Assembly: GCF_003575965.1 (NCBI RefSeq) | Contig: NZ_QWJJ01000018.1 | Span: 29,158 to 93,157, forward strand | Reading direction: 5' to 3' | Source of the DNA: Pseudooceanicola sediminis | GTDB lineage: Bacteria > Pseudomonadota > Alphaproteobacteria > Rhodobacterales > Rhodobacteraceae | DNA: 64,000 bases | Shown: positions 1 to 64,000 of the stretch, one piece after another | Position numbering within the stretch: position 1 is the stretch's first letter | Layout: each line of letters opens with the position of its first letter | The notes under the pieces: generated by a model | What the model was told of the DNA's origin: nothing | What the model saw: the letters and a program-made list of their open reading frames with translations, nothing else | The model's database searches: none | Program-made: the position numbers and the translations under genes

Positions 1-24
1 TCCCTTGATACGCAAAAGGTATGA

Positions 25-49
25 CCCCGCAGCGGTGCGAACTGCGGGG
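25..49 (-). terminator. Hairpin downstream of the SLC13 gene
   Basis: Arms CCCCGCAG and CTGCGGGG flank a 9-nt loop, 11 nt past the permease stop codon. On the minus strand the stem is followed by a weak T-containing stretch (CCTTTTG). This is a likely transcription terminator for the SLC13 permease. Confidence 0.6.
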
Positions 50-59
50 CCCTGGCCTG

Positions 60-1580
60 TCAGCGCGTCAACACCATCGGCACCAGCGTCTCGATCAGCA
101 CGAAGATCACGACCAGCGAGATCATGTTCAGCCAGACCCCGGCGCGCACCATCTGCTTGATCGACACCTCGCCCGAACCGAAGGCCACGGCGTTCGACGG
201 CGTCGCGACCGGCAGCATGTATGCCGAACAGACGGCCAGCGTCATCACCGCCGTCATGATCAGCGGATCGATCCCGATACCCACGGCGACCGATCCCATG
301 ATCGGAAAGAAAGCGGCGGCCGTTGCGGTATTGCTGGTCAGCTCGGTCAGGCCCAGCCCGACGACGGCCGCCACGATCAGCACCACCAGCGGCGGCATGT
401 CACCCAGGCTGCCGACCTGCGCGCCGATCCAGCCCGACAGGCCGGTCAGCGTAAAGGCGGCAGACAGGCTCAGCCCGCCGCCGAACAGCAGCAGCAACCC
501 CCATGGAATGTCGCGCGCCGCATCCCACGTCAGCAGGGCAACGGGGCGGCCATTGGCATCGCGCTGCCCCGACGACACCACGAAACAGGCCACAGCCGCC
601 GTCATCGCCACCTGGCTTGAGGAGATCCCGCCAAGAAACGGCAGGGCGTCGCCCACGAATGCGATCTTGCTTATCAACGGCACCACGACCCAGAAAAAGA
701 TCGCGCCCAGAAAGATCAGCGAGACCCGTGCCTCGGCCTTGCTCATCGGTCCCAGTCCTTCGACCTCGCGTCGGATCAGCGCCGCGCCCCCGGGCAGTTC
801 GCGCAGGTCGGACCGGTAGACAACCTTGGTCAGCAGCACCCAGGCAATCGCCAGCATGACCACGGCGAAGGGCACGCCGATCATCATCCACTGGGCAAAC
901 CCCATCAGGTAATCCTGCTGGTCCATCAGGTAGGCCGCCATCAGCGCCGTCGGCGGCTGGCCGACCAGCGTCGCGGTCGACCCGATGGTGACGCCATAGG
1001 CAATCCCCAGCATCAGCGCGGCGGCGAACTTGCGATCGACGCCCTTTTCCCGGTCCAGATCCCGCACCAGTTTCAGGATCGACGCGCCGATCGGCACCAT
1101 GATCACCGCCGTCGCCGTGTTGGAAATCCACGCCGAAATGAAGGCCGAGGCGATCATCATCCCCAGCACGATCTGGTCGGGGCGGGTGCCCACCATCTGG
1201 ATCGTGCGCAGCGCCACGCGCCGGTGCAGGTTGCTGCGTTCCGTCGCCAGGCCCAGGATCACCCCGCCCAGCACCAGGAACACGACCGCATTGGCATAGG
1301 GTGCCGACACCTGGCCGAATGTGCCGATGCCGAACAGCGGAAACAGCACCAGCGGCAACAGCGATGTCACCGGGATCGGCACGGCTTCGGTCATCCACCA
1401 GATCGCCATCCACAGGGCGCATCCCGCCGCCGCGCGCCCGGCAAAGGGCAGGCTGTCAGGCAGCAGCCACATCAGCAGCAGCCCGACAATCGGGCCAAGC
1501 GCCATCATGCGATAGCTCAGCGTTTCCGTCGCGCCTGTGTCGGGCGCACCCGCCTCGGACGTTTCTGTCATCTTGTTCAA
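60..1580 (-). CDS. SLC13/DASS-family sodium:anion symporter
   Basis: Integral inner-membrane protein of about 506 residues, of the divalent anion:sodium symporter family that takes up dicarboxylates, sulfate or phosphate with sodium. It has many hydrophobic helices and the two family-typical repeats, SNTATAVIMVPIG in the first half and LTSNTATAAAFFPIMG in the second, followed by LPVATPSNAVAF near the C terminus. These are the SNT motifs that bind sodium and substrate. The start is uncertain: GGAGG lies 8 nt before a TTG at 1580, while the first ATG (1571) is 17 nt away, so TTG is preferred. The reading frame extends upstream to 1724, but that part is arginine- and proline-rich and unlike the family. 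It appears monocistronic. The substrate cannot be read from sequence. Confidence 0.85.
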   Translation of the reverse strand: MNKMTETSEAGAPDTGATETLSYRMMALGPIVGLLLMWLLPDSLPFAGRAAAGCALWMAIWWMTEAVPIPVTSLLPLVLFPLFGIGTFGQVSAPYANAVVFLVLGGVILGLATERSNLHRRVALRTIQMVGTRPDQIVLGMMIASAFISAWISNTATAVIMVPIGASILKLVRDLDREKGVDRKFAAALMLGIAYGVTIGSTATLVGQPPTALMAAYLMDQQDYLMGFAQWMMIGVPFAVVMLAIAWVLLTKVVYRSDLRELPGGAALIRREVEGLGPMSKAEARVSLIFLGAIFFWVVVPLISKIAFVGDALPFLGGISSSQVAMTAAVACFVVSSGQRDANGRPVALLTWDAARDIPWGLLLLFGGGLSLSAAFTLTGLSGWIGAQVGSLGDMPPLVVLIVAAVVGLGLTELTSNTATAAAFFPIMGSVAVGIGIDPLIMTAVMTLAVCSAYMLPVATPSNAVAFGSGEVSIKQMVRAGVWLNMISLVVIFVLIETLVPMVLTR

Positions 1581-1837
1581 AGTGTAGTCCTCCGTCCCCC
1601 TGGGCGCAGACCATGGTCGCGCCCGTCGTGTTGTGCCCGGTCTGCCGCCAGACGGCGCGCAGCAGTGACGCGTCGGCCACTCCGTCACCCGCGCTCTCGG
1701 CCTGTCTGCGCGCAAAACCCGCACAGCCCGGAATCGCCGGGAAAATCAGGGTTTGTCGGGGCGAAGGCAATGCCGGTGCGGGTATCCTGTCATACCCAAA
1801 ATAGCGTTTGCCGCGTCACGCTGTGCCGGTTTCGGTT

Positions 1838-1907
1838 TTCTGGCTTCTGGCTTCTGGCTTCTGGCTTCTGGCTTCTGGCTTCTGGCTTCTGGCTTCTGGC
1901 CTCTGGC
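1838..1907. repeat. Heptanucleotide tandem repeat (TTCTGGC)9 plus one variant unit
   Basis: Nine perfect head-to-tail copies of TTCTGGC run from 1838 to 1900. They are followed by one variant unit, CTCTGGC, at 1901-1907. Seven-base units would shift a frame if translated, and such arrays change copy number by slipped-strand replication. It lies about 258 bp upstream of the SLC13 start and 260 bp beyond the hipA stop. Confidence 0.95.
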
Positions 1908-2071
1908 CTTTGGGCACGGGGACCGTCCGTTGGCGCGCGCAGCCGCTCCATCGGACGGTCGTTTGGCTCCTCCGGTGGCTGCCCATGCCGCCGGCCATGT
2001 CTGTCCGCTGTCGCTGTCGCTTTCGCCGCCCACGCGCCCTCAGCCCAATGGCGCGTGAAAAGCGGATTTGG

Positions 2072-2167
2072 AAACCGTTCAGATACCGCTCTGATACCGT
2101 TCAGATACCGACGTTCGAATTCATTGATATCAAAGGCTTGCAGGGTTCGATGCGGCAGATACCGACA
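2072..2167 (-). repeat. Dispersed 11-bp-phased intergenic repeat, copy A
   Basis: On the minus strand this begins directly after the hipA stop codon with TGTCGGTATCTGC. It then has TTGATATCAA and GAATTCG, then ACGTCGG opening four direct subrepeats of 11 bp (CGGTATCTGAA, CGGTATCAGAG, CGGTATCTGAA, CGGTTTC). The distance from the first GTCGG to the second is 54 bp. Matching copies lie near 10384, 29636, 40313 and 63978. Confidence 0.9.
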
Positions 2168-3478
2168 TCAGCGCAGTCGCCCGGCAATCCGCAGCGCGTT
2201 TTCCTCGACCAGCGCGGCAGTCTGTTCGACATAGCCCGCCGTCGCGCCGGGCAGGGCGCTGACCGTCGCGGTGACCGCGACCCGCGCGCCGATCATGGCG
2301 TCAACCAGCTCCTGCACCCGGCTGCGCAGGTCGGCGGGGCGATAGCCCATGTCCCGCGCGATGTGGTCCCAGTGACGCGCCGCCATCGCCTCGGGCTTGC
2401 GACGTGTTCCGGCCAGGTTCTGCGCGAAATACTGCGTCACATGCGGCCAGGGCAGCACGCTGGACACATCATACAGCGGCGCCAGACGCGGCCCCGATCC
2501 GATCGGCAGCAGCAGGGAATAATTCTTTGCGTGCGCATCGGTATTGGCCACAAGGATGTTGAAGATCAGCTGGTCCAGCAGTGCCAGCGCATCGCCCGGC
2601 GGCAGAAAGTTTCCCGTACTCAGAAGGGTTTGCAGGCTGGGACCGGGCAGGGTGCCGCGTTCGTACTTGCGCCCCGGCGGCACGCCGTTGGCCTGCGCGA
2701 AATCCTCCTGGTGCAGGCGCAGCAGCTGCCCCGACGCGCCGACCCGCCGGTCATATCGCAGGGCGCAGATGGCGCTGCGCTGTCCCGTGCTCACAATGGT
2801 CGTTGCGGCGGACGTGATGCCGATGGCCTGCGCCAGATGCAGGCAATAGACCTCGTTCTCGGTGATGCCGGGCAGGGTGGGGTTGTCGGGCTTTAGGATC
2901 AGGGTCGAGGGCGCGCCGTCGCGCGGCACGGCCAGCCGGTCGCCCGGTTGCGGCAGCCGCAGAACCGGGGCGCCCTCCGGCCCCAGCACCGCCAGCGCAG
3001 ATTTCTTCTGCCCCCCCGCCAGCGATTGCCGCACGCCCTCTTCACCCACCAGAAACGGGCGGCGGCCTAAATCGTCAAAGTGACGTTCCAGCGCGATTGC
3101 AGGATCGTCGGTGTCGTACAGATCGACCAGCGGTGTATAGGCCCAGCCCGCCCTGTCACCCGGCACTCCGAACGACAGCGCCCCGGCCGTGTCGCCGCCG
3201 ATCTCGGTCAGCACGGCAAGGGTATCGGCGCGGTCCAACCCCAGGGAACGGGTCAGGATCTGCAACTGGTCTTCTTCGGGCAAGAGGTTGGCAAGCCAGG
3301 GGGAAATCACGTCAGACGGATAGGGGGCCACCTGCAATGGCATCGTTCGAGACAATGCAAATGCCCCCGGTGAGGCCTGCCACCTGTCGGTATAGGCAAA
3401 CGACAACTGTCCGTCCTGTGCCACGTGGATATCCCCGACGTGCAGGGCATCGAACCAGACCGCAACCCTGGCGTTCAT
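2168..3478 (-). CDS. hipA: HipA-type serine/threonine kinase toxin
   Basis: Full-length (436 residues) HipA-family toxin kinase. In Escherichia coli HipA phosphorylates glutamyl-tRNA synthetase and induces dormancy. The N-terminal HipA domain is followed by SLAGGQKKSAL (152-162, the region of the autophosphorylated serine), then STLILKPDNP (191-200, ATP-binding region). Next come the catalytic loop NTDAHAKN (312-319, with Asp314) and LYDVSS (335-340, metal-binding Asp337). All key residues are present, so it should be active. Its start overlaps the end of hipB by 4 nt (ATGA), giving translational coupling. HipB should neutralise the protein and repress the operon. Copy A of the dispersed repeat follows the stop codon directly. 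Confidence 0.93.
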   Translation of the reverse strand: MNARVAVWFDALHVGDIHVAQDGQLSFAYTDRWQASPGAFALSRTMPLQVAPYPSDVISPWLANLLPEEDQLQILTRSLGLDRADTLAVLTEIGGDTAGALSFGVPGDRAGWAYTPLVDLYDTDDPAIALERHFDDLGRRPFLVGEEGVRQSLAGGQKKSALAVLGPEGAPVLRLPQPGDRLAVPRDGAPSTLILKPDNPTLPGITENEVYCLHLAQAIGITSAATTIVSTGQRSAICALRYDRRVGASGQLLRLHQEDFAQANGVPPGRKYERGTLPGPSLQTLLSTGNFLPPGDALALLDQLIFNILVANTDAHAKNYSLLLPIGSGPRLAPLYDVSSVLPWPHVTQYFAQNLAGTRRKPEAMAARHWDHIARDMGYRPADLRSRVQELVDAMIGARVAVTATVSALPGATAGYVEQTAALVEENALRIAGRLR

Positions 3479-3792
3479 CGGTAGGCGTCCAGGTCATAGC
3501 CGTCGCCGGGGGCTGGCTGGGCAGGGGCGTCGGGGTCTGGCTGCGGGTGGCCCATCACGTCGGACAGGGGCATCCGCAGCGCCCGTGCAACCCGGCCAAG
3601 CGTGCTCAGCCTCGGGTCGCGCTTGCCGGTTTCGATCAGCGACAGGGCAGGGGCGCTGATCCCGGTCAGCCGCGCCAGTTGATGCAGGTTCATGCCCTGC
3701 GCGATACGGGCCTGCCGCAGCCGGGCGCCGACCTCGCTCAGCAAAAGCGCGGTGTCGGGGGGCGTATCGGGGTGTGCCGGGGGCCGGGCCAT
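3475..3792 (-). CDS. hipB: HipB-type XRE-family antitoxin
   Basis: A 105-residue helix-turn-helix protein of the Cro/CI (XRE) family, first gene of the hipBA operon. The HTH lies near residues 15-70 (VGARLRQARIAQGMNLHQLARLTGISAPALSLIE pattern, shortened here to its core LARLTGISAPALS). The C-terminal tail is proline- and aspartate-rich, as in other HipB-like antitoxins, where the flexible tail is degraded or contacts HipA. It should bind the two palindromes upstream of its own start and repress hipBA, helped by HipA. Confidence 0.9.
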   Translation of the reverse strand: MARPPAHPDTPPDTALLLSEVGARLRQARIAQGMNLHQLARLTGISAPALSLIETGKRDPRLSTLGRVARALRMPLSDVMGHPQPDPDAPAQPAPGDGYDLDAYR

Positions 3793-3812
3793 GTGATCGG
3801 TGCCTCGCCTGT

Positions 3813-3830
3813 TTTATCGAATACGATAAA
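3813..3830. promoter_or_regulatory. HipB operator 1
   Basis: The 18-bp palindrome TTTATCGAATACGATAAA has 7-bp arms and is centred about 30 bp upstream of the hipB start codon. A second related palindrome lies 50 bp further upstream. The position fits autorepression of hipBA. Confidence 0.85.
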
Positions 3831-3862
3831 GATAGAGGGGATCACTGGGCAGGGCAATGTCT

Positions 3863-3880
3863 TTTATCGAAAAAGATAAA
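3863..3880. promoter_or_regulatory. HipB operator 2
   Basis: TTTATCGAAAAAGATAAA has arms TTTATC/GATAAA matching operator 1. It is centred 50 bp from operator 1, close to five helical turns, as in the multi-operator hipBA promoter of Escherichia coli. Confidence 0.82.
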
Positions 3881-4099
3881 TTGCGGCGATTTAGCTTGCT
3901 TGTCTCACCGAACTTACCGAATTCAGTAAAATGCGCCAGCCAAAGTCCCCCCTTTGGCACACTTGAACCGGGCGAAAAATCTGTGCGTTATGACGGCAGG
4001 CGTTTGCCGGGGGCTGGGCGCGACCAGCGGCGACACTAGGTATCACACGCACTCCGCCGACCCATCGGGCGGGACGGCAGCACAAATCGGAGCAGGACG

Positions 4100-5737
4100 A
4101 TAGAACCGAAAAGCGATACCTTCGCGCCGCTTGGCAACCCGACGTTTCGCAGTCTGTGGCTCGCCTCTCAAACCTCCAATCTCGGGGGGCTCGTGCAAAT
4201 GGTCGGTGCGGGCTGGCTGATGACCTCGCTTGCCGGAAGCAGCGATATGGTGGCGCTGGTCCAAGCGTCCAACACATTGCCGATCATGGTCTTTTCATTG
4301 GTCGCCGGGGCCCTGGCCGACAGTTTCGACCGGCGGCGAATCCTGCTTAGTGCGCAGATCTTCATGCTGTGCGTGTCCCTGGCCCTGGCGATCTGCGCCT
4401 ACCTCGATCTGCTCGGGCCTTGGGGGTTGCTGGGGTTCACCTTTGCCATCGGCTGCGGCATGGCGCTGTACAACCCGTCCTGGCAGGCCAGCATGGGCGA
4501 TATCGTCAGCCGCCAGAACCTGTCAGCGGCGGTCAGCCTGAACTCGATGGGCTTCAACCTGATGCGGTCGGTCGGCCCGGCGTTCGGCGGGTTCCTCGTC
4601 GCGATCGCCGGGGCCGCGGCGGCCTTTGGTTTCAACGCGTTGACCTATCTGCCCAATGTTCTGGCTCTCTGGCTGTGGCACCCCCCGGCCAAGACGGACC
4701 GCCTGCCACGCGAACACCTGCGTCAGGCCCTGGGTGCCGGGCTGCGCTACATGTCGATGTCGCCGCACCTTCTGCGGGTACTGGGCCGCAGTTGCCTGTT
4801 CGGCTTTGCCGCGTCCTCGGCCATGGCGCTGATGCCGCTGGTCGCACGCAGTGTTCTGAACGGGACCGCGCTGACCTATGGGTTGCTGCTTGGCTTTTTC
4901 GGCCTTGGTGCAATTGGCGGGGTGATTGCCAACAGCCGTGTGCGGGCAAGGTTCAGCAATGAACAGATCGTCGTTACGGCCTTTGTCGGGTTTGCCGTCG
5001 GCATGGTGATCCTGGCGCTTGGCCGTCACATCGCGGTCAGCGCCATCGGTCTGCTGATTGCCGGGGCGTGCTGGGTGATGGCGCTTTCGCTGTTCAACGT
5101 GACGGTCCAGATGTCGACACCCCGCTGGGTCGTGGGCCGGGCGCTGTCGTTCTACCAGACCGCCACATTCGGCGGCATGGCCCTCGGCGCGTGGAGCTGG
5201 GGCCTCGTCGCGGAATACCACGGTGTCACCACGGCGCTTATCGGGGCCGGGGCACTGTTGCTGCTGGGGGCAGTCATCGGGCGCTGGATCCCGCTGGGGG
5301 AATTCGGTGCGGCGGATCTGGACCCCCTCGATACGTTCCGGGAGCCGGAGTTGCGCCTGGACCTTCAGGCGCGCTCTGGGCCGATCGTCATCATGATCGA
5401 CTACGTGATCGACGCCGCGGATACAGATGCCTTCCTGGCCGCAATCCACCGCCGCCGCCGGGTAAGAATCCGGGATGGCGCGCGCAACTGGACCCTGCTG
5501 CGGGACCTCGAAACCCCGGACCTGTGGAGCGAGCGTTTCCACGTCGCGACCTGGAACGATTACCTGCGTCACAACGCCAGACGCACGAAATCCGACCTGG
5601 AGGGGTTCGAGACGCTGCTGAAGCTGCACCGCGGCCCGGGGCGCCCGCGCGTCCACCGCCTGATCGAACGCCAGGCCGTGCCGCTGCACGAAGACCTTCA
5701 GCTCAAACCCCTTCCGCCCGAGGTGCCGCAGCACTAG
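4100..5737 (+). CDS. MFS transporter, MFS_3 (EntS-like) family, with non-canonical ATA start
   Basis: Major facilitator of the transmembrane secretion effector/EntS-like type: about 12 membrane helices to roughly residue 425, then a soluble tail of about 120 residues (YVIDAADTDAFLAAIHRRRR onward) that is common in this family. The first canonical start, GTG at 4193, would cut into helix 1. The frame stays open upstream, where FAPLGNPTFRSLWLASQTSN reads like the usual family N terminus. There is no ATG, GTG or TTG back to the stop at 4037. An ATA at 4100 sits 7 nt after GGAG, exactly where a start is expected. So either ATA is used, or an ATG was lost, or translation begins at 4193. The gene would encode 545 residues from ATA. 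The substrate is unknown. Confidence 0.8.
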   Translation: MEPKSDTFAPLGNPTFRSLWLASQTSNLGGLVQMVGAGWLMTSLAGSSDMVALVQASNTLPIMVFSLVAGALADSFDRRRILLSAQIFMLCVSLALAICAYLDLLGPWGLLGFTFAIGCGMALYNPSWQASMGDIVSRQNLSAAVSLNSMGFNLMRSVGPAFGGFLVAIAGAAAAFGFNALTYLPNVLALWLWHPPAKTDRLPREHLRQALGAGLRYMSMSPHLLRVLGRSCLFGFAASSAMALMPLVARSVLNGTALTYGLLLGFFGLGAIGGVIANSRVRARFSNEQIVVTAFVGFAVGMVILALGRHIAVSAIGLLIAGACWVMALSLFNVTVQMSTPRWVVGRALSFYQTATFGGMALGAWSWGLVAEYHGVTTALIGAGALLLLGAVIGRWIPLGEFGAADLDPLDTFREPELRLDLQARSGPIVIMIDYVIDAADTDAFLAAIHRRRRVRIRDGARNWTLLRDLETPDLWSERFHVATWNDYLRHNARRTKSDLEGFETLLKLHRGPGRPRVHRLIERQAVPLHEDLQLKPLPPEVPQH

Positions 5738-5837
5738 CTGCCTCAAGTTAAATACAGAAATATCAATGTGTTGAGTGCTGGCGTTCTTCCCCTCATGGCG
5801 GGGGCGGAGGCGCCGCCTGCTCGGTTTCTCAAAAATA

Positions 5838-5849
5838 GTACACTTGTAC
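5838..5849. promoter_or_regulatory. Accessory TetR operator half-site pair
   Basis: GTACACTTGTAC, with arms GTACA/TGTAC, lies just upstream of a longer inverted repeat that uses the same core. It is probably a second site for the TetR protein encoded at 5921. Confidence 0.6.
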
Positions 5850-5859
5850 GAAAGTTTTA

Positions 5860-5890
5860 GACACATGTACTAAGTTGCAGTACATGTGTC
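5860..5890. promoter_or_regulatory. 31-bp inverted repeat, probable TetR operator
   Basis: Perfect 12-bp arms GACACATGTACT and AGTACATGTGTC are separated by 7 bp. The repeat ends 30 bp before the tetR start codon. Its size and position fit autoregulation of the tetR / TRAP / amidohydrolase operon. Confidence 0.8.
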
Positions 5891-5920
5891 CCAACACATG
5901 AGATTCGGGAGGAGGACCAG

Positions 5921-6580
5921 GTGCGCAAATCGGACGGACACCAGGGCAAGCAGGTCACCATCATGGACGTGGCCGAACGGCTGTTCGCCGAACGTGGCTT
6001 CAGCGCGGTGTCGCTGCGCGAGATCGCACGCGAGGCCGGTGTCGCGGTGTCGGGGCTGAACTATCACTTCACCGACCGCATCGGCCTGCTCAGCGCGATT
6101 TATGCCCGCCACACCCAGCCGATGAACGCCCGTCGCCGCGATCTGCTGAGCGAGGCTCTGCGCACCCCCGACCGCAGCGACCGCCTGACCGCAGTGCTGC
6201 GCGCCTATCTGCTGCCGGCCTTCGCCTCGTCGTCGGATTCCGGTGGTGGCGCGCAATTCACCCGGATGCGGGCGGTCCTGTCCGCCGAAGGCGACCCCGA
6301 GGCGCGGCGCATCATTGCCGATTCCTTCGACGACACGACGCGCGCCTTCATTGATGCCATCGCGCAATGCCTGCCAGGTGCTGCCCGCGAACAGATCGTC
6401 TGGCGCAGCCAGTTCCTGCTTGGGGCGCTCTACTACACGCTGATCAATCCGGAACGGATCGACCGCCTGTCGGATGGTCATGTCAGTGGCGCCGATCACA
6501 CGGCGGCCATTGAGGCGCTCGTCGCGTCGACACATGCCAGTCTCATGGGGCTCGTGACGCCTCAAATGGCTGAAAGCTAA
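5921..6580 (+). CDS. TetR/AcrR-family repressor
   Basis: A 219-residue regulator. The N-terminal HTH spans about residues 12-58 (MDVAERLFAERGFSAVSLREIA, then GVAVSGLNYHFTDRIGLL), which is the TetR signature. The C-terminal ligand domain is all-helical. Translation starts at GTG after a strong GGAGGAGG site. It is the first gene of a co-directional operon: only 33 nt separate it from the TRAP binding-protein gene, so it probably represses its own transporter until the substrate or a breakdown product binds. Confidence 0.87.
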   Translation: MRKSDGHQGKQVTIMDVAERLFAERGFSAVSLREIAREAGVAVSGLNYHFTDRIGLLSAIYARHTQPMNARRRDLLSEALRTPDRSDRLTAVLRAYLLPAFASSSDSGGGAQFTRMRAVLSAEGDPEARRIIADSFDDTTRAFIDAIAQCLPGAAREQIVWRSQFLLGALYYTLINPERIDRLSDGHVSGADHTAAIEALVASTHASLMGLVTPQMAES

Positions 6581-6613
6581 AACTTTTCGCTACATCAAAA
6601 GGGAGGACTATTG

Positions 6614-7549
6614 ATGAAATTTACCAAACTTATTGCCGCAGTTGCGGTGGTGTCGGGCCTGGCGGCGCCGACCTTCGCGGACGAGCGTGTCTCGATCGGT
6701 ACAGGCGGCACGGGCGGTCTGTTCTACGTGATCGGTGCAGGCGTTGCCAACGTGATCAACAGCCATATGGACGGGGTTACAGCACGCGCCGAAGTGACGG
6801 GCGCATCGGTGGAAAACATCCGCCGCGTTGCCGCCGATCAGATCACGTTCGGCTTTTCCTCGTCCTCCACGCTCTACGAAGCGGCCGAGGGGATCGGTGC
6901 ATTCGACGGCGACAAGCAGTCGGTTGCCGGGATGGCGTACCTGTATCCCGCCGTCCTTCAGGTCGCGACCATCGAATCGACGGGCATCAAGGGCTTCGAA
7001 GACCTTGCGGGCAAGCGGGTCAACATGGGCCCTCCGGGATCCAACGCCGCCGTGCTGGCGCAGCGCGTGCTGACGGCCTATGGCGTGTTTGACCCGAGCA
7101 AGGTTGAATTCCTGTCCTACAACGAAGGTGTTGCAGCGCTGACCAACGGCACTGTCGATGCCACGGTCGTTCTCGCCGGTGCACCAACCGCGGCGCTGAT
7201 CGACCTGGACGCGCAGGATGACATGGTCCTGCTGTCGCTTGACAAGGATAAGGTCGGCACGCTGTTCGAGGATTATCCCTTCTACCAGCCCTACGACATT
7301 CCCGCCGGCACCTACCCGGATCAGACCGAGCCGGTCAGCGTCGTCAATGACCCGGCGACACTGTTCGTCAATGCCGATGCCGACCCCGACATGGTGGAAA
7401 AGCTGACCGCGGCGATCTTTGACAACCTGCCGGAGCTGGGCGAGGTGCACCCGCAGGCCCGTGCGATCAACCTCAAGGATGCGCCGAACATGCCGATCCC
7501 GCTGCACGCGGGCGCACAGGCGTATTTCGACGCACACAAGCAAGACTGA
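6614..7549 (+). CDS. TAXI-family TRAP transporter substrate-binding protein
   Basis: Periplasmic receptor of about 311 residues with a Sec signal peptide (cleavage near TFA-DERVS). The start of the mature protein, VSIGTGGTGGLFYVIGAG, is the hallmark of TAXI receptors. The fold continues with FGFSSSSTLYEA and a hinge region. ATG at 6614 is preferred over the adjacent TTG at 6611: GGGAGGA sits 7 nt before the ATG. It works with the fused membrane protein 11 nt downstream. TAXI systems often carry dicarboxylates, glutamate or aromatic acids, and the neighbouring lactonase-like amidohydrolase suggests an aromatic or carboxylic acid substrate (inference). Confidence 0.92.
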   Translation: MKFTKLIAAVAVVSGLAAPTFADERVSIGTGGTGGLFYVIGAGVANVINSHMDGVTARAEVTGASVENIRRVAADQITFGFSSSSTLYEAAEGIGAFDGDKQSVAGMAYLYPAVLQVATIESTGIKGFEDLAGKRVNMGPPGSNAAVLAQRVLTAYGVFDPSKVEFLSYNEGVAALTNGTVDATVVLAGAPTAALIDLDAQDDMVLLSLDKDKVGTLFEDYPFYQPYDIPAGTYPDQTEPVSVVNDPATLFVNADADPDMVEKLTAAIFDNLPELGEVHPQARAINLKDAPNMPIPLHAGAQAYFDAHKQD

Positions 7550-7560
7550 GGCGAGCAAAA

Positions 7561-9495
7561 ATGTCGCGTATTCTCGATACCTTACTGTTGAACCGTGCCG
7601 AGGATCGCGGCCGGGGGGAGGTGGCGATCATCTCCCTCCTCTATGCCGGGCTTGCACTTCTGGTCACCGCACTGGTGATTTACGGAGCCTATTTCGGCCT
7701 GATCACCGCGCTTATCCTGCGCGCGGTTTTCTTCTCTCTCGTGGCGGCTGCCGGGCTGCTGGCTCTGGGCCTGCGAGCCCGCACGGGCTGGGCGCGGATG
7801 CTATGCTACGCGCTGGCCCTCGTGGCGCTGGTGCCGGGTTTTCACATCGAACAAAGCTATATCGACATCGTGATGCGCGGAGCGATGGCGACCCCGGTCG
7901 ATCTGCCGATATTCGTCGGCCTGATGGCTGTGGTCTTTGTGCTGGTGCGCATGGCGCTTGGCTGGCCGCTGGTCATCATGATGGCGCTGGCGCTTGTCTA
8001 TGCCTGGTTCGGCTATCTGATTCCGGGGCAATATGGCCATGGTGGGTATGACCTGCGCAGGCTCGCCTCGACCCTCATGCTGTCGACCGAAGGCGTCTAT
8101 GGCGTGCCGATGGGCGTCGCTGTCGAATATATCTTTCTTTTCGCGCTGCTGGGCGGGTTGCTGATGAAGATCGGCACGGGCGAGGTTTTCGTCGATATCG
8201 CGCGCGGTCTGACGGGGCGCATGGTCGGCGGGCCGGGGCTGTCCGCGGCCCTTGCCTCGGCGATGCTGGGCACGATCAACGGCTCGGCCGTGGCCAACGT
8301 GGTGACCACGGGCACCTTTACCATTCCGCTGATGAAACGGACGGGCTATTCGGCCAACCTGGCCGGTGCGATCGAGGCCGCGGCCTCCTCGGCGGGACAG
8401 ATCCTGCCGCCCGTCATGGGGGCCGCGGCCTTTCTGATGGCTGAAATCATTGGCGTTCCCTATGGCACCATCGCGCTGGCCGCGCTGATCCCGGGGCTAC
8501 TCTATGTGCTGGCGCTGATGATCTCGGTCCGGCTCGAGGCGGGGCGGCTTGGCCTGCAACGGGACATGGATGCGGGACTGGCGCTGCTCTGGAGCACGCT
8601 GACCAAGCGCGGTTACCTCTTGCTGCCGCTGATCGGGCTGGTCGGTTTCCTGATCGCCGGCTACACTCCGACGCGGGCGGCGGTGATGTGTATCGTCGCC
8701 GCACTGCTGATTTCGCCGTGGCGCAAGGACACGCGGGTCGGCCTGGTTGATCTTGTCGCCGTGTGTCGCGACACACTGCTGGCGACGATGCCGATCATTG
8801 CCGCCGTCGCAGCGGCGGGCGCGGTCATCGGAGTGCTGAACCTGACGGGGCTGGGCTTGATGTTGTCGGGGCTGATCGTCGACCTGGGCGGCACCAGTAT
8901 CCTGGCGATCCTGTTGCTGACGGCGGTGGTGTCCTTCGTGCTGGGGATGGGGTTGCCGACCTCGGCTGCCTACTTGCTGCTGGCGGTTCTGGTGGCCCCC
9001 GCGCTGACCCGATTGGGTATCGAACCCATTGTCGCGCATATGTTTATTTTCTACTACGGCCTTGTTTCCGCCATTACCCCTCCGGTCGCACTGGCCGCTT
9101 TTGCGGCGGCCTCGATCTCGGGCGGGGATGCCAATGGCACGGCGATGGAGGCGGTCCGCCTTGGCTTCGTCAAGCTGTTCGTGCCGTTCCTCTTCGTGTC
9201 CATGCCGGGGCTGCTGATGGTCGGAAACGGGCTGGACGTGACGCTGTCGGCCGTGTTCGCAACCATCGGCATCGTCGGTCTGACCATCGCCTTTGCGGGC
9301 TGGTTCGTGCGGCCCATGTCGGCGTTCGAACGCGGCGCCCTTGCGGTGGCGGCGCTGCTGGTGGTCTGGCCGACGGCCGTGACCTCGCTCGACGTGCTGA
9401 CCGTGGCGATGCGGCTGATCGGTATCGCGGGGCTGCTGGCCCTGTTGATCCGGCTGTTCGTCGCGCGTCCCACCCCCCTTGAGTCCGAGGTCTGA
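7561..9495 (+). CDS. TRAP transporter fused permease (4TM/12TM, DctQ-DctM fusion)
   Basis: A 644-residue inner-membrane protein that pairs with TAXI receptors. The N-terminal four helices (about residues 20-190) correspond to the small DctQ subunit. The rest is the large DctM-like ion-coupled translocator. Typical DctM-fusion segments are visible: NGSAVANVVTTGTFTIPLMK, SAGQILPPVMGAAAFLMAE and a second repeat with LGMGLPTSAAYLLLAVLVAP. Sodium-driven uptake is the family norm. It is tightly spaced between the TAXI receptor and the amidohydrolase (3-nt gap), so the three are surely co-transcribed. Confidence 0.92.
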   Translation: MSRILDTLLLNRAEDRGRGEVAIISLLYAGLALLVTALVIYGAYFGLITALILRAVFFSLVAAAGLLALGLRARTGWARMLCYALALVALVPGFHIEQSYIDIVMRGAMATPVDLPIFVGLMAVVFVLVRMALGWPLVIMMALALVYAWFGYLIPGQYGHGGYDLRRLASTLMLSTEGVYGVPMGVAVEYIFLFALLGGLLMKIGTGEVFVDIARGLTGRMVGGPGLSAALASAMLGTINGSAVANVVTTGTFTIPLMKRTGYSANLAGAIEAAASSAGQILPPVMGAAAFLMAEIIGVPYGTIALAALIPGLLYVLALMISVRLEAGRLGLQRDMDAGLALLWSTLTKRGYLLLPLIGLVGFLIAGYTPTRAAVMCIVAALLISPWRKDTRVGLVDLVAVCRDTLLATMPIIAAVAAAGAVIGVLNLTGLGLMLSGLIVDLGGTSILAILLLTAVVSFVLGMGLPTSAAYLLLAVLVAPALTRLGIEPIVAHMFIFYYGLVSAITPPVALAAFAAASISGGDANGTAMEAVRLGFVKLFVPFLFVSMPGLLMVGNGLDVTLSAVFATIGIVGLTIAFAGWFVRPMSAFERGALAVAALLVVWPTAVTSLDVLTVAMRLIGIAGLLALLIRLFVARPTPLESEV

Positions 9496-9498
9496 GCC

Positions 9499-10383
9499 AT
9501 GTCGAAAGAAAACTTGCCCTTCCATCCCAACCCCTCGACCCCGGTGCTGAAGCTGCCTGAGGGGGCCTGCGATGCCCATTGCCATGTCTTTGGTCCTGCT
9601 GAAAAATTTCCCTTTGCAGCGCAGCGCACCTATACCCCGGTCGATGCCCCCTGGGACCGGCTGGAGGCGCTGCACGACCAGTTGGGGCTGGCGCGGACGG
9701 TGCTGGTACAGGCCAGTTGCCATGGCACCGACAATGCCGCGATGCTGGACGCGATCGCGCGGTCAAACGGCACCTGTCGCGGTGTGGGGATGGTGGACCG
9801 GGATGTCAGTGACGAAGAGCTGATCCGCCTGAACAAGGCGGGGGTGCGCGGCATTCGATTCAACTTTGTCACACACCTGGGCAAGGACGCAAATATCGAG
9901 GCGGTACAAGAGCTTGCGGCGCGCATCGCGCCTCTGGGGTGGCACGCGGTGGTGCATTTCGAAGCCGACCGGCTGGAGACTCTGGCGCCGATCCTGACGG
10001 CGCTGCCGGTGCCCATGGTGATCGACCACATGGGCCGGCCCGATGCCTCAAAAGGGGTCGAGCAGCGGGCGTTTCAGATGCTTCTGGAGCTGATGGGCGA
10101 TGCGCGGTTCTGGGTAAAGGTCTGTGGCGCCGAGAGAATTTCGCGTGCGGGTCCGCCCTATGATGATGCCGTCCCCTTTGCGCGCGAACTGGTGACGCGG
10201 TTCGAGGATCGGGTGCTTTGGGGCACCGATTGGCCGCATCCCAACATCAAGAAGGACATGCCGGACGATGGCGCGCTGGTGGATTTGCTGAGCCGGATCG
10301 CACCGGAACAGGCGCTGCTGGAAAAGCTGTTGGTGCACAACCCGACGCGGCTGTATTGGCCTGAACTGGCCACCGACGCCTGA
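9499..10383 (+). CDS. Amidohydrolase-superfamily hydrolase (2-pyrone-4,6-dicarboxylate lactonase-like)
   Basis: A 294-residue cytoplasmic TIM-barrel hydrolase. DAHCHVFGP (25-33) carries the strand-1 metal-region histidines, IDHMGRP sits mid-barrel, and WGTDWPHPN near the C terminus carries the catalytic aspartate. This pattern matches the LigI-like branch that opens lactone rings such as 2-pyrone-4,6-dicarboxylate in protocatechuate 4,5-cleavage. As last gene of a tetR / TAXI-TRAP operon it probably acts on the imported compound. No other lig/pmd genes are in view, so the substrate may differ. Copy B of the dispersed repeat starts 3 nt after the stop. Confidence 0.82.
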   Translation: MSKENLPFHPNPSTPVLKLPEGACDAHCHVFGPAEKFPFAAQRTYTPVDAPWDRLEALHDQLGLARTVLVQASCHGTDNAAMLDAIARSNGTCRGVGMVDRDVSDEELIRLNKAGVRGIRFNFVTHLGKDANIEAVQELAARIAPLGWHAVVHFEADRLETLAPILTALPVPMVIDHMGRPDASKGVEQRAFQMLLELMGDARFWVKVCGAERISRAGPPYDDAVPFARELVTRFEDRVLWGTDWPHPNIKKDMPDDGALVDLLSRIAPEQALLEKLLVHNPTRLYWPELATDA

Positions 10384-10470
10384 AGCGTCGGTGAAATCCG
10401 CGTAAACCATTGATATCGCCAGATTCCGACGTCGGTATTTGAACGGTATCCGAGCGGTAAGTGAACGGTT
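10384..10470 (+). repeat. Dispersed 11-bp-phased intergenic repeat, copy B
   Basis: It begins 3 nt after the amidohydrolase stop with GTCGG, then ATTGATATC, then ACGTCGG and the subrepeats CGGTATTTGAA, CGGTATCCGAG, CGGTAAGTGAA and CGGTTTT. The two GTCGG motifs are 44 bp apart. A T-rich run follows (TTTTATTTTT), so this copy could also end transcription. Confidence 0.88.
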
Positions 10471-10565
10471 TTATTTTTGCGGATCCTGCCCCGGGGCCGC
10501 GACGATGCCGACCAGTGCCGTGTACCGTTGCGGCGGCACCCCGTCAGGTGAGACTGCGGGGGGGC

Positions 10566-10593
10566 CGCCGATTGGGGACAGCCGACTGGGGAC
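10566..10593. repeat. Short 14-bp direct duplication
   Basis: Two near-identical copies of GCCGATTGGGGACA / GCCGACTGGGGACA lie head to tail, just past the 3' end of the acyl-CoA synthetase gene. No function is evident. Confidence 0.7.
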
Positions 10594-10607
10594 AGCCGGC
10601 TAGGCGC

Positions 10608-12149
10608 TCAGCTGGCGGCCGGCACGGGTGTCGGATCGGGGGTCAGCTGTGCGCGCAATTCGGTTTTCAGCACCTTGCCATAGTTGTTCTTGGGCAATTC
10701 GGGGACAAGGATATAGCGCTTCGGTTTCTTGAACCGGGCAATCATCGCCGTGCAGGCATCATCCATCGAGCGCGGATCGGGGGGCGTGCCGTCGCGGGGC
10801 ACGACGAAGGCGACAACGATCTCTCCCCAGTCGGGATCGGGGGTGCCGATGACCGAAACTTCGCTGATGTCGGGGTGGGTCAGCAGCGCCTCCTCGACCT
10901 CGCGCGGGTAGATGTTGGAGCCGCCGGAAATCACCATGTCGCGGGCGCGGTCATGCAGGTGCAGATAGCCCGCCGGGTCGAGATGCCCCAGGTCGCCGGT
11001 CAGCAGCCAGCCGTCGCGCAGGGCGCGGGCGTTTGCCTCGGGGTTGTCTAGGTAGCCGCGCATGACCTGCGGCCCGCGCACGGCGATCTCTCCGATTTCG
11101 CCGCGGGGCAGGGGGCTGGCGTCGGGGGCAAGAATGCGCACCTCGGCCACGCTCTGCGCCCGCCCGACCGAGGCGAGGCGCGCCGCCCAATCGGGGTGGT
11201 CGTGATCGGCAAGGTCGGCACGTGACAGCGCCGAGATGGTCATCGGTGCCTCGCCCTGGCCATAGATCTGCACGAACTTCGGCCCCAGCACCGCCAGTGC
11301 CGTCTGGATGTCGGCCACGTACATCGGGCCGCCGCCGTAAACGATGGTCTTGATCCCGTCGCCATTCGACTGGCAGGCGCGGGCGGTATCGACCAGCCGC
11401 TTTACCATGGTCGGGGCGGCGAACATCGAGATATTGCGCAGGCTGCGCGCCAGCGACAGGATTTCGGCCGGATCGAAACCGCCGCTTTCGGGCACGACGT
11501 GGCGGGCACCGCGCAGGATATGCACAAAGGCATAGAGGCCTGCGCCGTGCGACATCGGCGCGGCATAGAGCGCGGCATCCCGCGGCGAGACGTCATCGAC
11601 ATCGGCCAGGTAGGACAGCGACATCGCCATGAGGTTGCCCGCGCTGAGCATCGCGCCCTTGGGCCGCCCGGTGGTGCCCGAGGTATAGAACAGCCAGGCG
11701 GTGTCATCGCGGTCCATCGCGGCGGGCCAGTCGTGAGGAGGTGCGGCGGTCAGGGTGGCGAAATCGGCGCTGCCCGGCGCGATGCAGGGGGTGGTGCCGA
11801 TATCGCCCGTCGCGGTCAGCGCCTCAGGGTCTTTGGCGAAAACCAGCGCCGCGCGGGAATGGGCGACAATCCAGGCCGCTTCCCTGGCGTGCAGCTTGCC
11901 GTTCACCGGCACGGCGGTCGCCCCGGCCCAGAAGATGCCGAAGAGGATCGGCAGGTAGTCGACGCAGTTGGGCATGAAGATCGCCACGCGATCCCCCTGC
12001 GCGATGCCACGGGCGTGCAGGCCAGCGGCGATTGCGGCCGCCTGCCGGGCAAAGCCCGCATAATCGCAGACCTGCCGCGTGCCGTGAAACAGCGCCGGGG
12101 CGGCGGGTGTATCGCGCGCGGCGCGCGCCAGCCATTCCGCGGGGTTCAT
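10608..12149 (-). CDS. AMP-dependent acyl-CoA synthetase/ligase
   Basis: A 513-residue ANL-superfamily enzyme that activates a carboxylic acid to its CoA thioester through an acyl-adenylate. The P-loop FYTSGTTGRPKGAM is present (about 155-170), followed by the adenine-binding motif YGQGEAPMT. Motif LLTGDLGHLDPAGY and hinge DRARDMVISGGSNIYPREVEE also occur, and the C-terminal lysine lies in NNYGKVLKTEL. Its start overlaps the thiolase stop by 4 nt, so the pair is translationally coupled. It presumably activates the acid whose CoA ester is later cleaved by the thiolase. Chain length and substrate are not readable. Confidence 0.9.
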   Translation of the reverse strand: MNPAEWLARAARDTPAAPALFHGTRQVCDYAGFARQAAAIAAGLHARGIAQGDRVAIFMPNCVDYLPILFGIFWAGATAVPVNGKLHAREAAWIVAHSRAALVFAKDPEALTATGDIGTTPCIAPGSADFATLTAAPPHDWPAAMDRDDTAWLFYTSGTTGRPKGAMLSAGNLMAMSLSYLADVDDVSPRDAALYAAPMSHGAGLYAFVHILRGARHVVPESGGFDPAEILSLARSLRNISMFAAPTMVKRLVDTARACQSNGDGIKTIVYGGGPMYVADIQTALAVLGPKFVQIYGQGEAPMTISALSRADLADHDHPDWAARLASVGRAQSVAEVRILAPDASPLPRGEIGEIAVRGPQVMRGYLDNPEANARALRDGWLLTGDLGHLDPAGYLHLHDRARDMVISGGSNIYPREVEEALLTHPDISEVSVIGTPDPDWGEIVVAFVVPRDGTPPDPRSMDDACTAMIARFKKPKRYILVPELPKNNYGKVLKTELRAQLTPDPTPVPAAS

Positions 12150-13306
12150 CGTGCGGCCTCGAGAACCGAGCAGTAGTTCGCGACGCCGGATCCGCCCATG
12201 TTGAAGACGACCCCCAGTTCGGCCCCCGGGGCCTGCATGTCGTCCGCCGTGCCGGTCAGCTGGCGCGCGGCTAAGACGTGCATCGACACGCCCGTCGCCC
12301 CCACCGGGTGGCCCTTGGCCTTGAGCCCGCCCGACAGGTTGATCGGCAGCGCGCCGCCCTTCAGCACCGTGCCCTCGGCCACCGCTTCGGCGCCGTGGCC
12401 CTTGGGTTTCAGGCCCATGGCCTCATAGATCATCAGCTCGGCAATGGTGAAGCAATCGTGGACCTCGGCGAAATCGACGTCGGGCAGGGTGATGCCCGCG
12501 GTATCGAAGGCACGCTGAAATGCCATCTTTGCGCCGGTCAGTTCCGTCATGTCGCGGCGTGACATGGGCAGGAAATCGTTGACCTGCGTGCTGGCGCGAA
12601 AGGTGACCGCGCGGGGGAAATCGCCCGCCAGGTCCGGCGCGACGATGACAAGCGCCGCCGCGCCGTCGGTGATCAGCGAACAATCGGTCATGCGCAGGGG
12701 GGCGGCGATCATCGGGTTCTTGTCCGATACGGTGTCGCAGAATTCAAACGTGACGGGTTTCTGCATGTGGGCCAGGGGGTTGGCCATGGCGTTGGCGTGG
12801 TTCTTGACGGCGATCTGCGCCAGCGCCGCCGATTGGTCGCCGAACTGCTGAAAATACTGACCGGCGATGCGGCCAAAGATCTGCGGAAAACTGACGCCGG
12901 ATTCCTCGGCCTGATAGGACGCCCCGGCGAGGGATTGCGTGACACCGGCCGTATCCAGCGCGGTCATCTTCTCGACCCCGACGACCAGTGCGACCTTTGC
13001 CGACCCGCTGCGCACGGCCTCAAGCGCGGCATAGATCGCGGCGGAGCCGGAGGCACAGGCGTTTTCGCACCGCGTCGCGGGGGTAAAGCGCAGGGCGTCG
13101 TCCACCCCCAGCACCAGCGAGGCGGCAAAGGCGTCGGGCACCATGCCCGCGTTGAAATGGCCCAGCCAGATGCCATCGACATCGGCCGCCTCGACGCCCG
13201 CGTGATCCAGCGCCTCGCGCGCGGCGGCGGTGATCAGATCTTCAAGACTCTGATCGCGCAGCGCGCCGAATTTGGTATGGCCCCAGCCGGTGATACATGG
13301 TTGCAT
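12146..13306 (-). CDS. Thiolase-family acyl-CoA acyltransferase (SCP-x-like)
   Basis: A 386-residue thiolase of the short, SCP2-thiolase-like branch. The nucleophilic cysteine is in ENACASGSAA (Cys84). VHDCFTIAELM and GGLKAKGHPVGATG near the C terminus supply the other active-site residues. The start is the ATG after AGGAGGACACC; the longer frame to 13366 overlaps the divergent promoter. These thiolases commonly lack the C-terminal DUF35/OB-fold partner, and none is seen next to it here. It is first in a two-gene operon with the acyl-CoA synthetase and divergent from a PAS-LuxR regulator. Confidence 0.9.
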   Translation of the reverse strand: MQPCITGWGHTKFGALRDQSLEDLITAAAREALDHAGVEAADVDGIWLGHFNAGMVPDAFAASLVLGVDDALRFTPATRCENACASGSAAIYAALEAVRSGSAKVALVVGVEKMTALDTAGVTQSLAGASYQAEESGVSFPQIFGRIAGQYFQQFGDQSAALAQIAVKNHANAMANPLAHMQKPVTFEFCDTVSDKNPMIAAPLRMTDCSLITDGAAALVIVAPDLAGDFPRAVTFRASTQVNDFLPMSRRDMTELTGAKMAFQRAFDTAGITLPDVDFAEVHDCFTIAELMIYEAMGLKPKGHGAEAVAEGTVLKGGALPINLSGGLKAKGHPVGATGVSMHVLAARQLTGTADDMQAPGAELGVVFNMGGSGVANYCSVLEAAR

Positions 13307-13392
13307 GGTGTCCTCCTGTCCCGGATGGCAGTTTAGCGGTGCGGCCTGCGCCGGGATATTCCGCAATGTTACCTAATCGGGGGGATAAGCCG

Positions 13393-13944
13393 ATGCCCGT
13401 TCAGACCCTCGACAGTGCGATCTTTGACGCAGCGCCCATCGGGTTGCTGTATTCCGAAGATCGCCTGATCCGGCGCTGCAATCATCGCTTTGCCGCGATC
13501 TTTGGCTATGGCGCCGAGGAGCTGGTGGGCCAGTCTCTGGCACTGCTGTATCCCAGCCCTGACGATTTCGATCATACGGGCCAGCAATGGAGCCGCGAGT
13601 TGTCGCTGCATGGCGTCTATGCGGATGAACGGATCATGCGGCGCAAGGGCGATGCGCTGTTCTGGTGCCGCGTGCGGGGCCAGTCGATGGACCCGTCGCG
13701 CCCGCTGACCCGCGCCGTCTGGAGCTTTTCCGACATATCGGCCGAGCGGCCCGTGGTGGCGCTGACCCGCCGCGAACGGCAGGTGGGGATGCTGCTGGTC
13801 GAGGGGCTGACGGCAAAGGAAATCGCCCGGCGGCTGGAGATTTCGCCGCGCACGGTCCATGTCCACAAGACCCGGCTGATGACGCGTTTTGGCGTGCGCA
13901 ATTCGCTGGAACTGGTGCGCTGCCTGACCTCTGGCCCGGTCTGA
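13393..13944 (+). CDS. PAS domain plus LuxR-type HTH regulator
   Basis: A 183-residue protein with an N-terminal PAS domain (about 1-115; FGYGAEELVGQSLALLYPS and the PAC-like FWCRVRGQSMD). A C-terminal LuxR/FixJ helix-turn-helix follows (about 118-180; LTRRERQVGMLLVEGLTAKEIA). There is no receiver domain or kinase, so it probably senses a small ligand or cofactor directly. ATG at 13393 is preferred because it follows a GGGGG-type ribosome site; an in-frame ATG at 13366 is possible. It is divergent from the thiolase / acyl-CoA synthetase pair and 320 bp upstream of the TRAP operon, so either could be its target. Confidence 0.85.
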   Translation: MPVQTLDSAIFDAAPIGLLYSEDRLIRRCNHRFAAIFGYGAEELVGQSLALLYPSPDDFDHTGQQWSRELSLHGVYADERIMRRKGDALFWCRVRGQSMDPSRPLTRAVWSFSDISAERPVVALTRRERQVGMLLVEGLTAKEIARRLEISPRTVHVHKTRLMTRFGVRNSLELVRCLTSGPV

Positions 13945-14264
13945 ACCGGGGGGGTGGCCCCTCGGGATCGGCGGATTTCATAATATGAATTATGTTAAGT
14001 AATTCGCTCCCCTGGGGCGTGGTTCTTCGGGGTGGCTGGATTTGGCCTACCGCCCCTGCGGCGGAGCAAGCAGGACTGACAGGGCAGATTTGCCCGTGAA
14101 ACCGCGCGAAAGACGACCATCTGCGGGGCAGAACGGGGCCAGCTGTTCCAATTCACGAAAGCTTCTTTCCGACAATCGTGCTGGTTTGATGCCTAATACC
14201 GTCTCATCCTCGCTTGAGGCACACCGCCATAAGCGGTTGAACCTGTGTCTAGGGAGGAAAGACA
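13945..14264. other. Leader/promoter region of the first DctPQM operon
   Basis: This 320-bp gap has no gene. Its only AT-rich patch is at 13975-14003, around an inverted repeat, and probably marks the promoter. About 260 bp then separate it from the dctP start, a long untranslated leader for this window. Confidence 0.55.
13979..13994. promoter_or_regulatory. Inverted repeat upstream of the dctPQM operon
   Basis: CATAATATGAATTATG has 6-bp arms CATAAT/ATTATG around ATGA and lies in the only AT-rich stretch between the PAS-LuxR gene and dctP. It is a plausible binding site for the PAS-LuxR protein. Confidence 0.45.
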
Positions 14265-15377
14265 ATGTTCAAGAAAATGGGAATCGCCCTCGGCGTGGCC
14301 GCCATGCTGGCCGCACCGGGGTTGTCCGCCAAGGAATTGGTCTACGGCTCGTGGATGGGGGCCAATGCGTCGACCAACCAGATTGCGCTGCCGGCATATT
14401 TCAAGCTGATCGAGGAGGCGACCCAAGGGGAGGTGGAGTGGACCCTCGTTCCAGGTGGTCAGCTGGCCAGTGGCCCGGGCACCGTCGATGCGGTGAAGGG
14501 CAACCTGATCGATGCGGGCACGACAATGGCCCCCTACACGCCACGCGAACTGCCGGCGACGAACGCGATCTTCAACCGTACGGTTGCGGGGGACGATGTG
14601 GTGGGAACCGCCGGCGCCATGAACGAACTGCTGATGCTGAACTGCCCGCAATGCCAGGCGGAGTTCAAGCGCAACAATGCCGTGGGGTTTGCGGGCTACA
14701 ATACCACGCCTTACCTGCTGATGTGCAAACCCGAGGTCAAGACCGTGGCCGATCTGGACGGGGTCAAGGTGCGGGCCTCGGGCGGGGGCGTTGCGGTGAT
14801 CAAGAAAACGGGCGCAACACCCGTGGCCATGAACCCGGCCGAAGCGACCGCCGCGCTGGAACGCGGCGTGGTCGATTGCGTGATGGGCTCGCTCGCCTGG
14901 CTGCGCAACTATGGCTACATGGACATCGTTGATTACGTGCTGGATTATCCTCTGGGCATGGCGGGGCCGCCGATGCTGATGTACGTCAACCGCGACGCCT
15001 GGAACGCGATGACCCCGGAACAGCGCAAGGCCCATATCGACAACGCGGCACGACTGGTCGCCATCGGCACGATCGAGGCGCAGCTTGAGGTCGACGCCGA
15101 GGTCAAGGACGCGGCGCTGCAAAAGGGCATCACCTTCAACACCGGTGGGGATGATTTCGCCGCCATCATGCAGGAACGCACGGACGAGCAGACCGCCGAG
15201 ATCGTGGAGATTGCCACGGCTGCCGGGGTGGAGGACATCGAAGGCCTGCTGGCAACCTACAGCGATCTTCTGGACAAGTGGCACGGCCTTTCGCAGGACA
15301 TCGGCATGGACGTCGACAAGTTCACCGAGGCGCTGAACCGCGAAGTCTATTCCAAGGTGGACCCCGAGGCCCTGTGA
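14265..15377 (+). CDS. DctP-family TRAP transporter substrate-binding protein
   Basis: A 370-residue periplasmic receptor with a Sec signal peptide (cleavage near LSA-KELVYGSW). The mature part shows DctP features: LVPGGQLASGPGTVDAVKGNLIDAG in the N-terminal lobe (seen as GGQLASGPGTVDAV) and VKVRASGGGVAVIKKTGATPVAM in the position of the conserved substrate-binding arginine (R in KVRASGG). MNPAEATAALERGVVDCVMGS is the conserved interdomain strand. Four cysteines in the mid region are unusual for the family. First gene of a dctPQM operon; a GC hairpin follows before dctQ. Confidence 0.92.
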   Translation: MFKKMGIALGVAAMLAAPGLSAKELVYGSWMGANASTNQIALPAYFKLIEEATQGEVEWTLVPGGQLASGPGTVDAVKGNLIDAGTTMAPYTPRELPATNAIFNRTVAGDDVVGTAGAMNELLMLNCPQCQAEFKRNNAVGFAGYNTTPYLLMCKPEVKTVADLDGVKVRASGGGVAVIKKTGATPVAMNPAEATAALERGVVDCVMGSLAWLRNYGYMDIVDYVLDYPLGMAGPPMLMYVNRDAWNAMTPEQRKAHIDNAARLVAIGTIEAQLEVDAEVKDAALQKGITFNTGGDDFAAIMQERTDEQTAEIVEIATAAGVEDIEGLLATYSDLLDKWHGLSQDIGMDVDKFTEALNREVYSKVDPEAL

Positions 15378-15413
15378 CCCGAGGCACCGTGAGACGACGC
15401 GCAGAGCGTTGGT

Positions 15414-15433
15414 GCGGGGCCTCAGGGCCCCGC
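15414..15433 (+). terminator. Intercistronic hairpin after dctP (attenuator)
   Basis: Arms GCGGGGCC and GGCCCCGC flank the loop TCAG, between dctP and dctQ. There is no T-run, so partial termination or protection of the dctP message 3' end is more likely than full termination. Confidence 0.6.
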
Positions 15434-15460
15434 GTTTCACCCTGATCGTGAAAGTGGAAA

Positions 15461-15976
15461 ATGCCCCAATTGAAACGTTTGCTGGACGGCTTTGCAGGCC
15501 TGGCCACCGTGGTCGCCTGCATTGTCGTCGTCATCATGATGCTGCATGTCTGCGCGGATGTCGCCATGCGCACGTTCCTGAACCAGCCGCTGATCGGCAC
15601 GACCGAGATCGTGTCGGCCTATTACATGGTCTGCATCGCCTTTCTGCCGATTGCCTGGATCGCGAAGCAGCGCGGGCATATCATCGTCGAGCTGTTCACG
15701 GCGGGTCTGTCGAAACGGTCGCTGTTGCGGATGGATGCGGTCGCCGGTCTGGCGACGCTGATCTACGTCGGTGTCTTTTGCTGGCAGGTGGTCAAGACCG
15801 CCATCGAAAAGACCCATATCCACGAAGCATGGGAAGCGGCGACCGGATATGTCGAGATATGGCCATCGCGCTGGCTGATCCCCGTCGGCTTTCTGACGAT
15901 GGGCATCTACGTGATCATCCAGATCGTCAATGACATCCGGGACGCGCGCCTGCCCGACGAGGGAGAGCCGCAATGA
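15461..15976 (+). CDS. TRAP transporter small permease (DctQ)
   Basis: A 171-residue inner-membrane protein with four predicted helices and the DctQ core around VCADVAMRTFLNQPLIGTTEIVSAYYM and AFLPIAWIAKQRGHIIVELF (residues about 27-90). It forms the membrane complex with DctM encoded next, whose start overlaps its stop by 4 nt. Required for uptake by TRAP systems, though its precise role is structural. Confidence 0.9.
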   Translation: MPQLKRLLDGFAGLATVVACIVVVIMMLHVCADVAMRTFLNQPLIGTTEIVSAYYMVCIAFLPIAWIAKQRGHIIVELFTAGLSKRSLLRMDAVAGLATLIYVGVFCWQVVKTAIEKTHIHEAWEAATGYVEIWPSRWLIPVGFLTMGIYVIIQIVNDIRDARLPDEGEPQ

Positions 15977-17289
15977 GTGGTCCGATGATCGGAGGGCTGG
16001 GCCTTTTCCTTGTCCTCGTCCTGATTGCCGTGCGCATCCCGATCGGCGTTGCCCTCGGTATCGTTGCGGTGGTCGGGCTGTCCCTGCTGCGCAACATGAA
16101 TGTCGCGATGAACGTGATGCAGCAAACGCCGTTCGAGGTGGCTGCCAACTGGGGTCTGTCCGCTATTCCGATGTTCATCCTGATGGGCGCCATTGCGCAC
16201 CACTCCGGTATTTCCATTGCCCTGTTCCGCGCCGCACGGCTGTGGGCGTCTGGGTTGCCGGGGGGCCTTGCCGTGGCGACCAACCTGGCCTCGGCGGGCT
16301 TTGCCGCCGCGTCGGGGTCGTCGGTGGCCACCGCCGCAACGATGAGCAAGCTGGCCATCCCCGAGATGCTGAAAAACGGCTATGACAAGGGGCTTGCGGC
16401 CGGGGTCGTGGCGTCTTCGGGCACGTTGGGGGCGCTGATCCCGCCCTCGATCATGTTCGTGATCTACGGCGTCTTTGCAGAGGTATCTATCACCAAGCTG
16501 CTGATGGCCGGGATCCTGCCAGGGCTGCTGACTGCGACTGTCTACATGGTGATGATCGTCGGGCGGTCCTGGCTGCAGCCCTCGATCGCGCCGCGGATCC
16601 GGGTCGAGGACGCCGACGGCACGCTATGGGCGCAGCGCTGGCGCGCCCTCTGGCCGGTCTGGCCGGTGCTGGTGCTGATCTTCGGCATCATCGGCGGGCT
16701 GTACGGGGGGCTGTTCACGCCGACCGAGGCGGGCGCCGCGGGGGCCTTGCTGGCCTGCGCAATCGCCGTCAGCCAGCGGCGCATGACCTTCGGGGTGCTG
16801 CGCAAAAGCGTCGTCGAGGCGGTCGTGACGACTGCGTCGCTGCTGTTCGTGGCCTATGGCGCGGTGATGTTTGCCAAGTTCCTGGCCCTGTCGGGGATGC
16901 CCGTCTACATGGGCAACCTGATCCGCATGCTGGAACTGGGGCCGTATCAGCTGGTTCTGGCGGCCAGTGTCATCTACCTGATCCTGGGGATGTTCCTGGA
17001 CCCGCTGGGCGTGCTGCTGCTGTCGCTGCCGGTCATGCAGCCGATGTTTGCCGCGGTAGGGGCCGATCCGATCTGGCTGGGCGTCATCGTGGTCAAGTTC
17101 ATCGAGATCGGGCTGTTGACGCCGCCGGTGGGGTTCAACGTCTACGTGGTGAAATCTGCGGTGGGGGACGAAATATCGCTCGGCACGATCTTCAGGGGCG
17201 TCGGCTGGTTCCTGGGGTGCGAGGTCGTGGTGATGTTCCTGCTGGTGGTCTATCCGCAAATCTCGCTCTACCTGCCGAGCCTGATGTAG
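15973..17289 (+). CDS. TRAP transporter large permease (DctM)
   Basis: A 438-residue inner-membrane translocator with about 12 helices. Family motifs are visible: NLASAGFAAASGSSVATAATMSKLAIPEM in the first repeat, SGTLGALIPPSIMFVIYGV, FTPTEAGAAGA, and the second-repeat segment MFLDPLGVLLLSLPVMQP. It should couple sodium flow to uptake of the ligand delivered by DctP. Overlap with dctQ indicates translational coupling. Hairpin 17301-17323 follows the stop. Confidence 0.93.
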   Translation: MSGPMIGGLGLFLVLVLIAVRIPIGVALGIVAVVGLSLLRNMNVAMNVMQQTPFEVAANWGLSAIPMFILMGAIAHHSGISIALFRAARLWASGLPGGLAVATNLASAGFAAASGSSVATAATMSKLAIPEMLKNGYDKGLAAGVVASSGTLGALIPPSIMFVIYGVFAEVSITKLLMAGILPGLLTATVYMVMIVGRSWLQPSIAPRIRVEDADGTLWAQRWRALWPVWPVLVLIFGIIGGLYGGLFTPTEAGAAGALLACAIAVSQRRMTFGVLRKSVVEAVVTTASLLFVAYGAVMFAKFLALSGMPVYMGNLIRMLELGPYQLVLAASVIYLILGMFLDPLGVLLLSLPVMQPMFAAVGADPIWLGVIVVKFIEIGLLTPPVGFNVYVVKSAVGDEISLGTIFRGVGWFLGCEVVVMFLLVVYPQISLYLPSLM

Positions 17290-17300
17290 GACGCCTTGGG

Positions 17301-17323
17301 GTGGGCGCGGTGAACGCGCCCAC
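17301..17323 (+). terminator. Hairpin downstream of dctM
   Basis: Arms GTGGGCGCG/CGCGCCCAC flank a 5-nt loop, 11 nt after the dctM stop. There is no T-run. It is a probable terminator or 3' stabiliser for the dctPQM message. Confidence 0.6.
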
Positions 17324-17627
17324 CTGCCCGCCTGCGACATGGTTCCGTGCGGGGTCGGTTTCGGTGGGCAGGGCGCGCGCACGTTGCGATGCGCGACGCC
17401 CACCCGCCTTGTCATGGCGGGGGGTGCCGCCCATCCTGAATGGGCGCGATCCGCCGGGCGATGCCGCCCTGCTGCCCGAGCAAATCTCACATTCATGTTC
17501 CTGTCAGCATCCCGACATCACCAACGCGACCTCGGCCGCCGATCGGACGAATCCGGGCAGCCGGGGGGGCATTCCCGCGCTGCGCGGTGCTATGACCGCA
17601 AGGCAAGGGCCCTGCCCCCATACGATC

Positions 17628-17652
17628 AAAGCCCGGCGGTTTGCCGGGCTTT
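17628..17652. terminator. Bidirectional intrinsic terminator
   Basis: AAAGCCCGGC and GCCGGGCTTT flank the loop GGTTT, giving a strong stem with A and T tracts on both sides. It serves the convergent dctM and dehydratase operons. Confidence 0.75.
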
Positions 17653-17700
17653 GGACGCGAGAGATCGTGGTGCGTCAGGGCAGATTGACGTTCTGTTGCG

Positions 17701-17726
17701 GCGGGCCGGTGCCTGATCCGGCCCGC
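17701..17726. terminator. Hairpin at the 3' end of the dehydratase operon
   Basis: Arms GCGGGCCGG/CCGGCCCGC flank an 8-nt loop, 11 nt past the dehydratase stop codon on the minus strand. There is no T-run. Confidence 0.55.
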
Positions 17727-17736
17727 ACCGGTGCGC

Positions 17737-19434
17737 TCAGCTGTCGACGGGGCCGAGGGTTGCGCCCTTGTCCATCGGGCCAACCGCGCGTTCGTAGATC
17801 GACAGCCAGCCGCGTTGATCCGACAGCGCGGGCGCCGGCAGGGCCGCCGCGCGCCGCGCCATTTCCTCGGGGCTGACGTCGGCATCGACCCGGCGCGCCA
17901 AAACGTCGATGGTGATCATGTCGCCTTCGACCAGCAGACCCAGCGGGCCACCGCCATGCGCCTCGGGCGAGACTTCGCCCACCACCAGGCCCTTGTTCAC
18001 CAGGCCGGAAAGCTGACCGTCGGTCACGACGGAGACATCTGCGCCCAGGCCCGCGCCCTCGATCGCGAACACCAGCCTTGAGGCCATGCCCATCCCCGGC
18101 CCGCCCTTCAGGCCAAGCCCGCGCAGCACGACCACGTCCCCCGCCTTGACCTTGCCCGTCCTGACGCCTTCGATCGCGTCGTTGGGCTGTTCGAAAATCA
18201 CGGCGGGGCCGGTGACCTTGAGCTTTCGGTCATAACGCAGGCCCAGCTTGATGATGGCCATGTCGGGGGCAAGGTTGCCGCGCACCATGACGATGGCGGG
18301 CCGGTCCGAAATGGGATCGCTGAGCGGGCGTATGGTGTCCGTCGGCGGCGTGTAACCTTCCAGCAGTTCGGCCAGGGATTTGCCTGCGACGCTGCGGGCA
18401 TCCCCCCGTGCCAGCGGGCCAAGCTGCTTGAGAATACCGCGCGCGCCGCCGCCGTCCTCAAGCTCCTCTATCGAGGATGTGCCGGAGGGGCGCACGGCGC
18501 ACAGGACCGGGACATCATCCATGAAGCGTTCATACATGCCGTAGACGTCGACCCCGGATTGCGCCTCGGTCGCGACGGCTTGCAAATGCTTGACGGTGTT
18601 GATGGAGGCGGACAGCGCAAAGACCGTCTTGACGGCATTTTCGAACGCGGCCTCGGTCAGGATGTCGCGGGGGCGCAGGTCTTCCCAGACCATGTCGACG
18701 ATGCGCCGGCCAGCCTCGGCGGCGTTGTCCAGCATCTTCGTTCCGCTGGCACGCACCGGCGCGGTGCCCGGCAGCGACATCCCGAGCGCCTCGATCACCG
18801 AGTGCATGGAATTCGCGGTGCCCATGCCGGAACACACGCCGGGCGACCGGATCGCGTTTTCCGACATGGCGGTCAGACGATCCAGGCTGATCGCACCCAT
18901 GGCGTGATGCCCGGCCCCCAGAAAGACGTCTTCGATATCGACATGCTGGCCGTCGACCTCGCCGCTGTCCTGATAGCCGCAGATGACGAAGATCGTGGGA
19001 ATGTTCAGACGCGCCGCCGCCATCAACTGCCCCGGCCCGGTCTTGTCGCAGGAGGCAAGGCAGACCATGCCGTCCAGTTGCGCGCCCTCGACCTGAACCT
19101 CGATGTCATTGGTGATCAGGTCGCGGGTCGGCAGGATATAGCGCCCGGCGGACCCGGCGGAATGGATGAAATCGCTGGGGGCGGCGGTGCGCACCTCGAA
19201 CGGCAGACCGCCGGCATCGCGGATCGATTGTTTCACCCGTTCCGCGATGTGGTCCAGATGGCTGAAGCAGATCGCCAGTTCCGAAGAGGTGTTGATGACG
19301 GCGATCTTTGGGCGCGTCATGTCGTCGTCGCTCAGGCCGAGGGCACGCCACTGTGCGCGCCGCACCGCCCAGAAAGAGGAACCGATGCCAAAGTTGCTGC
19401 GCAGCGCGCGGCTGTTTTTCGGGGTATCGCTCAT
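17737..19434 (-). CDS. IlvD/Edd-family dehydratase (sugar-acid or dihydroxy-acid dehydratase-like)
   Basis: A 565-residue iron-sulfur dehydratase of the IlvD/Edd family, which removes water from dihydroxy-acids or aldonic acids to give 2-oxo acids. Cluster and active-site motifs are present: Cys56 in AICFSH, Cys129 in CDKTGPGQL and Cys200 in PGVCSGMGTANSM, plus VTDGQLSGL and GEVSPEAHGGGPLGLLVEGD near the C terminus. The start follows AAGG; the frame upstream to 19500 overlaps the AcnX small subunit. Its position in an AcnX / FAD-oxidoreductase operon under a LysR regulator points to a catabolic acid dehydratase rather than valine/isoleucine synthesis. Confidence 0.88.
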   Translation of the reverse strand: MSDTPKNSRALRSNFGIGSSFWAVRRAQWRALGLSDDDMTRPKIAVINTSSELAICFSHLDHIAERVKQSIRDAGGLPFEVRTAAPSDFIHSAGSAGRYILPTRDLITNDIEVQVEGAQLDGMVCLASCDKTGPGQLMAAARLNIPTIFVICGYQDSGEVDGQHVDIEDVFLGAGHHAMGAISLDRLTAMSENAIRSPGVCSGMGTANSMHSVIEALGMSLPGTAPVRASGTKMLDNAAEAGRRIVDMVWEDLRPRDILTEAAFENAVKTVFALSASINTVKHLQAVATEAQSGVDVYGMYERFMDDVPVLCAVRPSGTSSIEELEDGGGARGILKQLGPLARGDARSVAGKSLAELLEGYTPPTDTIRPLSDPISDRPAIVMVRGNLAPDMAIIKLGLRYDRKLKVTGPAVIFEQPNDAIEGVRTGKVKAGDVVVLRGLGLKGGPGMGMASRLVFAIEGAGLGADVSVVTDGQLSGLVNKGLVVGEVSPEAHGGGPLGLLVEGDMITIDVLARRVDADVSPEEMARRAAALPAPALSDQRGWLSIYERAVGPMDKGATLGPVDS

Positions 19435-19444
19435 GATGTGCCTT

Positions 19445-19870
19445 TCAGGTGGGATGGACCGTGACGGTGCCGGCATCCGCATCGACAACGACATGGTCAC
19501 CCGTCTTGATCGTCTGGTAAATATCGGCGTCGAACGCGGTCATGGCCGGAACACGGGTGACCACGGCGCCCAGGGCGATTTTCGTGGTCATGCGGGTAAA
19601 CAGCATTGCCGCCGGGGCGACATCGTTCAGCCGTGTCATGTGAAAGAACGCCGACCATCCCGAGGACCCCTTGGCACCGGGAAAGATCAGGATCTTTCCG
19701 GCAAAGCTCTGTCCGACCAGTTCGTGTCGCCGTTCGATGATGGAGCCGTCCCGTTCGTTGATGCCGCCCCAGCCCGAAATGGTCTGGGTGGTCACCAGGG
19801 CTTCGCCCTCGGCGTAGCCGCCGACGACCTTTCGCCCCGTCAGGATGAGCGGAGATGTCATGACCTTCAT
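19445..19870 (-). CDS. Aconitase X small (swivel, DUF126) subunit
   Basis: A 141-residue swivelling beta-barrel domain of aconitase X. GYAEGEALVTTQTISGWGGIN, GQSFAGKILIFPGAKGSSGW and the ending VTRVPAMTAFD through VVVDADAGTV match the DUF126 pattern (loop GKILIFPGAKGSS binds the substrate edge). It partners with the large catalytic subunit encoded immediately upstream, with a 4-nt ATGA overlap. In many bacteria the two parts are separate genes, as here. Confidence 0.92.
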   Translation of the reverse strand: MKVMTSPLILTGRKVVGGYAEGEALVTTQTISGWGGINERDGSIIERRHELVGQSFAGKILIFPGAKGSSGWSAFFHMTRLNDVAPAAMLFTRMTTKIALGAVVTRVPAMTAFDADIYQTIKTGDHVVVDADAGTVTVHPT

Positions 19871-21141
19871 CAGAAATCCCCCCTCCAGCGGCCCGAAAGC
19901 CCGGCGTCGATGCAGGCCTCGACCGATCCGAACCAGCCCTGCACGTTTGCGATCGCCGGCAGATAATGTGCCTGTTTCGCGGAATCGGTGGCAATGACAC
20001 GCGTGCCTTCGGGCAGACTCCGCGAAATGGCGGGACATGTGTCCGACATGACCTGGCCGCCCGCCGCCTCGATCAGCGCGACATAGCCTGAGCGTTCGGC
20101 CACCGAGCGGATCGCGCGCGGGGTATGCACCCACAACCGCACGTCCGGGTGCAGGCGTTTCCCGTCAAGCAGATGGGCGATCCTGCCGACCTGTTCGATG
20201 CTGTTGTGCGGGCACCCCAGCATGATGAAATCGACCTTGTCGTCGGTGGCGCTTTGCAGGTTTTCGTACATGCGTTTGCGCGCCGCCGCGTCGTAGACAA
20301 AGGTTTCCTCGGCTTCGCGGGTGCCAAAGGCCTCGGCGCTGTCGCGCGCCTCGGGGGTCTTGCCCGGCAGGTGGTACATCTCGACCCCGCCGGACGATGC
20401 CGCCGCCGCGCCGAAATGCTTGAGCTTGACCAGGTCGTGATGCCCCAGGGCGCCTTCGATGACGGGGATGTTCTCCTCCACCGACTCGCCGGTGAAATAG
20501 CCCAGCAGGCCCCAGTCCATCATGCTCTCGACCTCGACCTCGACACGGATCAGGCGATTGCCGAAGCGATTTTCGGTCAGGTGATAGCCCCAGTAGGGAA
20601 TGCGCCCGGTCAGCGCCGCCGCGCCTGTGCTTTCCTTGCCCTCGACGTTGGTGCGCCCGCCGAGCGCGCCGTTGCAATAGATCACGGCCGAGCTTTCCAT
20701 CCAGGCGCAATGTTCCCCCAGCACCGGCACGTTGCCGACCTGGTAGGGCGTGCAGGTGGCAAACAGGTTGATGCCGCGCTTGCCGATAAAGGCTTCGTTC
20801 TTGCGCTGTATCTCGACCATCTGCGGATCGGCGCCCTGCAAGGCCCAGTTCTGGTCGTCGATCCCGGTGATCAGCTGGCAGGTCCGCGCTGCCACGTGCG
20901 GGATCTCGACCACCTTGTCGCTGTCCAGGTTCAGCTTGGAAAACACCTCTTCCATGCCGCGTTCGGCAATCGGGCGGATCGACGGCGTCGAGGCGTTGAA
21001 GGCGCCTGCGACGTTGTCGGTCCTGATCAGGCGTTCCGCGCCAAGCGCCTCTCCGTAACGGATCAGCAGATCCATCGCGGCGGCAACCCCCTCGCCCTTG
21101 TCGCCGTCGCGCATCGCGCATTCTTCATCGGTAAGTTGCAT
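19870..21141 (-). CDS. Aconitase X catalytic (large) subunit
   Basis: A 423-residue iron-sulfur hydro-lyase of the aconitase-X family. Known members are cis-3-hydroxy-L-proline dehydratase in bacteria and phosphomevalonate dehydratase in archaea. Cluster cysteines are visible in FATCTPYQVGNVP, MLGCPHNSIEQ and MSDTCPAIS. The active-site region includes ESSAVIYCNGALGGRTNVEG. Together with the swivel subunit it should dehydrate a hydroxy-acid or hydroxy-amino acid. The adjacent FAD oxidoreductase and IlvD-like dehydratase suggest a multistep acid catabolic pathway. No proline racemase or ornithine cyclodeaminase gene, usual partners in hydroxyproline breakdown, is in view. Confidence 0.9.
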   Translation of the reverse strand: MQLTDEECAMRDGDKGEGVAAAMDLLIRYGEALGAERLIRTDNVAGAFNASTPSIRPIAERGMEEVFSKLNLDSDKVVEIPHVAARTCQLITGIDDQNWALQGADPQMVEIQRKNEAFIGKRGINLFATCTPYQVGNVPVLGEHCAWMESSAVIYCNGALGGRTNVEGKESTGAAALTGRIPYWGYHLTENRFGNRLIRVEVEVESMMDWGLLGYFTGESVEENIPVIEGALGHHDLVKLKHFGAAAASSGGVEMYHLPGKTPEARDSAEAFGTREAEETFVYDAAARKRMYENLQSATDDKVDFIMLGCPHNSIEQVGRIAHLLDGKRLHPDVRLWVHTPRAIRSVAERSGYVALIEAAGGQVMSDTCPAISRSLPEGTRVIATDSAKQAHYLPAIANVQGWFGSVEACIDAGLSGRWRGDF

Positions 21142-21162
21142 GACTCCTCCCAGAGTTCACAA

Positions 21163-22509
21163 TCAGGAAATCGTCGCGACAGACGCCAGTTCTTTTTCGT
21201 CCCAGCGGTAGTGTTCGCGATCGACATTATCCGACACCCGCGCGCGCATTGCATCCATGTCGATCTGATGGATCGATCCGGTACCGGCAAGATCGAGCGC
21301 ATGGGCCGCCGCCATGCCCATGGCCATGCACGGCCCCATGACCCGAACGGAGGACAACGCCGCGCTGTCGGCATCGATGCAGCGCCCGGCCGCGACGACG
21401 TTGTGACAGCCCGCCGGGGTCAGACTGCCCAGCGGAATATAGTGCACGTGGTCCTTGTCGAAGACGATCCAGTGGTGGCCGTCATCGTGGTCATGCAGTT
21501 CGATCGGCCAGGCGGTGCGCCCGATTGCGCTGTCGAACTTGGTGCCGGCGCGAATTTCGTCGACGGTCAGGTGATGGGTTCCCACGATCCAGCGGGTCTG
21601 ACGGATGCCCGGCAGACCAAAGGAACGCACCCGCGACTGGCCAAAGCAGTCGCTGAATTCCGTTCGCAGGAACTCCACGGCGCGCGCCGCCTGGTCCTTG
21701 CCATCCAGCGCGGCGGCCGAGGCCGCGACAGGCTCCAGCGGGGTTTCGACGTGGGTCATGTTCATTGCGGCAATGCCACGCCCGGGAATGGTAAAGCCCA
21801 GCCCCTCGCGCCGCCGCAGCCCGTACTTGTCCCCGACTTCCTTCATTCGGGCGCCGATCTCTTCGCGGCTGGGTTGGGCCGCTTCGTTGATGTTTTCCAG
21901 CACGACCATCTGCGTCCCGAACACTCCGTTGCGATCCGGTTCGCGGCATTCGAACCCGGCCTGCCAGATCAGCGCGGCATCGCCCGAACTGTCGACATAT
22001 CCGTCCGCCTCGATATCCAGCGGCCCGTAGCGGGTGACGAAACTGGTGCGCACGATCCGGCCGTTTTCCACAACCGTGCCATTCAGCGTCGCGCCCAGCA
22101 CCACGTTGATGCCCGCGGCCAGGATGCTTTGTTCGACCCAGCGGCCCAGGGCCACCTCGTCGTAATACAGCACCGTCGTGTTGGGGCCGTGCCGATAGTA
22201 GTGCGCCTTGTCCTGTGCCTCCAGCCACTTGAGCATGTCGTCGGCAATGCCATGGGTGAACTGAAAACCGTGGGTGCCGTTGGAAAACAACCCGCAGAAC
22301 GTCGCGATGATCGAGTTGACGGCCTGCCCCCCAAGTGCCGGCTGACTGTCGACCAGCACCACCTTGCGGCCCAGCTTGGCGGCCTGCAACGCCGCGGTGA
22401 CGCCGGATATTCCGGCCCCGACGATGCAGACCTCTGTCTTGATCCGCTGGATCGGTGCCGCAGTATCGCGCCGGACAATGCGTGTCGCGGTGTTGAATTC
22501 CTCAGCCAT
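21163..22509 (-). CDS. FAD-dependent oxidoreductase (FAD_oxidored family)
   Basis: A 448-residue flavoprotein. The N-terminal dinucleotide-binding motif is VCIVGAGISGVTAALQAAKLG (GxGxxG at about 31-36). The second FAD contact is VDSSGDAALIWQAG. The C-terminal SVRVMGPCMAMGMAAAHA closes the FAD site. The family includes proteins of unknown substrate often found beside dehydratases and transporters. It is first in the operon with AcnX and the IlvD-like dehydratase and divergent from lysR. It is a paralogue of the gene at 34743-36002, with the same overall motif order. Confidence 0.85.
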   Translation of the reverse strand: MAEEFNTATRIVRRDTAAPIQRIKTEVCIVGAGISGVTAALQAAKLGRKVVLVDSQPALGGQAVNSIIATFCGLFSNGTHGFQFTHGIADDMLKWLEAQDKAHYYRHGPNTTVLYYDEVALGRWVEQSILAAGINVVLGATLNGTVVENGRIVRTSFVTRYGPLDIEADGYVDSSGDAALIWQAGFECREPDRNGVFGTQMVVLENINEAAQPSREEIGARMKEVGDKYGLRRREGLGFTIPGRGIAAMNMTHVETPLEPVAASAAALDGKDQAARAVEFLRTEFSDCFGQSRVRSFGLPGIRQTRWIVGTHHLTVDEIRAGTKFDSAIGRTAWPIELHDHDDGHHWIVFDKDHVHYIPLGSLTPAGCHNVVAAGRCIDADSAALSSVRVMGPCMAMGMAAAHALDLAGTGSIHQIDMDAMRARVSDNVDREHYRWDEKELASVATIS

Positions 22510-22591
22510 GCACGGGCTCTCCCCTCTTCCTGTTCATCGCCAAGGTTGCAGATCGGGCTGATCCGAAACACGCTTGATATGCGCCCTTACC

Positions 22592-22609
22592 TTTTGCATA
22601 TTGCGAAAA
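22592..22609. promoter_or_regulatory. Candidate LysR-type binding site
   Basis: TTTTGCATATTGCGAAAA is an imperfect dyad ending 28 bp upstream of the lysR start and between the divergent genes. Position and symmetry fit a LysR-type recognition site, but LysR sites are degenerate. Confidence 0.4.
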
Positions 22610-22637
22610 GTGACAGGCCGGGGGGAGGCAGATCACG

Positions 22638-23564
22638 ATGGATACAATTGACAACATGCGCACCTTTCTGGCCGTGGCCAAGGCAGGCAGCTTTTCCGCC
22701 GCCGCGCGCGATCTCAATACGGTGCCGTCCGTGGTGTCGAAAAAGATCAACCGCCTCGAGGATCAGATCGGCGCGGCGTTGTTCCTGAGATCGACCCGCA
22801 AACTGACCCTCACCGAAACCGGCGACCGGTTCTATCCGCGGTTCCTGTCCATCGTGCACGACGTCGCGGAGACCTTTGCCGACATCCGCCAGACCAAAAG
22901 CGATCTGGACGGCACCCTGCGCATCAAGTGCCCCACGACGCTGAGCGTGCTGCATTTCGGCCGGATCGTGACGGAATTTCAGGCGGCGCATCCGCGGACC
23001 AAGATCGACCTGGTGCTGATGGATCGCTCGGTCAATCCCATCGAAGAGGGTTTCGACATTGCCATCGGCGCCCTGCCCGCCACCTTTCCCAATGTCGATA
23101 TCGTGGCCCTGTGCCCCTATCTGCGTCAGGTCGTGGCCGCCCCTGACTATCTCAGGGATGCGGGGCCGCTCGACCATCCGCGCGACCTGCTGGACCATAC
23201 CTGCCTGACCTTTCACCCCTCCGGGTCCAACTGGACCTTCATCGGAGAGCAGGGCCCGGTCAGCGTCGACGTGCATTCGCGCTTTTCCGTGAATGACAGC
23301 CAGGTTCTGGTCGATGCCGCGCTGCTGAACCTGGGGGTGGCCCTGGTGGCCGGCTACCTCGCGCGGCCCTACGTCGAGACCGGGCAATTGTGCGAAGTCC
23401 TGCCGGGCTTTGCCGTGCCGGACATCTGGGTGAACGCCTATATCCCCAAGACGCAGATCAAGAAGGAACTGGTCTCGGCCATGCTGGATTGGATCCGTGA
23501 CGCGGTTGCCCCGGTGGCCCCCTGGGATCGCCCCCGGCAGGGCAGCGTGGGTGTGGCCACGTGA
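22638..23564 (+). CDS. LysR-family transcriptional regulator
   Basis: A 308-residue LysR regulator. The N-terminal winged HTH is MRTFLAVAKAGSFSAAARDLN through FLRSTRKLTLTETG (residues about 7-65). The C-terminal periplasmic-binding-protein-like effector domain starts near GTLRIKCPTTLS. It belongs to the CrgA-like branch by its domain pattern. Divergent from the FAD oxidoreductase / AcnX / dehydratase operon with a 128-bp shared promoter region, so it probably controls that operon. Confidence 0.9.
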   Translation: MDTIDNMRTFLAVAKAGSFSAAARDLNTVPSVVSKKINRLEDQIGAALFLRSTRKLTLTETGDRFYPRFLSIVHDVAETFADIRQTKSDLDGTLRIKCPTTLSVLHFGRIVTEFQAAHPRTKIDLVLMDRSVNPIEEGFDIAIGALPATFPNVDIVALCPYLRQVVAAPDYLRDAGPLDHPRDLLDHTCLTFHPSGSNWTFIGEQGPVSVDVHSRFSVNDSQVLVDAALLNLGVALVAGYLARPYVETGQLCEVLPGFAVPDIWVNAYIPKTQIKKELVSAMLDWIRDAVAPVAPWDRPRQGSVGVAT

Positions 23565-23595
23565 CATGCCGACCCATCCGCCCTGATCCCGGCTG

Positions 23596-23649
23596 CCCGA
23601 CCTGCCTCGCTTACTCGACCTGCCTCGCTTACCCGACCCGCCTCGCCTG
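23596..23649. repeat. Three tandem 18-bp repeats
   Basis: Units CCCGACCTGCCTCGCTTA, CTCGACCTGCCTCGCTTA and CCCGACCCGCCTCGCCTG lie head to tail, 32 bp after the lysR stop. Noncoding; no function evident. Confidence 0.85.
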
Positions 23650-23678
23650 CGCCGCCTGACCGGACGCGCGGCCAGGTT

Positions 23679-23752
23679 CCGGGACCGCGCGTTCTTCAGA
23701 CGCCGCGTTGTCTGGCGTCGGGGGCCTGCACCCGTGGCACGCGCGGTCCCGG
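23679..23752 (-). terminator. Large nested stem-loop past the FAH-family gene
   Basis: A perfect 14-bp inverted repeat (CCGGGACCGCGCGT and ACGCGCGGTCCCGG) encloses 46 nt that hold a second stem, GACGCC/GGCGTC (23699-23704 and 23714-23719). It starts 6 nt past the stop codon at 23758 on the minus strand. It is far larger than a usual terminator and could be a stable 3' structure or the source of a small RNA. Confidence 0.6.
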
Positions 23753-23757
23753 GGGCC

Positions 23758-24729
23758 CTAGGTCGCCGGTTTGATCAGCCTGTTGCGCAGAATGCCGATG
23801 CCTTCCACCTCCAGCTCGACCACGTCGCCGGGCGACAGAAAGCGCATATGCTCCAGCCCGCAGCCGTTGCCGACGGTGCCCGAGCCGAGGAATTCGCCCG
23901 GCCGCAGCGTTTCGGACGCCGAGACATGTTCGATCACCTGCTCGAAGGACCAGTGCATCGTGCTGGTCGAGCCGCGCCCCCATTCCTCGCCGTTGACCCG
24001 GCAGATCATCATCTTGTCGTAGGGGTCGCCAAATTCGTCGGCTGTCACCAGGCAGGGGCCCATCGGGTTGGCGGTGTCGAAATCCTTGCCCTTGGCCGGG
24101 CCAAGTTGCCCCCCCATTTCCGCCGTCTGCGCATCGCGCGCGGTGAAATCGTTGAAGATGGTGTAGCCAAAGATATAGGGGCGCGCGTCGCTGGCCTTCA
24201 CGTCTTTCGCGGTCTTGCCGATGTAGATTCCGAACTCCAGCTCGAAGTCCATGAACCTGGAATAGGACGGCCAGATCACGTCCGTTTCATGGCCGACCAC
24301 GGAAAACCGGTTGGCCTTGTAATAGATCGGCTGTTCGTAAAACGTCTCCGGCACGCTCAGAATACCTTTGCGCGCCATCTCGGCCTCGGCGGCCTCCGGG
24401 TCGTCGAACTGTTGCGCGCGCAGCTTGCGCGCCTGCTGAAAGGCCTGCTTCAGGTGGGTTTCAAAGCACAGGCAGTCACGCATCTGGATGGGCGGTTCGA
24501 CTGGCGCAAGCAGGCGCACACCCTCGCGCGCGACCATGTGGCCGTTGGAGGCCGTGGCTTCGGCGACGCCTGCGCGCTCCAACGCGGCATCGCCGCCTTC
24601 GATCAGCCCCTGGATCGAGGTGATCGCCCCGTCAGTCGCCTGCGACAGGTCAAGGATCCGATCTCCTTCGCCCAACAGGACCCCTGGCCGGGGATGACCA
24701 CCCCCGGCGTCGTATGTCACCAGTTTCAT
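23758..24729 (-). CDS. Fumarylacetoacetate hydrolase (FAH)-family protein
   Basis: A 323-residue cytoplasmic FAH-fold enzyme. Metal ligands are recognisable in MDFELEFGIYIGKTAKDV (the E..E pair) and the following FNDFTARDAQ. It ends with GDVVELEVEGIG, the typical C-terminal FAH strand. Members hydrolyse or decarboxylate diketo acids, or hydrate/isomerise 2-oxo acids. It is encoded 25 nt after tetR and faces the TRAP / MBL operon, suggesting it acts on the imported acid. The exact reaction is unknown. Confidence 0.88.
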   Translation of the reverse strand: MKLVTYDAGGGHPRPGVLLGEGDRILDLSQATDGAITSIQGLIEGGDAALERAGVAEATASNGHMVAREGVRLLAPVEPPIQMRDCLCFETHLKQAFQQARKLRAQQFDDPEAAEAEMARKGILSVPETFYEQPIYYKANRFSVVGHETDVIWPSYSRFMDFELEFGIYIGKTAKDVKASDARPYIFGYTIFNDFTARDAQTAEMGGQLGPAKGKDFDTANPMGPCLVTADEFGDPYDKMMICRVNGEEWGRGSTSTMHWSFEQVIEHVSASETLRPGEFLGSGTVGNGCGLEHMRFLSPGDVVELEVEGIGILRNRLIKPAT

Positions 24730-24754
24730 AGCAGTTCCTCCCTGAACTTTCTCG

Positions 24755-25426
24755 CTATTGCATGTGTTTCGTCTGGCTTCGGTCCCGATGCTTCAGACCG
24801 GCGGTCAGAATGGCCACGATGTGAACGGCGGCGGCCTCAGGGTCGCTGGAATCGGCGGTGCCCCCGGACAAGCGGGCGATGCGCCCGATATCCATCATGA
24901 CGATCATCATGGCGCCCAGCATCGTCTGGTAGGCCCAGTTCACCTCGGCCTGCGTCCATTCCGGGAAACATTCACCAAGGGCGTCCAGCATCATCTCGGC
25001 CACGGGGTCGAACAGCTCGCGGAAAATGCCGCGCCCCTCGGAGCTCGGGTCGGACAGCTCGCGTGCCAGAATGCGACCGAACGCGCCATCGTCGCTGCCG
25101 TTGCGCAGCCCGAACATCGGCACGATCAGCGCCTTGACCACCAGTTCGACGCGCCTGTCCCAATCGGGTTCGGACCTGGCCAGTTGCAGCCCCACGACGC
25201 GCTGGTCGTAGATCGCGGGCGCGCGTTTTTCGAACACCGCGCGATACAGCCCCTCCTTGGAACCGAAGTGATAGTTGATCAGCGCCACGGGAACCCCCGC
25301 CGCCTCGGCAATCTTGCGGGCGGTCGTCGCCTCATAGCCGTACTGGCCAAACAGCCCGACCGATGAGTCGAGAATCCTGTCCTTGGCGGTGTCGCCTTGC
25401 TTTGGTTGCGTCTTGGGTTGGGCCAC
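24755..25426 (-). CDS. TetR/AcrR-family repressor
   Basis: A 223-residue TetR protein. HTH region (about 15-62): DRILDSSVGLFGQYGYEATT followed by VALINYHFGSKEGLYRAVF. The C-terminal domain is of the CerR/TetR_C type with a long helical core. The start codon is GTG. It is in an operon with the FAH-family gene and divergent from the DctPQM / MBL operon, with a 20-bp palindrome between them. It probably represses both directions. Confidence 0.88.
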   Translation of the reverse strand: MAQPKTQPKQGDTAKDRILDSSVGLFGQYGYEATTARKIAEAAGVPVALINYHFGSKEGLYRAVFEKRAPAIYDQRVVGLQLARSEPDWDRRVELVVKALIVPMFGLRNGSDDGAFGRILARELSDPSSEGRGIFRELFDPVAEMMLDALGECFPEWTQAEVNWAYQTMLGAMMIVMMDIGRIARLSGGTADSSDPEAAAVHIVAILTAGLKHRDRSQTKHMQ

Positions 25427-25466
25427 TGGGTCGTCCTGCGTGTCGGGTTGAACATCATAATAAAAA

Positions 25467-25486
25467 ACTTGAACGCTTGTTCAAGT
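25467..25486. promoter_or_regulatory. TetR operator between divergent operons
   Basis: ACTTGAACGCTTGTTCAAGT is a perfect 20-bp palindrome (arms ACTTGAAC/GTTCAAGT). It sits 40 bp upstream of the tetR start and 56 bp upstream of dctP. Confidence 0.85.
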
Positions 25487-25542
25487 GCTATTATCCAATT
25501 CAGGGGAGCTGCCGGAAATGGCGCCCCGCTAGGGAGGAAATC

Positions 25543-26616
25543 ATGAACAAACTTTTCGCATCCGCAGCGTTTGCGGGCGGCCTGCTTGCGTCTGCGGCAG
25601 GACCCGCCGCGGCGCAGGAAACCATTCCGCTGACCATCGTGTCCGGCCACCCTGAGGTGTTTCTCTGGGTCAAGCACATGCACGAAACCTTCATCCCGGC
25701 GGTCGACGCCGCCCTTGCCGAAACCGGCGAGGTCAAGATCGACTGGACCGAAGCCTACGGCGGCACGCTGGTCCGACTGGGATCCGAGGCCGAAGCCCTC
25801 GAAACCGGGATCGCCGATATCGCAATGGCCTCTGGCGTCTTCGATCCGGCGGGCATGGGCATTCTGAACATCACCTACGCCATGCCCTTCGGTCCGACCG
25901 ACCCCGAAATGGTGACAGGCGCTGTCGAGGACGCGCTCTATTCCGTCGACGGGCTGCTTGATCAGATCACGCAGGAAACCGGCGTGGTCTACATCGGCGG
26001 TGGCGTGGCGATCGACGGCTACAACATCGCGACGAAACGCCCCCTCAACACCCGCGCGGACATGGACGGCATGCGCATCGGCGGGGCCGGCCCGAACCTG
26101 GCCTGGCTCGATTCGACCGGCGCGGTCGGTGTGCAGGGCAGCTACGTTTCGTTCTACAACGATATCTCGACCGGGGTGTACGATGGCAACATCGGCTGGA
26201 TGACGGCCAACGTTCCCGCCCGCCTGTACGAGGTCGCGCCCTACTGGAACCGCATTGATTTCGGCGCGATGTACATCGGCGGTCTGGGAATTGCCGAACG
26301 GGTCTGGGACGGTTTCTCGGACAGCACGCGCGCCGCCTTCCGCGCCGGGGCCGAAGCCTATGCGGCGGCGTTTTTTGAGGAGCAGGCCGCCAAGTACGCC
26401 GCTTCGGAAAAGACCATGCTCGAAAATGGCGGCTCCGAGGTGAAAATGGACCCGGCCGAGCGCGAAGCCTGGATCGCCGAAATGCGCAACCCGATCACCG
26501 CCTGGCGCGACGCCGCGCTGGCGCGGGGCGAACCCGTCGACGCAATGCTGACCGCCTATCGCGACACGCTGGCAGAGGGCGGATTTACCTTCCAGCGCGA
26601 TTACCTGGCCGAATGA
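25543..26616 (+). CDS. TRAP transporter substrate-binding protein (DctP family)
   Basis: A 357-residue periplasmic receptor with a Sec signal peptide ending near AAA-QETIPL. The start is the ATG after GGGAGG; upstream frame extension runs through the tetR operator and is not real. Mature-domain features: IDWTEAYGGTLVRLGSEAEALETGIAD, and DMDGMRIGGAGPNLAW in the place of the conserved arginine strand (R in MRIGG). YVSFYNDISTGVYDGNIGW follows. It feeds the DctQM pair downstream; the substrate is unknown. Confidence 0.92.
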   Translation: MNKLFASAAFAGGLLASAAGPAAAQETIPLTIVSGHPEVFLWVKHMHETFIPAVDAALAETGEVKIDWTEAYGGTLVRLGSEAEALETGIADIAMASGVFDPAGMGILNITYAMPFGPTDPEMVTGAVEDALYSVDGLLDQITQETGVVYIGGGVAIDGYNIATKRPLNTRADMDGMRIGGAGPNLAWLDSTGAVGVQGSYVSFYNDISTGVYDGNIGWMTANVPARLYEVAPYWNRIDFGAMYIGGLGIAERVWDGFSDSTRAAFRAGAEAYAAAFFEEQAAKYAASEKTMLENGGSEVKMDPAEREAWIAEMRNPITAWRDAALARGEPVDAMLTAYRDTLAEGGFTFQRDYLAE

Positions 26617-26623
26617 AATGACC

Positions 26624-26654
26624 TGCCGGGGGGTGGCCCCGCCGCCCCCCGGCA
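26624..26654 (+). terminator. Intercistronic hairpin after dctP (attenuator)
   Basis: A 10-bp stem, TGCCGGGGGG/CCCCCCGGCA, encloses an 11-nt loop between dctP and dctQ. There is no T-run. It occupies the same relative position as the hairpin in the other DctPQM operon. Confidence 0.65.
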
Positions 26655-26673
26655 TCATCATCGGGAGAACCCA

Positions 26674-27210
26674 ATGCCTTCCAGACACCCTGAAAGACAG
26701 CCCCGCCGTCATCCTGCCATCCTCGCGCCCATCGTGATCGGGCTGAATGCCCTCGGGTCGATCTGGATCATCGGGCTGATGCTGCTGATCTGTTCGGACA
26801 TCCTCATGCGTACGCTGTTCAACGCCCCGATTGCGGGCGTGGCCGAGATGGTGGCCTTTTCCATCGTCGGCATCGTCTTTCTGCAACTGGCCCATACCCT
26901 GTCGACCGGCGCGCTGACCCGTTCCGACCTGGTGCTCGACACGCTGGCCCGCCGGACCCCGCGCCTGCGCGGCTACGTCCTGGCAGTCTACAGCCTGACC
27001 GGCGCGGTCCTGCTGGCCATCGCGCTCTGGCGGTTCTTTCCGTCACTGATGCAGGCCTGGGACCGGCCAGAGCGGCACTTCATGGGCAATCCCGGCTTTT
27101 TCCAGATCCCGACCTGGCCACTCTATGCGCTGATGGTCATCGGAATGGCCGCCACCATCGCCCAGTTTGCCGCAGGCGCCCTTGCGGCCCTGACAGGAGA
27201 AGACGGATGA
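26674..27210 (+). CDS. TRAP transporter small permease (DctQ)
   Basis: A 178-residue four-helix membrane protein. CSDILMRTLFNAPIAGVAEMVAF and IVFLQLAHTLSTGALTRSDLV match DctQ. It forms the membrane complex with DctM; the two genes overlap by 4 nt. The N terminus is unusually basic and proline-rich (RHPERQPRRHP), consistent with a cytoplasmic tail. Confidence 0.9.
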   Translation: MPSRHPERQPRRHPAILAPIVIGLNALGSIWIIGLMLLICSDILMRTLFNAPIAGVAEMVAFSIVGIVFLQLAHTLSTGALTRSDLVLDTLARRTPRLRGYVLAVYSLTGAVLLAIALWRFFPSLMQAWDRPERHFMGNPGFFQIPTWPLYALMVIGMAATIAQFAAGALAALTGEDG

Positions 27211-28523
27211 GCGGTGTTGAAATCGCCTTCGGCTCCATCGCCCTGATGCTGGTGCTGATCTATGGCGGGCTGCATGTCGCCATTGCCCTGATCCTGACCA
27301 GCTTTCTGGGCGTCTGGATCCTGCGGGACAACTTTGACCTGGCCGCGAACATGCTGGTGGTGGCGTTCAAGGATTCCATCACCGACCAGCTGTTCGGGGT
27401 GGTGCCGCTGTTCGTGCTGATGGGGCTGGTCGTGTCGATATCGGGGATGGGGCGCGACACCTTCGATGTGGCGCAACAGGCCTTTCGGCGGATCCGCGGC
27501 GGGCTGGGGGTCGCCACGGTGGCCGCAAACGCAGTGTTCGCCGCGATCACCGGCATCTCGATCGCCTCCGCGGCGGTGTTCACCAAGGTCGCCGTGCCGG
27601 AAATGCGGCGGCATGGATACACGCGGCCGTTCTCTGTCGGGGTGGTCGCGGGGTCGTCGGTGCTGGGGATGCTGATCCCGCCCTCGCTGCTGTTCATCCT
27701 GTACGGCATCCTGACCGAACAATCGGTCGGATCGCTGTTCATCGCCGGGGTTCTGCCGGGGCTTCTGCTGGCCGCCACCTATGCCGCCGGCATCATTGCG
27801 ATGGCCTATCTGCTGCCCGGCTTTGTCGGCGGCACGACACGGCACGACGATCCCCCCGCCCCGCGGATGGGCTGGCCCGAGATCGCGGCGAAACTGCTGC
27901 CGATCGCCGCGCTGGTCGCGCTCGTGATGGGCGGCATCTACGGCGGCATATTCACCCCGACCGAGGCCGGCGGCGCCGGGGCCGCAGGTGCCATCGTCGT
28001 CGCCCTGATCAAGCGTCGCCTGGGCTGGCGCGAATTCTGGCAGGTGCTGGTGCAGACCGGGCACACCACGGCATCGATCTGCTTTCTCATCATCGGGGCC
28101 AGCCTCTATTCCCGGATGCTGGCGTTTACCGGAATGCCCGGCTGGCTGGGTCAATCGGTGCTGAATGCCGGGTTCTCGGCGAACGGCGTGGTGATCTCGA
28201 TGATCGTGGTCATGGTCCTGCTGGGCACCATCCTCGACAGCTCGTCCATCCTGCTGCTGGTGCTGCCGATTGCGGTTCCCATCCTGAACGGCCTTGGCGT
28301 CGATCTGATCTGGCTGGGCGTCATCGCCATCCTGTCGGTCGAAATCGGCCTGCTTACACCGCCCTTCGGCATCGCCGTCTACGTCATCAAGGCCACGCTC
28401 GGGCCCGAGGGCGACATAACCCTCGGGCAGATCTTCGCGGGCGCGGCCCCTTTCGCGCTGATGATGCTGCTGGTGCTGGGCCTGGTATTCTTTTTCCCGG
28501 CCATCGCCACGGCGCTACTTTAA
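27207..28523 (+). CDS. TRAP transporter large permease (DctM)
   Basis: A 438-residue translocator with about 12 membrane helices. Motifs: FAAITGISIASAAVFTKVAVPEM, SVLGMLIPPSLLFILYGIL, FTPTEAGGAGAAGA and LDSSSILLLVLPIAVPIL. The pore repeats are intact and the length is normal for the family. It couples sodium entry to uptake. The MBL-fold gene starts 12 nt downstream and is co-transcribed. Confidence 0.93.
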   Translation: MSGVEIAFGSIALMLVLIYGGLHVAIALILTSFLGVWILRDNFDLAANMLVVAFKDSITDQLFGVVPLFVLMGLVVSISGMGRDTFDVAQQAFRRIRGGLGVATVAANAVFAAITGISIASAAVFTKVAVPEMRRHGYTRPFSVGVVAGSSVLGMLIPPSLLFILYGILTEQSVGSLFIAGVLPGLLLAATYAAGIIAMAYLLPGFVGGTTRHDDPPAPRMGWPEIAAKLLPIAALVALVMGGIYGGIFTPTEAGGAGAAGAIVVALIKRRLGWREFWQVLVQTGHTTASICFLIIGASLYSRMLAFTGMPGWLGQSVLNAGFSANGVVISMIVVMVLLGTILDSSSILLLVLPIAVPILNGLGVDLIWLGVIAILSVEIGLLTPPFGIAVYVIKATLGPEGDITLGQIFAGAAPFALMMLLVLGLVFFFPAIATALL

Positions 28524-28535
28524 GGAGGACACCTC

Positions 28536-29534
28536 ATGTCCAGATGGAAATACACCAAGGGCCTGCATGATCTTGGAAACGGGTGCTGGGGCTATCTCGT
28601 CCCCGACGGGTCGTGGGGCTGGTCAAACGCCGGGCTGATTGCCGATGGCGACGCGACGCTGCTGGTCGATACCCTGTTCGACCTGAAATGCACGGGCGAG
28701 ATGCTGAGCGACATGCGCAACGCCGTGCCCGCCTCGGAAAAGATCGGCGTTCTGGTCAATACCCATGCGGATGGCGATCACACCTTCGGGAATCAACTGG
28801 TCAAGGGCGCGCGCATCATCGGCACCGAAGGCACGGTCAGCGACTTTCGCCGTTTCGACCCCGCGCTGCTGCTCGCCGTTCAGCAGGATCCGGCCAAATT
28901 CGGCCGCCCGGGCAAGTTCATTGCCGAATGTTTTCGCCCCTTCGACTTTTCCGGCATCGAACTGACCGAACCGACCGAGACGTTTCGCGACCGCATGACC
29001 CTCAAGGTCGGGGACAAGCGCGTCGAGCTGATCGAGGTCGGCCCGGCGCATTCGCTGGGCGACGCCCTGATCTACGTGCCCGAGGACAAGGTGCTCTATA
29101 CCGGCGACATCCTGTTTTCGGCGGGCACGCCGATTGCCTGGTACGGCCCGATCGCCCGCTGGATCGACGTGTGCAACATGGTGCTGGGCATGGATGTGGA
29201 CATCATCGTTGCCGGGCACGGCCCGATTTCAACCAAGGAAGACGTCCGCAAGATGCGCGATTACCTGCTGGACGTGACGGAAAAGGCCCGCCCCCTGTAC
29301 GAACAGGGCATGGATTTCCTGAATGCCGCCTACAAGATCGACCTCGGCGGCTATCGTGACTGGAACGATGCCGAACGCGTGGTCGTCACGATGCGCACCC
29401 TGTTCGACGATTTCGAGAACGCACCGGAGCGGCCCGTGCATGTGCCGCTGCCGTTCTTCGAGATGATGAAGGACATGCGCGATCACATGGGCAAACCGCC
29501 CGTCCACCACGGCTATTGCGACCACGATCACTAG
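28536..29534 (+). CDS. MBL-fold metallo-hydrolase
   Basis: A 332-residue metallo-beta-lactamase-fold protein. The zinc-binding motif reads NTHADGDHTFGN (HxHxDH variant, here H-A-D-G-D-H). VGPAHSLGDALIYVPEDKVLYTGDILF supplies the downstream His and Asp ligands, and VAGHGPIS the last histidine. The first position of the usual HxHxDH is THAD, so the first ligand pair should be checked. The C-terminal extension is histidine-rich (HHGYCDHDH). Co-transcribed with a DctPQM importer, so it may process the imported compound. Confidence 0.87.
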   Translation: MSRWKYTKGLHDLGNGCWGYLVPDGSWGWSNAGLIADGDATLLVDTLFDLKCTGEMLSDMRNAVPASEKIGVLVNTHADGDHTFGNQLVKGARIIGTEGTVSDFRRFDPALLLAVQQDPAKFGRPGKFIAECFRPFDFSGIELTEPTETFRDRMTLKVGDKRVELIEVGPAHSLGDALIYVPEDKVLYTGDILFSAGTPIAWYGPIARWIDVCNMVLGMDVDIIVAGHGPISTKEDVRKMRDYLLDVTEKARPLYEQGMDFLNAAYKIDLGGYRDWNDAERVVVTMRTLFDDFENAPERPVHVPLPFFEMMKDMRDHMGKPPVHHGYCDHDH

Positions 29535-29635
29535 GGGAGGCGGCGGGTCGGCGGCCACCGGCACGCGGCAATTTGCGCGGGCAGGGTCGCGGCCAGCGGC
29601 CCTTGCCCGGCGCCGCGCGATCTTCGCCGGCGCAC

Positions 29636-29717
29636 CGTTCAGTTACCGCTCGGATACCGTTCAAATACCGACGTGCGAATTCAGGGATATCAGTAACTTA
29701 GCCCGCAGATACCGACA
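29636..29717 (-). repeat. Dispersed 11-bp-phased intergenic repeat, copy C
   Basis: On the minus strand: TGTCGGTATCTGC, then CTGATATC, GAATTCGC, then ACGTCGG and subrepeats CGGTATTTGAA, CGGTATCCGAG, CGGTAACTGAA and CGGTGCG. GTCGG motifs are 44 bp apart, as in copy B. Unlike the other copies it does not touch a stop codon; a terminator separates it from the ABC gene. Confidence 0.9.
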
Positions 29718-29777
29718 TGCCCTGCCCCCAGGCCTTGCACCATGTCCTGCATCTGCGCCCTGCCGATACGTGAAAAC

Positions 29778-29804
29778 ACCCCGCGCCGGGCTGTGGCGCG
29801 GGGT
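29778..29804 (-). terminator. Intrinsic terminator of the ABC / arylsulfotransferase operon
   Basis: Stem ACCCCGCGCC/GGCGCGGGGT with a 7-nt loop, followed on the minus strand by GTTTTC. It lies 31 nt past the binding-protein stop codon. Confidence 0.8.
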
Positions 29805-29834
29805 CTCAGGTTAACCCGGCGGCGGTGGTCCGCG

Positions 29835-30803
29835 TCAGTCGGCCAGCGTCACCGCATCGGGGGCCACGGCTTTCAGCGCCGTCGCATCGACATGTTCCAT
29901 GATGGTTGCCTCGCTCGGTGCATCTGCGTTGACGACGCCCTGCGCGACGATCCACGCCCCCTCGGAGGCCAGCAATGTCACCAGGCCCGGCGACAGCTCA
30001 AGCCCAAGGTCCACGTCCTGCCACATCACCGCCAGAGCCTCGGGGCTCATGGCCCCCTGCATCGAGGCTGAGACCGCGTTCATCGCCGCCTCGGGGGCGG
30101 CATTCACATCGGCATCCGCCTTCGCCAGCGCCCCAAGGAACGCCTTGAGAGTGCTGGATTTTTCGCCCGTCATCTCGGGCGTCGCCGCCAGCACGAAATG
30201 CGGCTGATAGCCGGGCGCGCGCAGTTCGCGATAGTCCGCGCCAAGGGCCGTTTCCGCGGCGGCATAGAATGTCGGAAACGGCACGATGGCATCCACGTCA
30301 CCGCGCGACAGCGCCGACACCAGATCAACGGGCGAGGCATTGACGATCTCGGCTTCGACACCGGCGCTTTTCAGCACTTCGGACAGGAAATAGTTGACGT
30401 TGGTTCCAAGGGTCGTGCCGATCCGCTTGCCCGCAAGGTCGGCGGGGCTGGCGAAATCACCCGCCTTGGCCGAGCCGATGATGCGCGATCCGGTATAGCG
30501 GGCAAGGTCCGCCACGATGGCAAAATCCTGTCCCGTCACCGCGCCGGTGGCCGCCGGAAACTCGGCCATGAAGGCCACGTCGACCTGACCGCCCAGCAGC
30601 GCCTCGAACCCTTCGCGACCCGAGGGAAACGATACCATTTCAACCTCGACCCCGGCCTCCTCGAAATACCCTTTGGCCAGGGCGATATCGACCTGCGGTG
30701 TCTGCGGATTGGGTGTCCAGGCAAAGGTCAACGGCTCTGCCTGCGCCAGAACCGGCAGGGTGACGACCGCGACGGCAGCCGTCAAAGTACGGAAAATATT
30801 CAT
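29835..30803 (-). CDS. ABC transporter substrate-binding protein, NitT/TauT (NMT1-like) family
   Basis: A 322-residue periplasmic receptor with signal peptide (cleavage near AQA-EPLTFAW). TPNPQTPQVDIALAKGYFEEAGVEVEMV is the classic start of sulfonate/nitrate/thiamine-precursor receptors (SsuA/TauA type). LAGKRIGTTLGTNVNYFLSEVL follows. Last gene of a minus-strand operon: arylsulfotransferase-like enzyme, permease, ATPase, receptor. The sulfonate/sulfate-ester-type transporter fits the neighbouring sulfotransferase (inference). Confidence 0.9.
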   Translation of the reverse strand: MNIFRTLTAAVAVVTLPVLAQAEPLTFAWTPNPQTPQVDIALAKGYFEEAGVEVEMVSFPSGREGFEALLGGQVDVAFMAEFPAATGAVTGQDFAIVADLARYTGSRIIGSAKAGDFASPADLAGKRIGTTLGTNVNYFLSEVLKSAGVEAEIVNASPVDLVSALSRGDVDAIVPFPTFYAAAETALGADYRELRAPGYQPHFVLAATPEMTGEKSSTLKAFLGALAKADADVNAAPEAAMNAVSASMQGAMSPEALAVMWQDVDLGLELSPGLVTLLASEGAWIVAQGVVNADAPSEATIMEHVDATALKAVAPDAVTLAD

Positions 30804-30827
30804 GTTATTCTCTCCTGTTGGTGGTTT

Positions 30828-31607
30828 TTATAGGGCCGTGGCATCTGCTGGGCGCAGCAGGCCAAGGATGTCTTCGCGAATATCGAGCAGGTCCGAACCC
30901 GCTCGGTTCAGGGCGCGGGGTCGGGGTTGGGCCAACGCGTAATGCCGGATCAGCCGGCCGGGGGCCGATGACATGACATGCACGTCGTCGGCCAGCAGCA
31001 GCGCCTCGTCGACGTCATGGGTGACGAACAGAACCGTGGCCTTGTGCTTTTGCCAGACCCGCATCAGCAGGTCGTGCATCACCAGCCGCGTCTGCGCATC
31101 CAGCGCCCCGAAGGGTTCGTCCATCAGCAGGACCTTGGGACCGAAGGCGAACGTACGGGCAATCGCCACACGCTGTTTCATGCCCCCCGACAGCGCCTGC
31201 GGAAACTTGTCTGCATGGGCGCTCAGGCCAACCTCGTCCAGCGCGGCGCGGGCGCGATCCACCTCCTCCCGCTTGCTCAGCCCGAACCGTTTCAACCCGA
31301 AGCGCACGTTGTCCAGCGCGCTGAACCAGGGAAACAGGGCGTATTGCTGAAAGATCACCCCGACCTGTTCGGAGGGCTTGTCGATGACGGCGCCGTCCAG
31401 CGTGATCCGCCCCGAACTTGGCGTGACAAACCCGCCGATGGCATTCATCAGGGTCGACTTACCACAGCCCGAGGGCCCGATCAGCGCGGTAAAGGTCTGC
31501 GGCGCCAGCTCCAGTGTCGTGGGGGCCAGTGCCGTGACCGGCCCGTCGCGCCCCTGGAAACGGATTTCGACGTTATCGACGTGGACATGTCCTTGTTTCG
31601 TCTCCAT
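30828..31607 (-). CDS. ABC transporter ATPase, SsuB/TauB type
   Basis: A 259-residue nucleotide-binding subunit. Walker A GPSGCGKST (44-52), Q-loop region VIFQQYALFPW (84-94), signature LSGGMKQRVAIAR (139-151), Walker B VLLMDEPFGALD (159-170) and switch histidine in FVTHDVDEAL (194-203). All catalytic parts are intact. Start chosen as METKQG, since the longer frame to 32459 crosses the permease. It powers the importer with the permease encoded just upstream (5-nt gap). Confidence 0.93.
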   Translation of the reverse strand: METKQGHVHVDNVEIRFQGRDGPVTALAPTTLELAPQTFTALIGPSGCGKSTLMNAIGGFVTPSSGRITLDGAVIDKPSEQVGVIFQQYALFPWFSALDNVRFGLKRFGLSKREEVDRARAALDEVGLSAHADKFPQALSGGMKQRVAIARTFAFGPKVLLMDEPFGALDAQTRLVMHDLLMRVWQKHKATVLFVTHDVDEALLLADDVHVMSSAPGRLIRHYALAQPRPRALNRAGSDLLDIREDILGLLRPADATAL

Positions 31608-31612
31608 TTTTC

Positions 31613-32428
31613 CTACCCCTGTTGCCAATGAACCAGCTTTTGGCCAATGCGATGAACGATCAGATCGACCCCCGCCCCCAGCAGCCCGAGGATGATCAAA
31701 AGCGCGAACATGCGGTCGGTTCGGATGTACTGGCGCGCCTCCTGCAGGCGATACCCGATGCCCGAGGACGCGCCCGAAAGCTCGGCCGCCACCAGGCTGA
31801 GGAAGGCCAGCGCGACGCCCAGACGCAGCCCGGCAAAGATGTAGGGCGCGGCGGCCGGCACGATGACCGACATGAATTCGCGCAGGCGTGACACGCCGAG
31901 AGAGCGGGCGGCGCGCAGGTATATGTCGGGCACATATTCCATGCCCGCATGGGTGTTGAACCAGACGGCAAGGAAGACGGTGTAGGAGATCACGAAGTAC
32001 TTCGACCCCTCGCCGATCCCGAACCAGACGATGGCCACGGGCACCAGCGCGATCGCCGGGATCGGGCGCAGCAGGTTCAGAAAGGGCCCGATCAACATGC
32101 GTACGACCGCAATCCGCCCCGTCAGCAACCCGACGACGATGCCCAGGCTGGCGCCGATGGCAAACCCGATCGCCGCCCTGCTGAGCGAGACCGACAGGTC
32201 CTTGGCCAGGGTGCCGTTCTGCGCCAGCTCGATCCCAGCGGACAGGACGGACCAGGGGGCGGGAAAGATCGCCTCCGGGACCATCTGCGCGGCGCCGACG
32301 CCCGCCCATAATGCCAGTATGAAGGCGAACGAAAGCAGCGACCTGGCCGCGCTTCCCCCCGCGTTCAACCCGGCCTGAAACGACCTGGCGACGACCGAAC
32401 GCTGGGTCGAGGGTTCGGTCACAGCCAT
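31613..32428 (-). CDS. ABC transporter permease, SsuC/TauC type
   Basis: A 271-residue membrane subunit with six predicted helices and the cytoplasmic EAA-like loop ARSLGVSRLREFMSVIVPAAAPYI. The start ATG at 32428 follows GGGGGAGG at 7 nt; the longer frame to 32467 is not needed. It overlaps the 3' end of the arylsulfotransferase-like gene by 10 nt, showing co-translation. Confidence 0.92.
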   Translation of the reverse strand: MAVTEPSTQRSVVARSFQAGLNAGGSAARSLLSFAFILALWAGVGAAQMVPEAIFPAPWSVLSAGIELAQNGTLAKDLSVSLSRAAIGFAIGASLGIVVGLLTGRIAVVRMLIGPFLNLLRPIPAIALVPVAIVWFGIGEGSKYFVISYTVFLAVWFNTHAGMEYVPDIYLRAARSLGVSRLREFMSVIVPAAAPYIFAGLRLGVALAFLSLVAAELSGASSGIGYRLQEARQYIRTDRMFALLIILGLLGAGVDLIVHRIGQKLVHWQQG

Positions 32429-33552
32429 GCGATAGCCTCCCCCCGATAGCGATGTGCACGAAAGCAACTGTTATGACTGCCGCCGATAAACGTGTTCAGG
32501 GGGGCCGGGTAGGCCGCGAAATCCGGGATCACGTATTCCCAGACGACGGCGCCGTCCGGCGTCACCTCGAACAGCCTGCCAAAGGCGCTTTCGCAGATGA
32601 AGGTATTTCCGTTCCACAACCGCTGACAGCTGCCCATGTAGGGCGAGAAGAACGCCATCGGCAACGAGGTATCCTGATAGGCCCAGACGGTTTCGCCGGT
32701 CTTGGGATCGAACTCCAGCGCGCGCGAAAACGGCGAGGTCGAGCCATCGCGCAGATTGCCGTTGTCGAACACCAGGATGGCGCCGCTCTCCATTTCCACC
32801 GGGGTATGCTGCTGCGCCACCGCGTCCGCACCGACATGCCAGACCACCTTGCCGGTGGTGCGATCCACCGCGATGACGCCCGAGGTCGTGCGCAGGCTCA
32901 TCAGGATCAGCCCGTCGCGGGTTTCGGCCAGGCCGTTGATCATCGGCCAGTGCCGACGGTCGAAAATCGTGTGAATGGGAAAATCGGCGGGATCGAGGTG
33001 ATCCCAGATGCGCCACTCCCACACGGTTTCGCCCTTGCGGTTCACCTCGCGCACGATGTCGGACTGGATCACGCCATCCGCACCATCCTTGCGAGGGTCA
33101 CCGCCACAGACGCGCGCCGCCTTGTCCGCCGGCAGAGGGGCGGCGACGGTATAGAGCAGGTTGCCGCTGGCCAGCCATTGCGCGTCATGGTGGTGAAAGA
33201 TGTCCTCGTGACGCCAGACGATGTCGCCCTGCGGCGTCGCCTCGTAGAAATCGCCGCCATGCCACAGATCCCAGGCGGGATAGAGCGCGGCAGAGGTCGC
33301 ATGGCTGCCGTTATACCCAAGGTTGCCATTCGGCAGGATCACCGCGTCGCGCCCCGCCCGTACCGGCATTTGCCAGCGATGCGCAGTCTTGCCGTCGCAG
33401 TCGATCAGGTCGACCCGGCCCTCTGCCGTCTGACCTGCAAACAAGGTATAGCCACCGGCGCTGCGAAGCGGATCATGCGCCGTGACACCGGTGCCGCGCC
33501 TGCGCAGGGTAACCTGGTCGGGGGTGGTCGGGATGCGTTGATTGGTTGTCAT
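32419..33552 (-). CDS. Aryl-sulfate sulfotransferase (ASST)-family protein, no signal peptide
   Basis: A 377-residue beta-propeller protein of the arylsulfotransferase family. In studied periplasmic members (Escherichia coli CFT073 AssT) sulfate moves from a phenolic sulfate to another phenol via a sulfated histidine. Typical blades are seen: HRWQMPVRAGRDAVILPNGN, FHHHDAQWLASGNLLY, INGLAETRDGLILMSLR, GVIAVDRTTGKVVWHVG and QQHTPVEMESGAILVFDNGN. No signal peptide is visible, so it should be cytoplasmic, unlike the studied enzymes. It is first in an operon with a sulfonate/ester-type ABC importer. Which histidine is catalytic is not clear from sequence alone. Confidence 0.82.
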   Translation of the reverse strand: MTTNQRIPTTPDQVTLRRRGTGVTAHDPLRSAGGYTLFAGQTAEGRVDLIDCDGKTAHRWQMPVRAGRDAVILPNGNLGYNGSHATSAALYPAWDLWHGGDFYEATPQGDIVWRHEDIFHHHDAQWLASGNLLYTVAAPLPADKAARVCGGDPRKDGADGVIQSDIVREVNRKGETVWEWRIWDHLDPADFPIHTIFDRRHWPMINGLAETRDGLILMSLRTTSGVIAVDRTTGKVVWHVGADAVAQQHTPVEMESGAILVFDNGNLRDGSTSPFSRALEFDPKTGETVWAYQDTSLPMAFFSPYMGSCQRLWNGNTFICESAFGRLFEVTPDGAVVWEYVIPDFAAYPAPLNTFIGGSHNSCFRAHRYRGEAIAWL

Positions 33553-33565
33553 GCTGTCACTCGCT

Positions 33566-33581
33566 ATTAAATCGATTTAAT
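33566..33581. promoter_or_regulatory. LacI-type operator 1 (ABC / sulfotransferase promoter)
   Basis: ATTAAATCGATTTAAT is a perfect 16-bp palindrome with the central CG typical of LacI-family sites, 14 bp upstream of the sulfotransferase-like start codon. Confidence 0.88.
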
Positions 33582-33606
33582 GGAGTGATACGCTTGCTCC
33601 GCTGCC

Positions 33607-33622
33607 GTTAAAACGATTTAAT
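33607..33622. promoter_or_regulatory. LacI-type operator 2
   Basis: GTTAAAACGATTTAAT matches operator 1 in most positions and keeps the central CG. It is centred 41 bp from operator 1 in the shared promoter region with lacI at 33706. Confidence 0.8.
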
Positions 33623-33705
33623 GCACAAAAGCGGCAAAGTTTTTGAATCGCACAACAATGCGCCGGAAAATCAGCCCCGACGTGTGAATACTGGGCAGGA
33701 CACCG

Positions 33706-34737
33706 ATGAATACCTCCGACAAGGCCGCCTCTGGCAGGCGCGCAACCATCAGCGACGTGGCGCGGCAGGCCGGGGTGTCACCCGGCACGGTCTCGAATGC
33801 GATGACCGGTGCGCGGCGCGTCGATGAACATACCCGCGCGCGAATCGATGCCGCGATCGCGCAACTGAACTATGTGCCCAACCTGTCCGCACGCAGCGTC
33901 CGCACCGGGCGCGTCAACTCGATCGCGGTTCTGTCGTCTATGCCCTCAGCCGTGTCGGCAGGCACGTCGCGCCTGGGGTTCATGATGGAGATCGCCGCCT
34001 CGGCCGCCATTGCCGCAATCGAACACAACATGGCCCTCGTGCTGGTTCCGCCCCTGCCCGACCCGGAGGCCACGTTGCGCAACATCCCCTTTGACGGCGC
34101 GCTGCTGATCGAACCGGCGCGCGACGATCCCTTCCTGGATCTGCTGCGCAGGCGCTCTACCCCTGTGGTTGCCATCGGCACACCGCCGGACAGCACCATG
34201 GCGCATGTCGATCTGAACTATGGCGCCACCACCGAACTTCTGATCCGCCATCTGCATGACAGCGGCGCACGTTGCTTTCCATTGATCATCGGCGCCTCTG
34301 ACCGGGCAAGCTACGCGGTCACGGAACAGGCCTACCGTGCCCACGCGACGCAGCAGGGCATGCGCCCCCAGGTGATCCGCGTCCCCGAACATCGCGGAGA
34401 GGGCGGTGCACGTGATGCCATATGCCAGGCACTGCACGAAAACCCCGGCATTGACGGCGTGCTGGTGCCCGTCGATGCGCTGGCGACAGGCGTCATGCAG
34501 GGATTGCGCGATCTGGGTCGCAGCGTGCCCGGCGATGTTCGTGTCGTCACCCGCTACGACGGCCTGCGCGCCCGCAGCGAGGTGCCCGCCCTGACTGCCG
34601 TTGACCTGCATCTGGACGTGGTGGCGGGACAGGCGATTTCGCTGTTGCTCCGCGTGGTCGCAGGGACCGCCGGCGCGGACGAGGTGGTACATGCCCCGCC
34701 GCCCGCGCTGGTGACCCGCCCGTCAAGCGGCGGCTGA
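33706..34737 (+). CDS. LacI-family transcriptional regulator
   Basis: A 343-residue regulator. The HTH is ATISDVARQAGVSPGTVSNAM (residues 13-33), followed by the hinge LNYVPNLSARSVRTGR and a periplasmic-binding-like effector domain. It is divergent from the sulfotransferase / ABC operon, with two TTAAA-type operators between, so it probably represses that operon and itself. The final residues are close to the convergent FAD oxidoreductase (5 bp apart). Confidence 0.92.
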   Translation: MNTSDKAASGRRATISDVARQAGVSPGTVSNAMTGARRVDEHTRARIDAAIAQLNYVPNLSARSVRTGRVNSIAVLSSMPSAVSAGTSRLGFMMEIAASAAIAAIEHNMALVLVPPLPDPEATLRNIPFDGALLIEPARDDPFLDLLRRRSTPVVAIGTPPDSTMAHVDLNYGATTELLIRHLHDSGARCFPLIIGASDRASYAVTEQAYRAHATQQGMRPQVIRVPEHRGEGGARDAICQALHENPGIDGVLVPVDALATGVMQGLRDLGRSVPGDVRVVTRYDGLRARSEVPALTAVDLHLDVVAGQAISLLLRVVAGTAGADEVVHAPPPALVTRPSSGG

Positions 34738-34742
34738 AAGGC

Positions 34743-36002
34743 TCAGGTCAGGCCGCCGAGGCGACGCACCGTCTCGGCCACCTCTTCGCCGGTGGCCATA
34801 TCGGGCGCGGCTGCGGCAATACCCGCGGCCTCGCCTGTCGCAAAGGCCGTGCCCATCACCCGAACCGAACCATAGGCCACGGGATCAGCCCCGATCACAC
34901 GACCCGCCAACAGCAGGTTTTCAAGGCCCCGCACCCGCAGGCTGTCCAGCGGGATCGACGCATAGCCCGGGCCGCCGACCGAGTAATAGACCGGTTTTCC
35001 CGCTTCGCCGTGCAGCTCGGCAGGCCAGGCGGCACGCGCGACACTGTCCGGGCGTTGGCGGCCGCTGGCCAGATCCTGGGCCGTCATCTCGTACCGGGCG
35101 GCGGGGTGGCGGCTCTCACGGACACCAATCTGCGGGCCGGTCTGCGCCAGATAGCAGTTGGCGCACCCGGGCACATGGGTGCGCAGCATCTCGACGTAAT
35201 CATGCGCCATGGCACGGGCCAACTGCTCGGCTCGGGTAAAGCTGGCCGACCCGAGATCGGGCAGCGGCAGGTCGATCACCATCCACCAAAGCTCGCCCGA
35301 CCCCGGAACCAGCGTGTAGATACCCCCGTCGGTGCGGGTGACCGGATAGCGGCCTGTCTTGTTGTATGCACGAATGGCGGCCTTCACGGCCTCGCGCTCT
35401 ATCGGGATGGACGGGTCCAGCCCACCGACGCGGATCGGGGCCGAAACCGCCTGAAGGTGGCCCTTGTCGTCACCTTCGCGCATCTGCACCCCGGAGACGA
35501 GCGAGAGGTTCGCATCGCCCGTGGCATCAACGAAACCCTCGGCGGCGATGCGCCGCCGGCCCTCCATTCCGGCAACGGTCACGGATTCAATGCGTTGCGC
35601 CGTCCGCGTCGCGGCGGCCACCCGCGAATGCAGCAGAACATCGACACCGTGATCAGCCAGCACCCGGTCCAGCGCCAGCTTCAGCCCCTCGGGGTTCAGC
35701 AGGATGATCCAGTTGCCCGTGGTTTCGGAACAATGCGCGCGCCCGTCCATACCGATGGCGCGCATCGCATCCAGGACAAGCGCGCCTGCACCGCCGACCG
35801 CCTCGACCGGCTCAGCGCCCTGTTGAAAGAACCCGCAATACGCCAGCACCTGCGACGTCGTTGCCGCCCCACCGAGAAAGCCGTACTTTTCAACCAGGCA
35901 GACCTTGGCCCCTGCACGTGCCGCACCAAGGGCCGCGCCGATGCCACCTGCCCCGCCACCGGCGACGATGACATCATATTCGCTTTCGATCTTGCGGCTC
36001 AT
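34743..36002 (-). CDS. FAD-dependent oxidoreductase (FAD_oxidored family)
   Basis: A 419-residue flavoprotein. GGGAGGIGAALGAARAGAKV (about 15-34) is the FAD-binding motif; FVDATGDANLSLVSG is the second contact; SVRVMGTAFATGEAAGIAAA closes the site. ATG at 36002 overlaps the permease stop by 4 nt and is preferred over the start 9 nt earlier. It is the last gene of a GntR / receptor / ATPase / permease operon. It is a paralogue of the protein at 21163-22509. Substrate unknown; location suggests oxidation of the imported compound. Confidence 0.87.
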   Translation of the reverse strand: MSRKIESEYDVIVAGGGAGGIGAALGAARAGAKVCLVEKYGFLGGAATTSQVLAYCGFFQQGAEPVEAVGGAGALVLDAMRAIGMDGRAHCSETTGNWIILLNPEGLKLALDRVLADHGVDVLLHSRVAAATRTAQRIESVTVAGMEGRRRIAAEGFVDATGDANLSLVSGVQMREGDDKGHLQAVSAPIRVGGLDPSIPIEREAVKAAIRAYNKTGRYPVTRTDGGIYTLVPGSGELWWMVIDLPLPDLGSASFTRAEQLARAMAHDYVEMLRTHVPGCANCYLAQTGPQIGVRESRHPAARYEMTAQDLASGRQRPDSVARAAWPAELHGEAGKPVYYSVGGPGYASIPLDSLRVRGLENLLLAGRVIGADPVAYGSVRVMGTAFATGEAAGIAAAAPDMATGEEVAETVRRLGGLT

Positions 36003-36844
36003 GCGCGCCACCCCAGCAGACGTTTTTCAATCAGCCCGACAAGGGCGGACAGTATGACCCCCAGCAGCGACAGGATGGTCACGCCCGCGAACAGGCGTTC
36101 CAGGTCATAGAGCGAACCGGCTTGCAGGATGTAGGCACCGATCCCGTATTCCGCGCCCAGCATTTCGGCGGCGACCAGCAGGATGATGGCAATGGCCAGG
36201 CTGACGCGCAGCCCCGACAGGATGCCCGGCATGGCGCCGGGCAGCACGATGCGCAGAACGATGGTTGACCATTTCAGACCAAAACTTTGCCCCATGCGGA
36301 TCAGCGACCGGTCGACGTTGTCGACCGCGCCATAGGTGGCGACAACCGTGGGGGTGAAAGTGCCAAAGGCGATCAGGGCGTATTTCGACGACTCGTCGAT
36401 GCCGAACCAGATCACGAACAACGGCAGCAGCGCGATCTTGGGGATTGGGAACAACGCCGCGACCAGGGGCACCAACCCGGCGCGCGCGACCGAGAAAAGA
36501 CCGATCATCACGCCGACACCGATCCCCGCCAGGGCCCCCAGCGATCCGCCGACAAGCAGCCGCATCAGTGACGGATGCAGGTTCTTCCACAAGCCGCCGG
36601 ATTGGGCGAAATCGACCAGCGTGGCAAAGACATCCGTCGGGCGCGGCACCGTCAGCGCAGAGATGAACCCGGCCCGCGTGCCCCATTCGAGAAAGGCGAT
36701 CAATACGACAAAGACGAGCAGGCCGATGCCGCGCGGCGATTTAGGGCGGAAACCACCGCCTCTGAAATGGACCGGGCTGGCCTGCGCATTAGCGGGTAAT
36801 GGGGCAGAGGGCGCGCCCGAAGACACGGCGGAAATATCAGTCAT
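35999..36844 (-). CDS. ABC transporter permease, SsuC/TauC type
   Basis: A 281-residue membrane subunit with six helices and the loop GQSFGLKWSTIVLRIVLPGAMPGI. The N-terminal ~40 residues are soluble and proline-rich. It overlaps the ATPase gene by 8 nt and the FAD oxidoreductase gene by 4 nt, so the whole operon is translationally coupled. Confidence 0.92.
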   Translation of the reverse strand: MTDISAVSSGAPSAPLPANAQASPVHFRGGGFRPKSPRGIGLLVFVVLIAFLEWGTRAGFISALTVPRPTDVFATLVDFAQSGGLWKNLHPSLMRLLVGGSLGALAGIGVGVMIGLFSVARAGLVPLVAALFPIPKIALLPLFVIWFGIDESSKYALIAFGTFTPTVVATYGAVDNVDRSLIRMGQSFGLKWSTIVLRIVLPGAMPGILSGLRVSLAIAIILLVAAEMLGAEYGIGAYILQAGSLYDLERLFAGVTILSLLGVILSALVGLIEKRLLGWRA

Positions 36845-37604
36845 TGACCAGCTCCATATCTGCGGCTTCGGCCTCGGCGCGCATCAGCGTCCAGAGGTGT
36901 TTCTGCATCCGGTCCAGCGCCGGGTCGCCCAACGTGCGGCTCTCCAGCGGGGTGTCGATCTCGACCACTTCGCGGATCTGGCCGGGGCGGCGCGACAGCA
37001 CGACAATGCGGTGCCCCAGCCGCACGGCTTCGGCGAGGTTGTGGGTGACATAGACCGCGGTAAAGGGCTGACGGGTCCAGAGGGTGACAAGGTCGTCCAT
37101 CAGCAATTCGCGAGTCTGGCTGTCCAGCGCCGAAAGCGGTTCATCCATCAGCAGCACTGCGGGATTGACCGCCAGCGCACGGGCGATGGCCACCCGCTGT
37201 TTCATGCCGCCCGACAATTGTTTCGGCAGGGCCTTGCGGAAATCAGACAACTTGGTGCGCGCCAGGACGTCCGAAATGATCGCCTCGGCACGGGCACCAC
37301 GCACCCCATGATCCGCCAGGATGAACGAGATGTTCCCCTCGACCGTGCGCCAGGGCAACAGGGCGAAATCCTGAAACACGTAGGTCAGAGGATTGATGCT
37401 GTCCTCTGGCGGAGACCCGACCTGTGTCACCTGGCCGCCGGTGGGCCGCTCCAGCCCACCCAGAAAGCGCAGCAACGTGGATTTTCCGCACCCGGAGGGG
37501 CCAACGATGCAGACGATGCGCCCTTTCGGGATCGACAGGTTGATATCGCGGATGACCTCGACATCGCCGTAGCGATGCGAAACGCCTTCGAGTCTGAGTT
37601 CCAT
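36837..37604 (-). CDS. ABC transporter ATPase, SsuB/TauB type
   Basis: A 255-residue nucleotide-binding subunit. Walker A GPSGCGKST (36-44), Q-loop YVFQDFALLPW, signature LSGGMKQRVAIAR, Walker B VLLMDEPLSALD and switch histidine in VTHNLAEAV. The catalytic glutamate is present. It serves with the permease downstream and the receptor upstream. Confidence 0.93.
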   Translation of the reverse strand: MELRLEGVSHRYGDVEVIRDINLSIPKGRIVCIVGPSGCGKSTLLRFLGGLERPTGGQVTQVGSPPEDSINPLTYVFQDFALLPWRTVEGNISFILADHGVRGARAEAIISDVLARTKLSDFRKALPKQLSGGMKQRVAIARALAVNPAVLLMDEPLSALDSQTRELLMDDLVTLWTRQPFTAVYVTHNLAEAVRLGHRIVVLSRRPGQIREVVEIDTPLESRTLGDPALDRMQKHLWTLMRAEAEAADMELVND

Positions 37605-37624
37605 TGGTAAGTCCTGTAGGTACG

Positions 37625-37652
37625 GACCCCGCGCCGGTCACGGCGCAGGGTC
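37625..37652 (-). terminator. Intercistronic hairpin after the receptor gene
   Basis: A 12-bp stem, GACCCCGCGCCG with CGGCGCAGGGTC and one mismatch, around GTCA, in the 56-nt gap between receptor and ATPase genes. No T-run, so it probably attenuates rather than stops transcription. Confidence 0.6.
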
Positions 37653-37660
37653 GCTGGGGA

Positions 37661-38677
37661 TCAGGAAAGCACGTCGACGTAGTGATCATCGACCAGCGTT
37701 TCATAGGTGATGCCGTCCTTGACCAGGCCACCCGATTTGAACCACTCGAGCTGATCCACGACCGAGGCCTTGTTCAGCGCCATGCCACTGTTGATGCGCA
37801 TCGCCCCCGACAGGATCGACGCGCTGGCGTCTTCGATCGGCCGGTCGGGATAGACGTAGGATGCAACCAGCTTGACGATCGCGTCCTTGTCCGCAGCATC
37901 GGTTGTCTGATCAACCAGCGCGGCGTTGTAATCTGCCGCACCACGCGCCAGCGCCTGAAGAAATGCCTTGGTCTGGGCATCTTCCTGTTCGGCGTTCCGG
38001 GTCGAGGTGAAGACGGTCGTGACCTGGTAGTTCGGAATGTAGTCTGCAACTTCGCCAATGATCTTGACCGCACCGGCGTCCGCCAGCGTTGCGGCGATGT
38101 TCGGCACGATGGACCAGGCGTCGATCTGGCCCGACTTGATGGCCCCGATCACCGCGCCGGTTTTTTGCAGGGGCTTGAAGTGAACCTCGACACCCTCGGC
38201 CGCCGCGATTTTCGAGCCCATGTAGTGAAAGGACGAGCCCGCCTGCGTCATGCCGAAGGTCTTGCCATCCAGCTTGGACGGATCGGTCAGGCCGGCATCA
38301 TAGGCGGCTTTGGAGGCCAGGATTTTCTGGCCCGAGATGCCTTTTTCCTCGGCCAGCGCACCGCCGATGACCTTGGCAACACCCTTTTCGGCGAGCGAGA
38401 TCAGCCCGCCGGAAATCGCCGTCATGGCATAGCCGGTATCGCCCGAGGCAATCGCCACCGCCATCGGCTGCGCGGCTTCGAAATAGTCGAAGTTCACGTC
38501 CAGACCGGCCTCGGTGAAATAGCCCCGCTCGAACGCGATGTAGGTCGGCGCGTGGCTGGCCAGGCGCATCGCACCGACGTTGATCGCCGTGCCGGCACGC
38601 GCGGAACGGACAAGATACGGAGTGGCCAGCGTGGCCCCCAGCAGGCTGAGGGTGGCGCGACGTGTGAATGTGCTCAT
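37661..38677 (-). CDS. ABC transporter substrate-binding protein, NitT/TauT type, probable Tat substrate
   Basis: A 338-residue receptor. The leader STFTRRATLSLLGATLATPYLVRSARA has a twin arginine followed by a hydrophobic stretch, fitting Tat export. The mature start, INVGAMRLASHAPTYIAFERGYFTEAGLDVNF, is the SsuA/TauA-like receptor pattern. LDGKTFGMTQAGSSFHYMGS is the conserved second strand. First transport gene after gntR; a stable hairpin follows the stop. Confidence 0.88.
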   Translation of the reverse strand: MSTFTRRATLSLLGATLATPYLVRSARAGTAINVGAMRLASHAPTYIAFERGYFTEAGLDVNFDYFEAAQPMAVAIASGDTGYAMTAISGGLISLAEKGVAKVIGGALAEEKGISGQKILASKAAYDAGLTDPSKLDGKTFGMTQAGSSFHYMGSKIAAAEGVEVHFKPLQKTGAVIGAIKSGQIDAWSIVPNIAATLADAGAVKIIGEVADYIPNYQVTTVFTSTRNAEQEDAQTKAFLQALARGAADYNAALVDQTTDAADKDAIVKLVASYVYPDRPIEDASASILSGAMRINSGMALNKASVVDQLEWFKSGGLVKDGITYETLVDDHYVDVLS

Positions 38678-38736
38678 TTGGTATCCTCCCTAGAGCAGAC
38701 CCCTCCCCGGGGTCGGTAGTCGGTGGGCATCAGTCC

Positions 38737-39417
38737 TTACAGGTCCTGCCCACCAAGATCGTGTCGAATGTCTGAAAGAAGGGCGCGGACAGCCCCTTCG
38801 GTGTCGTGATCGAGGATTGCCTCGACCATATCGGACTGATGGGCAAGCACCGCCTTGGGGTCGCAGCTGCCTTCGCGCAGCGCAGCCAGCCGGAACCGGC
38901 GCGACTGGTCGTAAAGCTGACCGAGCATGCGGATCATCCGGGGCGAGCCGCTGGCGCTGCAAAGGACATTGTGCAACGTGCGTCCGGCCTCGTCCCAGAC
39001 AAGCACGGCACCGTCGGGATCGCCGAGCAGCTGATCCGTGGCACGGGCGGCGGCGTGTTGTGCGGCGATCACGCGCCCCTCCCACGCAACGTCGGCATGG
39101 TGCATCGACCAGCGCAGACCCATCGGTTCAAGTTCTGCGCGCAAGCGGATGATGTCGCGCAGATCGGCCTCGGTCGCGGAGGCCACGCGAAACCCACGCT
39201 GCGCCGTCGCCTCGACCAGCCCTTCGGCGGCCAGCAGGGTCAGCGCCTCGCGGACGGAATGGTTGGAACCGCCATAGCGCGCGCGCAGAGCCTCGATCTT
39301 GAGCTTGGCATCGGGCGGCAGATCCCCAAAGGAAATATCGCGCCGCAGCGCGCAGGCCAGTACGGAGACCACTGTGTCGGAGGCACGATCCGTGGCATGA
39401 GATTTGCGGCTGAACAT
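38737..39417 (-). CDS. GntR-family regulator, FCD type
   Basis: A 226-residue regulator. The winged HTH is near residues 20-80 (RYGGSNHSVREALTLLAAEGLVEATAQRGFRV), and the all-helical FCD ligand domain follows. It heads the ABC / FAD-oxidoreductase operon and is divergent from an AroE-like gene, so it likely represses both. Between the divergent starts (39418-39505) an AT-rich patch around 39455-39480 marks the promoters; I see no clean palindrome there. Confidence 0.88.
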   Translation of the reverse strand: MFSRKSHATDRASDTVVSVLACALRRDISFGDLPPDAKLKIEALRARYGGSNHSVREALTLLAAEGLVEATAQRGFRVASATEADLRDIIRLRAELEPMGLRWSMHHADVAWEGRVIAAQHAAARATDQLLGDPDGAVLVWDEAGRTLHNVLCSASGSPRMIRMLGQLYDQSRRFRLAALREGSCDPKAVLAHQSDMVEAILDHDTEGAVRALLSDIRHDLGGQDL

Positions 39418-39505
39418 CGCCTCATGACCTCCCTTTCATGACCCGATTGAAAAAACGTGTAATATTCTTAATAATAATCCAAATGACTCGTCAAGGACAT
39501 TGCAG

Positions 39506-40312
39506 ATGAAGACCGACCTTACAGCAACCCGCGTGATCCCGATCCTGGGGGATCCGGTGGCCCAGGTCGCGACGCCGCGCCTGTGGAACGCGGTGTTTTC
39601 GGACGCCGGCACCGATGCGGTGTGCGTGCCGATTGACCTTCCTTCCCAAGGGCTTGGGGCCTTTGTCGACTGGGTTCGGATGGCGCGGAACGTGCCGGGT
39701 TTCCTGACGACGATCCCGCATAAGGCGGCGCTGGCGGGGGCGTGTGACAGGGTGGAGCCGGACGCGCGTATCCTAGGGGTCGTGAACACGATCCGCCGCG
39801 ACGCCGATGGCATGCTGGTCGGGGAAATGTTCGACGGATTTGGCATGATGGATGCCATCGAGGCCACGGGTACCGTCGTTTCCGGGGCGCAAATCGCCAT
39901 CTGCGGGGCCGGCGCGGCGGGCGGCGCCATCGCCATCCAGGCGATCCGGCGCGGGGCAAAGGTGCTGCACATCACCGATATGGCTCCGGCCCGCGCGGCT
40001 GACCTGATCGCACGCCTTTCTGTCGTAGGTCAGACCGAGCTGCACGTGGGTATCCCGCAAGTGGCTGATATCGTGATAAATGCTTCGCCTGCGGGCAGTC
40101 CCGGCGAAGCGCCCCCGGCCTTTCCCGCAGCGCTGACAGACGGGGCGACCTGCGTGGCGGATGCGCTGACGGACCCGGCGGAAACCGCGCTGATCGCGGC
40201 GGCGCGGGCCGGCGGTCTTCGCGTGGTGACGGGTACCGATATGGCGGCCCACCAGGCGGCGCGGATGCGGGCGTTTCTGGGGTTGCAGGAGGCGGTGGCC
40301 GGGCCGCGCTGA
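39506..40312 (+). CDS. AroE-like shikimate/quinate dehydrogenase-family protein
   Basis: A 268-residue NAD(P)-dependent dehydrogenase of the shikimate-dehydrogenase family. The catalytic lysine lies in TTIPHK (Lys73) and the catalytic aspartate in GEMFDGFG (Asp110); VVNTIRR and GAGAAGGAI are the other signatures. The usual N-T-D sequence is altered to M-F-D, placing it outside core AroE, like YdiB/RifI-type catabolic or secondary forms. ATG at 39506 follows AAGGA; TTG at 39500 is weaker. Divergent from an ABC import operon, so a role in using an imported quinate- or shikimate-like compound is plausible (inference). Copy D of the dispersed repeat starts 8 nt after the stop. Confidence 0.85.
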   Translation: MKTDLTATRVIPILGDPVAQVATPRLWNAVFSDAGTDAVCVPIDLPSQGLGAFVDWVRMARNVPGFLTTIPHKAALAGACDRVEPDARILGVVNTIRRDADGMLVGEMFDGFGMMDAIEATGTVVSGAQIAICGAGAAGGAIAIQAIRRGAKVLHITDMAPARAADLIARLSVVGQTELHVGIPQVADIVINASPAGSPGEAPPAFPAALTDGATCVADALTDPAETALIAAARAGGLRVVTGTDMAAHQAARMRAFLGLQEAVAGPR

Positions 40313-40418
40313 GCGGGACTGTCGGTATCCCTGGGACAACCCCCGCCAAGTCATTGAAATCGCTGGATTCGCACGTCGGTATTTGAACGGTATCGAAACG
40401 GTTTCCGAACGGTTTCAT
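40313..40418 (+). repeat. Dispersed 11-bp-phased intergenic repeat, copy D
   Basis: It starts 8 nt after the AroE-like stop: TGTCGGTATCCCT, then ATTGAAATC and GGATTCGC, then ACGTCGG and subrepeats CGGTATTTGAA, CGGTATCGAAA, CGGTTTCCGAA and CGGTTTC. GTCGG motifs are 54 bp apart, as in copy A. Confidence 0.88.
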
Positions 40419-40867
40419 TTGCCCGGCTTTCGCGCGCCGCCAGACGCCTTTCGACACCCCGCCCGCCGCAGCCACCCTGGCATAACCGGGGGGCAGGCAG
40501 GCGCAGGCATGGGCAAGGACGGGGCGCGACAAACGCCCTGGCCTGCCGGGTCTTGGCATAGGGATGCGAATGTCGCGCAGGCAGGGGGCGCGTGTCGGGC
40601 GGGGGGGGCGATGCGGCGCTGTGGCGGCCAGCATCGCACCCCCCATCCCGCCGGGCCAATCGCAGGACGGACAGCACAGGCGGAGAGAGCAGTGCGTCGC
40701 CCCCCTGCCCTTTGCGTCGTGGCGCGACGGGTATCTGTCAGGGGCGCGCCGCAAGGATGCGGGGCCGGGCCGTGCGCCCCGCTGCGCCGGGCAACAGGGC
40801 GGGTTGCACCCGGCACCCCCGCAGCGCGGTCAGGGCGCGACAGAGGCGACGCGAGTGTTCGGCGGTG
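40313..40867. other. 555-bp convergent intergenic region
   Basis: The first 105 bp are repeat copy D. The rest is very GC-rich with no supportable gene and no repeated element that I can see; frames here give arginine/proline-rich products. Confidence 0.6.
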
Positions 40868-41563
40868 TCAGGTGCGCGCGGCCTCGAACGCCTGCCACGC
40901 AGCATCGAAGCTGTCGAAATCGAACCCCGGTGCGCGCGCCGCGTCCAGCACGATGCGTTCGGTTGCCTGCATCTTTTCTATGGCGGCTTCGAGCAGGGGA
41001 AGCGTGTCGTCGGGGATGACCACCGCCCCGTGACGATCCGCATGAACCCATTCGCCCGGCGCCACCGTCAGGCCGAACACGGTCACGGGCACATCTATTT
41101 CCGTGACATGGACAAAGCCGTGGCTGGGGCCGATCGATCCGGCGATGACGGGAAACCCCTCGGCCATGTCGCCGAGATCGCGCATGACGCCATTGGTCAG
41201 CGCGCCGGCCAGGCCGAACCCCTTGTGCACGGTGGTGTTGATTTCGCCCCAGTAGGCGCCGATGGCCGCATCGCCATCCATATCCTGAATGACGCAGACC
41301 GCGGGACCGTCGGATTGCGCCATGTATCGGTAATAGGCCATCCGCAGGGCGCGAACATCCTGCGGGGTATCGGGGCTGGGGCGCAGGGCGGCAATGCGGG
41401 CGGTGCGCGCGCGGCCCAGCATGGCCCCGCCATCGGGCGCATTCGACAGAACGGTGCCACGGGTAAAGCGGTCAAAGCCGCGTTGGCCCTGTGCCACCTC
41501 GATCGCGTTGCAGACGGTGGGGGTATCGACCTTGCGCAGCAGGGTCATCAGGGTGTCGTTCAT
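40868..41563 (-). CDS. RraA-family protein (HMG/CHA aldolase-like)
   Basis: A 231-residue RraA-fold protein. The family includes the RNase E inhibitor RraA, oxaloacetate decarboxylases and 4-hydroxy-4-methyl-2-oxoglutarate aldolase. GDGD region AVCVIQDMDGDAAIGAYWGE, then ALTNGVMRDLGDM with Arg128/Asp129 as the usual substrate and metal residues, point to the enzymatic branch. Start ATG at 41563 overlaps the hydrolase stop by 4 nt. It is the last gene of the HisD-like / SDR / hydrolase operon, where a retro-aldol or decarboxylation step on an oxo acid would make sense. Confidence 0.85.
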   Translation of the reverse strand: MNDTLMTLLRKVDTPTVCNAIEVAQGQRGFDRFTRGTVLSNAPDGGAMLGRARTARIAALRPSPDTPQDVRALRMAYYRYMAQSDGPAVCVIQDMDGDAAIGAYWGEINTTVHKGFGLAGALTNGVMRDLGDMAEGFPVIAGSIGPSHGFVHVTEIDVPVTVFGLTVAPGEWVHADRHGAVVIPDDTLPLLEAAIEKMQATERIVLDAARAPGFDFDSFDAAWQAFEAART

Positions 41564-42276
41564 GGGGCCTCCTCCAGCCAGCGGCGCAGGGCCGCGTTTG
41601 TCGTCTCGGGGCGTTCCAGCACGGGCAGATGGCCCGCGCCTGCGATGACCTCCAGCCGGGCACCGGGGATCAGGTCGCGCATCAGTTCGTGGCGCGCCAC
41701 GGGACACACACGATCCTGCTGGCCACACAGCACCAATGCCGGGCAGGTCAGGCCGCGCAGCGTATCCTGACGGTCGGCGCGATCCCGCAGCGCCAGCGAT
41801 TGACGGCAGAAGACCTGCGCGCCGAGGTCACGCGCCATGGATCGGCACAGGTCCGCCAGCGGGCCTGTCCCTGCACCCGAGGCCAGATAGTTCGGCACGA
41901 AGGTGTCCTGCATCATCGCCTCGAGATCGCCCGCACGGGCGCGCGCCATCTGGGCCGCGCGTCCGGCCTGGACGGTCGGGTGTTCGGCCAGCGGATTGGT
42001 GTCGAGCAGGGCAAGCCGGTCGATGCGGTCGGGTGCGCGGGCGAGCATTTCCATCGCGAGGATCCCCCCCATCGACAGCCCGGCCAGCGCAAAGCGCGGC
42101 GGCGCCTGCGCCAGGACCTGATCCGCCAGAGCGGCCATGGTTTCGGCCCCCCCGAGCCAGGGCACATGGACAGTGCGCCGGGCCGAAAAGGCGGCGATCT
42201 GCGGTGTGAAAAGGCGGGCGTCGCACATCATGCCCGCCAGCAGCAGCAGGGGGAGCGGGGCGGGCGCGGTCGTCAT
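41560..42276 (-). CDS. Alpha/beta-fold hydrolase
   Basis: A 238-residue alpha/beta hydrolase. The nucleophile elbow is GLSMGG (Ser68), the acid lies in LCGQQDRVCP, and the histidine in GAGHLPVLE. No signal peptide, so cytoplasmic. It could cleave an ester, lactone or C-C bond formed in the pathway. Overlaps with both neighbours (4 nt each) show a single translationally coupled unit. Confidence 0.88.
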   Translation of the reverse strand: MTTAPAPLPLLLLAGMMCDARLFTPQIAAFSARRTVHVPWLGGAETMAALADQVLAQAPPRFALAGLSMGGILAMEMLARAPDRIDRLALLDTNPLAEHPTVQAGRAAQMARARAGDLEAMMQDTFVPNYLASGAGTGPLADLCRSMARDLGAQVFCRQSLALRDRADRQDTLRGLTCPALVLCGQQDRVCPVARHELMRDLIPGARLEVIAGAGHLPVLERPETTNAALRRWLEEAP

Positions 42277-43031
42277 GCCGCCGTCCAGCCGCCGTCGACC
42301 ATCTGCGCCGACCCGGTGACCAGCGCCGACGCATCGGAGGCCAGATAGACGACAGCGCCCATGATATCCTCGACCCGGCCGACCCGGCCAAGCGCGATCT
42401 TGTCCTCAATCCAGGTGCGCCGGTCGGCATCGGCAAAGGTCGCCTCGGTCAGCGGCGTGCGGATGAAGGTGGGGCAGAGCGTATTGATGCGGATGCCGGC
42501 AGGCCCCCATTCGAGGGCCATCGCCTTTACCATCCCCTCGACCGCATGTTTGGAGGCGCAGTAGGTGGCACGGTCCGGCCCGCCGACATGCCCCATCTGC
42601 GAGGAAACATGGATGATCGTACCGGGCCGCCCCGCCGCGATCAGGGCGCGCGCGGCATATTGCGACAGGAAGTAGGCGGCGCGCAGGTTGACCCCGAGCA
42701 CCGCGTCGAAATCCGCTGGCGTGGTGTCGGTGGCCGGGCCATGGCGGGCCAGCCCGGCGGCGTTGACCACGATGTCGTAGGGGGTGGCAAAGGTGGATTT
42801 CAGCGCATCCAGGTCGGTGACGTCGACCGCCATCGCACTTGCCCGGCCACCCGCGGCGCGGATCTGGTCCACCGCGTCCTGCAACGGGGCGGCGCGGCGG
42901 GCCAGGCAGGTGACGTCGGCCCCCGCATCGGCCAGGGCGACAGCGCAGGCCAGCCCGATCCCCGAGGAGGCGCCTGTGACCAGCGCCCGCTGGCCATCCA
43001 GCCGAAAGGAGGGCGTGCGTGGCAGGGTCAT
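42273..43031 (-). CDS. Short-chain dehydrogenase/reductase (SDR)
   Basis: A 252-residue classical SDR. Cofactor motif TGASSGIG (19-26), NAAG (90-93), serine in HVSSQMG and YCASK (Tyr157, Lys161). The aspartate in AVDVTD is typical of these enzymes. ATG at 43031 overlaps the upstream stop by 4 nt; longer frames run into the HisD-like gene. Likely oxidises or reduces a hydroxyl group in the same pathway. Confidence 0.92.
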
Positions 43032-44356
43032 TCCGCGGCCTCGCGGTGGGGAACGGCGGCGCCGTAGGGCACGTTTTCCCCGCCATGGCGGCGCATCCGG
43101 ATATTGCATTGCTCGGCATGGCCGACGAAACCTTCGAGCAGGCACAGACGCGAGCCATAGGCGGCGATGCGGGCCGCGGCGGCATCGGTGGTGATGCGCT
43201 GGTAGCTGTGGGTCTTGAGGAACTTGCCGACCCAGAGCCCGCCGGTATAGCGCCCGGCCTTGCGGGTGGGCAGGGTGTGGTTCGTGCCGATCACCTTGTC
43301 GCCGTTGGCCACGTTGGTGCGCGGGCCCAGGAACAGCGCGCCGTAGCACGTCATGTTGTCGAGGAACCAATCGTCGCGGTCGGTCATCACCTGCACGTGT
43401 TCCGAGGCGATGTCATCGGCCACGGCCAGCATTTCGTCGTAGGTGTCGCAGAGGATCACCTCGCCAAAGTCCTGCCAGCTTTTGCGCGCGGTGTCGGCGG
43501 TCGGCAGGATGGTGAGCAGGCGGTCGATTTCGGCAAGCGTCCCGGTGGCCAGGGCGCGCGAATTGGTCAGCAGGACGGCGGGCGAGTTGTAGCCATGTTC
43601 CGCCTGCCCGAGCAGATCGGTGGCACAGAGTTCGGCGTCGACGGTATCATCCGCGATGACCATCGTTTCGGTGGGACCGGCGAACAGGTCGATGCCGACG
43701 CGGCCGAACAGCTGGCGTTTCGCTTCGGCGACGAAGGCGTTGCCGGGACCGACCAGCATGTGCACCGGGGCCATCGAAGCGGTGCCGATCGCCATCGCGC
43801 CGATGGCCTGGATGCCGCCCAGCACGTTGATTTCATGCGCGCCGCCAAGGTGCATCGCGGCGATGACGGCAGGGTTGGGTTCGCCGTGAAAGGGCGGAGT
43901 GCAGGCAACGATGCGGGGTACGCCCGCAACTGCGGCGGTGGCCACCGACATGTGCGCCGAGGCGACCATCGGGAACTTGCCGCCCGGAACGTAGCAGCCG
44001 ACCGATTGCACCGGAATGTTCTTGTGCCCCAGGATCACACCGGGCAACGTCTCGACCTCGATATCCGTCATGGAGGCGCGCTGCGCACGGGCGAAGGTCG
44101 TCACCTGATCCTGGGCAAAACGGATGTCGGCCAGTTCGCGGGCGCTGAGCCGGGACAGCAGATGTTCGATGTCCGTTTCGGACAGGCGAAAGCTGTCCGG
44201 GCTGTAATTGTCGAACTTTTCCGACAAGGCACGAACGGCATCGTCTCCGCGCGCCTCGATGTCGGCCAGGGTCGCCTCGACAACCGCGCGGGTTCTGGAA
44301 TCATCCTCCTTGCGGGTCGCTTCGGATTTGCTGCGCTTGAGGTATTCGATGGTCAT
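43028..44356 (-). CDS. Histidinol dehydrogenase-family dehydrogenase, HpsN-like
   Basis: A 442-residue member of the HisD family but not in a histidine operon. All HisD catalytic residues are kept: Glu319/His320 (ASEHVQV) as the base pair and zinc ligands Gln251, His254, Asp353 and His413. Family motifs GCYVPGG (120-126) and GTNHTLPT are present. Characterised non-histidine members include sulfopropanediol 3-dehydrogenase (HpsN). The C-terminal tail is longer than HisD. First gene of a four-gene operon (HisD-like, SDR, hydrolase, RraA), with two LacI-type operators about 300 bp upstream. Paralogue of 53372-54661. Confidence 0.85.
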
Positions 44357-44482
44357 GGAAGGTGTCCTTTGCGGAGGCGGGCATCAGCCGCAGAAATCAG
44401 GTGAGGGGTCGCGACCGACGGGCGGCACGCTGCGAAGAGAGGCCAGAAGAGAGGCCGCAGGATCGCCCAGTCCTGTCGCGAC

Positions 44483-44527
44483 CCTGCCTTTCGTGAGCCT
44501 GCCTTTCGTGAGCCGGCCTTTCGCGAG
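44483..44527. repeat. Three tandem 15-bp repeats
   Basis: Units CCTGCCTTTCGTGAG, CCTGCCTTTCGTGAG and CCGGCCTTTCGCGAG lie head to tail in the leader of the HisD-like operon. Confidence 0.9.
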
Positions 44528-44653
44528 CCGGTTGGCACAAGGCGACATCACGGCAAGACCACAGGTAACCACCGGTCAAACCCCGCGCGGGGGACGTGGC
44601 GGAACGACGACAGGATGAGGGTGACGACAAGGGTGAACCACCTCCCCGTGGTT

Positions 44654-44669
44654 TTGCACTCGTATGCAA
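44654..44669. promoter_or_regulatory. LacI-type operator O1
   Basis: TTGCACTCGTATGCAA is a near palindrome with a central CG. It differs in two bases from the O7 site at 55998. It is paired with O2, 54 bp away. Confidence 0.75.
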
Positions 44670-44707
44670 TGGTGGTAGCGACGGGGATGGCGCATTGCAA
44701 GATCTTT

Positions 44708-44723
44708 TTGCATACGCTTGCAA
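44708..44723. promoter_or_regulatory. LacI-type operator O2
   Basis: TTGCATACGCTTGCAA is the exact reverse complement of the O7 site at 55998, 11 kb away. Together with O1 it lies upstream of the HisD-like operon. Confidence 0.85.
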
Positions 44724-45026
44724 ACTGACGGATCCTCAGCGGAGGACGCCGTTGCGAGGTGATCCGGCGAGGGCGAAAATGGCGATGACCCTGCCCCGCC
44801 GTAGCCGCAGAGGGGCGCGGCGTCGGGATCGGGAGGCAGCGGGATGCCCCGACACGAGCGCCGACCATGGGCCGTGACCACGGGCGGCGGGATGATGGCG
44901 GAGAGAGGGCCGGATACCGCAGGCACACCGGGGGCTGGGCCAGCGCGACGCCGGGGGGACGCGCGACAGCCAAGGGGGGCGGCCTGCCCGGCAAGAGGGT
45001 GCGATCACGCCGGGCGGCGTCCTTTG

Positions 45027-45051
45027 GAGGGGCGGCAGTTGCCTGCCCCTC
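45027..45051 (-). terminator. Terminator hairpin after the lacI gene
   Basis: GAGGGGC/GCCCCTC with an inner GGCA/TGCC stem and a one-base bulge, 8 nt past the lacI stop on the minus strand. No T-run. It separates the ABC/lacI operon from the HisD-like operon. Confidence 0.65.
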
Positions 45052-45058
45052 TCGGGCT

Positions 45059-46060
45059 CTAGGGTCGGGTGGTTCCGCGTGTCACGGCGACCGGAGGTAT
45101 GCGCAACTTGCGCACCGGGGCGGTATCTTCGATCGCGGCGATCAGTTCCTGCGTCGCGGCCGAGACCATCTGGTTCAGCGGCTGACGCACGGTCGAGAGG
45201 TTGAAAGACGGCCAGTTGGCCTGGGGAATATCGTCAAAGCCGACCACGGCCACGTCTTCGGGCACGCGCAGCTTGAATTCCGAGCGGATCACATCCATCG
45301 CGGCCAGCGCCATGTGATCATCCCCGACGAACAGGGCGTCGGGCGGTTCAGGCACATCGAACAGCTGGCGCGCGGCCTCGGCCGCCTCTTCATAGTGGTA
45401 ATTGCCGTTTGCGCGCGAATGCAGGGTATGTCCCGCCTGCTTCAACGTCTCAAGAAAGCCTTCTTCACGCTCGATCTGGGTCGAGGCGCCTTCGAACCCG
45501 GCCAGGTGCGCAATACGTTTGGGGTTGCCGCGCAACAGCATCTGCGCCGCCAGCCGCCCACCATCGCGGTTTTCGCATGTCACCGCGCGCAGGGAATCGC
45601 CCGGTTGATCGCGGTTGAACAGCATGACCGGGATGTTCAGTTCGCGGCACCGCTCGGCCAGGGTCGACGAGACCGACACCGACACCATGATGATGCCGTC
45701 GACGCGGTAATCCAGCAGTTCCTGCACAACGGGTTCGACATCGCCCACAGTGGCCGAGGCCATGAACAACAGCACATGATAGCCGTTTTCCTGCAAGGCG
45801 ATGGACAGCTTTTCCACCGCCTCGGGATAGAACTGGTTTTCCAGGTAATAAACCACCAGCCCGATGATGCGGCTTTTGCCGGTGATCATCGCACGCGCCA
45901 GCACGTTGGGCCGATAGCCCAGCTCTTCGGTGGCGGCCCGGATCTTTTCGGCCATCTTCTTGGACACCGACGCCCCCGGCGTGAAGTACCGGGAGACCGC
46001 GGACTGGCTGACCCCAGCCTTACGGGCCACGTCCACCGATGTTATCGTTCTGCCGTTCAC
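45059..46060 (-). CDS. LacI-family transcriptional regulator
   Basis: A 333-residue regulator with a GTG start. HTH TITSVDVARKAGVSQSAVSRYF (residues 4-25), hinge LGYRPNVLARAMITGKS, then a sugar-binding-protein-like effector domain. Last gene of the NTF2-like / ABC operon. It probably binds the TTGCATAC-type sites at three promoters in the region, including its own operon, making it the master regulator of this catabolic block (inference). Confidence 0.9.
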   Translation of the reverse strand: MNGRTITSVDVARKAGVSQSAVSRYFTPGASVSKKMAEKIRAATEELGYRPNVLARAMITGKSRIIGLVVYYLENQFYPEAVEKLSIALQENGYHVLLFMASATVGDVEPVVQELLDYRVDGIIMVSVSVSSTLAERCRELNIPVMLFNRDQPGDSLRAVTCENRDGGRLAAQMLLRGNPKRIAHLAGFEGASTQIEREEGFLETLKQAGHTLHSRANGNYHYEEAAEAARQLFDVPEPPDALFVGDDHMALAAMDVIRSEFKLRVPEDVAVVGFDDIPQANWPSFNLSTVRQPLNQMVSAATQELIAAIEDTAPVRKLRIPPVAVTRGTTRP

Positions 46061-46078
46061 GTTCGTTTCCTGCGATGA

Positions 46079-47188
46079 TTACCCAAGGGGGACTTTACTG
46101 ACATCGGCGGCGTCTGCCACCCCTTCGGGCGCAGAACGGTAGGTCAGGTTCTGGCCGGTCTGCACGTCGAACAGGTGGCAGGTCTGGGGCGGGATGGTTG
46201 CGCGGATGGTGCTGCCGATCTGCGCGCGGAATGATTTGCCCGCCCTGAGGTTGACCAGATCGCGCCCGACCCGCACCGCGGCCATGCTGGATTCACCCAG
46301 CAATTCCAAGGCGAAAATCGGGGCGGCGATATCGCCGCCGTCGTCGACCAGGGTAACATCCTCGGCACGGAAGCCCAGCGTGACCGGCCCCGAGAACCCA
46401 CGCGGCAGGCCCGCGAGGTGGATGTTTTCCGCCTGGAAAACGCCATCGGCAATCACCCCTTCGACAAGGTTCATCGCGGGCGATCCGATAAAGCTGGCGA
46501 CGAAGGTATTGGCCGGGTTGTCGTAGATCTCGGTCGGGGTGGCGACCTGCTGCACGACGCCCTTGTTCATCACCACGACGCGGTCGGCCAGGGTCATCGC
46601 CTCGACCTGGTCATGGGTGACGTAGATCGTGGTGGTTTTCAGGCGGTGTTGCAGGTTCTTGATCTCGGCCCGGGTCGAGACGCGCAGCTTGGCATCGAGG
46701 TTCGACAGGGGTTCGTCCATCAGGAAGACCGTGGGTTCGCGCACGATCGCGCGCCCGAGGGCGACGCGCTGGCGCTGGCCGCCCGAAAGCTCGGCCGGGC
46801 GACGCTCCAGCAGCTCCAGAAGGTCGACCATTTCGGCGGCCTTCATGACGCGGTCATGGTGTTCGGCCTTGGGGATCTTGCGCACCTTCAGCGGAAAGCG
46901 GATGTTTTCGTAGACCGAGAGGTTGGGATAGAGACCGTAGGACTGGAACACCATCGAGATGTCGCGGTCTTTCGGTTCAAGATCGTTGACGACGCGGCCA
47001 CCGATGACGATCTCGCCCTCCGAGATATCCTCAAGCCCGGCGATCATCCGCATGGTGGTGGATTTTCCACAGCCCGAGGGGCCGAGCAGCACAAGGAATT
47101 CCTGGTCCGCGATGTGCAGGTCGAAACGATCGACGCCGACCACCTTGCCCCAGCGTTTGCAGACGTTTTTCAGTTGGATTTCGGCCAT
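46079..47188 (-). CDS. ABC transporter ATPase, UgpC/MalK type
   Basis: A 369-residue ATPase with the extra C-terminal OB-fold (TOBE) regulatory domain of sugar importers. Walker A GPSGCGKST (36-44), Q-loop MVFQSYGLYPN, signature ELSGGQRQRVALGRA, Walker B VFLMDEPLSNLD, switch histidine VTHDQVEAM; TOBE domain from about residue 240. It can energise carbohydrate, polyol or glycerol-phosphate-type importers. Confidence 0.93.
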   Translation of the reverse strand: MAEIQLKNVCKRWGKVVGVDRFDLHIADQEFLVLLGPSGCGKSTTMRMIAGLEDISEGEIVIGGRVVNDLEPKDRDISMVFQSYGLYPNLSVYENIRFPLKVRKIPKAEHHDRVMKAAEMVDLLELLERRPAELSGGQRQRVALGRAIVREPTVFLMDEPLSNLDAKLRVSTRAEIKNLQHRLKTTTIYVTHDQVEAMTLADRVVVMNKGVVQQVATPTEIYDNPANTFVASFIGSPAMNLVEGVIADGVFQAENIHLAGLPRGFSGPVTLGFRAEDVTLVDDGGDIAAPIFALELLGESSMAAVRVGRDLVNLRAGKSFRAQIGSTIRATIPPQTCHLFDVQTGQNLTYRSAPEGVADAADVSKVPLG

Positions 47189-47191
47189 GAT

Positions 47192-48070
47192 TTACCCCTT
47201 GACGGCGCCGGCGGTCAGGCCGCTGACGATCTGGCGTTGAAAGAACATCACGAGGATGAACAGCGGCACGGCGGCGGAAACGGTCGCGGCCACCGCGTAC
47301 ATGATCGTGCCCTCGGTCTGCACCGTTCCGAGGAAGGAGCTGATCTTGGGCACCATGGTCTGATTGTCCTGGTTCAGCAGCATCGCCGTGACGGCAAAGT
47401 CGTTGTAGGCCAGCAGGAAGGAGAACAGGCCCGTGGTGATCACCCCCGGCCACATCACCGGCATGATCGCCAGACGAAACGCCTGGAACCGGGTGCAGCC
47501 GTCGACCATCGCGCTTTCGTCCAGATCCTTTGGGATCGACTGGAAAAAGCTGTGCAGCATCCAGATGGTGAAGGGCTGGTTGATCGCCACCAGAACGATG
47601 ATGGCCGTGGGCAGGTGGCCCCAGATGTTCATCTCGAAGAACGGCAGCAGGTAACCGGCGACCAGCGTGATATGCGGCATGGCGCGAAACACCAGCGCGG
47701 CGATCAGGATCCAGAAGGTATAGCTGCGGCTGGAGCGCGACAGCGCATAGCCGCCAAGCGTGCCGAACAGCAGGCTGATCGAGGTCACGCAGACGGTGAC
47801 GATGACCGTGTTCCAGACCGAATGATAGAACTCTCTCTCGATCCAGGCCCCGCGGTAGCCGTCCAGCGTGAAGGCGCCGCCGGTCTGGCGTGTGGTGGCC
47901 GGACCGGTGAGCGCGTTCCAGAAGGACTCCCGCGAGAAGAAATCCGCCTGCACCTTGAACGACCCCCAGACGGTCCAGAAAAAGGGAAAGGCCGCGAGGA
48001 TCAGCCAGAGCAGGAGCACCAGCGTCGTGGCGATGGCAAGCGGGCGGGAATATCCGATTTTCGTCGCCAT
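47192..48070 (-). CDS. ABC transporter permease, MalG/UgpE type
   Basis: A 292-residue membrane subunit with six helices. The EAA loop reads SAMVDGCTRFQAFRLAIMPVMWPGV. Start ATG at 48070 overlaps the other permease's stop by one base (TGATG); upstream extension in the same frame is not real. It forms the transmembrane pair with the next-listed permease. Confidence 0.92.
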   Translation of the reverse strand: MATKIGYSRPLAIATTLVLLLWLILAAFPFFWTVWGSFKVQADFFSRESFWNALTGPATTRQTGGAFTLDGYRGAWIEREFYHSVWNTVIVTVCVTSISLLFGTLGGYALSRSSRSYTFWILIAALVFRAMPHITLVAGYLLPFFEMNIWGHLPTAIIVLVAINQPFTIWMLHSFFQSIPKDLDESAMVDGCTRFQAFRLAIMPVMWPGVITTGLFSFLLAYNDFAVTAMLLNQDNQTMVPKISSFLGTVQTEGTIMYAVAATVSAAVPLFILVMFFQRQIVSGLTAGAVKG

Positions 48071-49101
48071 CAGTGGGCCTTTCGCTTGAATTCGCGCCAG
48101 GTGCGCACCAGCACCGGCGACAACAGGATGATGACCCCGATCATCGTCAGGATCGACGTGGCCGCAGCCGAACCGAACAGCTGATCGACCTGCCCGTTCA
48201 GATCGTTGTAGATCGACCATGACAGCGAGGTTGCATTGGCCTCGGCGCTGAAACCGATGATCGGTTCAAAGACGCGGAAATTGTCCATCAGCAGCACCAG
48301 CCCGACAAAGGTCGCCAGTGGTGTCAGATGCGGCATCACGACGTAGCGAATGCGTTCCCAGCGATTGGCCCCGTCGATCATGGCGCTTTCCAGCGTGTCC
48401 TTGGGCAGGGTTTGCAGCCCGGCATAGAAGACGACAAAGGCAAAGGGCGTCATGTGCCAGGTGCCATAGACGATCAGCGTGACCCAGGTCAGCACGGGCG
48501 ACGCCTTGAGGCTGAGCTCGGGGTCGGCGAAGATCCATTGCAGACTGGCCCCGATCACCCCGTCCGAATTGATCATCCAGAACAGGATCAGCGACCCCAG
48601 CAGGGGGGTGACGATATAGGGCAGTAGCGACAGGAAGATCACCGGCCCCTTGAACATTCGCGGAATGGTATTGACCCCGAGCGCGACGGCAAAACCCACG
48701 GCCATGCTGAGCGGCGTCACCAGGAAGGTATAGACCAGCGTAAAGCTGAGCGCCTTGTAGAAGGGCAGGTTGTAGATTTGCGCCACGATATCCGCGACCC
48801 CGTCGTTGTTCGACAGGATCTCGCCGATCTCGGACACGGCCAGGTGCGCCCGGTTCAGGTAGGTGCCCAGGCCGTTGAACTTGCCCAGGGGTTGGGCGGT
48901 CTTGAGCGCGGCCGTGGCGGCGGGGTCGACCTTGGTTTCGGTCTGGCAGCCGAAGGGGCCACAGCTTTCCACGCTGATCAGCACCTGGTCGTGTTCGACG
49001 AACAGGGATTGCACCGCCACCGACACGATCGGCAGCGCGATGAACAACAGCATGGCCAGGGCGGAGGGAAAGATGAAGCTGGCGAAATCGCGGTGGCGCA
49101 T
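48070..49101 (-). CDS. ABC transporter permease, MalF/UgpA type
   Basis: A 343-residue membrane subunit with about six to seven helices and the EAA loop ESAMIDGANRWERIRYVVMPHLTPL. It carries a periplasmic insertion of about 90 residues after the first helix, with a cysteine pair (SCGPFGCQTE), as in MalF-type subunits that have an enlarged P2 loop. It sits between receptor and second permease genes. Confidence 0.92.
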   Translation of the reverse strand: MRHRDFASFIFPSALAMLLFIALPIVSVAVQSLFVEHDQVLISVESCGPFGCQTETKVDPAATAALKTAQPLGKFNGLGTYLNRAHLAVSEIGEILSNNDGVADIVAQIYNLPFYKALSFTLVYTFLVTPLSMAVGFAVALGVNTIPRMFKGPVIFLSLLPYIVTPLLGSLILFWMINSDGVIGASLQWIFADPELSLKASPVLTWVTLIVYGTWHMTPFAFVVFYAGLQTLPKDTLESAMIDGANRWERIRYVVMPHLTPLATFVGLVLLMDNFRVFEPIIGFSAEANATSLSWSIYNDLNGQVDQLFGSAAATSILTMIGVIILLSPVLVRTWREFKRKAH

Positions 49102-49122
49102 ACCCGTCTCCTGCAGGGAAAT

Positions 49123-49150
49123 GCGCCCCCGGCGGATCTGCCGGGGACGC
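49123..49150 (-). terminator. Intercistronic hairpin after the receptor gene
   Basis: Arms GCGCCCCCGGC and GCCGGGGACGC (one mismatch) around a 6-nt loop in the 57-nt gap between the receptor and first permease genes. No T-run. Confidence 0.6.
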
Positions 49151-49158
49151 GGTAAGAT

Positions 49159-50388
49159 TTACTGAAGGAAGCCTGCTTCGGTCGCGGCGGTGCGATAGGC
49201 AGCCTCGACATCGGCCAGCGCCTGTTCCGCGCTTTCAGACCCCTGCATGAAATCGGTCAGTTCCGCGCCGAGGGCCGTGTGCAGCAGCCCCATGTAGGGG
49301 GACATGGGATAGGCCTTGGCACCGGCGGCGGCATTGCCAAGCACACCCTTGGCGGTATCGGGGGCGTTGAAATCCTTCATCAGCCAGGTGCCCGCTGTGG
49401 GGTTTTCCTGCGCGACTTCGGGGCGGATGCCGTGAACCATGGCGATAAACGACGCCTCGGCGTCCTCGTCCGAGATGTTCTTGGCGATGGTAAAGCCGTC
49501 CCACCACAGGGCCGCCGCCGGAATCGTGCCGCCGTCGACCGTGGGGGCCGGGGCAAGAATGGTGGCTTCTCCGATCTCGGGGGCGGGACCTTCGGGGTCG
49601 ATATGGCCGTTCACCATCGAGCCCCACTGGTTCATGATCGCCACGTCACCGGCCAGGTACATCGCCTTCATCTCGTCCGCGGTAAAGGTCATGTATTCCG
49701 GTTCCATGTACTCGGTCAGGGCCTTCATCATGGTCAGCGTCCTGACGCCGGCCTCGCCCGAAATCGATGGCTCGGCGCTGCCGGGTTCAAAGAAATGGCC
49801 ATCCATCCCGAGGTACATGTTCACGAATTCCGCCGCCAGATACCAGCCTGCCTGGTAGGAGGCCGCCAGCGGATATTCCATGATGCCCTTTTCGCGGATC
49901 ACCTTTGCCGCGGCGAGGACCTGTTCCCAGGTTTTGGGCGGTTCCAGCCCGGCCTGTTGCAGGATGTCGCCGCGCATGAACAGGTGCTGGCCGTTGCCCA
50001 GAAAGGCGATTGCCATCGTCTGGCCGTCCACCTTGATCAACTGGCGCGGCGACAGGGTTTCGCCGTATTTCGCCACCAGATCGTCGAGCGGGCGGACAAG
50101 ATCCTTGTTCAGCAGGGGCACGATCGAATTGTTGGCCACCACCGCAACGGTATATTGCGCCGGGTTCACCGTCAGGGCGGGCACTTGCAGCGACTTGTGC
50201 TCGGTCGTCATGTTGGCTTCGACGCTGACGCCATCCCCGGCGCAGCCCTCGGCCTCGTCTATGACCAGCCCGAGGGCATCGAAATCATTGGCAAGGATGC
50301 GGACGGAGCCGCCTTCGATGCCGCAACCCGCGTGGGCCATGCCCGCGGCCAGAACCAGCGCCAGCGCGCTTGTCGTCAGAAACTTCAT
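49159..50388 (-). CDS. ABC transporter substrate-binding protein, sugar type
   Basis: A 409-residue periplasmic receptor. A signal peptide ends near AHA-GCGIEG; a cysteine close to the processing point is notable but the preceding residues are not a lipobox. The mature protein shows the extracellular-solute-binding family-1 pattern, with GNGQHLFMRGDILQQAGLEPPKTWEQVL as a recognisable strand (core QHLFMRGDIL). The start follows a ribosome site at the ATG; extension to 50505 is not real. The likely ligand is a sugar, polyol or sugar-acid-like molecule (inference from family). Confidence 0.9.
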   Translation of the reverse strand: MKFLTTSALALVLAAGMAHAGCGIEGGSVRILANDFDALGLVIDEAEGCAGDGVSVEANMTTEHKSLQVPALTVNPAQYTVAVVANNSIVPLLNKDLVRPLDDLVAKYGETLSPRQLIKVDGQTMAIAFLGNGQHLFMRGDILQQAGLEPPKTWEQVLAAAKVIREKGIMEYPLAASYQAGWYLAAEFVNMYLGMDGHFFEPGSAEPSISGEAGVRTLTMMKALTEYMEPEYMTFTADEMKAMYLAGDVAIMNQWGSMVNGHIDPEGPAPEIGEATILAPAPTVDGGTIPAAALWWDGFTIAKNISDEDAEASFIAMVHGIRPEVAQENPTAGTWLMKDFNAPDTAKGVLGNAAAGAKAYPMSPYMGLLHTALGAELTDFMQGSESAEQALADVEAAYRTAATEAGFLQ

Positions 50389-50411
50389 GTCCGTACTCTC
50401 CTTGTTGTGAG

Positions 50412-50441
50412 GCCCGCCCGCGTGTTCCCCGCGGGTCGGGC
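50412..50441 (-). terminator. Hairpin between NTF2-like and receptor genes
   Basis: An 11-bp GC stem with a one-base bulge (GCCCGCCCGCG with CGCGGGTCGGGC) around a 7-nt loop. It lies 14 nt past the NTF2-like stop on the minus strand. It could tune receptor expression relative to the first gene. Confidence 0.55.
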
Positions 50442-50455
50442 GCGACCAGCCGTGG

Positions 50456-51640
50456 CTAGGCCTGCTGAATGTCCGAAACCGCCGGTGCATCGGCCAGCTG
50501 CGCAAGCTTGATCTGCACCAGCAGGGCCAGTTCGTCGTAGACGCACCATTCGTCGACGATCTTGCCGTCCTTGTAGTGATAGTGGCTCATCCCCATGACC
50601 TGCACCCGTTTGCCCGTCGGATCGCCCAACGACTCCAGCCCGCCAAAGCCGAGGTGATGCCCCTCCATGACCCAGCGGACCGCGACCTTGGTGCCACCCT
50701 CGTTGCAGGGGGTCGAGCAGATATGCTGCGGCGCAAAGACCGCATCGGGGAAAGCACCGATCAGGCCGATGGTCTGGTGCATGACCGACGCGATGCCGTA
50801 AAGCTCCTTCATCAGGGGGCCGTGCCACATGACGGTGGGGGCGTAGACATCGCGGATCTTGCCGAACATCTTGCGATTGAACACCTCATGCAGCCAGGAC
50901 AGTGTCTGACGCTCCAGGTCGGTGCCGGCGATCGACAGGTCGGCCTTTTCGGCAGGCGGGTACTGGCCCAGCATCAGACCGGTTTCCCCGATGTCGAGCT
51001 GCGTCAGACCCTGCGACAATTTCGAGCGGGCGACCTTTTCCGCATAGGCCTGCGGGTCGAGACCCAGTTGCTGGATGATCGCCATCTGGTCCGACACGAC
51101 CCATTCGCGATAGATCTTGTTGCGGTGGATCATGCAGTCGGCCACCGTGCGGCTGACAAAGGTGCGCCCGTTCGCCGGACCATAGTGCCCGTTCTGCGAA
51201 TAGCGCCCGGAGCCGGTCACAAGGTGCGAGGTATAAAAGCCGTCCTTGTCGTCACCGTTCCAGATGACGTGAGTGGCATTGCCGCGCCGTTCGGGCAGGC
51301 TGACAAGGCGCTGGATGGTATCGCGCACGACGTCTTCGCGGTTGTAGATCGTGCCGGTCGGCAGGTAGAGCACGATGTTGTGGGTGTAGTGGGTATAGAT
51401 CAGCCCGACGTCGCGTTCATCCCAGATCTTGTGAGTGCAGCGGATGATGTAATCGACGATGTCGCTGTAACAGGGGTCGAAACCATCCATGCCCTGCACC
51501 GGCGCGCGGCCTTCGGGGACCAGGTCGGTGAAATCGGCACGTTCGACATTCATGACCTGACCGTTGTGGGGGGCGTCATCGCGCTTGGGCGCCGCTTTTG
51601 CGGGTTTCGTCAGTGCTGCGGTGTCATCCTGAGTGGCCAT
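50456..51640 (-). CDS. Two-domain NTF2/SnoaL-like protein (ester-cyclase/hydroxylase-like fold)
   Basis: A 394-residue protein with two predicted NTF2-like cone folds. The first is about residues 50-185 (YSDIVDYIIRCTHKIWDERD, YTHNIVLYLPTG). The second is about 235-385 (HEVFNRKMFGKIRDVYAPTVMWHG, VMGMSHYHYKDGKIVDEWCVYDEL). The N-terminal 35 residues are charged and probably disordered. Start ATG at 51640 follows AGGA; an upstream frame to 51721 overlaps an operator. It is the first gene of the ABC/lacI operon. I do not know the reaction; the second domain resembles SnoaL-like polyketide cyclases and dehydratases. Confidence 0.8.
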   Translation of the reverse strand: MATQDDTAALTKPAKAAPKRDDAPHNGQVMNVERADFTDLVPEGRAPVQGMDGFDPCYSDIVDYIIRCTHKIWDERDVGLIYTHYTHNIVLYLPTGTIYNREDVVRDTIQRLVSLPERRGNATHVIWNGDDKDGFYTSHLVTGSGRYSQNGHYGPANGRTFVSRTVADCMIHRNKIYREWVVSDQMAIIQQLGLDPQAYAEKVARSKLSQGLTQLDIGETGLMLGQYPPAEKADLSIAGTDLERQTLSWLHEVFNRKMFGKIRDVYAPTVMWHGPLMKELYGIASVMHQTIGLIGAFPDAVFAPQHICSTPCNEGGTKVAVRWVMEGHHLGFGGLESLGDPTGKRVQVMGMSHYHYKDGKIVDEWCVYDELALLVQIKLAQLADAPAVSDIQQA

Positions 51641-51672
51641 GAAAGTCCTGTCCGTCCTGCGGCGTCGCCGCT

Positions 51673-51688
51673 TTGCATACATATTCAA
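51673..51688. promoter_or_regulatory. LacI-type operator O3
   Basis: TTGCATACATATTCAA has one arm identical to O2 and one arm of the TTCAA variant. It is 56 bp from O4, close to the NTF2-like gene start. Confidence 0.75.
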
Positions 51689-51728
51689 TCCGAAGGTGAC
51701 GCAGGATGGCGCCGCGATCAACGAAAAA

Positions 51729-51744
51729 ATGAATACTTATGCAA
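51729..51744. promoter_or_regulatory. LacI-type operator O4
   Basis: ATGAATACTTATGCAA combines GAATA and ATGCAA arms in reverse orientation to O3. It lies in the divergent promoter region of the NTF2-like/ABC and AtzG-like/amidase operons. Confidence 0.75.
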
Positions 51745-51806
51745 AATAGTCTGGCGGGGCGGTGAACTGTCCGGTTTTGCTGCAGACAGAACTTGCGCGA
51801 AACGCT

Positions 51807-51822
51807 TTGAATACCTATTCAA
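51807..51822. promoter_or_regulatory. LacI-type operator O5
   Basis: TTGAATACCTATTCAA is a near-perfect palindrome, 24 bp before the AtzG-like start codon. Two-base variant of the O2/O7 core. Confidence 0.75.
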
Positions 51823-51845
51823 TATAGGAGGAACCGGAGGGGCAC

Positions 51846-51983
51846 ATGACCGCTGAAGACTTTGCCGACCTGCTGAAGGTCGCCGGGCTGAACCTGCCCG
51901 AAGCCGATCTGAAAGGCGCGCTGCCTGCGGCCGAACGCCTGTTGGAACTGGCGAATCGCCTGCCGGAGGAAACGGATGAGTGA
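51846..51983 (+). CDS. AtzG-like (DUF4089) small amidase-associated subunit
   Basis: A 45-residue acidic, helical peptide, MTAEDFADLLKVAG then LPAAERLLELANRLP, that resembles the DUF4089/AtzG family of GatC-like stabilising subunits for amidases. Ribosome site GGAGGAACCGGAGGGG precedes the ATG. The stop overlaps the amidase start by 8 nt, supporting co-translation and complex formation. It is easily missed by length filters. In the AtzE system AtzG is needed for soluble, active enzyme. Confidence 0.8.
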   Translation: MTAEDFADLLKVAGLNLPEADLKGALPAAERLLELANRLPEETDE

Positions 51984-53295
51984 TCTTGTCGACCTGCCTT
52001 ACCGGACGCAGAGGGCGCGGTTGGAGGCAGGCACCGCGCAGATCGGGGATATCTGGCGCGCGACGCAGGACCGCATCGCCCGGCGCGACGGGCGGCTGGG
52101 GGCGGTGGTCAGCCTGGCGCAGGGCGGGCCCGATACGTCGGCTGGCCTGCCCATCGGCATCAAGGATATCATCGATGTCGACGGCTTCCCGACCCGCTGC
52201 GGCAGTCATGCCCATGACGCCGCTGGTGGGGAGGCCGACGCCGTGACCGCCCTGCGCCGCGCCGGGCTGACACCGATGGCCAAGCTGGCGACCTATGAAT
52301 ACGCCTTGACCGGCCCCGCCTATGATCAGCCGAATCCACCGGCGCGCAACCCATGGAACCCGGACCATATCACGGGGGGGTCATCGTCTGGGTCGGCGGC
52401 GGCGGTGGCTGGCGGGTTGTTTCGCGCGGCCCTGGGCAGCGATACCGGCGGCAGCATTCGCGCCCCGGCGGCCTATTGCGGCATTGTCGGGCTGAAGCCG
52501 ACCCATGGCCTTGTGCCCGTGGCGGGCTGCTTTCCCCTGTCGCCCAGTCTGGATGTGATCGGCCCGCTGGCCGCCTGTGTCGAGGACGCGGCGCTGGTGC
52601 TGGAGGCGCTTGCCCCAGAAAGCCGCGCCACGGTCGATCTGACGGCGGGGGTTGCGGGCCTGCGCATCGCCTACGCGCGGGACTGGTTCGCGGATGATCC
52701 CGCCTGCGATCCCGCTGTCGTCACCGCGATGGACGACACCGCCGCCCTGCTGTCGATGCTGGGCGCGCGGATCGAACTGATCACCCTGCCCGCGTATGCG
52801 CCGCTGGAAGCCGCCGGAACCGTCATCCTGCAAGCCGAGGCGTGGGAGGTGCACCGTGATCGCCTGCGCGAAAACTGGGATCGTTATGGTGTGGACGCGC
52901 GGCGCAACCTGATCACGGGGGCCGTGCTGACCGGGGCACATCTGCGCCGCGCCCGGGCCGTGGCACAAGGGTTTCGTCGCCAGATAGACCGGTATCTTGG
53001 TCTTCATGCCGCGATCCTGACGCCGACGACATTGTCCCCTGCCCCGAAGTTCAGCGATTTCGACGACGGCCCCGTCTGGACCGCGATGCGCACCCTGCCC
53101 TTCAACATGTCCGGGCACCCGGCGATTTCGGTGCCTTGCGGTTTTGCCGACAACGGCTTGCCTCTGGGCGCGCAGCTGGTGGCCCGCCCTCAGGGCGAAG
53201 CCACATTGTGCCGCATCGCCCAGGCCATCGAGAGCCACAGTGCGCATACCGCCCGGCCCGCGATCGAGGCCGAGCCGATTTCATTGCCTGAGTGA
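51976..53295 (+). CDS. Amidase-signature-family hydrolase (AtzE/GatA-like)
   Basis: A 439-residue amidase. The Ser-cisSer-Lys triad is present: Lys63 in GIKDIIDVDG, the GGSSSGS motif (134-140) holding the cis-serine, and nucleophile Ser160 in SDTGGSIRAPA. KPTHGLVP follows as usual. The product probably hydrolyses an amide or carboxy-urea-type substrate. It is co-translated with the AtzG-like peptide, and a LacI-type operator lies just upstream of the pair. Confidence 0.9.
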   Translation: MSDLVDLPYRTQRARLEAGTAQIGDIWRATQDRIARRDGRLGAVVSLAQGGPDTSAGLPIGIKDIIDVDGFPTRCGSHAHDAAGGEADAVTALRRAGLTPMAKLATYEYALTGPAYDQPNPPARNPWNPDHITGGSSSGSAAAVAGGLFRAALGSDTGGSIRAPAAYCGIVGLKPTHGLVPVAGCFPLSPSLDVIGPLAACVEDAALVLEALAPESRATVDLTAGVAGLRIAYARDWFADDPACDPAVVTAMDDTAALLSMLGARIELITLPAYAPLEAAGTVILQAEAWEVHRDRLRENWDRYGVDARRNLITGAVLTGAHLRRARAVAQGFRRQIDRYLGLHAAILTPTTLSPAPKFSDFDDGPVWTAMRTLPFNMSGHPAISVPCGFADNGLPLGAQLVARPQGEATLCRIAQAIESHSAHTARPAIEAEPISLPE

Positions 53296-53371
53296 AACCC
53301 TGCGGGAAACAAGGACCCGCCCGCCCCCGTCAGGGGCCAGGCGGGGCGTTCCGGTCAGGCCTTTGGCGCGA

Positions 53372-54661
53372 TCAGGACGGCACCTGCATCCGGTCCAGCC
53401 GCAACTGGGCGGCACGGCGATGCCCCTCAAGCGTTTCCGAGGCCGCCTGGCGTGCCGCGGGTGGCGCGACCTGACGCACACCTTCTTCGGTCAGCCATTG
53501 GTGGGTGACGGTCTTGATGTAGGTGCCAACCCACAGCCCGCCGGTATAGCGGCCCGCGCCCATTGTCGGCAGCGTGTGGTTGGTGCCGGAACACTTGTCC
53601 GAATAAACGACGCTGGAATTCGTGCCGATGAACAGCGATCCGTAATGGCGCAGCTTCTTGCCCAGCCCATGCGGATCTTCGGTATGGATCTGCAAATGCT
53701 CGGCCGCGACGATATCGGAATAGGCGATCATCGTCGCCTCGTCCGGACACACTACGATTTCGCCGTAGTCGCGCCACGCCTGCCCCGCGGTTTCGGCGGT
53801 GCTGAGGGTTTGCAGTTGGGCGTCGACCTCGGCCAGCACGGCCTCGGCCAATGCGGCATCGGTGGTGATCAGGCCAACCCGGGTGCGGGTGTCGTGTTCC
53901 GCCTGTGCCAGCAGATCGGTCGCCAGCATTTCCGCGTCGCCCGTATGATCGGCCAGCACGAAGATTTCGGAAGGGCCGGCCAGCTGGTCGATGCCGACCG
54001 GGCCAAAGACCTGCCGCTTGGCCTCGTTGACGAAGGCATTGCCGGGGCCGACGATCTTGTCCACCGCAGGCACGCTTTCGGTGCCCAGGGCCATGGCCGC
54101 GATGGCCTGCGCGCCGCCGATGCGAAAGATGCGGTTGGCGCCGGACAGGTGGCAACCCGCGATCATCGCCTCGTGCGCATTGGGCGGCAGGCAGGCGATG
54201 ACCTGTTCGCAGCCCGCGACCTTGGCGGGAACGATGGTCATGATCGGCGCCGACAACAACGGATAGCGCCCGCCGGGCACGTAGCATCCGACCCGTTCCA
54301 GCGGAATGTTGCGGTGCCCCAGGTGAACGCCGGGGCGCACCTCGACCTCGACCTCGGACAGGCTGGCCAGCTGCGCCTCGGCAAAGGCGCGCACGTTGGC
54401 GATGGCGAATTCCGTATCCGCACGCGTCTGCGGATCAAGGTTGGCAACGGCGGCGGCGCGCTGATCCTGCGTCACCTCGAAGCTGTCCAGATCGGCCTTG
54501 TCGAACTGGAGGCCATAGGCCCGCACGGCGGCATCGCCTTCGGTGCGCACGCGGTGCAGCACCTCTGCGACCAGTGCTTCGACCGGGGCATTGTCGGCCT
54601 GTGCGTCACGACCGGGGGATTTGACGAAGGTCAGGCCTTGGGGAAGGGGCAGTCGGGTCAT
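53372..54661 (-). CDS. Histidinol dehydrogenase-family dehydrogenase, HpsN-like
   Basis: A 429-residue HisD-family protein with all key residues: Glu321/His322 and zinc ligands Gln253, His256, Asp355 and His414. Motifs GCYVPGG (126-132) and GTNHTLPT are present, plus the [10 protein letters not shown] shared with its paralogue at 43028. It is 82 nt downstream of the cupin gene on the same strand, so it is probably in one operon. Start ATG at 54661; the longer frame to 54775 overlaps the cupin gene. It should oxidise a primary alcohol to an acid using two NAD+. Confidence 0.87.
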   Translation of the reverse strand: MTRLPLPQGLTFVKSPGRDAQADNAPVEALVAEVLHRVRTEGDAAVRAYGLQFDKADLDSFEVTQDQRAAAVANLDPQTRADTEFAIANVRAFAEAQLASLSEVEVEVRPGVHLGHRNIPLERVGCYVPGGRYPLLSAPIMTIVPAKVAGCEQVIACLPPNAHEAMIAGCHLSGANRIFRIGGAQAIAAMALGTESVPAVDKIVGPGNAFVNEAKRQVFGPVGIDQLAGPSEIFVLADHTGDAEMLATDLLAQAEHDTRTRVGLITTDAALAEAVLAEVDAQLQTLSTAETAGQAWRDYGEIVVCPDEATMIAYSDIVAAEHLQIHTEDPHGLGKKLRHYGSLFIGTNSSVVYSDKCSGTNHTLPTMGAGRYTGGLWVGTYIKTVTHQWLTEEGVRQVAPPAARQAASETLEGHRRAAQLRLDRMQVPS

Positions 54662-54743
54662 TTTGTCCTCATCGCTGCAAGCGTCCCCCGGGCGGCACGG
54701 CCATCCGGGGGCTGGTGAATGAATAAAGTGACGGCGCGGCGTA

Positions 54744-55709
54744 TCAGCCCTGCCATGTCGGGCCGGCGGCATCATCGGTATCGCGCACCCGGAACACCGC
54801 GGCCTCGCCCGACATCGACGGCGCGAGGGTATAGGTCAGACCGGGCGGCACCGCGCAGGTATCCCCCGGCGCCAGCGTCTGCGTGCCCTCGGCCCAGGTC
54901 AGCCGCCAGTGCCCGCGCATGACCATCAGCACATCGTTGCGCCCCGAGGTGACCTGCCCCTCGGCGGGGGCGGCACCGTTCAGGAAATCGACCTCGAAGC
55001 CGGGCTTGTCCTTCAGCACGCCCTGCGCGCCGATCACCTGCGCCGGGGCACGGCCCGCCAGCCCCATCAGATCGCGGTACCGCGCGACGTGGCGGGGAAT
55101 GACCTGCGCCGCCGTCGGTTCGGGAAAGGCGGCCAGCTCGGCCTCGGTCAGGGTCGGCATGGGCCGCACGTCGTCGGGCAGCGCCTGCCCCGCCTTGGTA
55201 TCATAGAGCTTGCCATTCTGGCCCAGCACCAGGCCATGCGCCTGCGCATCCTCGATCACCTGGGGCGCCCAGATCACGCCGCCCCCCGCATCGTCACCGC
55301 CAAGAATGGCCATGATCATGCCGTAGTCGGTGCCGATATTTTCAAAGCCGCGAAAGATGCCCGTGGGGATATTGATGATATCGCCTTCTTCCAGCACGAC
55401 TTCGCCCGCGGTGCCCCAACGGCCCCAGAAAAAGCGCCAGCGCCCGGACAGCACAAAGAACACTTCGGCCGTACGGTGCGAATGCAGGCTGTTGCGGCAT
55501 TTCGGCGGCTGTCCGGCGGCGCCGATATTAAAGCCCGGCGTGTCGGTGATATGCACGTGCTGATCGGCGGATTCCGAGACGCCGCCACCGATGATGGTAA
55601 AGTTTTCCTTTTGATCCGAACCGGGCGTGTGGGCGTCGATAAAGGCGGTCTTGCAAGGCTGGAGTTCGCCATACCGAACGATCCGCGCGCGCATTTCCTG
55701 AGGAGTCAT
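54744..55709 (-). CDS. Two-domain cupin protein
   Basis: A 321-residue bicupin. The first cupin spans about residues 75-140: CRNSLHSHRTAEVFFVLSG, then GDIINIPTGIFRGFEN (metal ligands His-x-His-x-Glu). The second, near the C terminus (NDVLMVMRGHWRLTW, GDTCAVPPGLTY), lacks clear metal-binding histidines, so only one site is likely active. Architecture resembles gentisate-dioxygenase-like and related bicupins, but the identity is not certain. Two LacI-type operators (O6, O7) lie about 235-300 bp upstream, so it belongs to the same regulon. Confidence 0.8.
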   Translation of the reverse strand: MTPQEMRARIVRYGELQPCKTAFIDAHTPGSDQKENFTIIGGGVSESADQHVHITDTPGFNIGAAGQPPKCRNSLHSHRTAEVFFVLSGRWRFFWGRWGTAGEVVLEEGDIINIPTGIFRGFENIGTDYGMIMAILGGDDAGGGVIWAPQVIEDAQAHGLVLGQNGKLYDTKAGQALPDDVRPMPTLTEAELAAFPEPTAAQVIPRHVARYRDLMGLAGRAPAQVIGAQGVLKDKPGFEVDFLNGAAPAEGQVTSGRNDVLMVMRGHWRLTWAEGTQTLAPGDTCAVPPGLTYTLAPSMSGEAAVFRVRDTDDAAGPTWQG

Positions 55710-55943
55710 TGGCCGTTGTCCTTTCCTGCGGCTGTGCTGCCGACTGCGGCCTCTGGCGTTGCCCCCCTCAGCGGGACGCAAGCACCGAAAGCCAGATAAA
55801 GCGCGTCGTCCGATGGGCGTTCATCCCCGGCGGCGCGGTGCGGGCGGTCAGATCGCGCTGCCGGTGGCAGGGGTATCACGCCGTTCCTCCTTGCCGTGGC
55901 TGTGGGCGACATCGCCGTGTCGCACCCCCAGGCCGACGCCTGT

Positions 55944-55959
55944 TTGCATACGTTTTCAC
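55944..55959. promoter_or_regulatory. LacI-type operator O6
   Basis: TTGCATACGTTTTCAC has a perfect left arm and a degenerate right arm. It is 54 bp from O7, the same spacing as O1-O2. Confidence 0.65.
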
Positions 55960-55997
55960 GACGATAACAGAGATCCCTGCACCCGCGCAACAATTTT

Positions 55998-56013
55998 TTG
56001 CAAGCGTATGCAA
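55998..56013. promoter_or_regulatory. LacI-type operator O7
   Basis: TTGCAAGCGTATGCAA is identical to O2 read on the other strand, though 11 kb away; chance agreement over 16 bp is very unlikely. Confidence 0.85.
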
Positions 56014-56301
56014 TTCGTGGCTGATTGCGGACCAGAGGCCCGCTCCGCACCGCGGCCAGGATTTCGGGAACAAGAGATTTAAGGGGGAGATAGGCCCGTG
56101 GGCCATCGCACGGCCCGCTGTCCACCCAAAAGGCGGCGTCACGCCCGAAATGGATCAGCCCGACGGCAGGGACCCTTCCGGCACCCGGCTATGCGCGTTG
56201 GCCAGCCACGACAGCGGCACGGCCTGACATAGGCCGGCGCAAAGTCGTCCGGCCACCGCGCCCGGCAGGCCCATCGGACCCGTCGGGCGCGGAGTTTCCG
56301 A

Positions 56302-57942
56302 TCACTCCAGCAGCATCTTGGGCGACAGCGCCTTCGGATCAGTCTTCAGGTGCAGGATCGCGGGCACATTGGCCGCGCGCGCCTCGGCCAGCGCCGGGGC
56401 AAATTCCGCGTCCGTCGTCACCGTCGCGCCGAACCCGCCGTAGCTGCGCGCCAGCGCCGCAAAGTCGGGGTTTTTCAGCGACGTGCCAGAGGGGCGATGC
56501 GGATAATTGCGCTGCTGGTGCATCCTGATCGTGCCATACATGCCGTTGTCGCACAGGATCACGATGACATTGGCGCCGTATTCGCAGGCCGTGCCGAACT
56601 CCTGGCTGACCATCTGGAAACAGCCGTCCCCGGCCAGGCAGATCGCATCGGCATCGGGGTTTTGCAACTTGGCCGCAATCGCCGCCGGCAGACCATAGCC
56701 CATCGACCCGCTGGTCGGGGCCAGCTGCGTGCGCCAGCCGCGATAGCGGTAATAGCGGTGCAGCCAGGCCGAATAATTCCCCGCCCCGTTGGTCAGCGAC
56801 GCATCGTCGCCCAGCACGTCGTTCAGATGGGTGATCACGTTTTCCATCTTCAGCGCGCCCGGCGTTTCCTGCGGCACCTGCCACGCGGTGTAATCGGCCC
56901 GCGCCTGCGCCAACCAGTCCCCGCCCGCGCGTTTGCGCGCCGCGCCCGCCAGTTGCACGGCAAACGGGCCGGGGCGCGCCACGACACCCATCTCGGGGCG
57001 ATAGACGCGCCCGATCTCGTCAGGGTCGGCATGGACATGCAGCAGGGCCTGTTGCGGCAGCGGCGGCGTCAGCAGAGTGTAGCCAGAGGTCGTCATCTCG
57101 CCCAGCCGCGCGCCAAGCGACAGGATCACGTCGGCGTCGCGCACCCGCTGCGCCAGGGTCGGGTTGATGCCGATGCCAACATCGCCCACGTAATTGGGAT
57201 GCCGGTTGTCGAGGTAATCCTGGCATCGGAACGACGCACCGACCGGCAGGCCCATCGTTTCGGCAAAGTCACCGATGGCCGCCGCAGCCTCGGCCGACCA
57301 GCCGCCGCCACCCACGATGACCAGCGGGCGTTCCGCCCCCTCCAGCCGGTCGATCACGGCGGCCACGTCATCTTCGGCGGCCTTGCCCGAGGTGATCACC
57401 GCAGGGGCCAGCGCCGCCCCCGTTGCCGGGCCGGACAACATGTCTTCGGGCAGCGCCAGAACCACGGGGCCGGGCCGGCCGTTCTGCGCCACGTGGAAGG
57501 CATGGCTGACATATTCGGGGATACGGTCAGCGCGGTCGATTTCGGCCACCCATTTGGCCAGGGGGCCGAACATCGCGCGATAATCGACCTCCTGAAACGC
57601 CTCGCGGTCGCGCTGGTCACTGGCGACCTGCCCGACAAACAGCACCATCGGCGTGCTGTCCTGAAACGCCACGTGCACGCCGGCACTGGCATTCGTCGCG
57701 CCCGGCCCCCGGGTGACAAAGGCCACGCCCGGGCGGCCGGTGATCTTGCCCGTCGCCTCGGCCATCATCGCCGCGCCGCCTTCCTGACGGGCCACGACGG
57801 TGTCGATCCCGCTGTCACGCAACCCGTCCAGCGCCGCCAGAAAGCTTTCGCCGGGGATGCAGAACACCCGGTCCACGCCCTGCGCGGCCAGGCATTCCAC
57901 CAAGAGCGTGCCACCATGTCCGGTGGACTGTTTTTGCGTCAT
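56302..57942 (-). CDS. Thiamine-diphosphate-dependent enzyme, acetolactate synthase-like
   Basis: A 546-residue ThDP enzyme with three domains. The N-terminal Pyr domain has the activating glutamate in RQEGGAAMMAE (about residue 50), the middle domain has GGGGWSAEAAAAIGDF, and the C-terminal PP domain has the metal motif GDGCFQMVSQEF ending in CDNGMYG. Second start ATG (57942) lies 8 nt past GGGAG and is preferred to 57948. It is related to acetolactate synthase, glyoxylate carboligase and 2-oxo-acid decarboxylases; no small regulatory subunit is nearby, fitting a catabolic role. It is divided from gntR by 64 nt. Confidence 0.87.
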   Translation of the reverse strand: MTQKQSTGHGGTLLVECLAAQGVDRVFCIPGESFLAALDGLRDSGIDTVVARQEGGAAMMAEATGKITGRPGVAFVTRGPGATNASAGVHVAFQDSTPMVLFVGQVASDQRDREAFQEVDYRAMFGPLAKWVAEIDRADRIPEYVSHAFHVAQNGRPGPVVLALPEDMLSGPATGAALAPAVITSGKAAEDDVAAVIDRLEGAERPLVIVGGGGWSAEAAAAIGDFAETMGLPVGASFRCQDYLDNRHPNYVGDVGIGINPTLAQRVRDADVILSLGARLGEMTTSGYTLLTPPLPQQALLHVHADPDEIGRVYRPEMGVVARPGPFAVQLAGAARKRAGGDWLAQARADYTAWQVPQETPGALKMENVITHLNDVLGDDASLTNGAGNYSAWLHRYYRYRGWRTQLAPTSGSMGYGLPAAIAAKLQNPDADAICLAGDGCFQMVSQEFGTACEYGANVIVILCDNGMYGTIRMHQQRNYPHRPSGTSLKNPDFAALARSYGGFGATVTTDAEFAPALAEARAANVPAILHLKTDPKALSPKMLLE

Positions 57943-58006
57943 CGTCATCTCTCCCAATCTCTCGCCGCGCACTTTCAAGGGTTTGCCCGCAAAGGACAAT
58001 CCACCG

Positions 58007-58750
58007 TCACAGGAAATCTTGCCGCGCCGCCAGCCGGTGCGCGGCCCTTTCAAATCGGCTGCGCGTGGCCAGCCGCGCCGCCTCGGCATCGCGCGCAATC
58101 AGCGCATCGACCACCGCATGATGTTCGGCCATGATCTGGGGGCCGAATTCGCTGTTCGCCGCGTTTTTCAGAAACGCCGAGCGCAGGTTGTTCTGGATCG
58201 TCGTCTCGATCATCCGCGTGACCTCGACGTAATATTCGTTGCCCGATGCCTCGGCGATGCGGCGGTACAACAGCAGCTCGCTGTCCACCCGCTGCTCCAG
58301 CGCGGCGGCAGGGCCAAGGCGATCGGCGGCTTCGACCTCGGCAAGGGTCTGCCGGATGTCGCGCATCTCGGCCTCGGTCCGCATCTCGGCCGCCAGCGCG
58401 CTGGCCCCCGCCTGGACCCCGGTGCGCAGCTCCAGCAGCTGCACGATACGCTTGCGCTTTTCAAAGCAGGCCGGGCTGATGCGAAAGGTCGATTTCTGTG
58501 CCGGATCCGCGACGAAGGCCCCCACCCCGCGGCGCGACTGGACAATACCGTCGTACCGCAGCAGCGATATCGCCTCTCGTACGACGGTGCGGGCCACGCC
58601 GAACCGCCGCGCCAGCTCCATCTCGGTCGGCAGGCGGTCGCCGGGTTGCAACTGGCGCGTCTCGATCGCGTCGATGATCGCGCTGGCAACCCCGTCGGGC
58701 AGGCGCGCGGGCCGGTCGATCCGATCAAAGAACTGGGCAGCGTCTGGCAT
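58007..58750 (-). CDS. GntR-family regulator, FCD type
   Basis: A 247-residue regulator. Winged HTH (about 15-75): VASAIIDAIETRQLQPGDRLPTEMELARRFGVARTVVREAI (core LPTEMELARRFGVARTVV). The FCD ligand domain follows with the metal-ligand pattern typical of the subfamily. ATG at 58750 chosen by family start; the longer frame to 58804 is possible. It is first in an operon with the ThDP enzyme, and divergent from the NIPSNAP gene across a GntR-like palindrome. Confidence 0.9.
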   Translation of the reverse strand: MPDAAQFFDRIDRPARLPDGVASAIIDAIETRQLQPGDRLPTEMELARRFGVARTVVREAISLLRYDGIVQSRRGVGAFVADPAQKSTFRISPACFEKRKRIVQLLELRTGVQAGASALAAEMRTEAEMRDIRQTLAEVEAADRLGPAAALEQRVDSELLLYRRIAEASGNEYYVEVTRMIETTIQNNLRSAFLKNAANSEFGPQIMAEHHAVVDALIARDAEAARLATRSRFERAAHRLAARQDFL

Positions 58751-58827
58751 TGCGGCACCTGCTTGGCGATGGACCCACGGCACCTGTTGCGCGACGATCC
58801 TCATGCGACATCATTATCGTCAAAACA

Positions 58828-58840
58828 GTTGTCTGACAAC
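58828..58840. promoter_or_regulatory. GntR (FCD) operator
   Basis: GTTGTCTGACAAC is a perfect 13-bp palindrome around a central T, with TTGTC/GACAA arms. It matches the usual FCD-type TTGTNNNACAA pattern. It lies between gntR and the NIPSNAP gene. Confidence 0.8.
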
Positions 58841-58908
58841 CAGACATATGATTAGCAAGGGGCCGCAACCAGACACCCACCCAAGGACGCCACACAGGAG
58901 CTTCGCCC

Positions 58909-59238
58909 ATGATTTTCGACCATCGCACCTACACCTGCCGCCCCGGCACCATCAAGAAACACATGAAACTGTACGAAGATCACGGGTGGGCCGTGCAATC
59001 GCGCCACCTCGGCACGCCCGTCCTCTACGGCGCGGTGGAAACCGGCGACGTCAATTCCTACGTCCATGTCTGGTGCTTTGACAGCGCCGCCGACCGGGCC
59101 GAAAAACGCGCCGCCATGGCCGCAGATCCCGAATGGCAGGCCTATCTCAAGATCAGCGCCGAGGCGGGATATCTTGCCAGCCAGATCAACACGATCCTGA
59201 CGCCCGCGCCCTTTTTCAAGACCCCCGATCGCGGCTGA
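58909..59238 (+). CDS. NIPSNAP-family protein
   Basis: A 109-residue dimeric alpha/beta-barrel (NIPSNAP) protein: IFDHRTYTCRPGTIKKHMKLY at the N terminus and SYVHVWCFDSAADRAEKRAAM in the middle are the family signatures. Members are often found beside catabolic genes and are of unclear function. It is divergent from gntR and just before a strong terminator. Confidence 0.9.
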   Translation: MIFDHRTYTCRPGTIKKHMKLYEDHGWAVQSRHLGTPVLYGAVETGDVNSYVHVWCFDSAADRAEKRAAMAADPEWQAYLKISAEAGYLASQINTILTPAPFFKTPDRG

Positions 59239-59256
59239 CACGCCTGCACAGACGTA

Positions 59257-59291
59257 AAAGGGCGCAAGGGATCTCCCCTTGCGCCCTCTTT
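59257..59291. terminator. Bidirectional intrinsic terminator
   Basis: Perfect 11-bp stem GGGCGCAAGGG/CCCTTGCGCCC, 5-nt loop, with AAAA before and TCTTT after. It lies between the convergent NIPSNAP gene and the tctCBA operon. Confidence 0.9.
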
Positions 59292-59294
59292 GCA

Positions 59295-60848
59295 TCACGC
59301 CTCCTGGGCGGATCCGTCCGGGCCGTCCCTGCCCCCGCCGCCGCGCGGCTTTTTCTTGCGCAGCAGGATCATGTAGATGAACAGCGCCGTCAGGCACAGA
59401 AAGAACAGGCTGTCCGGGCTGGTCAGGAACACCATCGGGTTGCCATCGCTCAGCGACAGGGACCGCCGCATGTACTGCTCCAGGTCGGGCCCCAGGATAA
59501 AGCCCAGCAACAGCGACACCGTCGAATACTTCAGCTTGCGCATGAAAAAGGCCAGCACGCCGAACATCACCGCCAGCGACATCTGAAAGACCGAATAGGT
59601 GGCAACGTAGCTGCCCACCAGCGCGACCACGGCGATGGCGCTGTACAACAACCCCTTGGAGATCGACACGATCCTGACGAAGTAGGGGCCGAACAACCAT
59701 AGCGTCAGCGGGATCAGGATCAGCGCCGACACGAACAGCGATGCAAACATCGGGGCCAGCAGATCGGCCTGGTTTTCCAGCAGGCGCGGACCGGGCTGAA
59801 GCCCGTTGATCACCAGCACGCCCAGCACGACGGCCGTGGTCGGATCGCCCGGGATGCCGAACATCAGCATCGGCACGAAGGCCCCGCCGCACATGGCATT
59901 GTTGCCCGATTCCGCCGCCGCGATCCCCTGCCGGGATCCGTTGCCATATTCCTCGGGCTTGCGCGAACCGCCGCGCGCCACGGCGTAGGACACGAAGGCC
60001 GCCATCGACCCGCCCGCGCCGGGCAGGATGCCGATACCATAGCCGATGATCGCGCTCTTGATGTATGTGAAAAAGCCGATCTCGCGGATCTCGGACATCG
60101 GCGGCAGAAAGTCGCGCCGCCGGATCTTGATATCCCTGGCCTTTTCCAGCGTCGCCCCGAGGGAGGACCGCCAGTTCTGCGCCTGGATCAGGACTTCGCT
60201 GATCGCGAAGGCCCCGATGACGATCGGCATGATGTCGATGCCCTGCACCAGCGTTTCGGTGCCGAAATTGAACCGCGGCACCGGCTGCAACACGTCGATA
60301 CCCACGGTCGCCAGCATGACCCCCATCAGCGTCGCCACCAGCCCCTTGGCCATCGCGCCCCGGTCCACGATGATGATCACCACCAGCGCGAACAGCACGA
60401 GCGAGAATTTCCCCGGCGTACGGATCAGCAGCGATATGTCCGCGGCCACCGGCATGAAAGCCATCAGCAGCACCGCCCCGATGCTGCCCCCGATCATCGA
60501 GCCGAGCGCGGCATGACCAAGCGCATTGGCCCCCTTGCCCCGGCGCATCAGGGCGTGGCCCTCGACCGCCGTCATCATCGACGACGGCGCACCGGGAATG
60601 TTGATCGTCGTCGCGGTGATCGACCCGGAATACATCCCGGCCATGAAGATCGACGCGCTCATCACCAGCGCGGGCACCACGTCGATGGTATAGGTGATCG
60701 GCAGCAGCAGCGCGATTGCCAGCACCGATGTCAGCCCCGGCATCGCACCAAAGAAGGTGCCGACCAGAAATCCGATGATCATGAAGGCCAGCACCGTCGG
60801 ATCGGCCAGCTCCAGAAATCCACCGGCGAAAATGCTCAGGGTATCCAT
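59295..60848 (-). CDS. tctA: Tripartite tricarboxylate transporter permease (TctA family)
   Basis: A 517-residue inner-membrane translocator with about 11-12 helices. Family signatures are visible: FFGAMPGLTSVLAIALLLPITY near the N terminus, GSITATTINIPGAPSSMMTAVEGHA, and FGIPGDPTTAVVLGVLVINGLQPGP in the second repeat. Its start overlaps the tctB stop (TGATG). The last ~20 residues are arginine/lysine- and glycine-rich. Sodium-driven transport of tricarboxylates or other carboxylates is the norm for the family. Confidence 0.93.
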   Translation of the reverse strand: MDTLSIFAGGFLELADPTVLAFMIIGFLVGTFFGAMPGLTSVLAIALLLPITYTIDVVPALVMSASIFMAGMYSGSITATTINIPGAPSSMMTAVEGHALMRRGKGANALGHAALGSMIGGSIGAVLLMAFMPVAADISLLIRTPGKFSLVLFALVVIIIVDRGAMAKGLVATLMGVMLATVGIDVLQPVPRFNFGTETLVQGIDIMPIVIGAFAISEVLIQAQNWRSSLGATLEKARDIKIRRRDFLPPMSEIREIGFFTYIKSAIIGYGIGILPGAGGSMAAFVSYAVARGGSRKPEEYGNGSRQGIAAAESGNNAMCGGAFVPMLMFGIPGDPTTAVVLGVLVINGLQPGPRLLENQADLLAPMFASLFVSALILIPLTLWLFGPYFVRIVSISKGLLYSAIAVVALVGSYVATYSVFQMSLAVMFGVLAFFMRKLKYSTVSLLLGFILGPDLEQYMRRSLSLSDGNPMVFLTSPDSLFFLCLTALFIYMILLRKKKPRGGGGRDGPDGSAQEA

Positions 60849-61330
60849 CAGATCAGATCTCCGATCAAAGTGGGCAGGCGCACGCCGAAGATGCCCGCGA
60901 ACAGGCCATAGAACACCGCGACGACCCCGACGACGTAGAGGGCGAACACCAGCGGTCGCCGGGTTTCAAACTTGAACACCACGAACAGCGCCGCCACGAA
61001 CAACGCGGTCGACAGCGCATAGCCCAGCGGACGGAACAGCCAGATGTAGGCGGCAGTCGCGGCCACCACCAGCACGGGGCGCAACAGGCTGGCGCCCTCC
61101 TCCGTCTCGGCCACCGCCGCGGGGGCGCGCAGTTCCTGCACCAGCACCACCAGCAACGCGACATACATCAGCCCCGAAACCAGCATCGGAATATGCTGCG
61201 GCCCCATCTCGCCCTCGGGCGTGAACTGCGCATGAATGTCGAAGGCCGCGGCGAAATAGATCGTCGTCAGCACCATCAGCACCAGGGGAAAGACCACCCC
61301 CAGCCTCAGAAAGCCCGCGTTGCCGCTCAT
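60848..61330 (-). CDS. tctB: Tripartite tricarboxylate transporter small membrane protein (TctB family)
   Basis: A 160-residue, four-helix membrane protein with the Tct pattern of one N-terminal helix, a soluble segment (QFTPEGEMGPQHIPML) and three further helices. ATG at 61330 follows AGGAG. It works with TctA. Confidence 0.88.
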   Translation of the reverse strand: MSGNAGFLRLGVVFPLVLMVLTTIYFAAAFDIHAQFTPEGEMGPQHIPMLVSGLMYVALLVVLVQELRAPAAVAETEEGASLLRPVLVVAATAAYIWLFRPLGYALSTALFVAALFVVFKFETRRPLVFALYVVGVVAVFYGLFAGIFGVRLPTLIGDLI

Positions 61331-61370
61331 CTTGTCGTCTCCTGAAAAGGCCGAGCATCGGAAAAAGCTC

Positions 61371-61398
61371 TGGCACCGGAGCCTGCGCCCCGGTGCCA
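61371..61398 (-). terminator. Intercistronic hairpin after tctC
   Basis: Nine-base arms TGGCACCGG/CCGGTGCCA around a 10-nt loop, between tctC and tctB. No T-run. Same position as the receptor-gene hairpins in other transport operons of this window. Confidence 0.65.
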
Positions 61399-61417
61399 AA
61401 TCGTATCGTCGTCGCGA

Positions 61418-62398
61418 TTACTTGGACAGAACGCCCGCTTCGGCCAGCGCGTCCATCTTCTCGAACAGCACACCCGAGGCTTCGTCGGCCCATTCGGTCA
61501 CGCCATCGGTGCCGATCCAGTCCGGGGTGACGCCGACCTTGGCAACCCACTGCTGGAATTCGTCACTGTCAAACGCCGCCTTGTAGGCGCCTTCGATCTT
61601 GGCGACGACATCGTCAGGCGTATCCGCGGGCGCGGCCATCACGATGAAACTGCCATTTTCCAGGTCGACACCTTCGTCCTTGGCCAGCGGCACGTCGTAG
61701 GTCGGGTTCGGCGTGCTGCCGAATTCCACCAGGCCGCGGGTCGTGCCATCCTCCAGCAGGCTGGAAAAATCGCCCAGGCTGGTGATCACGACATCCACTT
61801 CGTCCGACAGGATCGCCTCTTTCTGCGGGGCGGCGCCACCGGGGTACGAGATGATCTTGAACTGCGCGCCGGTCAGCTCCTGCAATTGCAGCAGCGTCAG
61901 GTGGATGCGCCCGCCCAGGTTCTGGATGCCGATGCGGATCTTGCCGGGATCGGCCTTGGCCGCGTCGATCAGATCCCCCAGCGACTGGTAATCGGAATTC
62001 GCGTCGACGATGATCGCGTCCGGTTCGCTGGTGATGCGCGCGATCAGCTTCAGCTTGTCCATCTTGTAGGTCGGCAGCATCCCCTGCCACGGCACGGTGA
62101 CAACGCTGTCATAGGTCAGGGCGCCGATGGTATAGCCGTCGGGACGGGCCGTCATCAGCTGGCCGACACCGGTGGCGCTGATGCCGCCCTCGATGTTCTC
62201 GACATACATGGTCGCGCCGTCCAGGCTCTTTTCCGCGATCGTGGTGATCTTGCGCACGATCCCGTCTGTGCCGCCGCCCGCGCCCCAGGGCACGATGACG
62301 CGAATGTCACGGCTCGGGAAATCGGCCGCAAGGGCGCCCATCGGCGCCAGCACGGTCGCCAATGCGGCCGCGGTTCCAAGAAATGTCCGTCTCAGCAT
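61418..62398 (-). CDS. tctC: Tripartite tricarboxylate transporter substrate-binding protein (TctC family)
   Basis: A 326-residue periplasmic receptor with a signal peptide (LGTAAALATVLAPMGALAA, cleavage near ALA-ADFPS). The mature start DFPSRDIRVIVPWGAGGGTDGIVR is the classic TctC/BUG signature. First gene of the operon, downstream of a promoter at 62542-62578. The ligand is probably a carboxylate. Confidence 0.93.
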   Translation of the reverse strand: MLRRTFLGTAAALATVLAPMGALAADFPSRDIRVIVPWGAGGGTDGIVRKITTIAEKSLDGATMYVENIEGGISATGVGQLMTARPDGYTIGALTYDSVVTVPWQGMLPTYKMDKLKLIARITSEPDAIIVDANSDYQSLGDLIDAAKADPGKIRIGIQNLGGRIHLTLLQLQELTGAQFKIISYPGGAAPQKEAILSDEVDVVITSLGDFSSLLEDGTTRGLVEFGSTPNPTYDVPLAKDEGVDLENGSFIVMAAPADTPDDVVAKIEGAYKAAFDSDEFQQWVAKVGVTPDWIGTDGVTEWADEASGVLFEKMDALAEAGVLSK

Positions 62399-62541
62399 AG
62401 AAGTCTCCTCCAGGTCGCACGACGGCCTCCCGCCGTGTGTGATCATCAGTGACCGGCGGTCCTCTACCGACCTGCCCCCGATGGTGATGGTCCCGATCGG
62501 CCGTGGCCCGGGCGCCCTCGGAGATCCTGCCTCCGAGCAAC

Positions 62542-62578
62542 TAATACATTACTATATGAATTGCTTTTGCCTTGGCAA
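62542..62578 (-). promoter_or_regulatory. tct promoter with overlapping dyad
   Basis: On the minus strand TTGCCA (-35) is separated by 16 bp from TATAGT (-10), followed by the dyad TAATGTATTA at 62542-62551. It is 144 bp upstream of the tctC start codon. The dyad would suit the GntR protein encoded at 62811. Confidence 0.6.
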
Positions 62579-62674
62579 GCCGGATTCATGGGCACGACAC
62601 AAAAGCCACCGACACGGCACGCGCCGCCCTGCCGCCCCCCTTGAGATTCCGCATCGGGTCCCTACGCACACCCC

Positions 62675-62700
62675 TAAAAAAACACGGCCCACGGGCCGCA
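62675..62700 (-). terminator. Intrinsic terminator past gntR
   Basis: CGGCC/GGCCG stem with a 4-nt loop, followed on the minus strand by TGTTTTTTTAG (seven T). It ends transcripts from the gntR gene about 110 nt past its stop. Confidence 0.75.
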
Positions 62701-62810
62701 AATTCCCGTCCCGCGCGACACGGAAGTACGGGGCGCACGCGGCACAGGGGCCACCACCGGGGACATGCCACCATGCCCCGGACCGTCACAGCCACATGTC
62801 GGGACGTGCC

Positions 62811-63518
62811 CTAGTCGAAATACTCGGCGTTCAGCGCGCGGAACTCTTCCACCCAATCGGGGGACTTCCGCAGATGGCCTCGCATGGCAGCCATGGCCGC
62901 CACTTCATCGCGGGCTTCGATGCCGTCCAGAATCGCGGCGTGCCCCTCCAGGATCGACTGGATCTTGGCCTTGGAATGCACCTGCAAGCGCCGCACCCGG
63001 TCCAGGTGGCCCGACCGCGACCGGATCAATCCGTGCAGGCTGCTGCGATCCAGGCCGTCGAACAGCACCCGGTGCAGGTATTCATCCAGCTCCTGGAACA
63101 GCCGCAATTGCGACCGGTCCCCGGCCACGGAGCGCTGCATTTCCAGCACGGACCGCCCGCGCGCCACGGTTTCGGCGGCGCCTGTGCGGGCCAGCTGGCG
63201 CACGACCTCGGTTTCCAGCGCGGTGCGCAGAAAGTGCGCTTCGTGAATCAGCGGGATATCGATTCGCGTGACCAGCGTGCGTGATTGCGGAAAGATCTGC
63301 ACCAGACCGTCCTGCTCCAGCCGCTGCAAGGCGTCGCGCAGCGGCGTCTGGCTGACCTGGTACTTGGTGGCAAGTTCCGTGCGCAACAGGTTGGTGCCCG
63401 GCGGCAGTTCCAGCGACAGGATGCGCTGGCGCAGGTCGTCGTAGATCCTGCCCGATGCCGACATGCGCAAACGCGGCTCACTGTGCCTGACAAGGTCGAG
63501 GGCGGCTTTAACAGACAT
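62811..63518 (-). CDS. GntR-family regulator, FCD type
   Basis: A 235-residue regulator. HTH (about 20-85): IYDDLRQRILSLELPPGTNLL with TELATKYQVSQTPLRDALQRLE. FCD domain follows (HEAHFLRTALETEVVRQLA). It is upstream of tctCBA on the same strand with its own terminator, so it probably controls the tct promoter. Confidence 0.88.
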   Translation of the reverse strand: MSVKAALDLVRHSEPRLRMSASGRIYDDLRQRILSLELPPGTNLLRTELATKYQVSQTPLRDALQRLEQDGLVQIFPQSRTLVTRIDIPLIHEAHFLRTALETEVVRQLARTGAAETVARGRSVLEMQRSVAGDRSQLRLFQELDEYLHRVLFDGLDRSSLHGLIRSRSGHLDRVRRLQVHSKAKIQSILEGHAAILDGIEARDEVAAMAAMRGHLRKSPDWVEEFRALNAEYFD

Positions 63519-63893
63519 ATCGTTCCAACTTTCCTGACACCCCGGCCCCCTTTGACAGACGCGCGCGATTCATGCACCGCACGGCGATCCGGCCCGTCTC
63601 GGCGCAAACCCATCGAAGGCCAATCGAAGGCCGTGGCCGCGGCAAGACGGCCCTCTCGCGAGCGGCGGCTATATATATTTCCAACCTGCCGAAACCATCG
63701 CCCAGGGCAACCATACCAGCGAAACGGATTTACACCGTCTGCATCAAGGTCAAAAGGGCCAAACTGCCGCGTCTGAATGCATACTGCCCGAAATTCTTCC
63801 CCCTTTTCAAACTAAAATATTAGTGTATATCGAAGCGAAGTCTCGGCCTCCGCTCCCCTCGCCTCCGGGGAAAGAGGCCGGCGGCAGAAGGAC

Positions 63894-63908
63894 GGGGGCA
63901 AAGCCCCC
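63894..63908. other. Intergenic hairpin with TGGATATTT tail
   Basis: GGGGGC/GCCCCC with an AAA loop, followed by TGGATATTT. I have the impression of similar units between genes in related bacteria, but only this one is in view. Confidence 0.5.
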
Positions 63909-63977
63909 TGGATATTTGGAACAGGGAAACATCAGGGGGAGGGTCGAGGTGGCGGGGTGGGGTGCCGGGAGGATGCA

Positions 63978-64000
63978 CCGTTCAGACACCGCTTTGATAC
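63978..64000 (-). repeat. Dispersed 11-bp-phased intergenic repeat, copy E (partial)
   Basis: Only the subrepeat end is in the window: on the minus strand GTATCAAAG, CGGTGTCTGAA, CGGTGCA. It is in line with the ends of copies A-D and should continue beyond base 64000. Confidence 0.75.

Follow-up and report, generated by a model that had tools for sequence, protein, structure and literature searches.

Arrays in the window of Pseudooceanicola sediminis

We analyzed a 64,000-nt stretch of the Pseudooceanicola sediminis genome (genome label G000), which we refer to as the window; its right edge is the end of contig C14. The genes scanned in the window include those for TRAP, sulfonate-binding, and HipA-like proteins. 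The window contains four complete arrays of short direct repeats and a fifth array that is cut off by the end of the window and of contig C14. In each complete array, an ACGT precedes four CGGT-type units with an exact 11-bp period, and the four copies that an initial annotation had placed at 2072-2167, 10384-10470, 29636-29717, and 40313-40418 are real. The fifth copy, which had been placed at 63978-64000, is also real, but only the edge of an array (63976 to 64000, minus strand) is present before the contig ends.

Array 1 (2071 to 2114, minus strand; matrix score 103.6) reads ACGT, at 2111-2114, then CGGTATCTGAA, CGGTATCAGAG, CGGTATCTGAA, and CGGTTTC. The left part of this element (2115 to 2167, minus strand) carries a TGTCGGTATC box at 2158-2167 and the A/T tracts TTGATATC / GAATTCG. 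The box directly abuts the stop codon of the HipA-like gene, which occupies positions 2168-3343. This gene is 8 residues shorter than its relative in genome G018; we considered the early gene end as a sign of insertion and dropped this idea, because the relative in G014 stops at about the same residue. Near the HipA-like gene, nine head-to-tail copies of the 7-mer TTCTGGC (1838-1900) form a simple tandem repeat that is unrelated to the arrays.

Element 2 is on the plus strand, with a degenerate box and then TAAACCATTGATATCGCCAGATTCCG in its left part (10384 to 10428), followed by array 2 (10429 to 10472; matrix score 100.0), which reads ACGT, CGGTATTTGAA, CGGTATCCGAG, CGGTAAGTGAA, and CGGTTTT. 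Array 3 (29631 to 29674, minus strand; matrix score 101.9) reads ACGT, CGGTATTTGAA, CGGTATCCGAG, CGGTAACTGAA, and CGGTGCG, and the left part of its element (29675 to 29717, minus strand) has TGTCGGTATC at 29708-29717 along with A/T tracts. The left part of element 4 (40320 to 40372, plus strand) likewise has TGTCGGTATC, at 40320-40329, and A/T tracts, leading into array 4 (40373 to 40416, plus strand; matrix score 98.2) with ACGT, CGGTATTTGAA, CGGTATCGAAA, CGGTTTCCGAA, and CGGTTTC. The left box that was initially described as shared is thus found in three of the four complete copies and is degenerate in the copy at 10384. Similarly, the GATATC/GAATTC patch of the initial description corresponds to A/T tracts within the consensus, but not to fixed boxes. 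Allowing up to three mismatches, the 18-mer CGGTATYTGAACGGTATC has nine matches in the window, compared to 0.02 expected.

A genome-wide repeat family

Across the 4.44-Mb G000 genome, CGGTATYTGAACGGTATC with up to three mismatches has 245 matches, compared to 9 for the reversed pattern, which places the motif above chance. A 70-position matrix detected 63 elements scoring >18 bits on the examined G000 loci and the window, and none on reversed sequence. The matrix consensus is TAAGcCaTTGAAAtCGCtaAATTCGAACG, TCGGTATCTGA, ACGGTATCtGA, GCGGTATCTGA, and ACGGTGC in succession, and whole elements are alike over about 75 to 95 bp within one genome. Given a count far above that of the reversed control and an alignment that extends past the 11-bp core, the initial assignment of these copies to a repeat family holds.

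Arrays comprise about 3 to 5 units of 11 bp, and there are dozens to hundreds of arrays per genome. The near-100% conservation of the core columns is partly by construction, because the arrays were found via the core; the interior of the unit is free, with the commonest base accounting for 41 to 61% at four positions in G000. To the left of the array, A/T content peaks about 10 bp apart in three genomes, near -29, -19, and -10 in G000 and the related Pseudooceanicola spongiae and near -28, -17, and -8 in the Rhodobacteraceae genome G191. Many G000 copies have a TGTCGGTATC-like box further left, and a subclass of copies has GTTAAC at both sides. Several arrays begin right after a stop codon or a terminator-like hairpin. 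In some places, whole G000 elements are repeated about 80 to 130 bp apart, with three copies 80 bp apart at locus L018 and two copies each at L150 and L154. G000 contig ends lie at or within ~0.5 kb of arrays at C1:135, C3:252, C6:9, C10:502, C27:18136-18324, and the end of C14, which suggests that arrays or clusters of elements break the G000 assembly.

Distribution and spellings of the arrays

The nearest relative bearing the array is P. spongiae HQ09 (G016), in which a 267-aa test protein is 94% identical, compared to 73 to 80% in the other 21 genus members. A search of genome contigs for exact GTCGGTATNNNNNCGGTATYYGAACGGT, in a collection from which records very near the window may be missing, returned 65 stretches: two from Flavimaricola marinus (G411), one from Streptomyces, and the remainder from P. 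spongiae. We set aside the Streptomyces match (L228), a single local array in that genome. With up to two mismatches, the looser unit TCGGTATNNNNNCGGTATNNNNNCGGT has 282 matches in G000, 262 in P. spongiae, 182 in each of G001 and G015, 100 in F. marinus, 47 in G017, and 9 in G019. The same search gave three or fewer matches in 15 of 21 Pseudooceanicola genomes, so in those genomes the system is either dispensable or present in unseen spellings.

We scanned 295 Rhodobacteraceae genomes for the CGGTAT-unit pattern at 11-bp spacing with up to one mismatch. At least one match was present in 29 genomes and at least four in 17, so the motif first noted in the window recurs as arrays across the family. 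In a sample drawn from the class, a stricter pattern matched in all three of the Rhodobacteraceae included and in none of the other 237 genomes.

The reversed-pattern control for the 295-genome scan had at least four matches in nine other genomes, with 62 in G191 and 41 in G113. None of these nine genomes has any forward match, and none of the 17 forward genomes has any control match. The second spelling (B) is CGTATGGCnnG, also with an 11-bp period. We searched for it directly in seven of the nine genomes (all except G162 and G256) and found 79 matches in G113, 69 in G191, and 16, 16, 10, 6, and 1 in the others, compared to 0 for the control; the spelling is thus borne out in six of the seven, G085 being the genome with a single match. 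At the threshold of at least four matches, spellings A (the first, CGGTAT-type spelling) and B are mutually exclusive in the sample: none of the 295 genomes has both. In G191 and G113, the array finder flagged a single A array each, and in F. marinus a single B array; the cores of the two spellings can overlap. Genome G130 has a mixed form, CCGGTATGGAA. A third spelling is probable, represented by CGTAACTCTTC CATAACTCTTT CGTAGTTCTTT upstream of an lpd-like gene in G023 (pattern CGTAACTCTTN), where it was seen once, at this one locus. Overall, the arrays form a system that spans the family and is written in more than one spelling, a property beyond the reach of the single window on which the initial annotation was based.

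In viral-collection contigs (IMG/VR), we found six matches. Two of these (L256 and L257), on high-GC contigs, resemble A-spelling arrays by eye, and the contigs are possibly prophage with host flank; the other four are by eye unrelated or local repeats. One G016-type 59-mer query had no match in PLSDB.

An array site upstream of lpd

Arrays of different spellings occur upstream of the same gene, which we read as lpd; Pfam gives just the pyridine nucleotide-disulphide oxidoreductase family. Upstream of this lpd-like gene, the first spelling is present in G327 and G000, the second in G025, and the third form in G023. Across the three spellings, nine genomes have an array that begins about 24 to 41 bp before the start of lpd. 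The panel of 30 genomes, 29 with a readable start, was chosen by hand and included the known array bearers G000, G327, and G113. G032 is doubtful, and G012 and G002 are by eye degenerate remnants; in the remaining panel genomes, which make up most of the loci, no array is visible upstream of lpd.

We also scanned 80 loci (319 kb, 30 of them lpd), retrieved by protein rather than by array, for self-similarity at fixed lags; the set leaves out the protein-fetched loci of G000 and G016, except for the G000 lpd locus. Only three noncoding stretches reached an identity of at least 22/33 at lag 11, and these are the G327, G025, and G023 arrays, at equal distance upstream of lpd and in three spellings. 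The lag-11 score of the G000 lpd array is 19. Among noncoding stretches, the counts at lags 10, 11, 13, and 14 are 0, 3, 1, and 2. When coding and noncoding stretches are totaled, the counts peak elsewhere: lag 11 has 3, compared to 11 at lag 9, 6 at lag 12, and 9 at lag 15.

Conserved array positions between species and genera

A P. spongiae counterpart with a matching flank and the same orientation was found for 39 of the 63 G000 elements, which is a lower bound because the P. spongiae set is incomplete; some of these pairs match on one flank only, and three are the tandem L018 copies. In several orthologous pairs, the alignment continues across the array into both flanks. We then compared 288 arrays by their neighboring genes, using genes from our own codon model and defining ortholog pairs by at least 60% identity and a gene within 400 bp of the array. 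For each comparison, we counted pairs in which the array is at the same gene end in the same orientation, flipped, or at the other end. The counts were 54:0:0 between G000 and P. spongiae, 5:0:0 between G017 and these two species, 21:3:1 (25 pairs) between genera with the same spelling, and 27:2:1 (30 pairs) between genera with spellings A and B. Pairs at one locus are not independent: counted by locus, the A-B comparison gives 8 same, 2 flipped, and 1 other, and lpd contributes 17 of the 27 same pairs. One small gene (88 to 91 aa) counts twice among the A-B pairs, once with the same orientation and once flipped, and a duplicate G130 entry was dropped. The identity and distance cuts were set after an earlier run; without the identity cut, that run gave 26 same, 16 flipped, and 38 other-end A-B pairs, and many of the non-matching pairs are low-identity matches among transporter-like paralogs. 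The housekeeping genes that adjoin arrays include gatB, serS, recR, and a chorismate mutase gene, all named by Pfam, as well as lpd in our reading.

Array positions are old, and the arrays are not mainly recent insertions. The conserved positions and orientation rule out a recent mobile repeat as the main reading, and the same conservation across species and genera speaks mostly against the initial suggestion that the arrays are the target of a mobile unit; in favor of that suggestion, two window arrays lie beside genes that were not found in P. spongiae. These two array-flanking genes have no match in P. spongiae at E ≤ 1e-30, so arrays are also gained at times. The gain would be due to spreading, to foreign DNA that brings in arrays of the same spelling, or to arrays forming in place. 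At window positions 2168 and 10383, we found no readable empty site, as the relatives are too diverged or rearranged. For the 791-aa gene at L147, the 19 genomes read among the 21 other Pseudooceanicola have no visible array; the downstream sequence differs, with no readable empty site.

Two P. spongiae loci, L048 and L075, have identical upstream flanks and are probably copies of a duplicated locus. L124 in G000 and L076 in P. spongiae each have an array predicted to fall within a coding sequence, and its place is the same in the two species.

Concerted change in place

We compared the junction of unit 1, that is, the three bases before unit 2, in 36 orthologous arrays of G000 and P. spongiae, leaving out the three tandem L018 copies. 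A terminal GT distinguishes the P. spongiae junction from that of G000 in 34 of the 36, and the remaining two arrays lack it in both species. To set the register, we took the four-unit window with the best fit, and in longer arrays this choice can be off by one unit. When all units are pooled, GT is the prevailing form in G017 (G92 T95) and in the combined set of four other genera (G88 T98). A natural order of events, with a polarity that we infer, would be an early change of units 2 and 3 to GAA, in the common ancestor of the two species, followed by unit 1 in G000 alone. Between these species, the junction difference is concerted and occurs at existing array positions.

Gene context, strand, and folding

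Arrays lie beside a gene 3' end in 48 of 57 cases in G000, 35 of 40 in P. spongiae, and 24 of 29 in G191. Mapping the copies to gene ends, as the initial annotation had proposed, thus reveals adjacency to 3' ends, but this only mildly exceeds the three in four expected for intergenic positions. More arrays lie in convergent gene pairs than in any other setting in G000 (22 of 63) and P. spongiae (15 of 45), whereas arrays in such pairs are rare in G191 (2 of 29). In G191, 22 of the 29 classified arrays are in tandem gene pairs, and six more arrays are in predicted genes and four at edges; our gene caller had G000 as its training genome, and its calls in G191 may contain errors. Within tandem pairs, the two array orientations number 14 versus 12 in G000 and 9 versus 11 in P. 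spongiae and, with more arrays, 14 versus 11 in G000, 14 versus 19 in P. spongiae, and 8 versus 14 in G191. We therefore detected no gene-orientation rule for arrays in tandem pairs of these three genomes. Atypical arrays at L050 and L076 in P. spongiae and at L120 and L122 in G000 are followed by a shared GCAGCATTT motif, and this subset may be promoter-associated.

The 63 P. spongiae sites have no strand polarity (best half-circle split, p 0.92), which argues against a KOPS- or Chi-like use with strand bias along the replichores. Their spacing is indistinguishable from random (CV 0.88 versus 0.97). For six combinations of strand and element, folding was no better than that of shuffled sequences (z-scores of -0.47 to 0.85), and no Rfam family matched over its gathering score in the window. 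In a search of the four window regions for inverted repeats, with 12 bp as the shortest detectable length, we found just a palindrome near array 2 that overlaps itself and, at 1921-1960, an unrelated pair.

Comparison with known systems

REP/BIME and MITE-type repeats are dispersed intergenic elements of about 100 bp that are at times clustered. The arrays differ from them in their lack of a stable fold, in their direct rather than inverted layout, and in a spelling that changes at conserved positions. Neither the fold z-scores nor the inverted-repeat search revealed a hairpin-folding palindromic unit of the REP/BIME kind, and the four window regions contain no terminal inverted repeats of at least 12 bp such as those of MITEs or insertion elements. 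The units abut at 11 bp, with no unique spacers of the CRISPR kind. Plasmid iterons are helically phased direct repeats beside AT-rich DNA; in contrast, the copies described here are dispersed on many contigs rather than confined to a single origin locus.

Further parallels come from proteins that bind direct repeats. In the available part of the source, CarH tetramers are described as binding three to four tandem, head-to-tail 11-bp direct repeats at promoter sites, with the unit motif nnnnTnnACAn (PMC9304148). Tandem 11-bp repeats are found here as well, but TnnACA does not occur twice at 11 bp in any of the 288 arrays, and the arrays are genome-wide and mostly away from promoters. As far as the accessible text of a second source goes, BldC binds asymmetrically, head to tail, to a variable number of 9-bp AT-rich direct repeats with strong DNA distortion (PMC5859096). 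Binding of this type is predicted here too, to units of 11 rather than 9 bp, and the BldC motif does not occur twice at 9 bp in any of the 288 arrays. Because neither the CarH nor the BldC motif recurs in register, the likeness is one of mechanism and not of membership.

The DNA uptake sequences (DUS/USS) of Neisseriaceae and Pasteurellaceae offer a different comparison. According to the portion of the text available, extended USS have AT-rich segments about helical turns away from the core (PMC12616744). The arrays resemble DUS/USS in their dispersed, lineage-specific dialects and in their concerted genome-wide change, but they consist of 3 to 5 tandem units with 245 loose matches in 4.44 Mb and not of a short motif in very high copy number. 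In the open-licence full-text literature, judging by titles and the starts of abstracts, no paper apparently deals with such a repeat.

Possible functions of the arrays

The presence of one unit per helical turn, the free positions within units, the variable number of units, and the A/T tracts are consistent with head-to-tail, winged-helix-type binding on one side of bent DNA. As predicted from sequence, each array would be a cooperative site for a putative sequence-specific protein, with protomers arranged head to tail, one per 11-bp unit, so that a single helix face would hold about 3 to 5 protomers. The A/T tracts phased ~10 bp apart on one side would favor bending. Dozens to hundreds of such arrays would mark fixed, mainly intergenic points on the chromosome. 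The specificity of the binder would have shifted between lineages and the arrays would have changed in place with it, giving rise to the dialects, and the most likely job of the system would be chromosome architecture or insulation at gene boundaries. We judge that this reading, in which a putative protein and its head-to-tail sites change together and architecture is the likely role, has about an even chance of being correct. A bolder version, namely a novel chromosome-marking system in Rhodobacteraceae with filaments of a dedicated candidate protein, conserved addresses, and a code rewritten between genera, is one we hold only tentatively. Changing specificity at about 100 sites would be hard for an essential factor, and this counts against the reading we prefer. 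The iteron-like, protein-binding nature proposed in the initial annotation is consistent with the 11-bp period, the concerted change, and the lack of RNA structure, although binding itself is a prediction; a nucleoid-protein array, also proposed there, is the leading candidate role.

The repeat family is established computationally, as are its period, dispersal, spellings, conserved addresses, and concerted difference. We infer protein binding, cooperativity, and co-evolution from these features, and among the possible roles we would rank chromosome architecture first and the marking of self-DNA second. As the best alternative, self-DNA marking would involve a surface or competence receptor that prefers the local dialect, with biased uptake and recombination homogenizing the marks genome-wide. 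Dialects particular to each lineage, copies dispersed on both strands, and housekeeping genes next to arrays would fit such marks, and with a biased drive, concerted change would require no site-by-site selection. The combination of a core and A/T-rich segments also resembles the extended USS as described in the accessible passages of the source, but tandem 11-bp units are not among the DUS/USS features given there (PMC12616744). Together with the modest number of matches to a larger element, where very many short motifs would be typical, and the location of the window arrays amid catabolic and transport genes, two of which were not found in P. spongiae, this leads us to regard self-DNA marking as unlikely. 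Less probable again is a non-autonomous REP- or MITE-like mobile repeat, copied in trans by a putative enzyme and landing at gene ends. The likeness of elements over their whole length within a genome, the tandem or nearby copies at L018, L150, and L154, and the two window arrays beside genes not found in P. spongiae could all be produced by such a repeat, but gene end and orientation are kept in 54 of 54 G000-P. spongiae pairs and 27 of 30 A-B pairs, and the alignment of several orthologous pairs runs from one flank through the array to the other. In addition, save for the palindrome near array 2, no inverted repeat of at least 12 bp spans an element, and the HipA-like gene end at element 1 shows no clear truncation when compared to the G014 relative.

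Alternatively, an ordinary global transcription factor of the CarH/MerR type, which recognizes 11-bp direct repeats, could use the arrays as its operators; PhoB/OmpR-type regulators are a further class with 11-bp direct-repeat operators. CarH-type repeats come in threes or fours in the part of the source available (PMC9304148), and the arrays that nine genomes carry shortly before the start of lpd would suit a promoter-proximal operator. However, arrays in both G000 and P. spongiae are most often found at convergent 3' ends, and given the absence of in-register CarH and BldC motifs from all 288 arrays, we consider ordinary operators improbable, slightly more so than the mobile repeat. The reading with by far the least credence is a 3'-end RNA element, raised in the initial annotation, that would act as a terminator or as a stability or processing signal. 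The arrays located right after stop codons or terminator-like hairpins are compatible with it, but both orientations occur in tandem gene pairs, fold z-scores are near zero, no Rfam match was found in the window, and the 11-bp period is that of the DNA helix.

In few bacterial systems can a change of DNA-binding specificity be followed at many sites simultaneously. Provided that one protein recognizes all of the arrays, they would offer a natural series for studying a regulator or chromatin protein that co-evolves with about 100 sites, and they would possibly represent a new chromosome-organizing or self-recognition system in marine bacteria. If the chromosome-marking reading is true, the arrays would exemplify, in bacteria, how a single DNA-binding protein co-evolves rapidly with its entire set of sites. 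At some of the same addresses as the P. spongiae and G000 arrays, other genera use other spellings.
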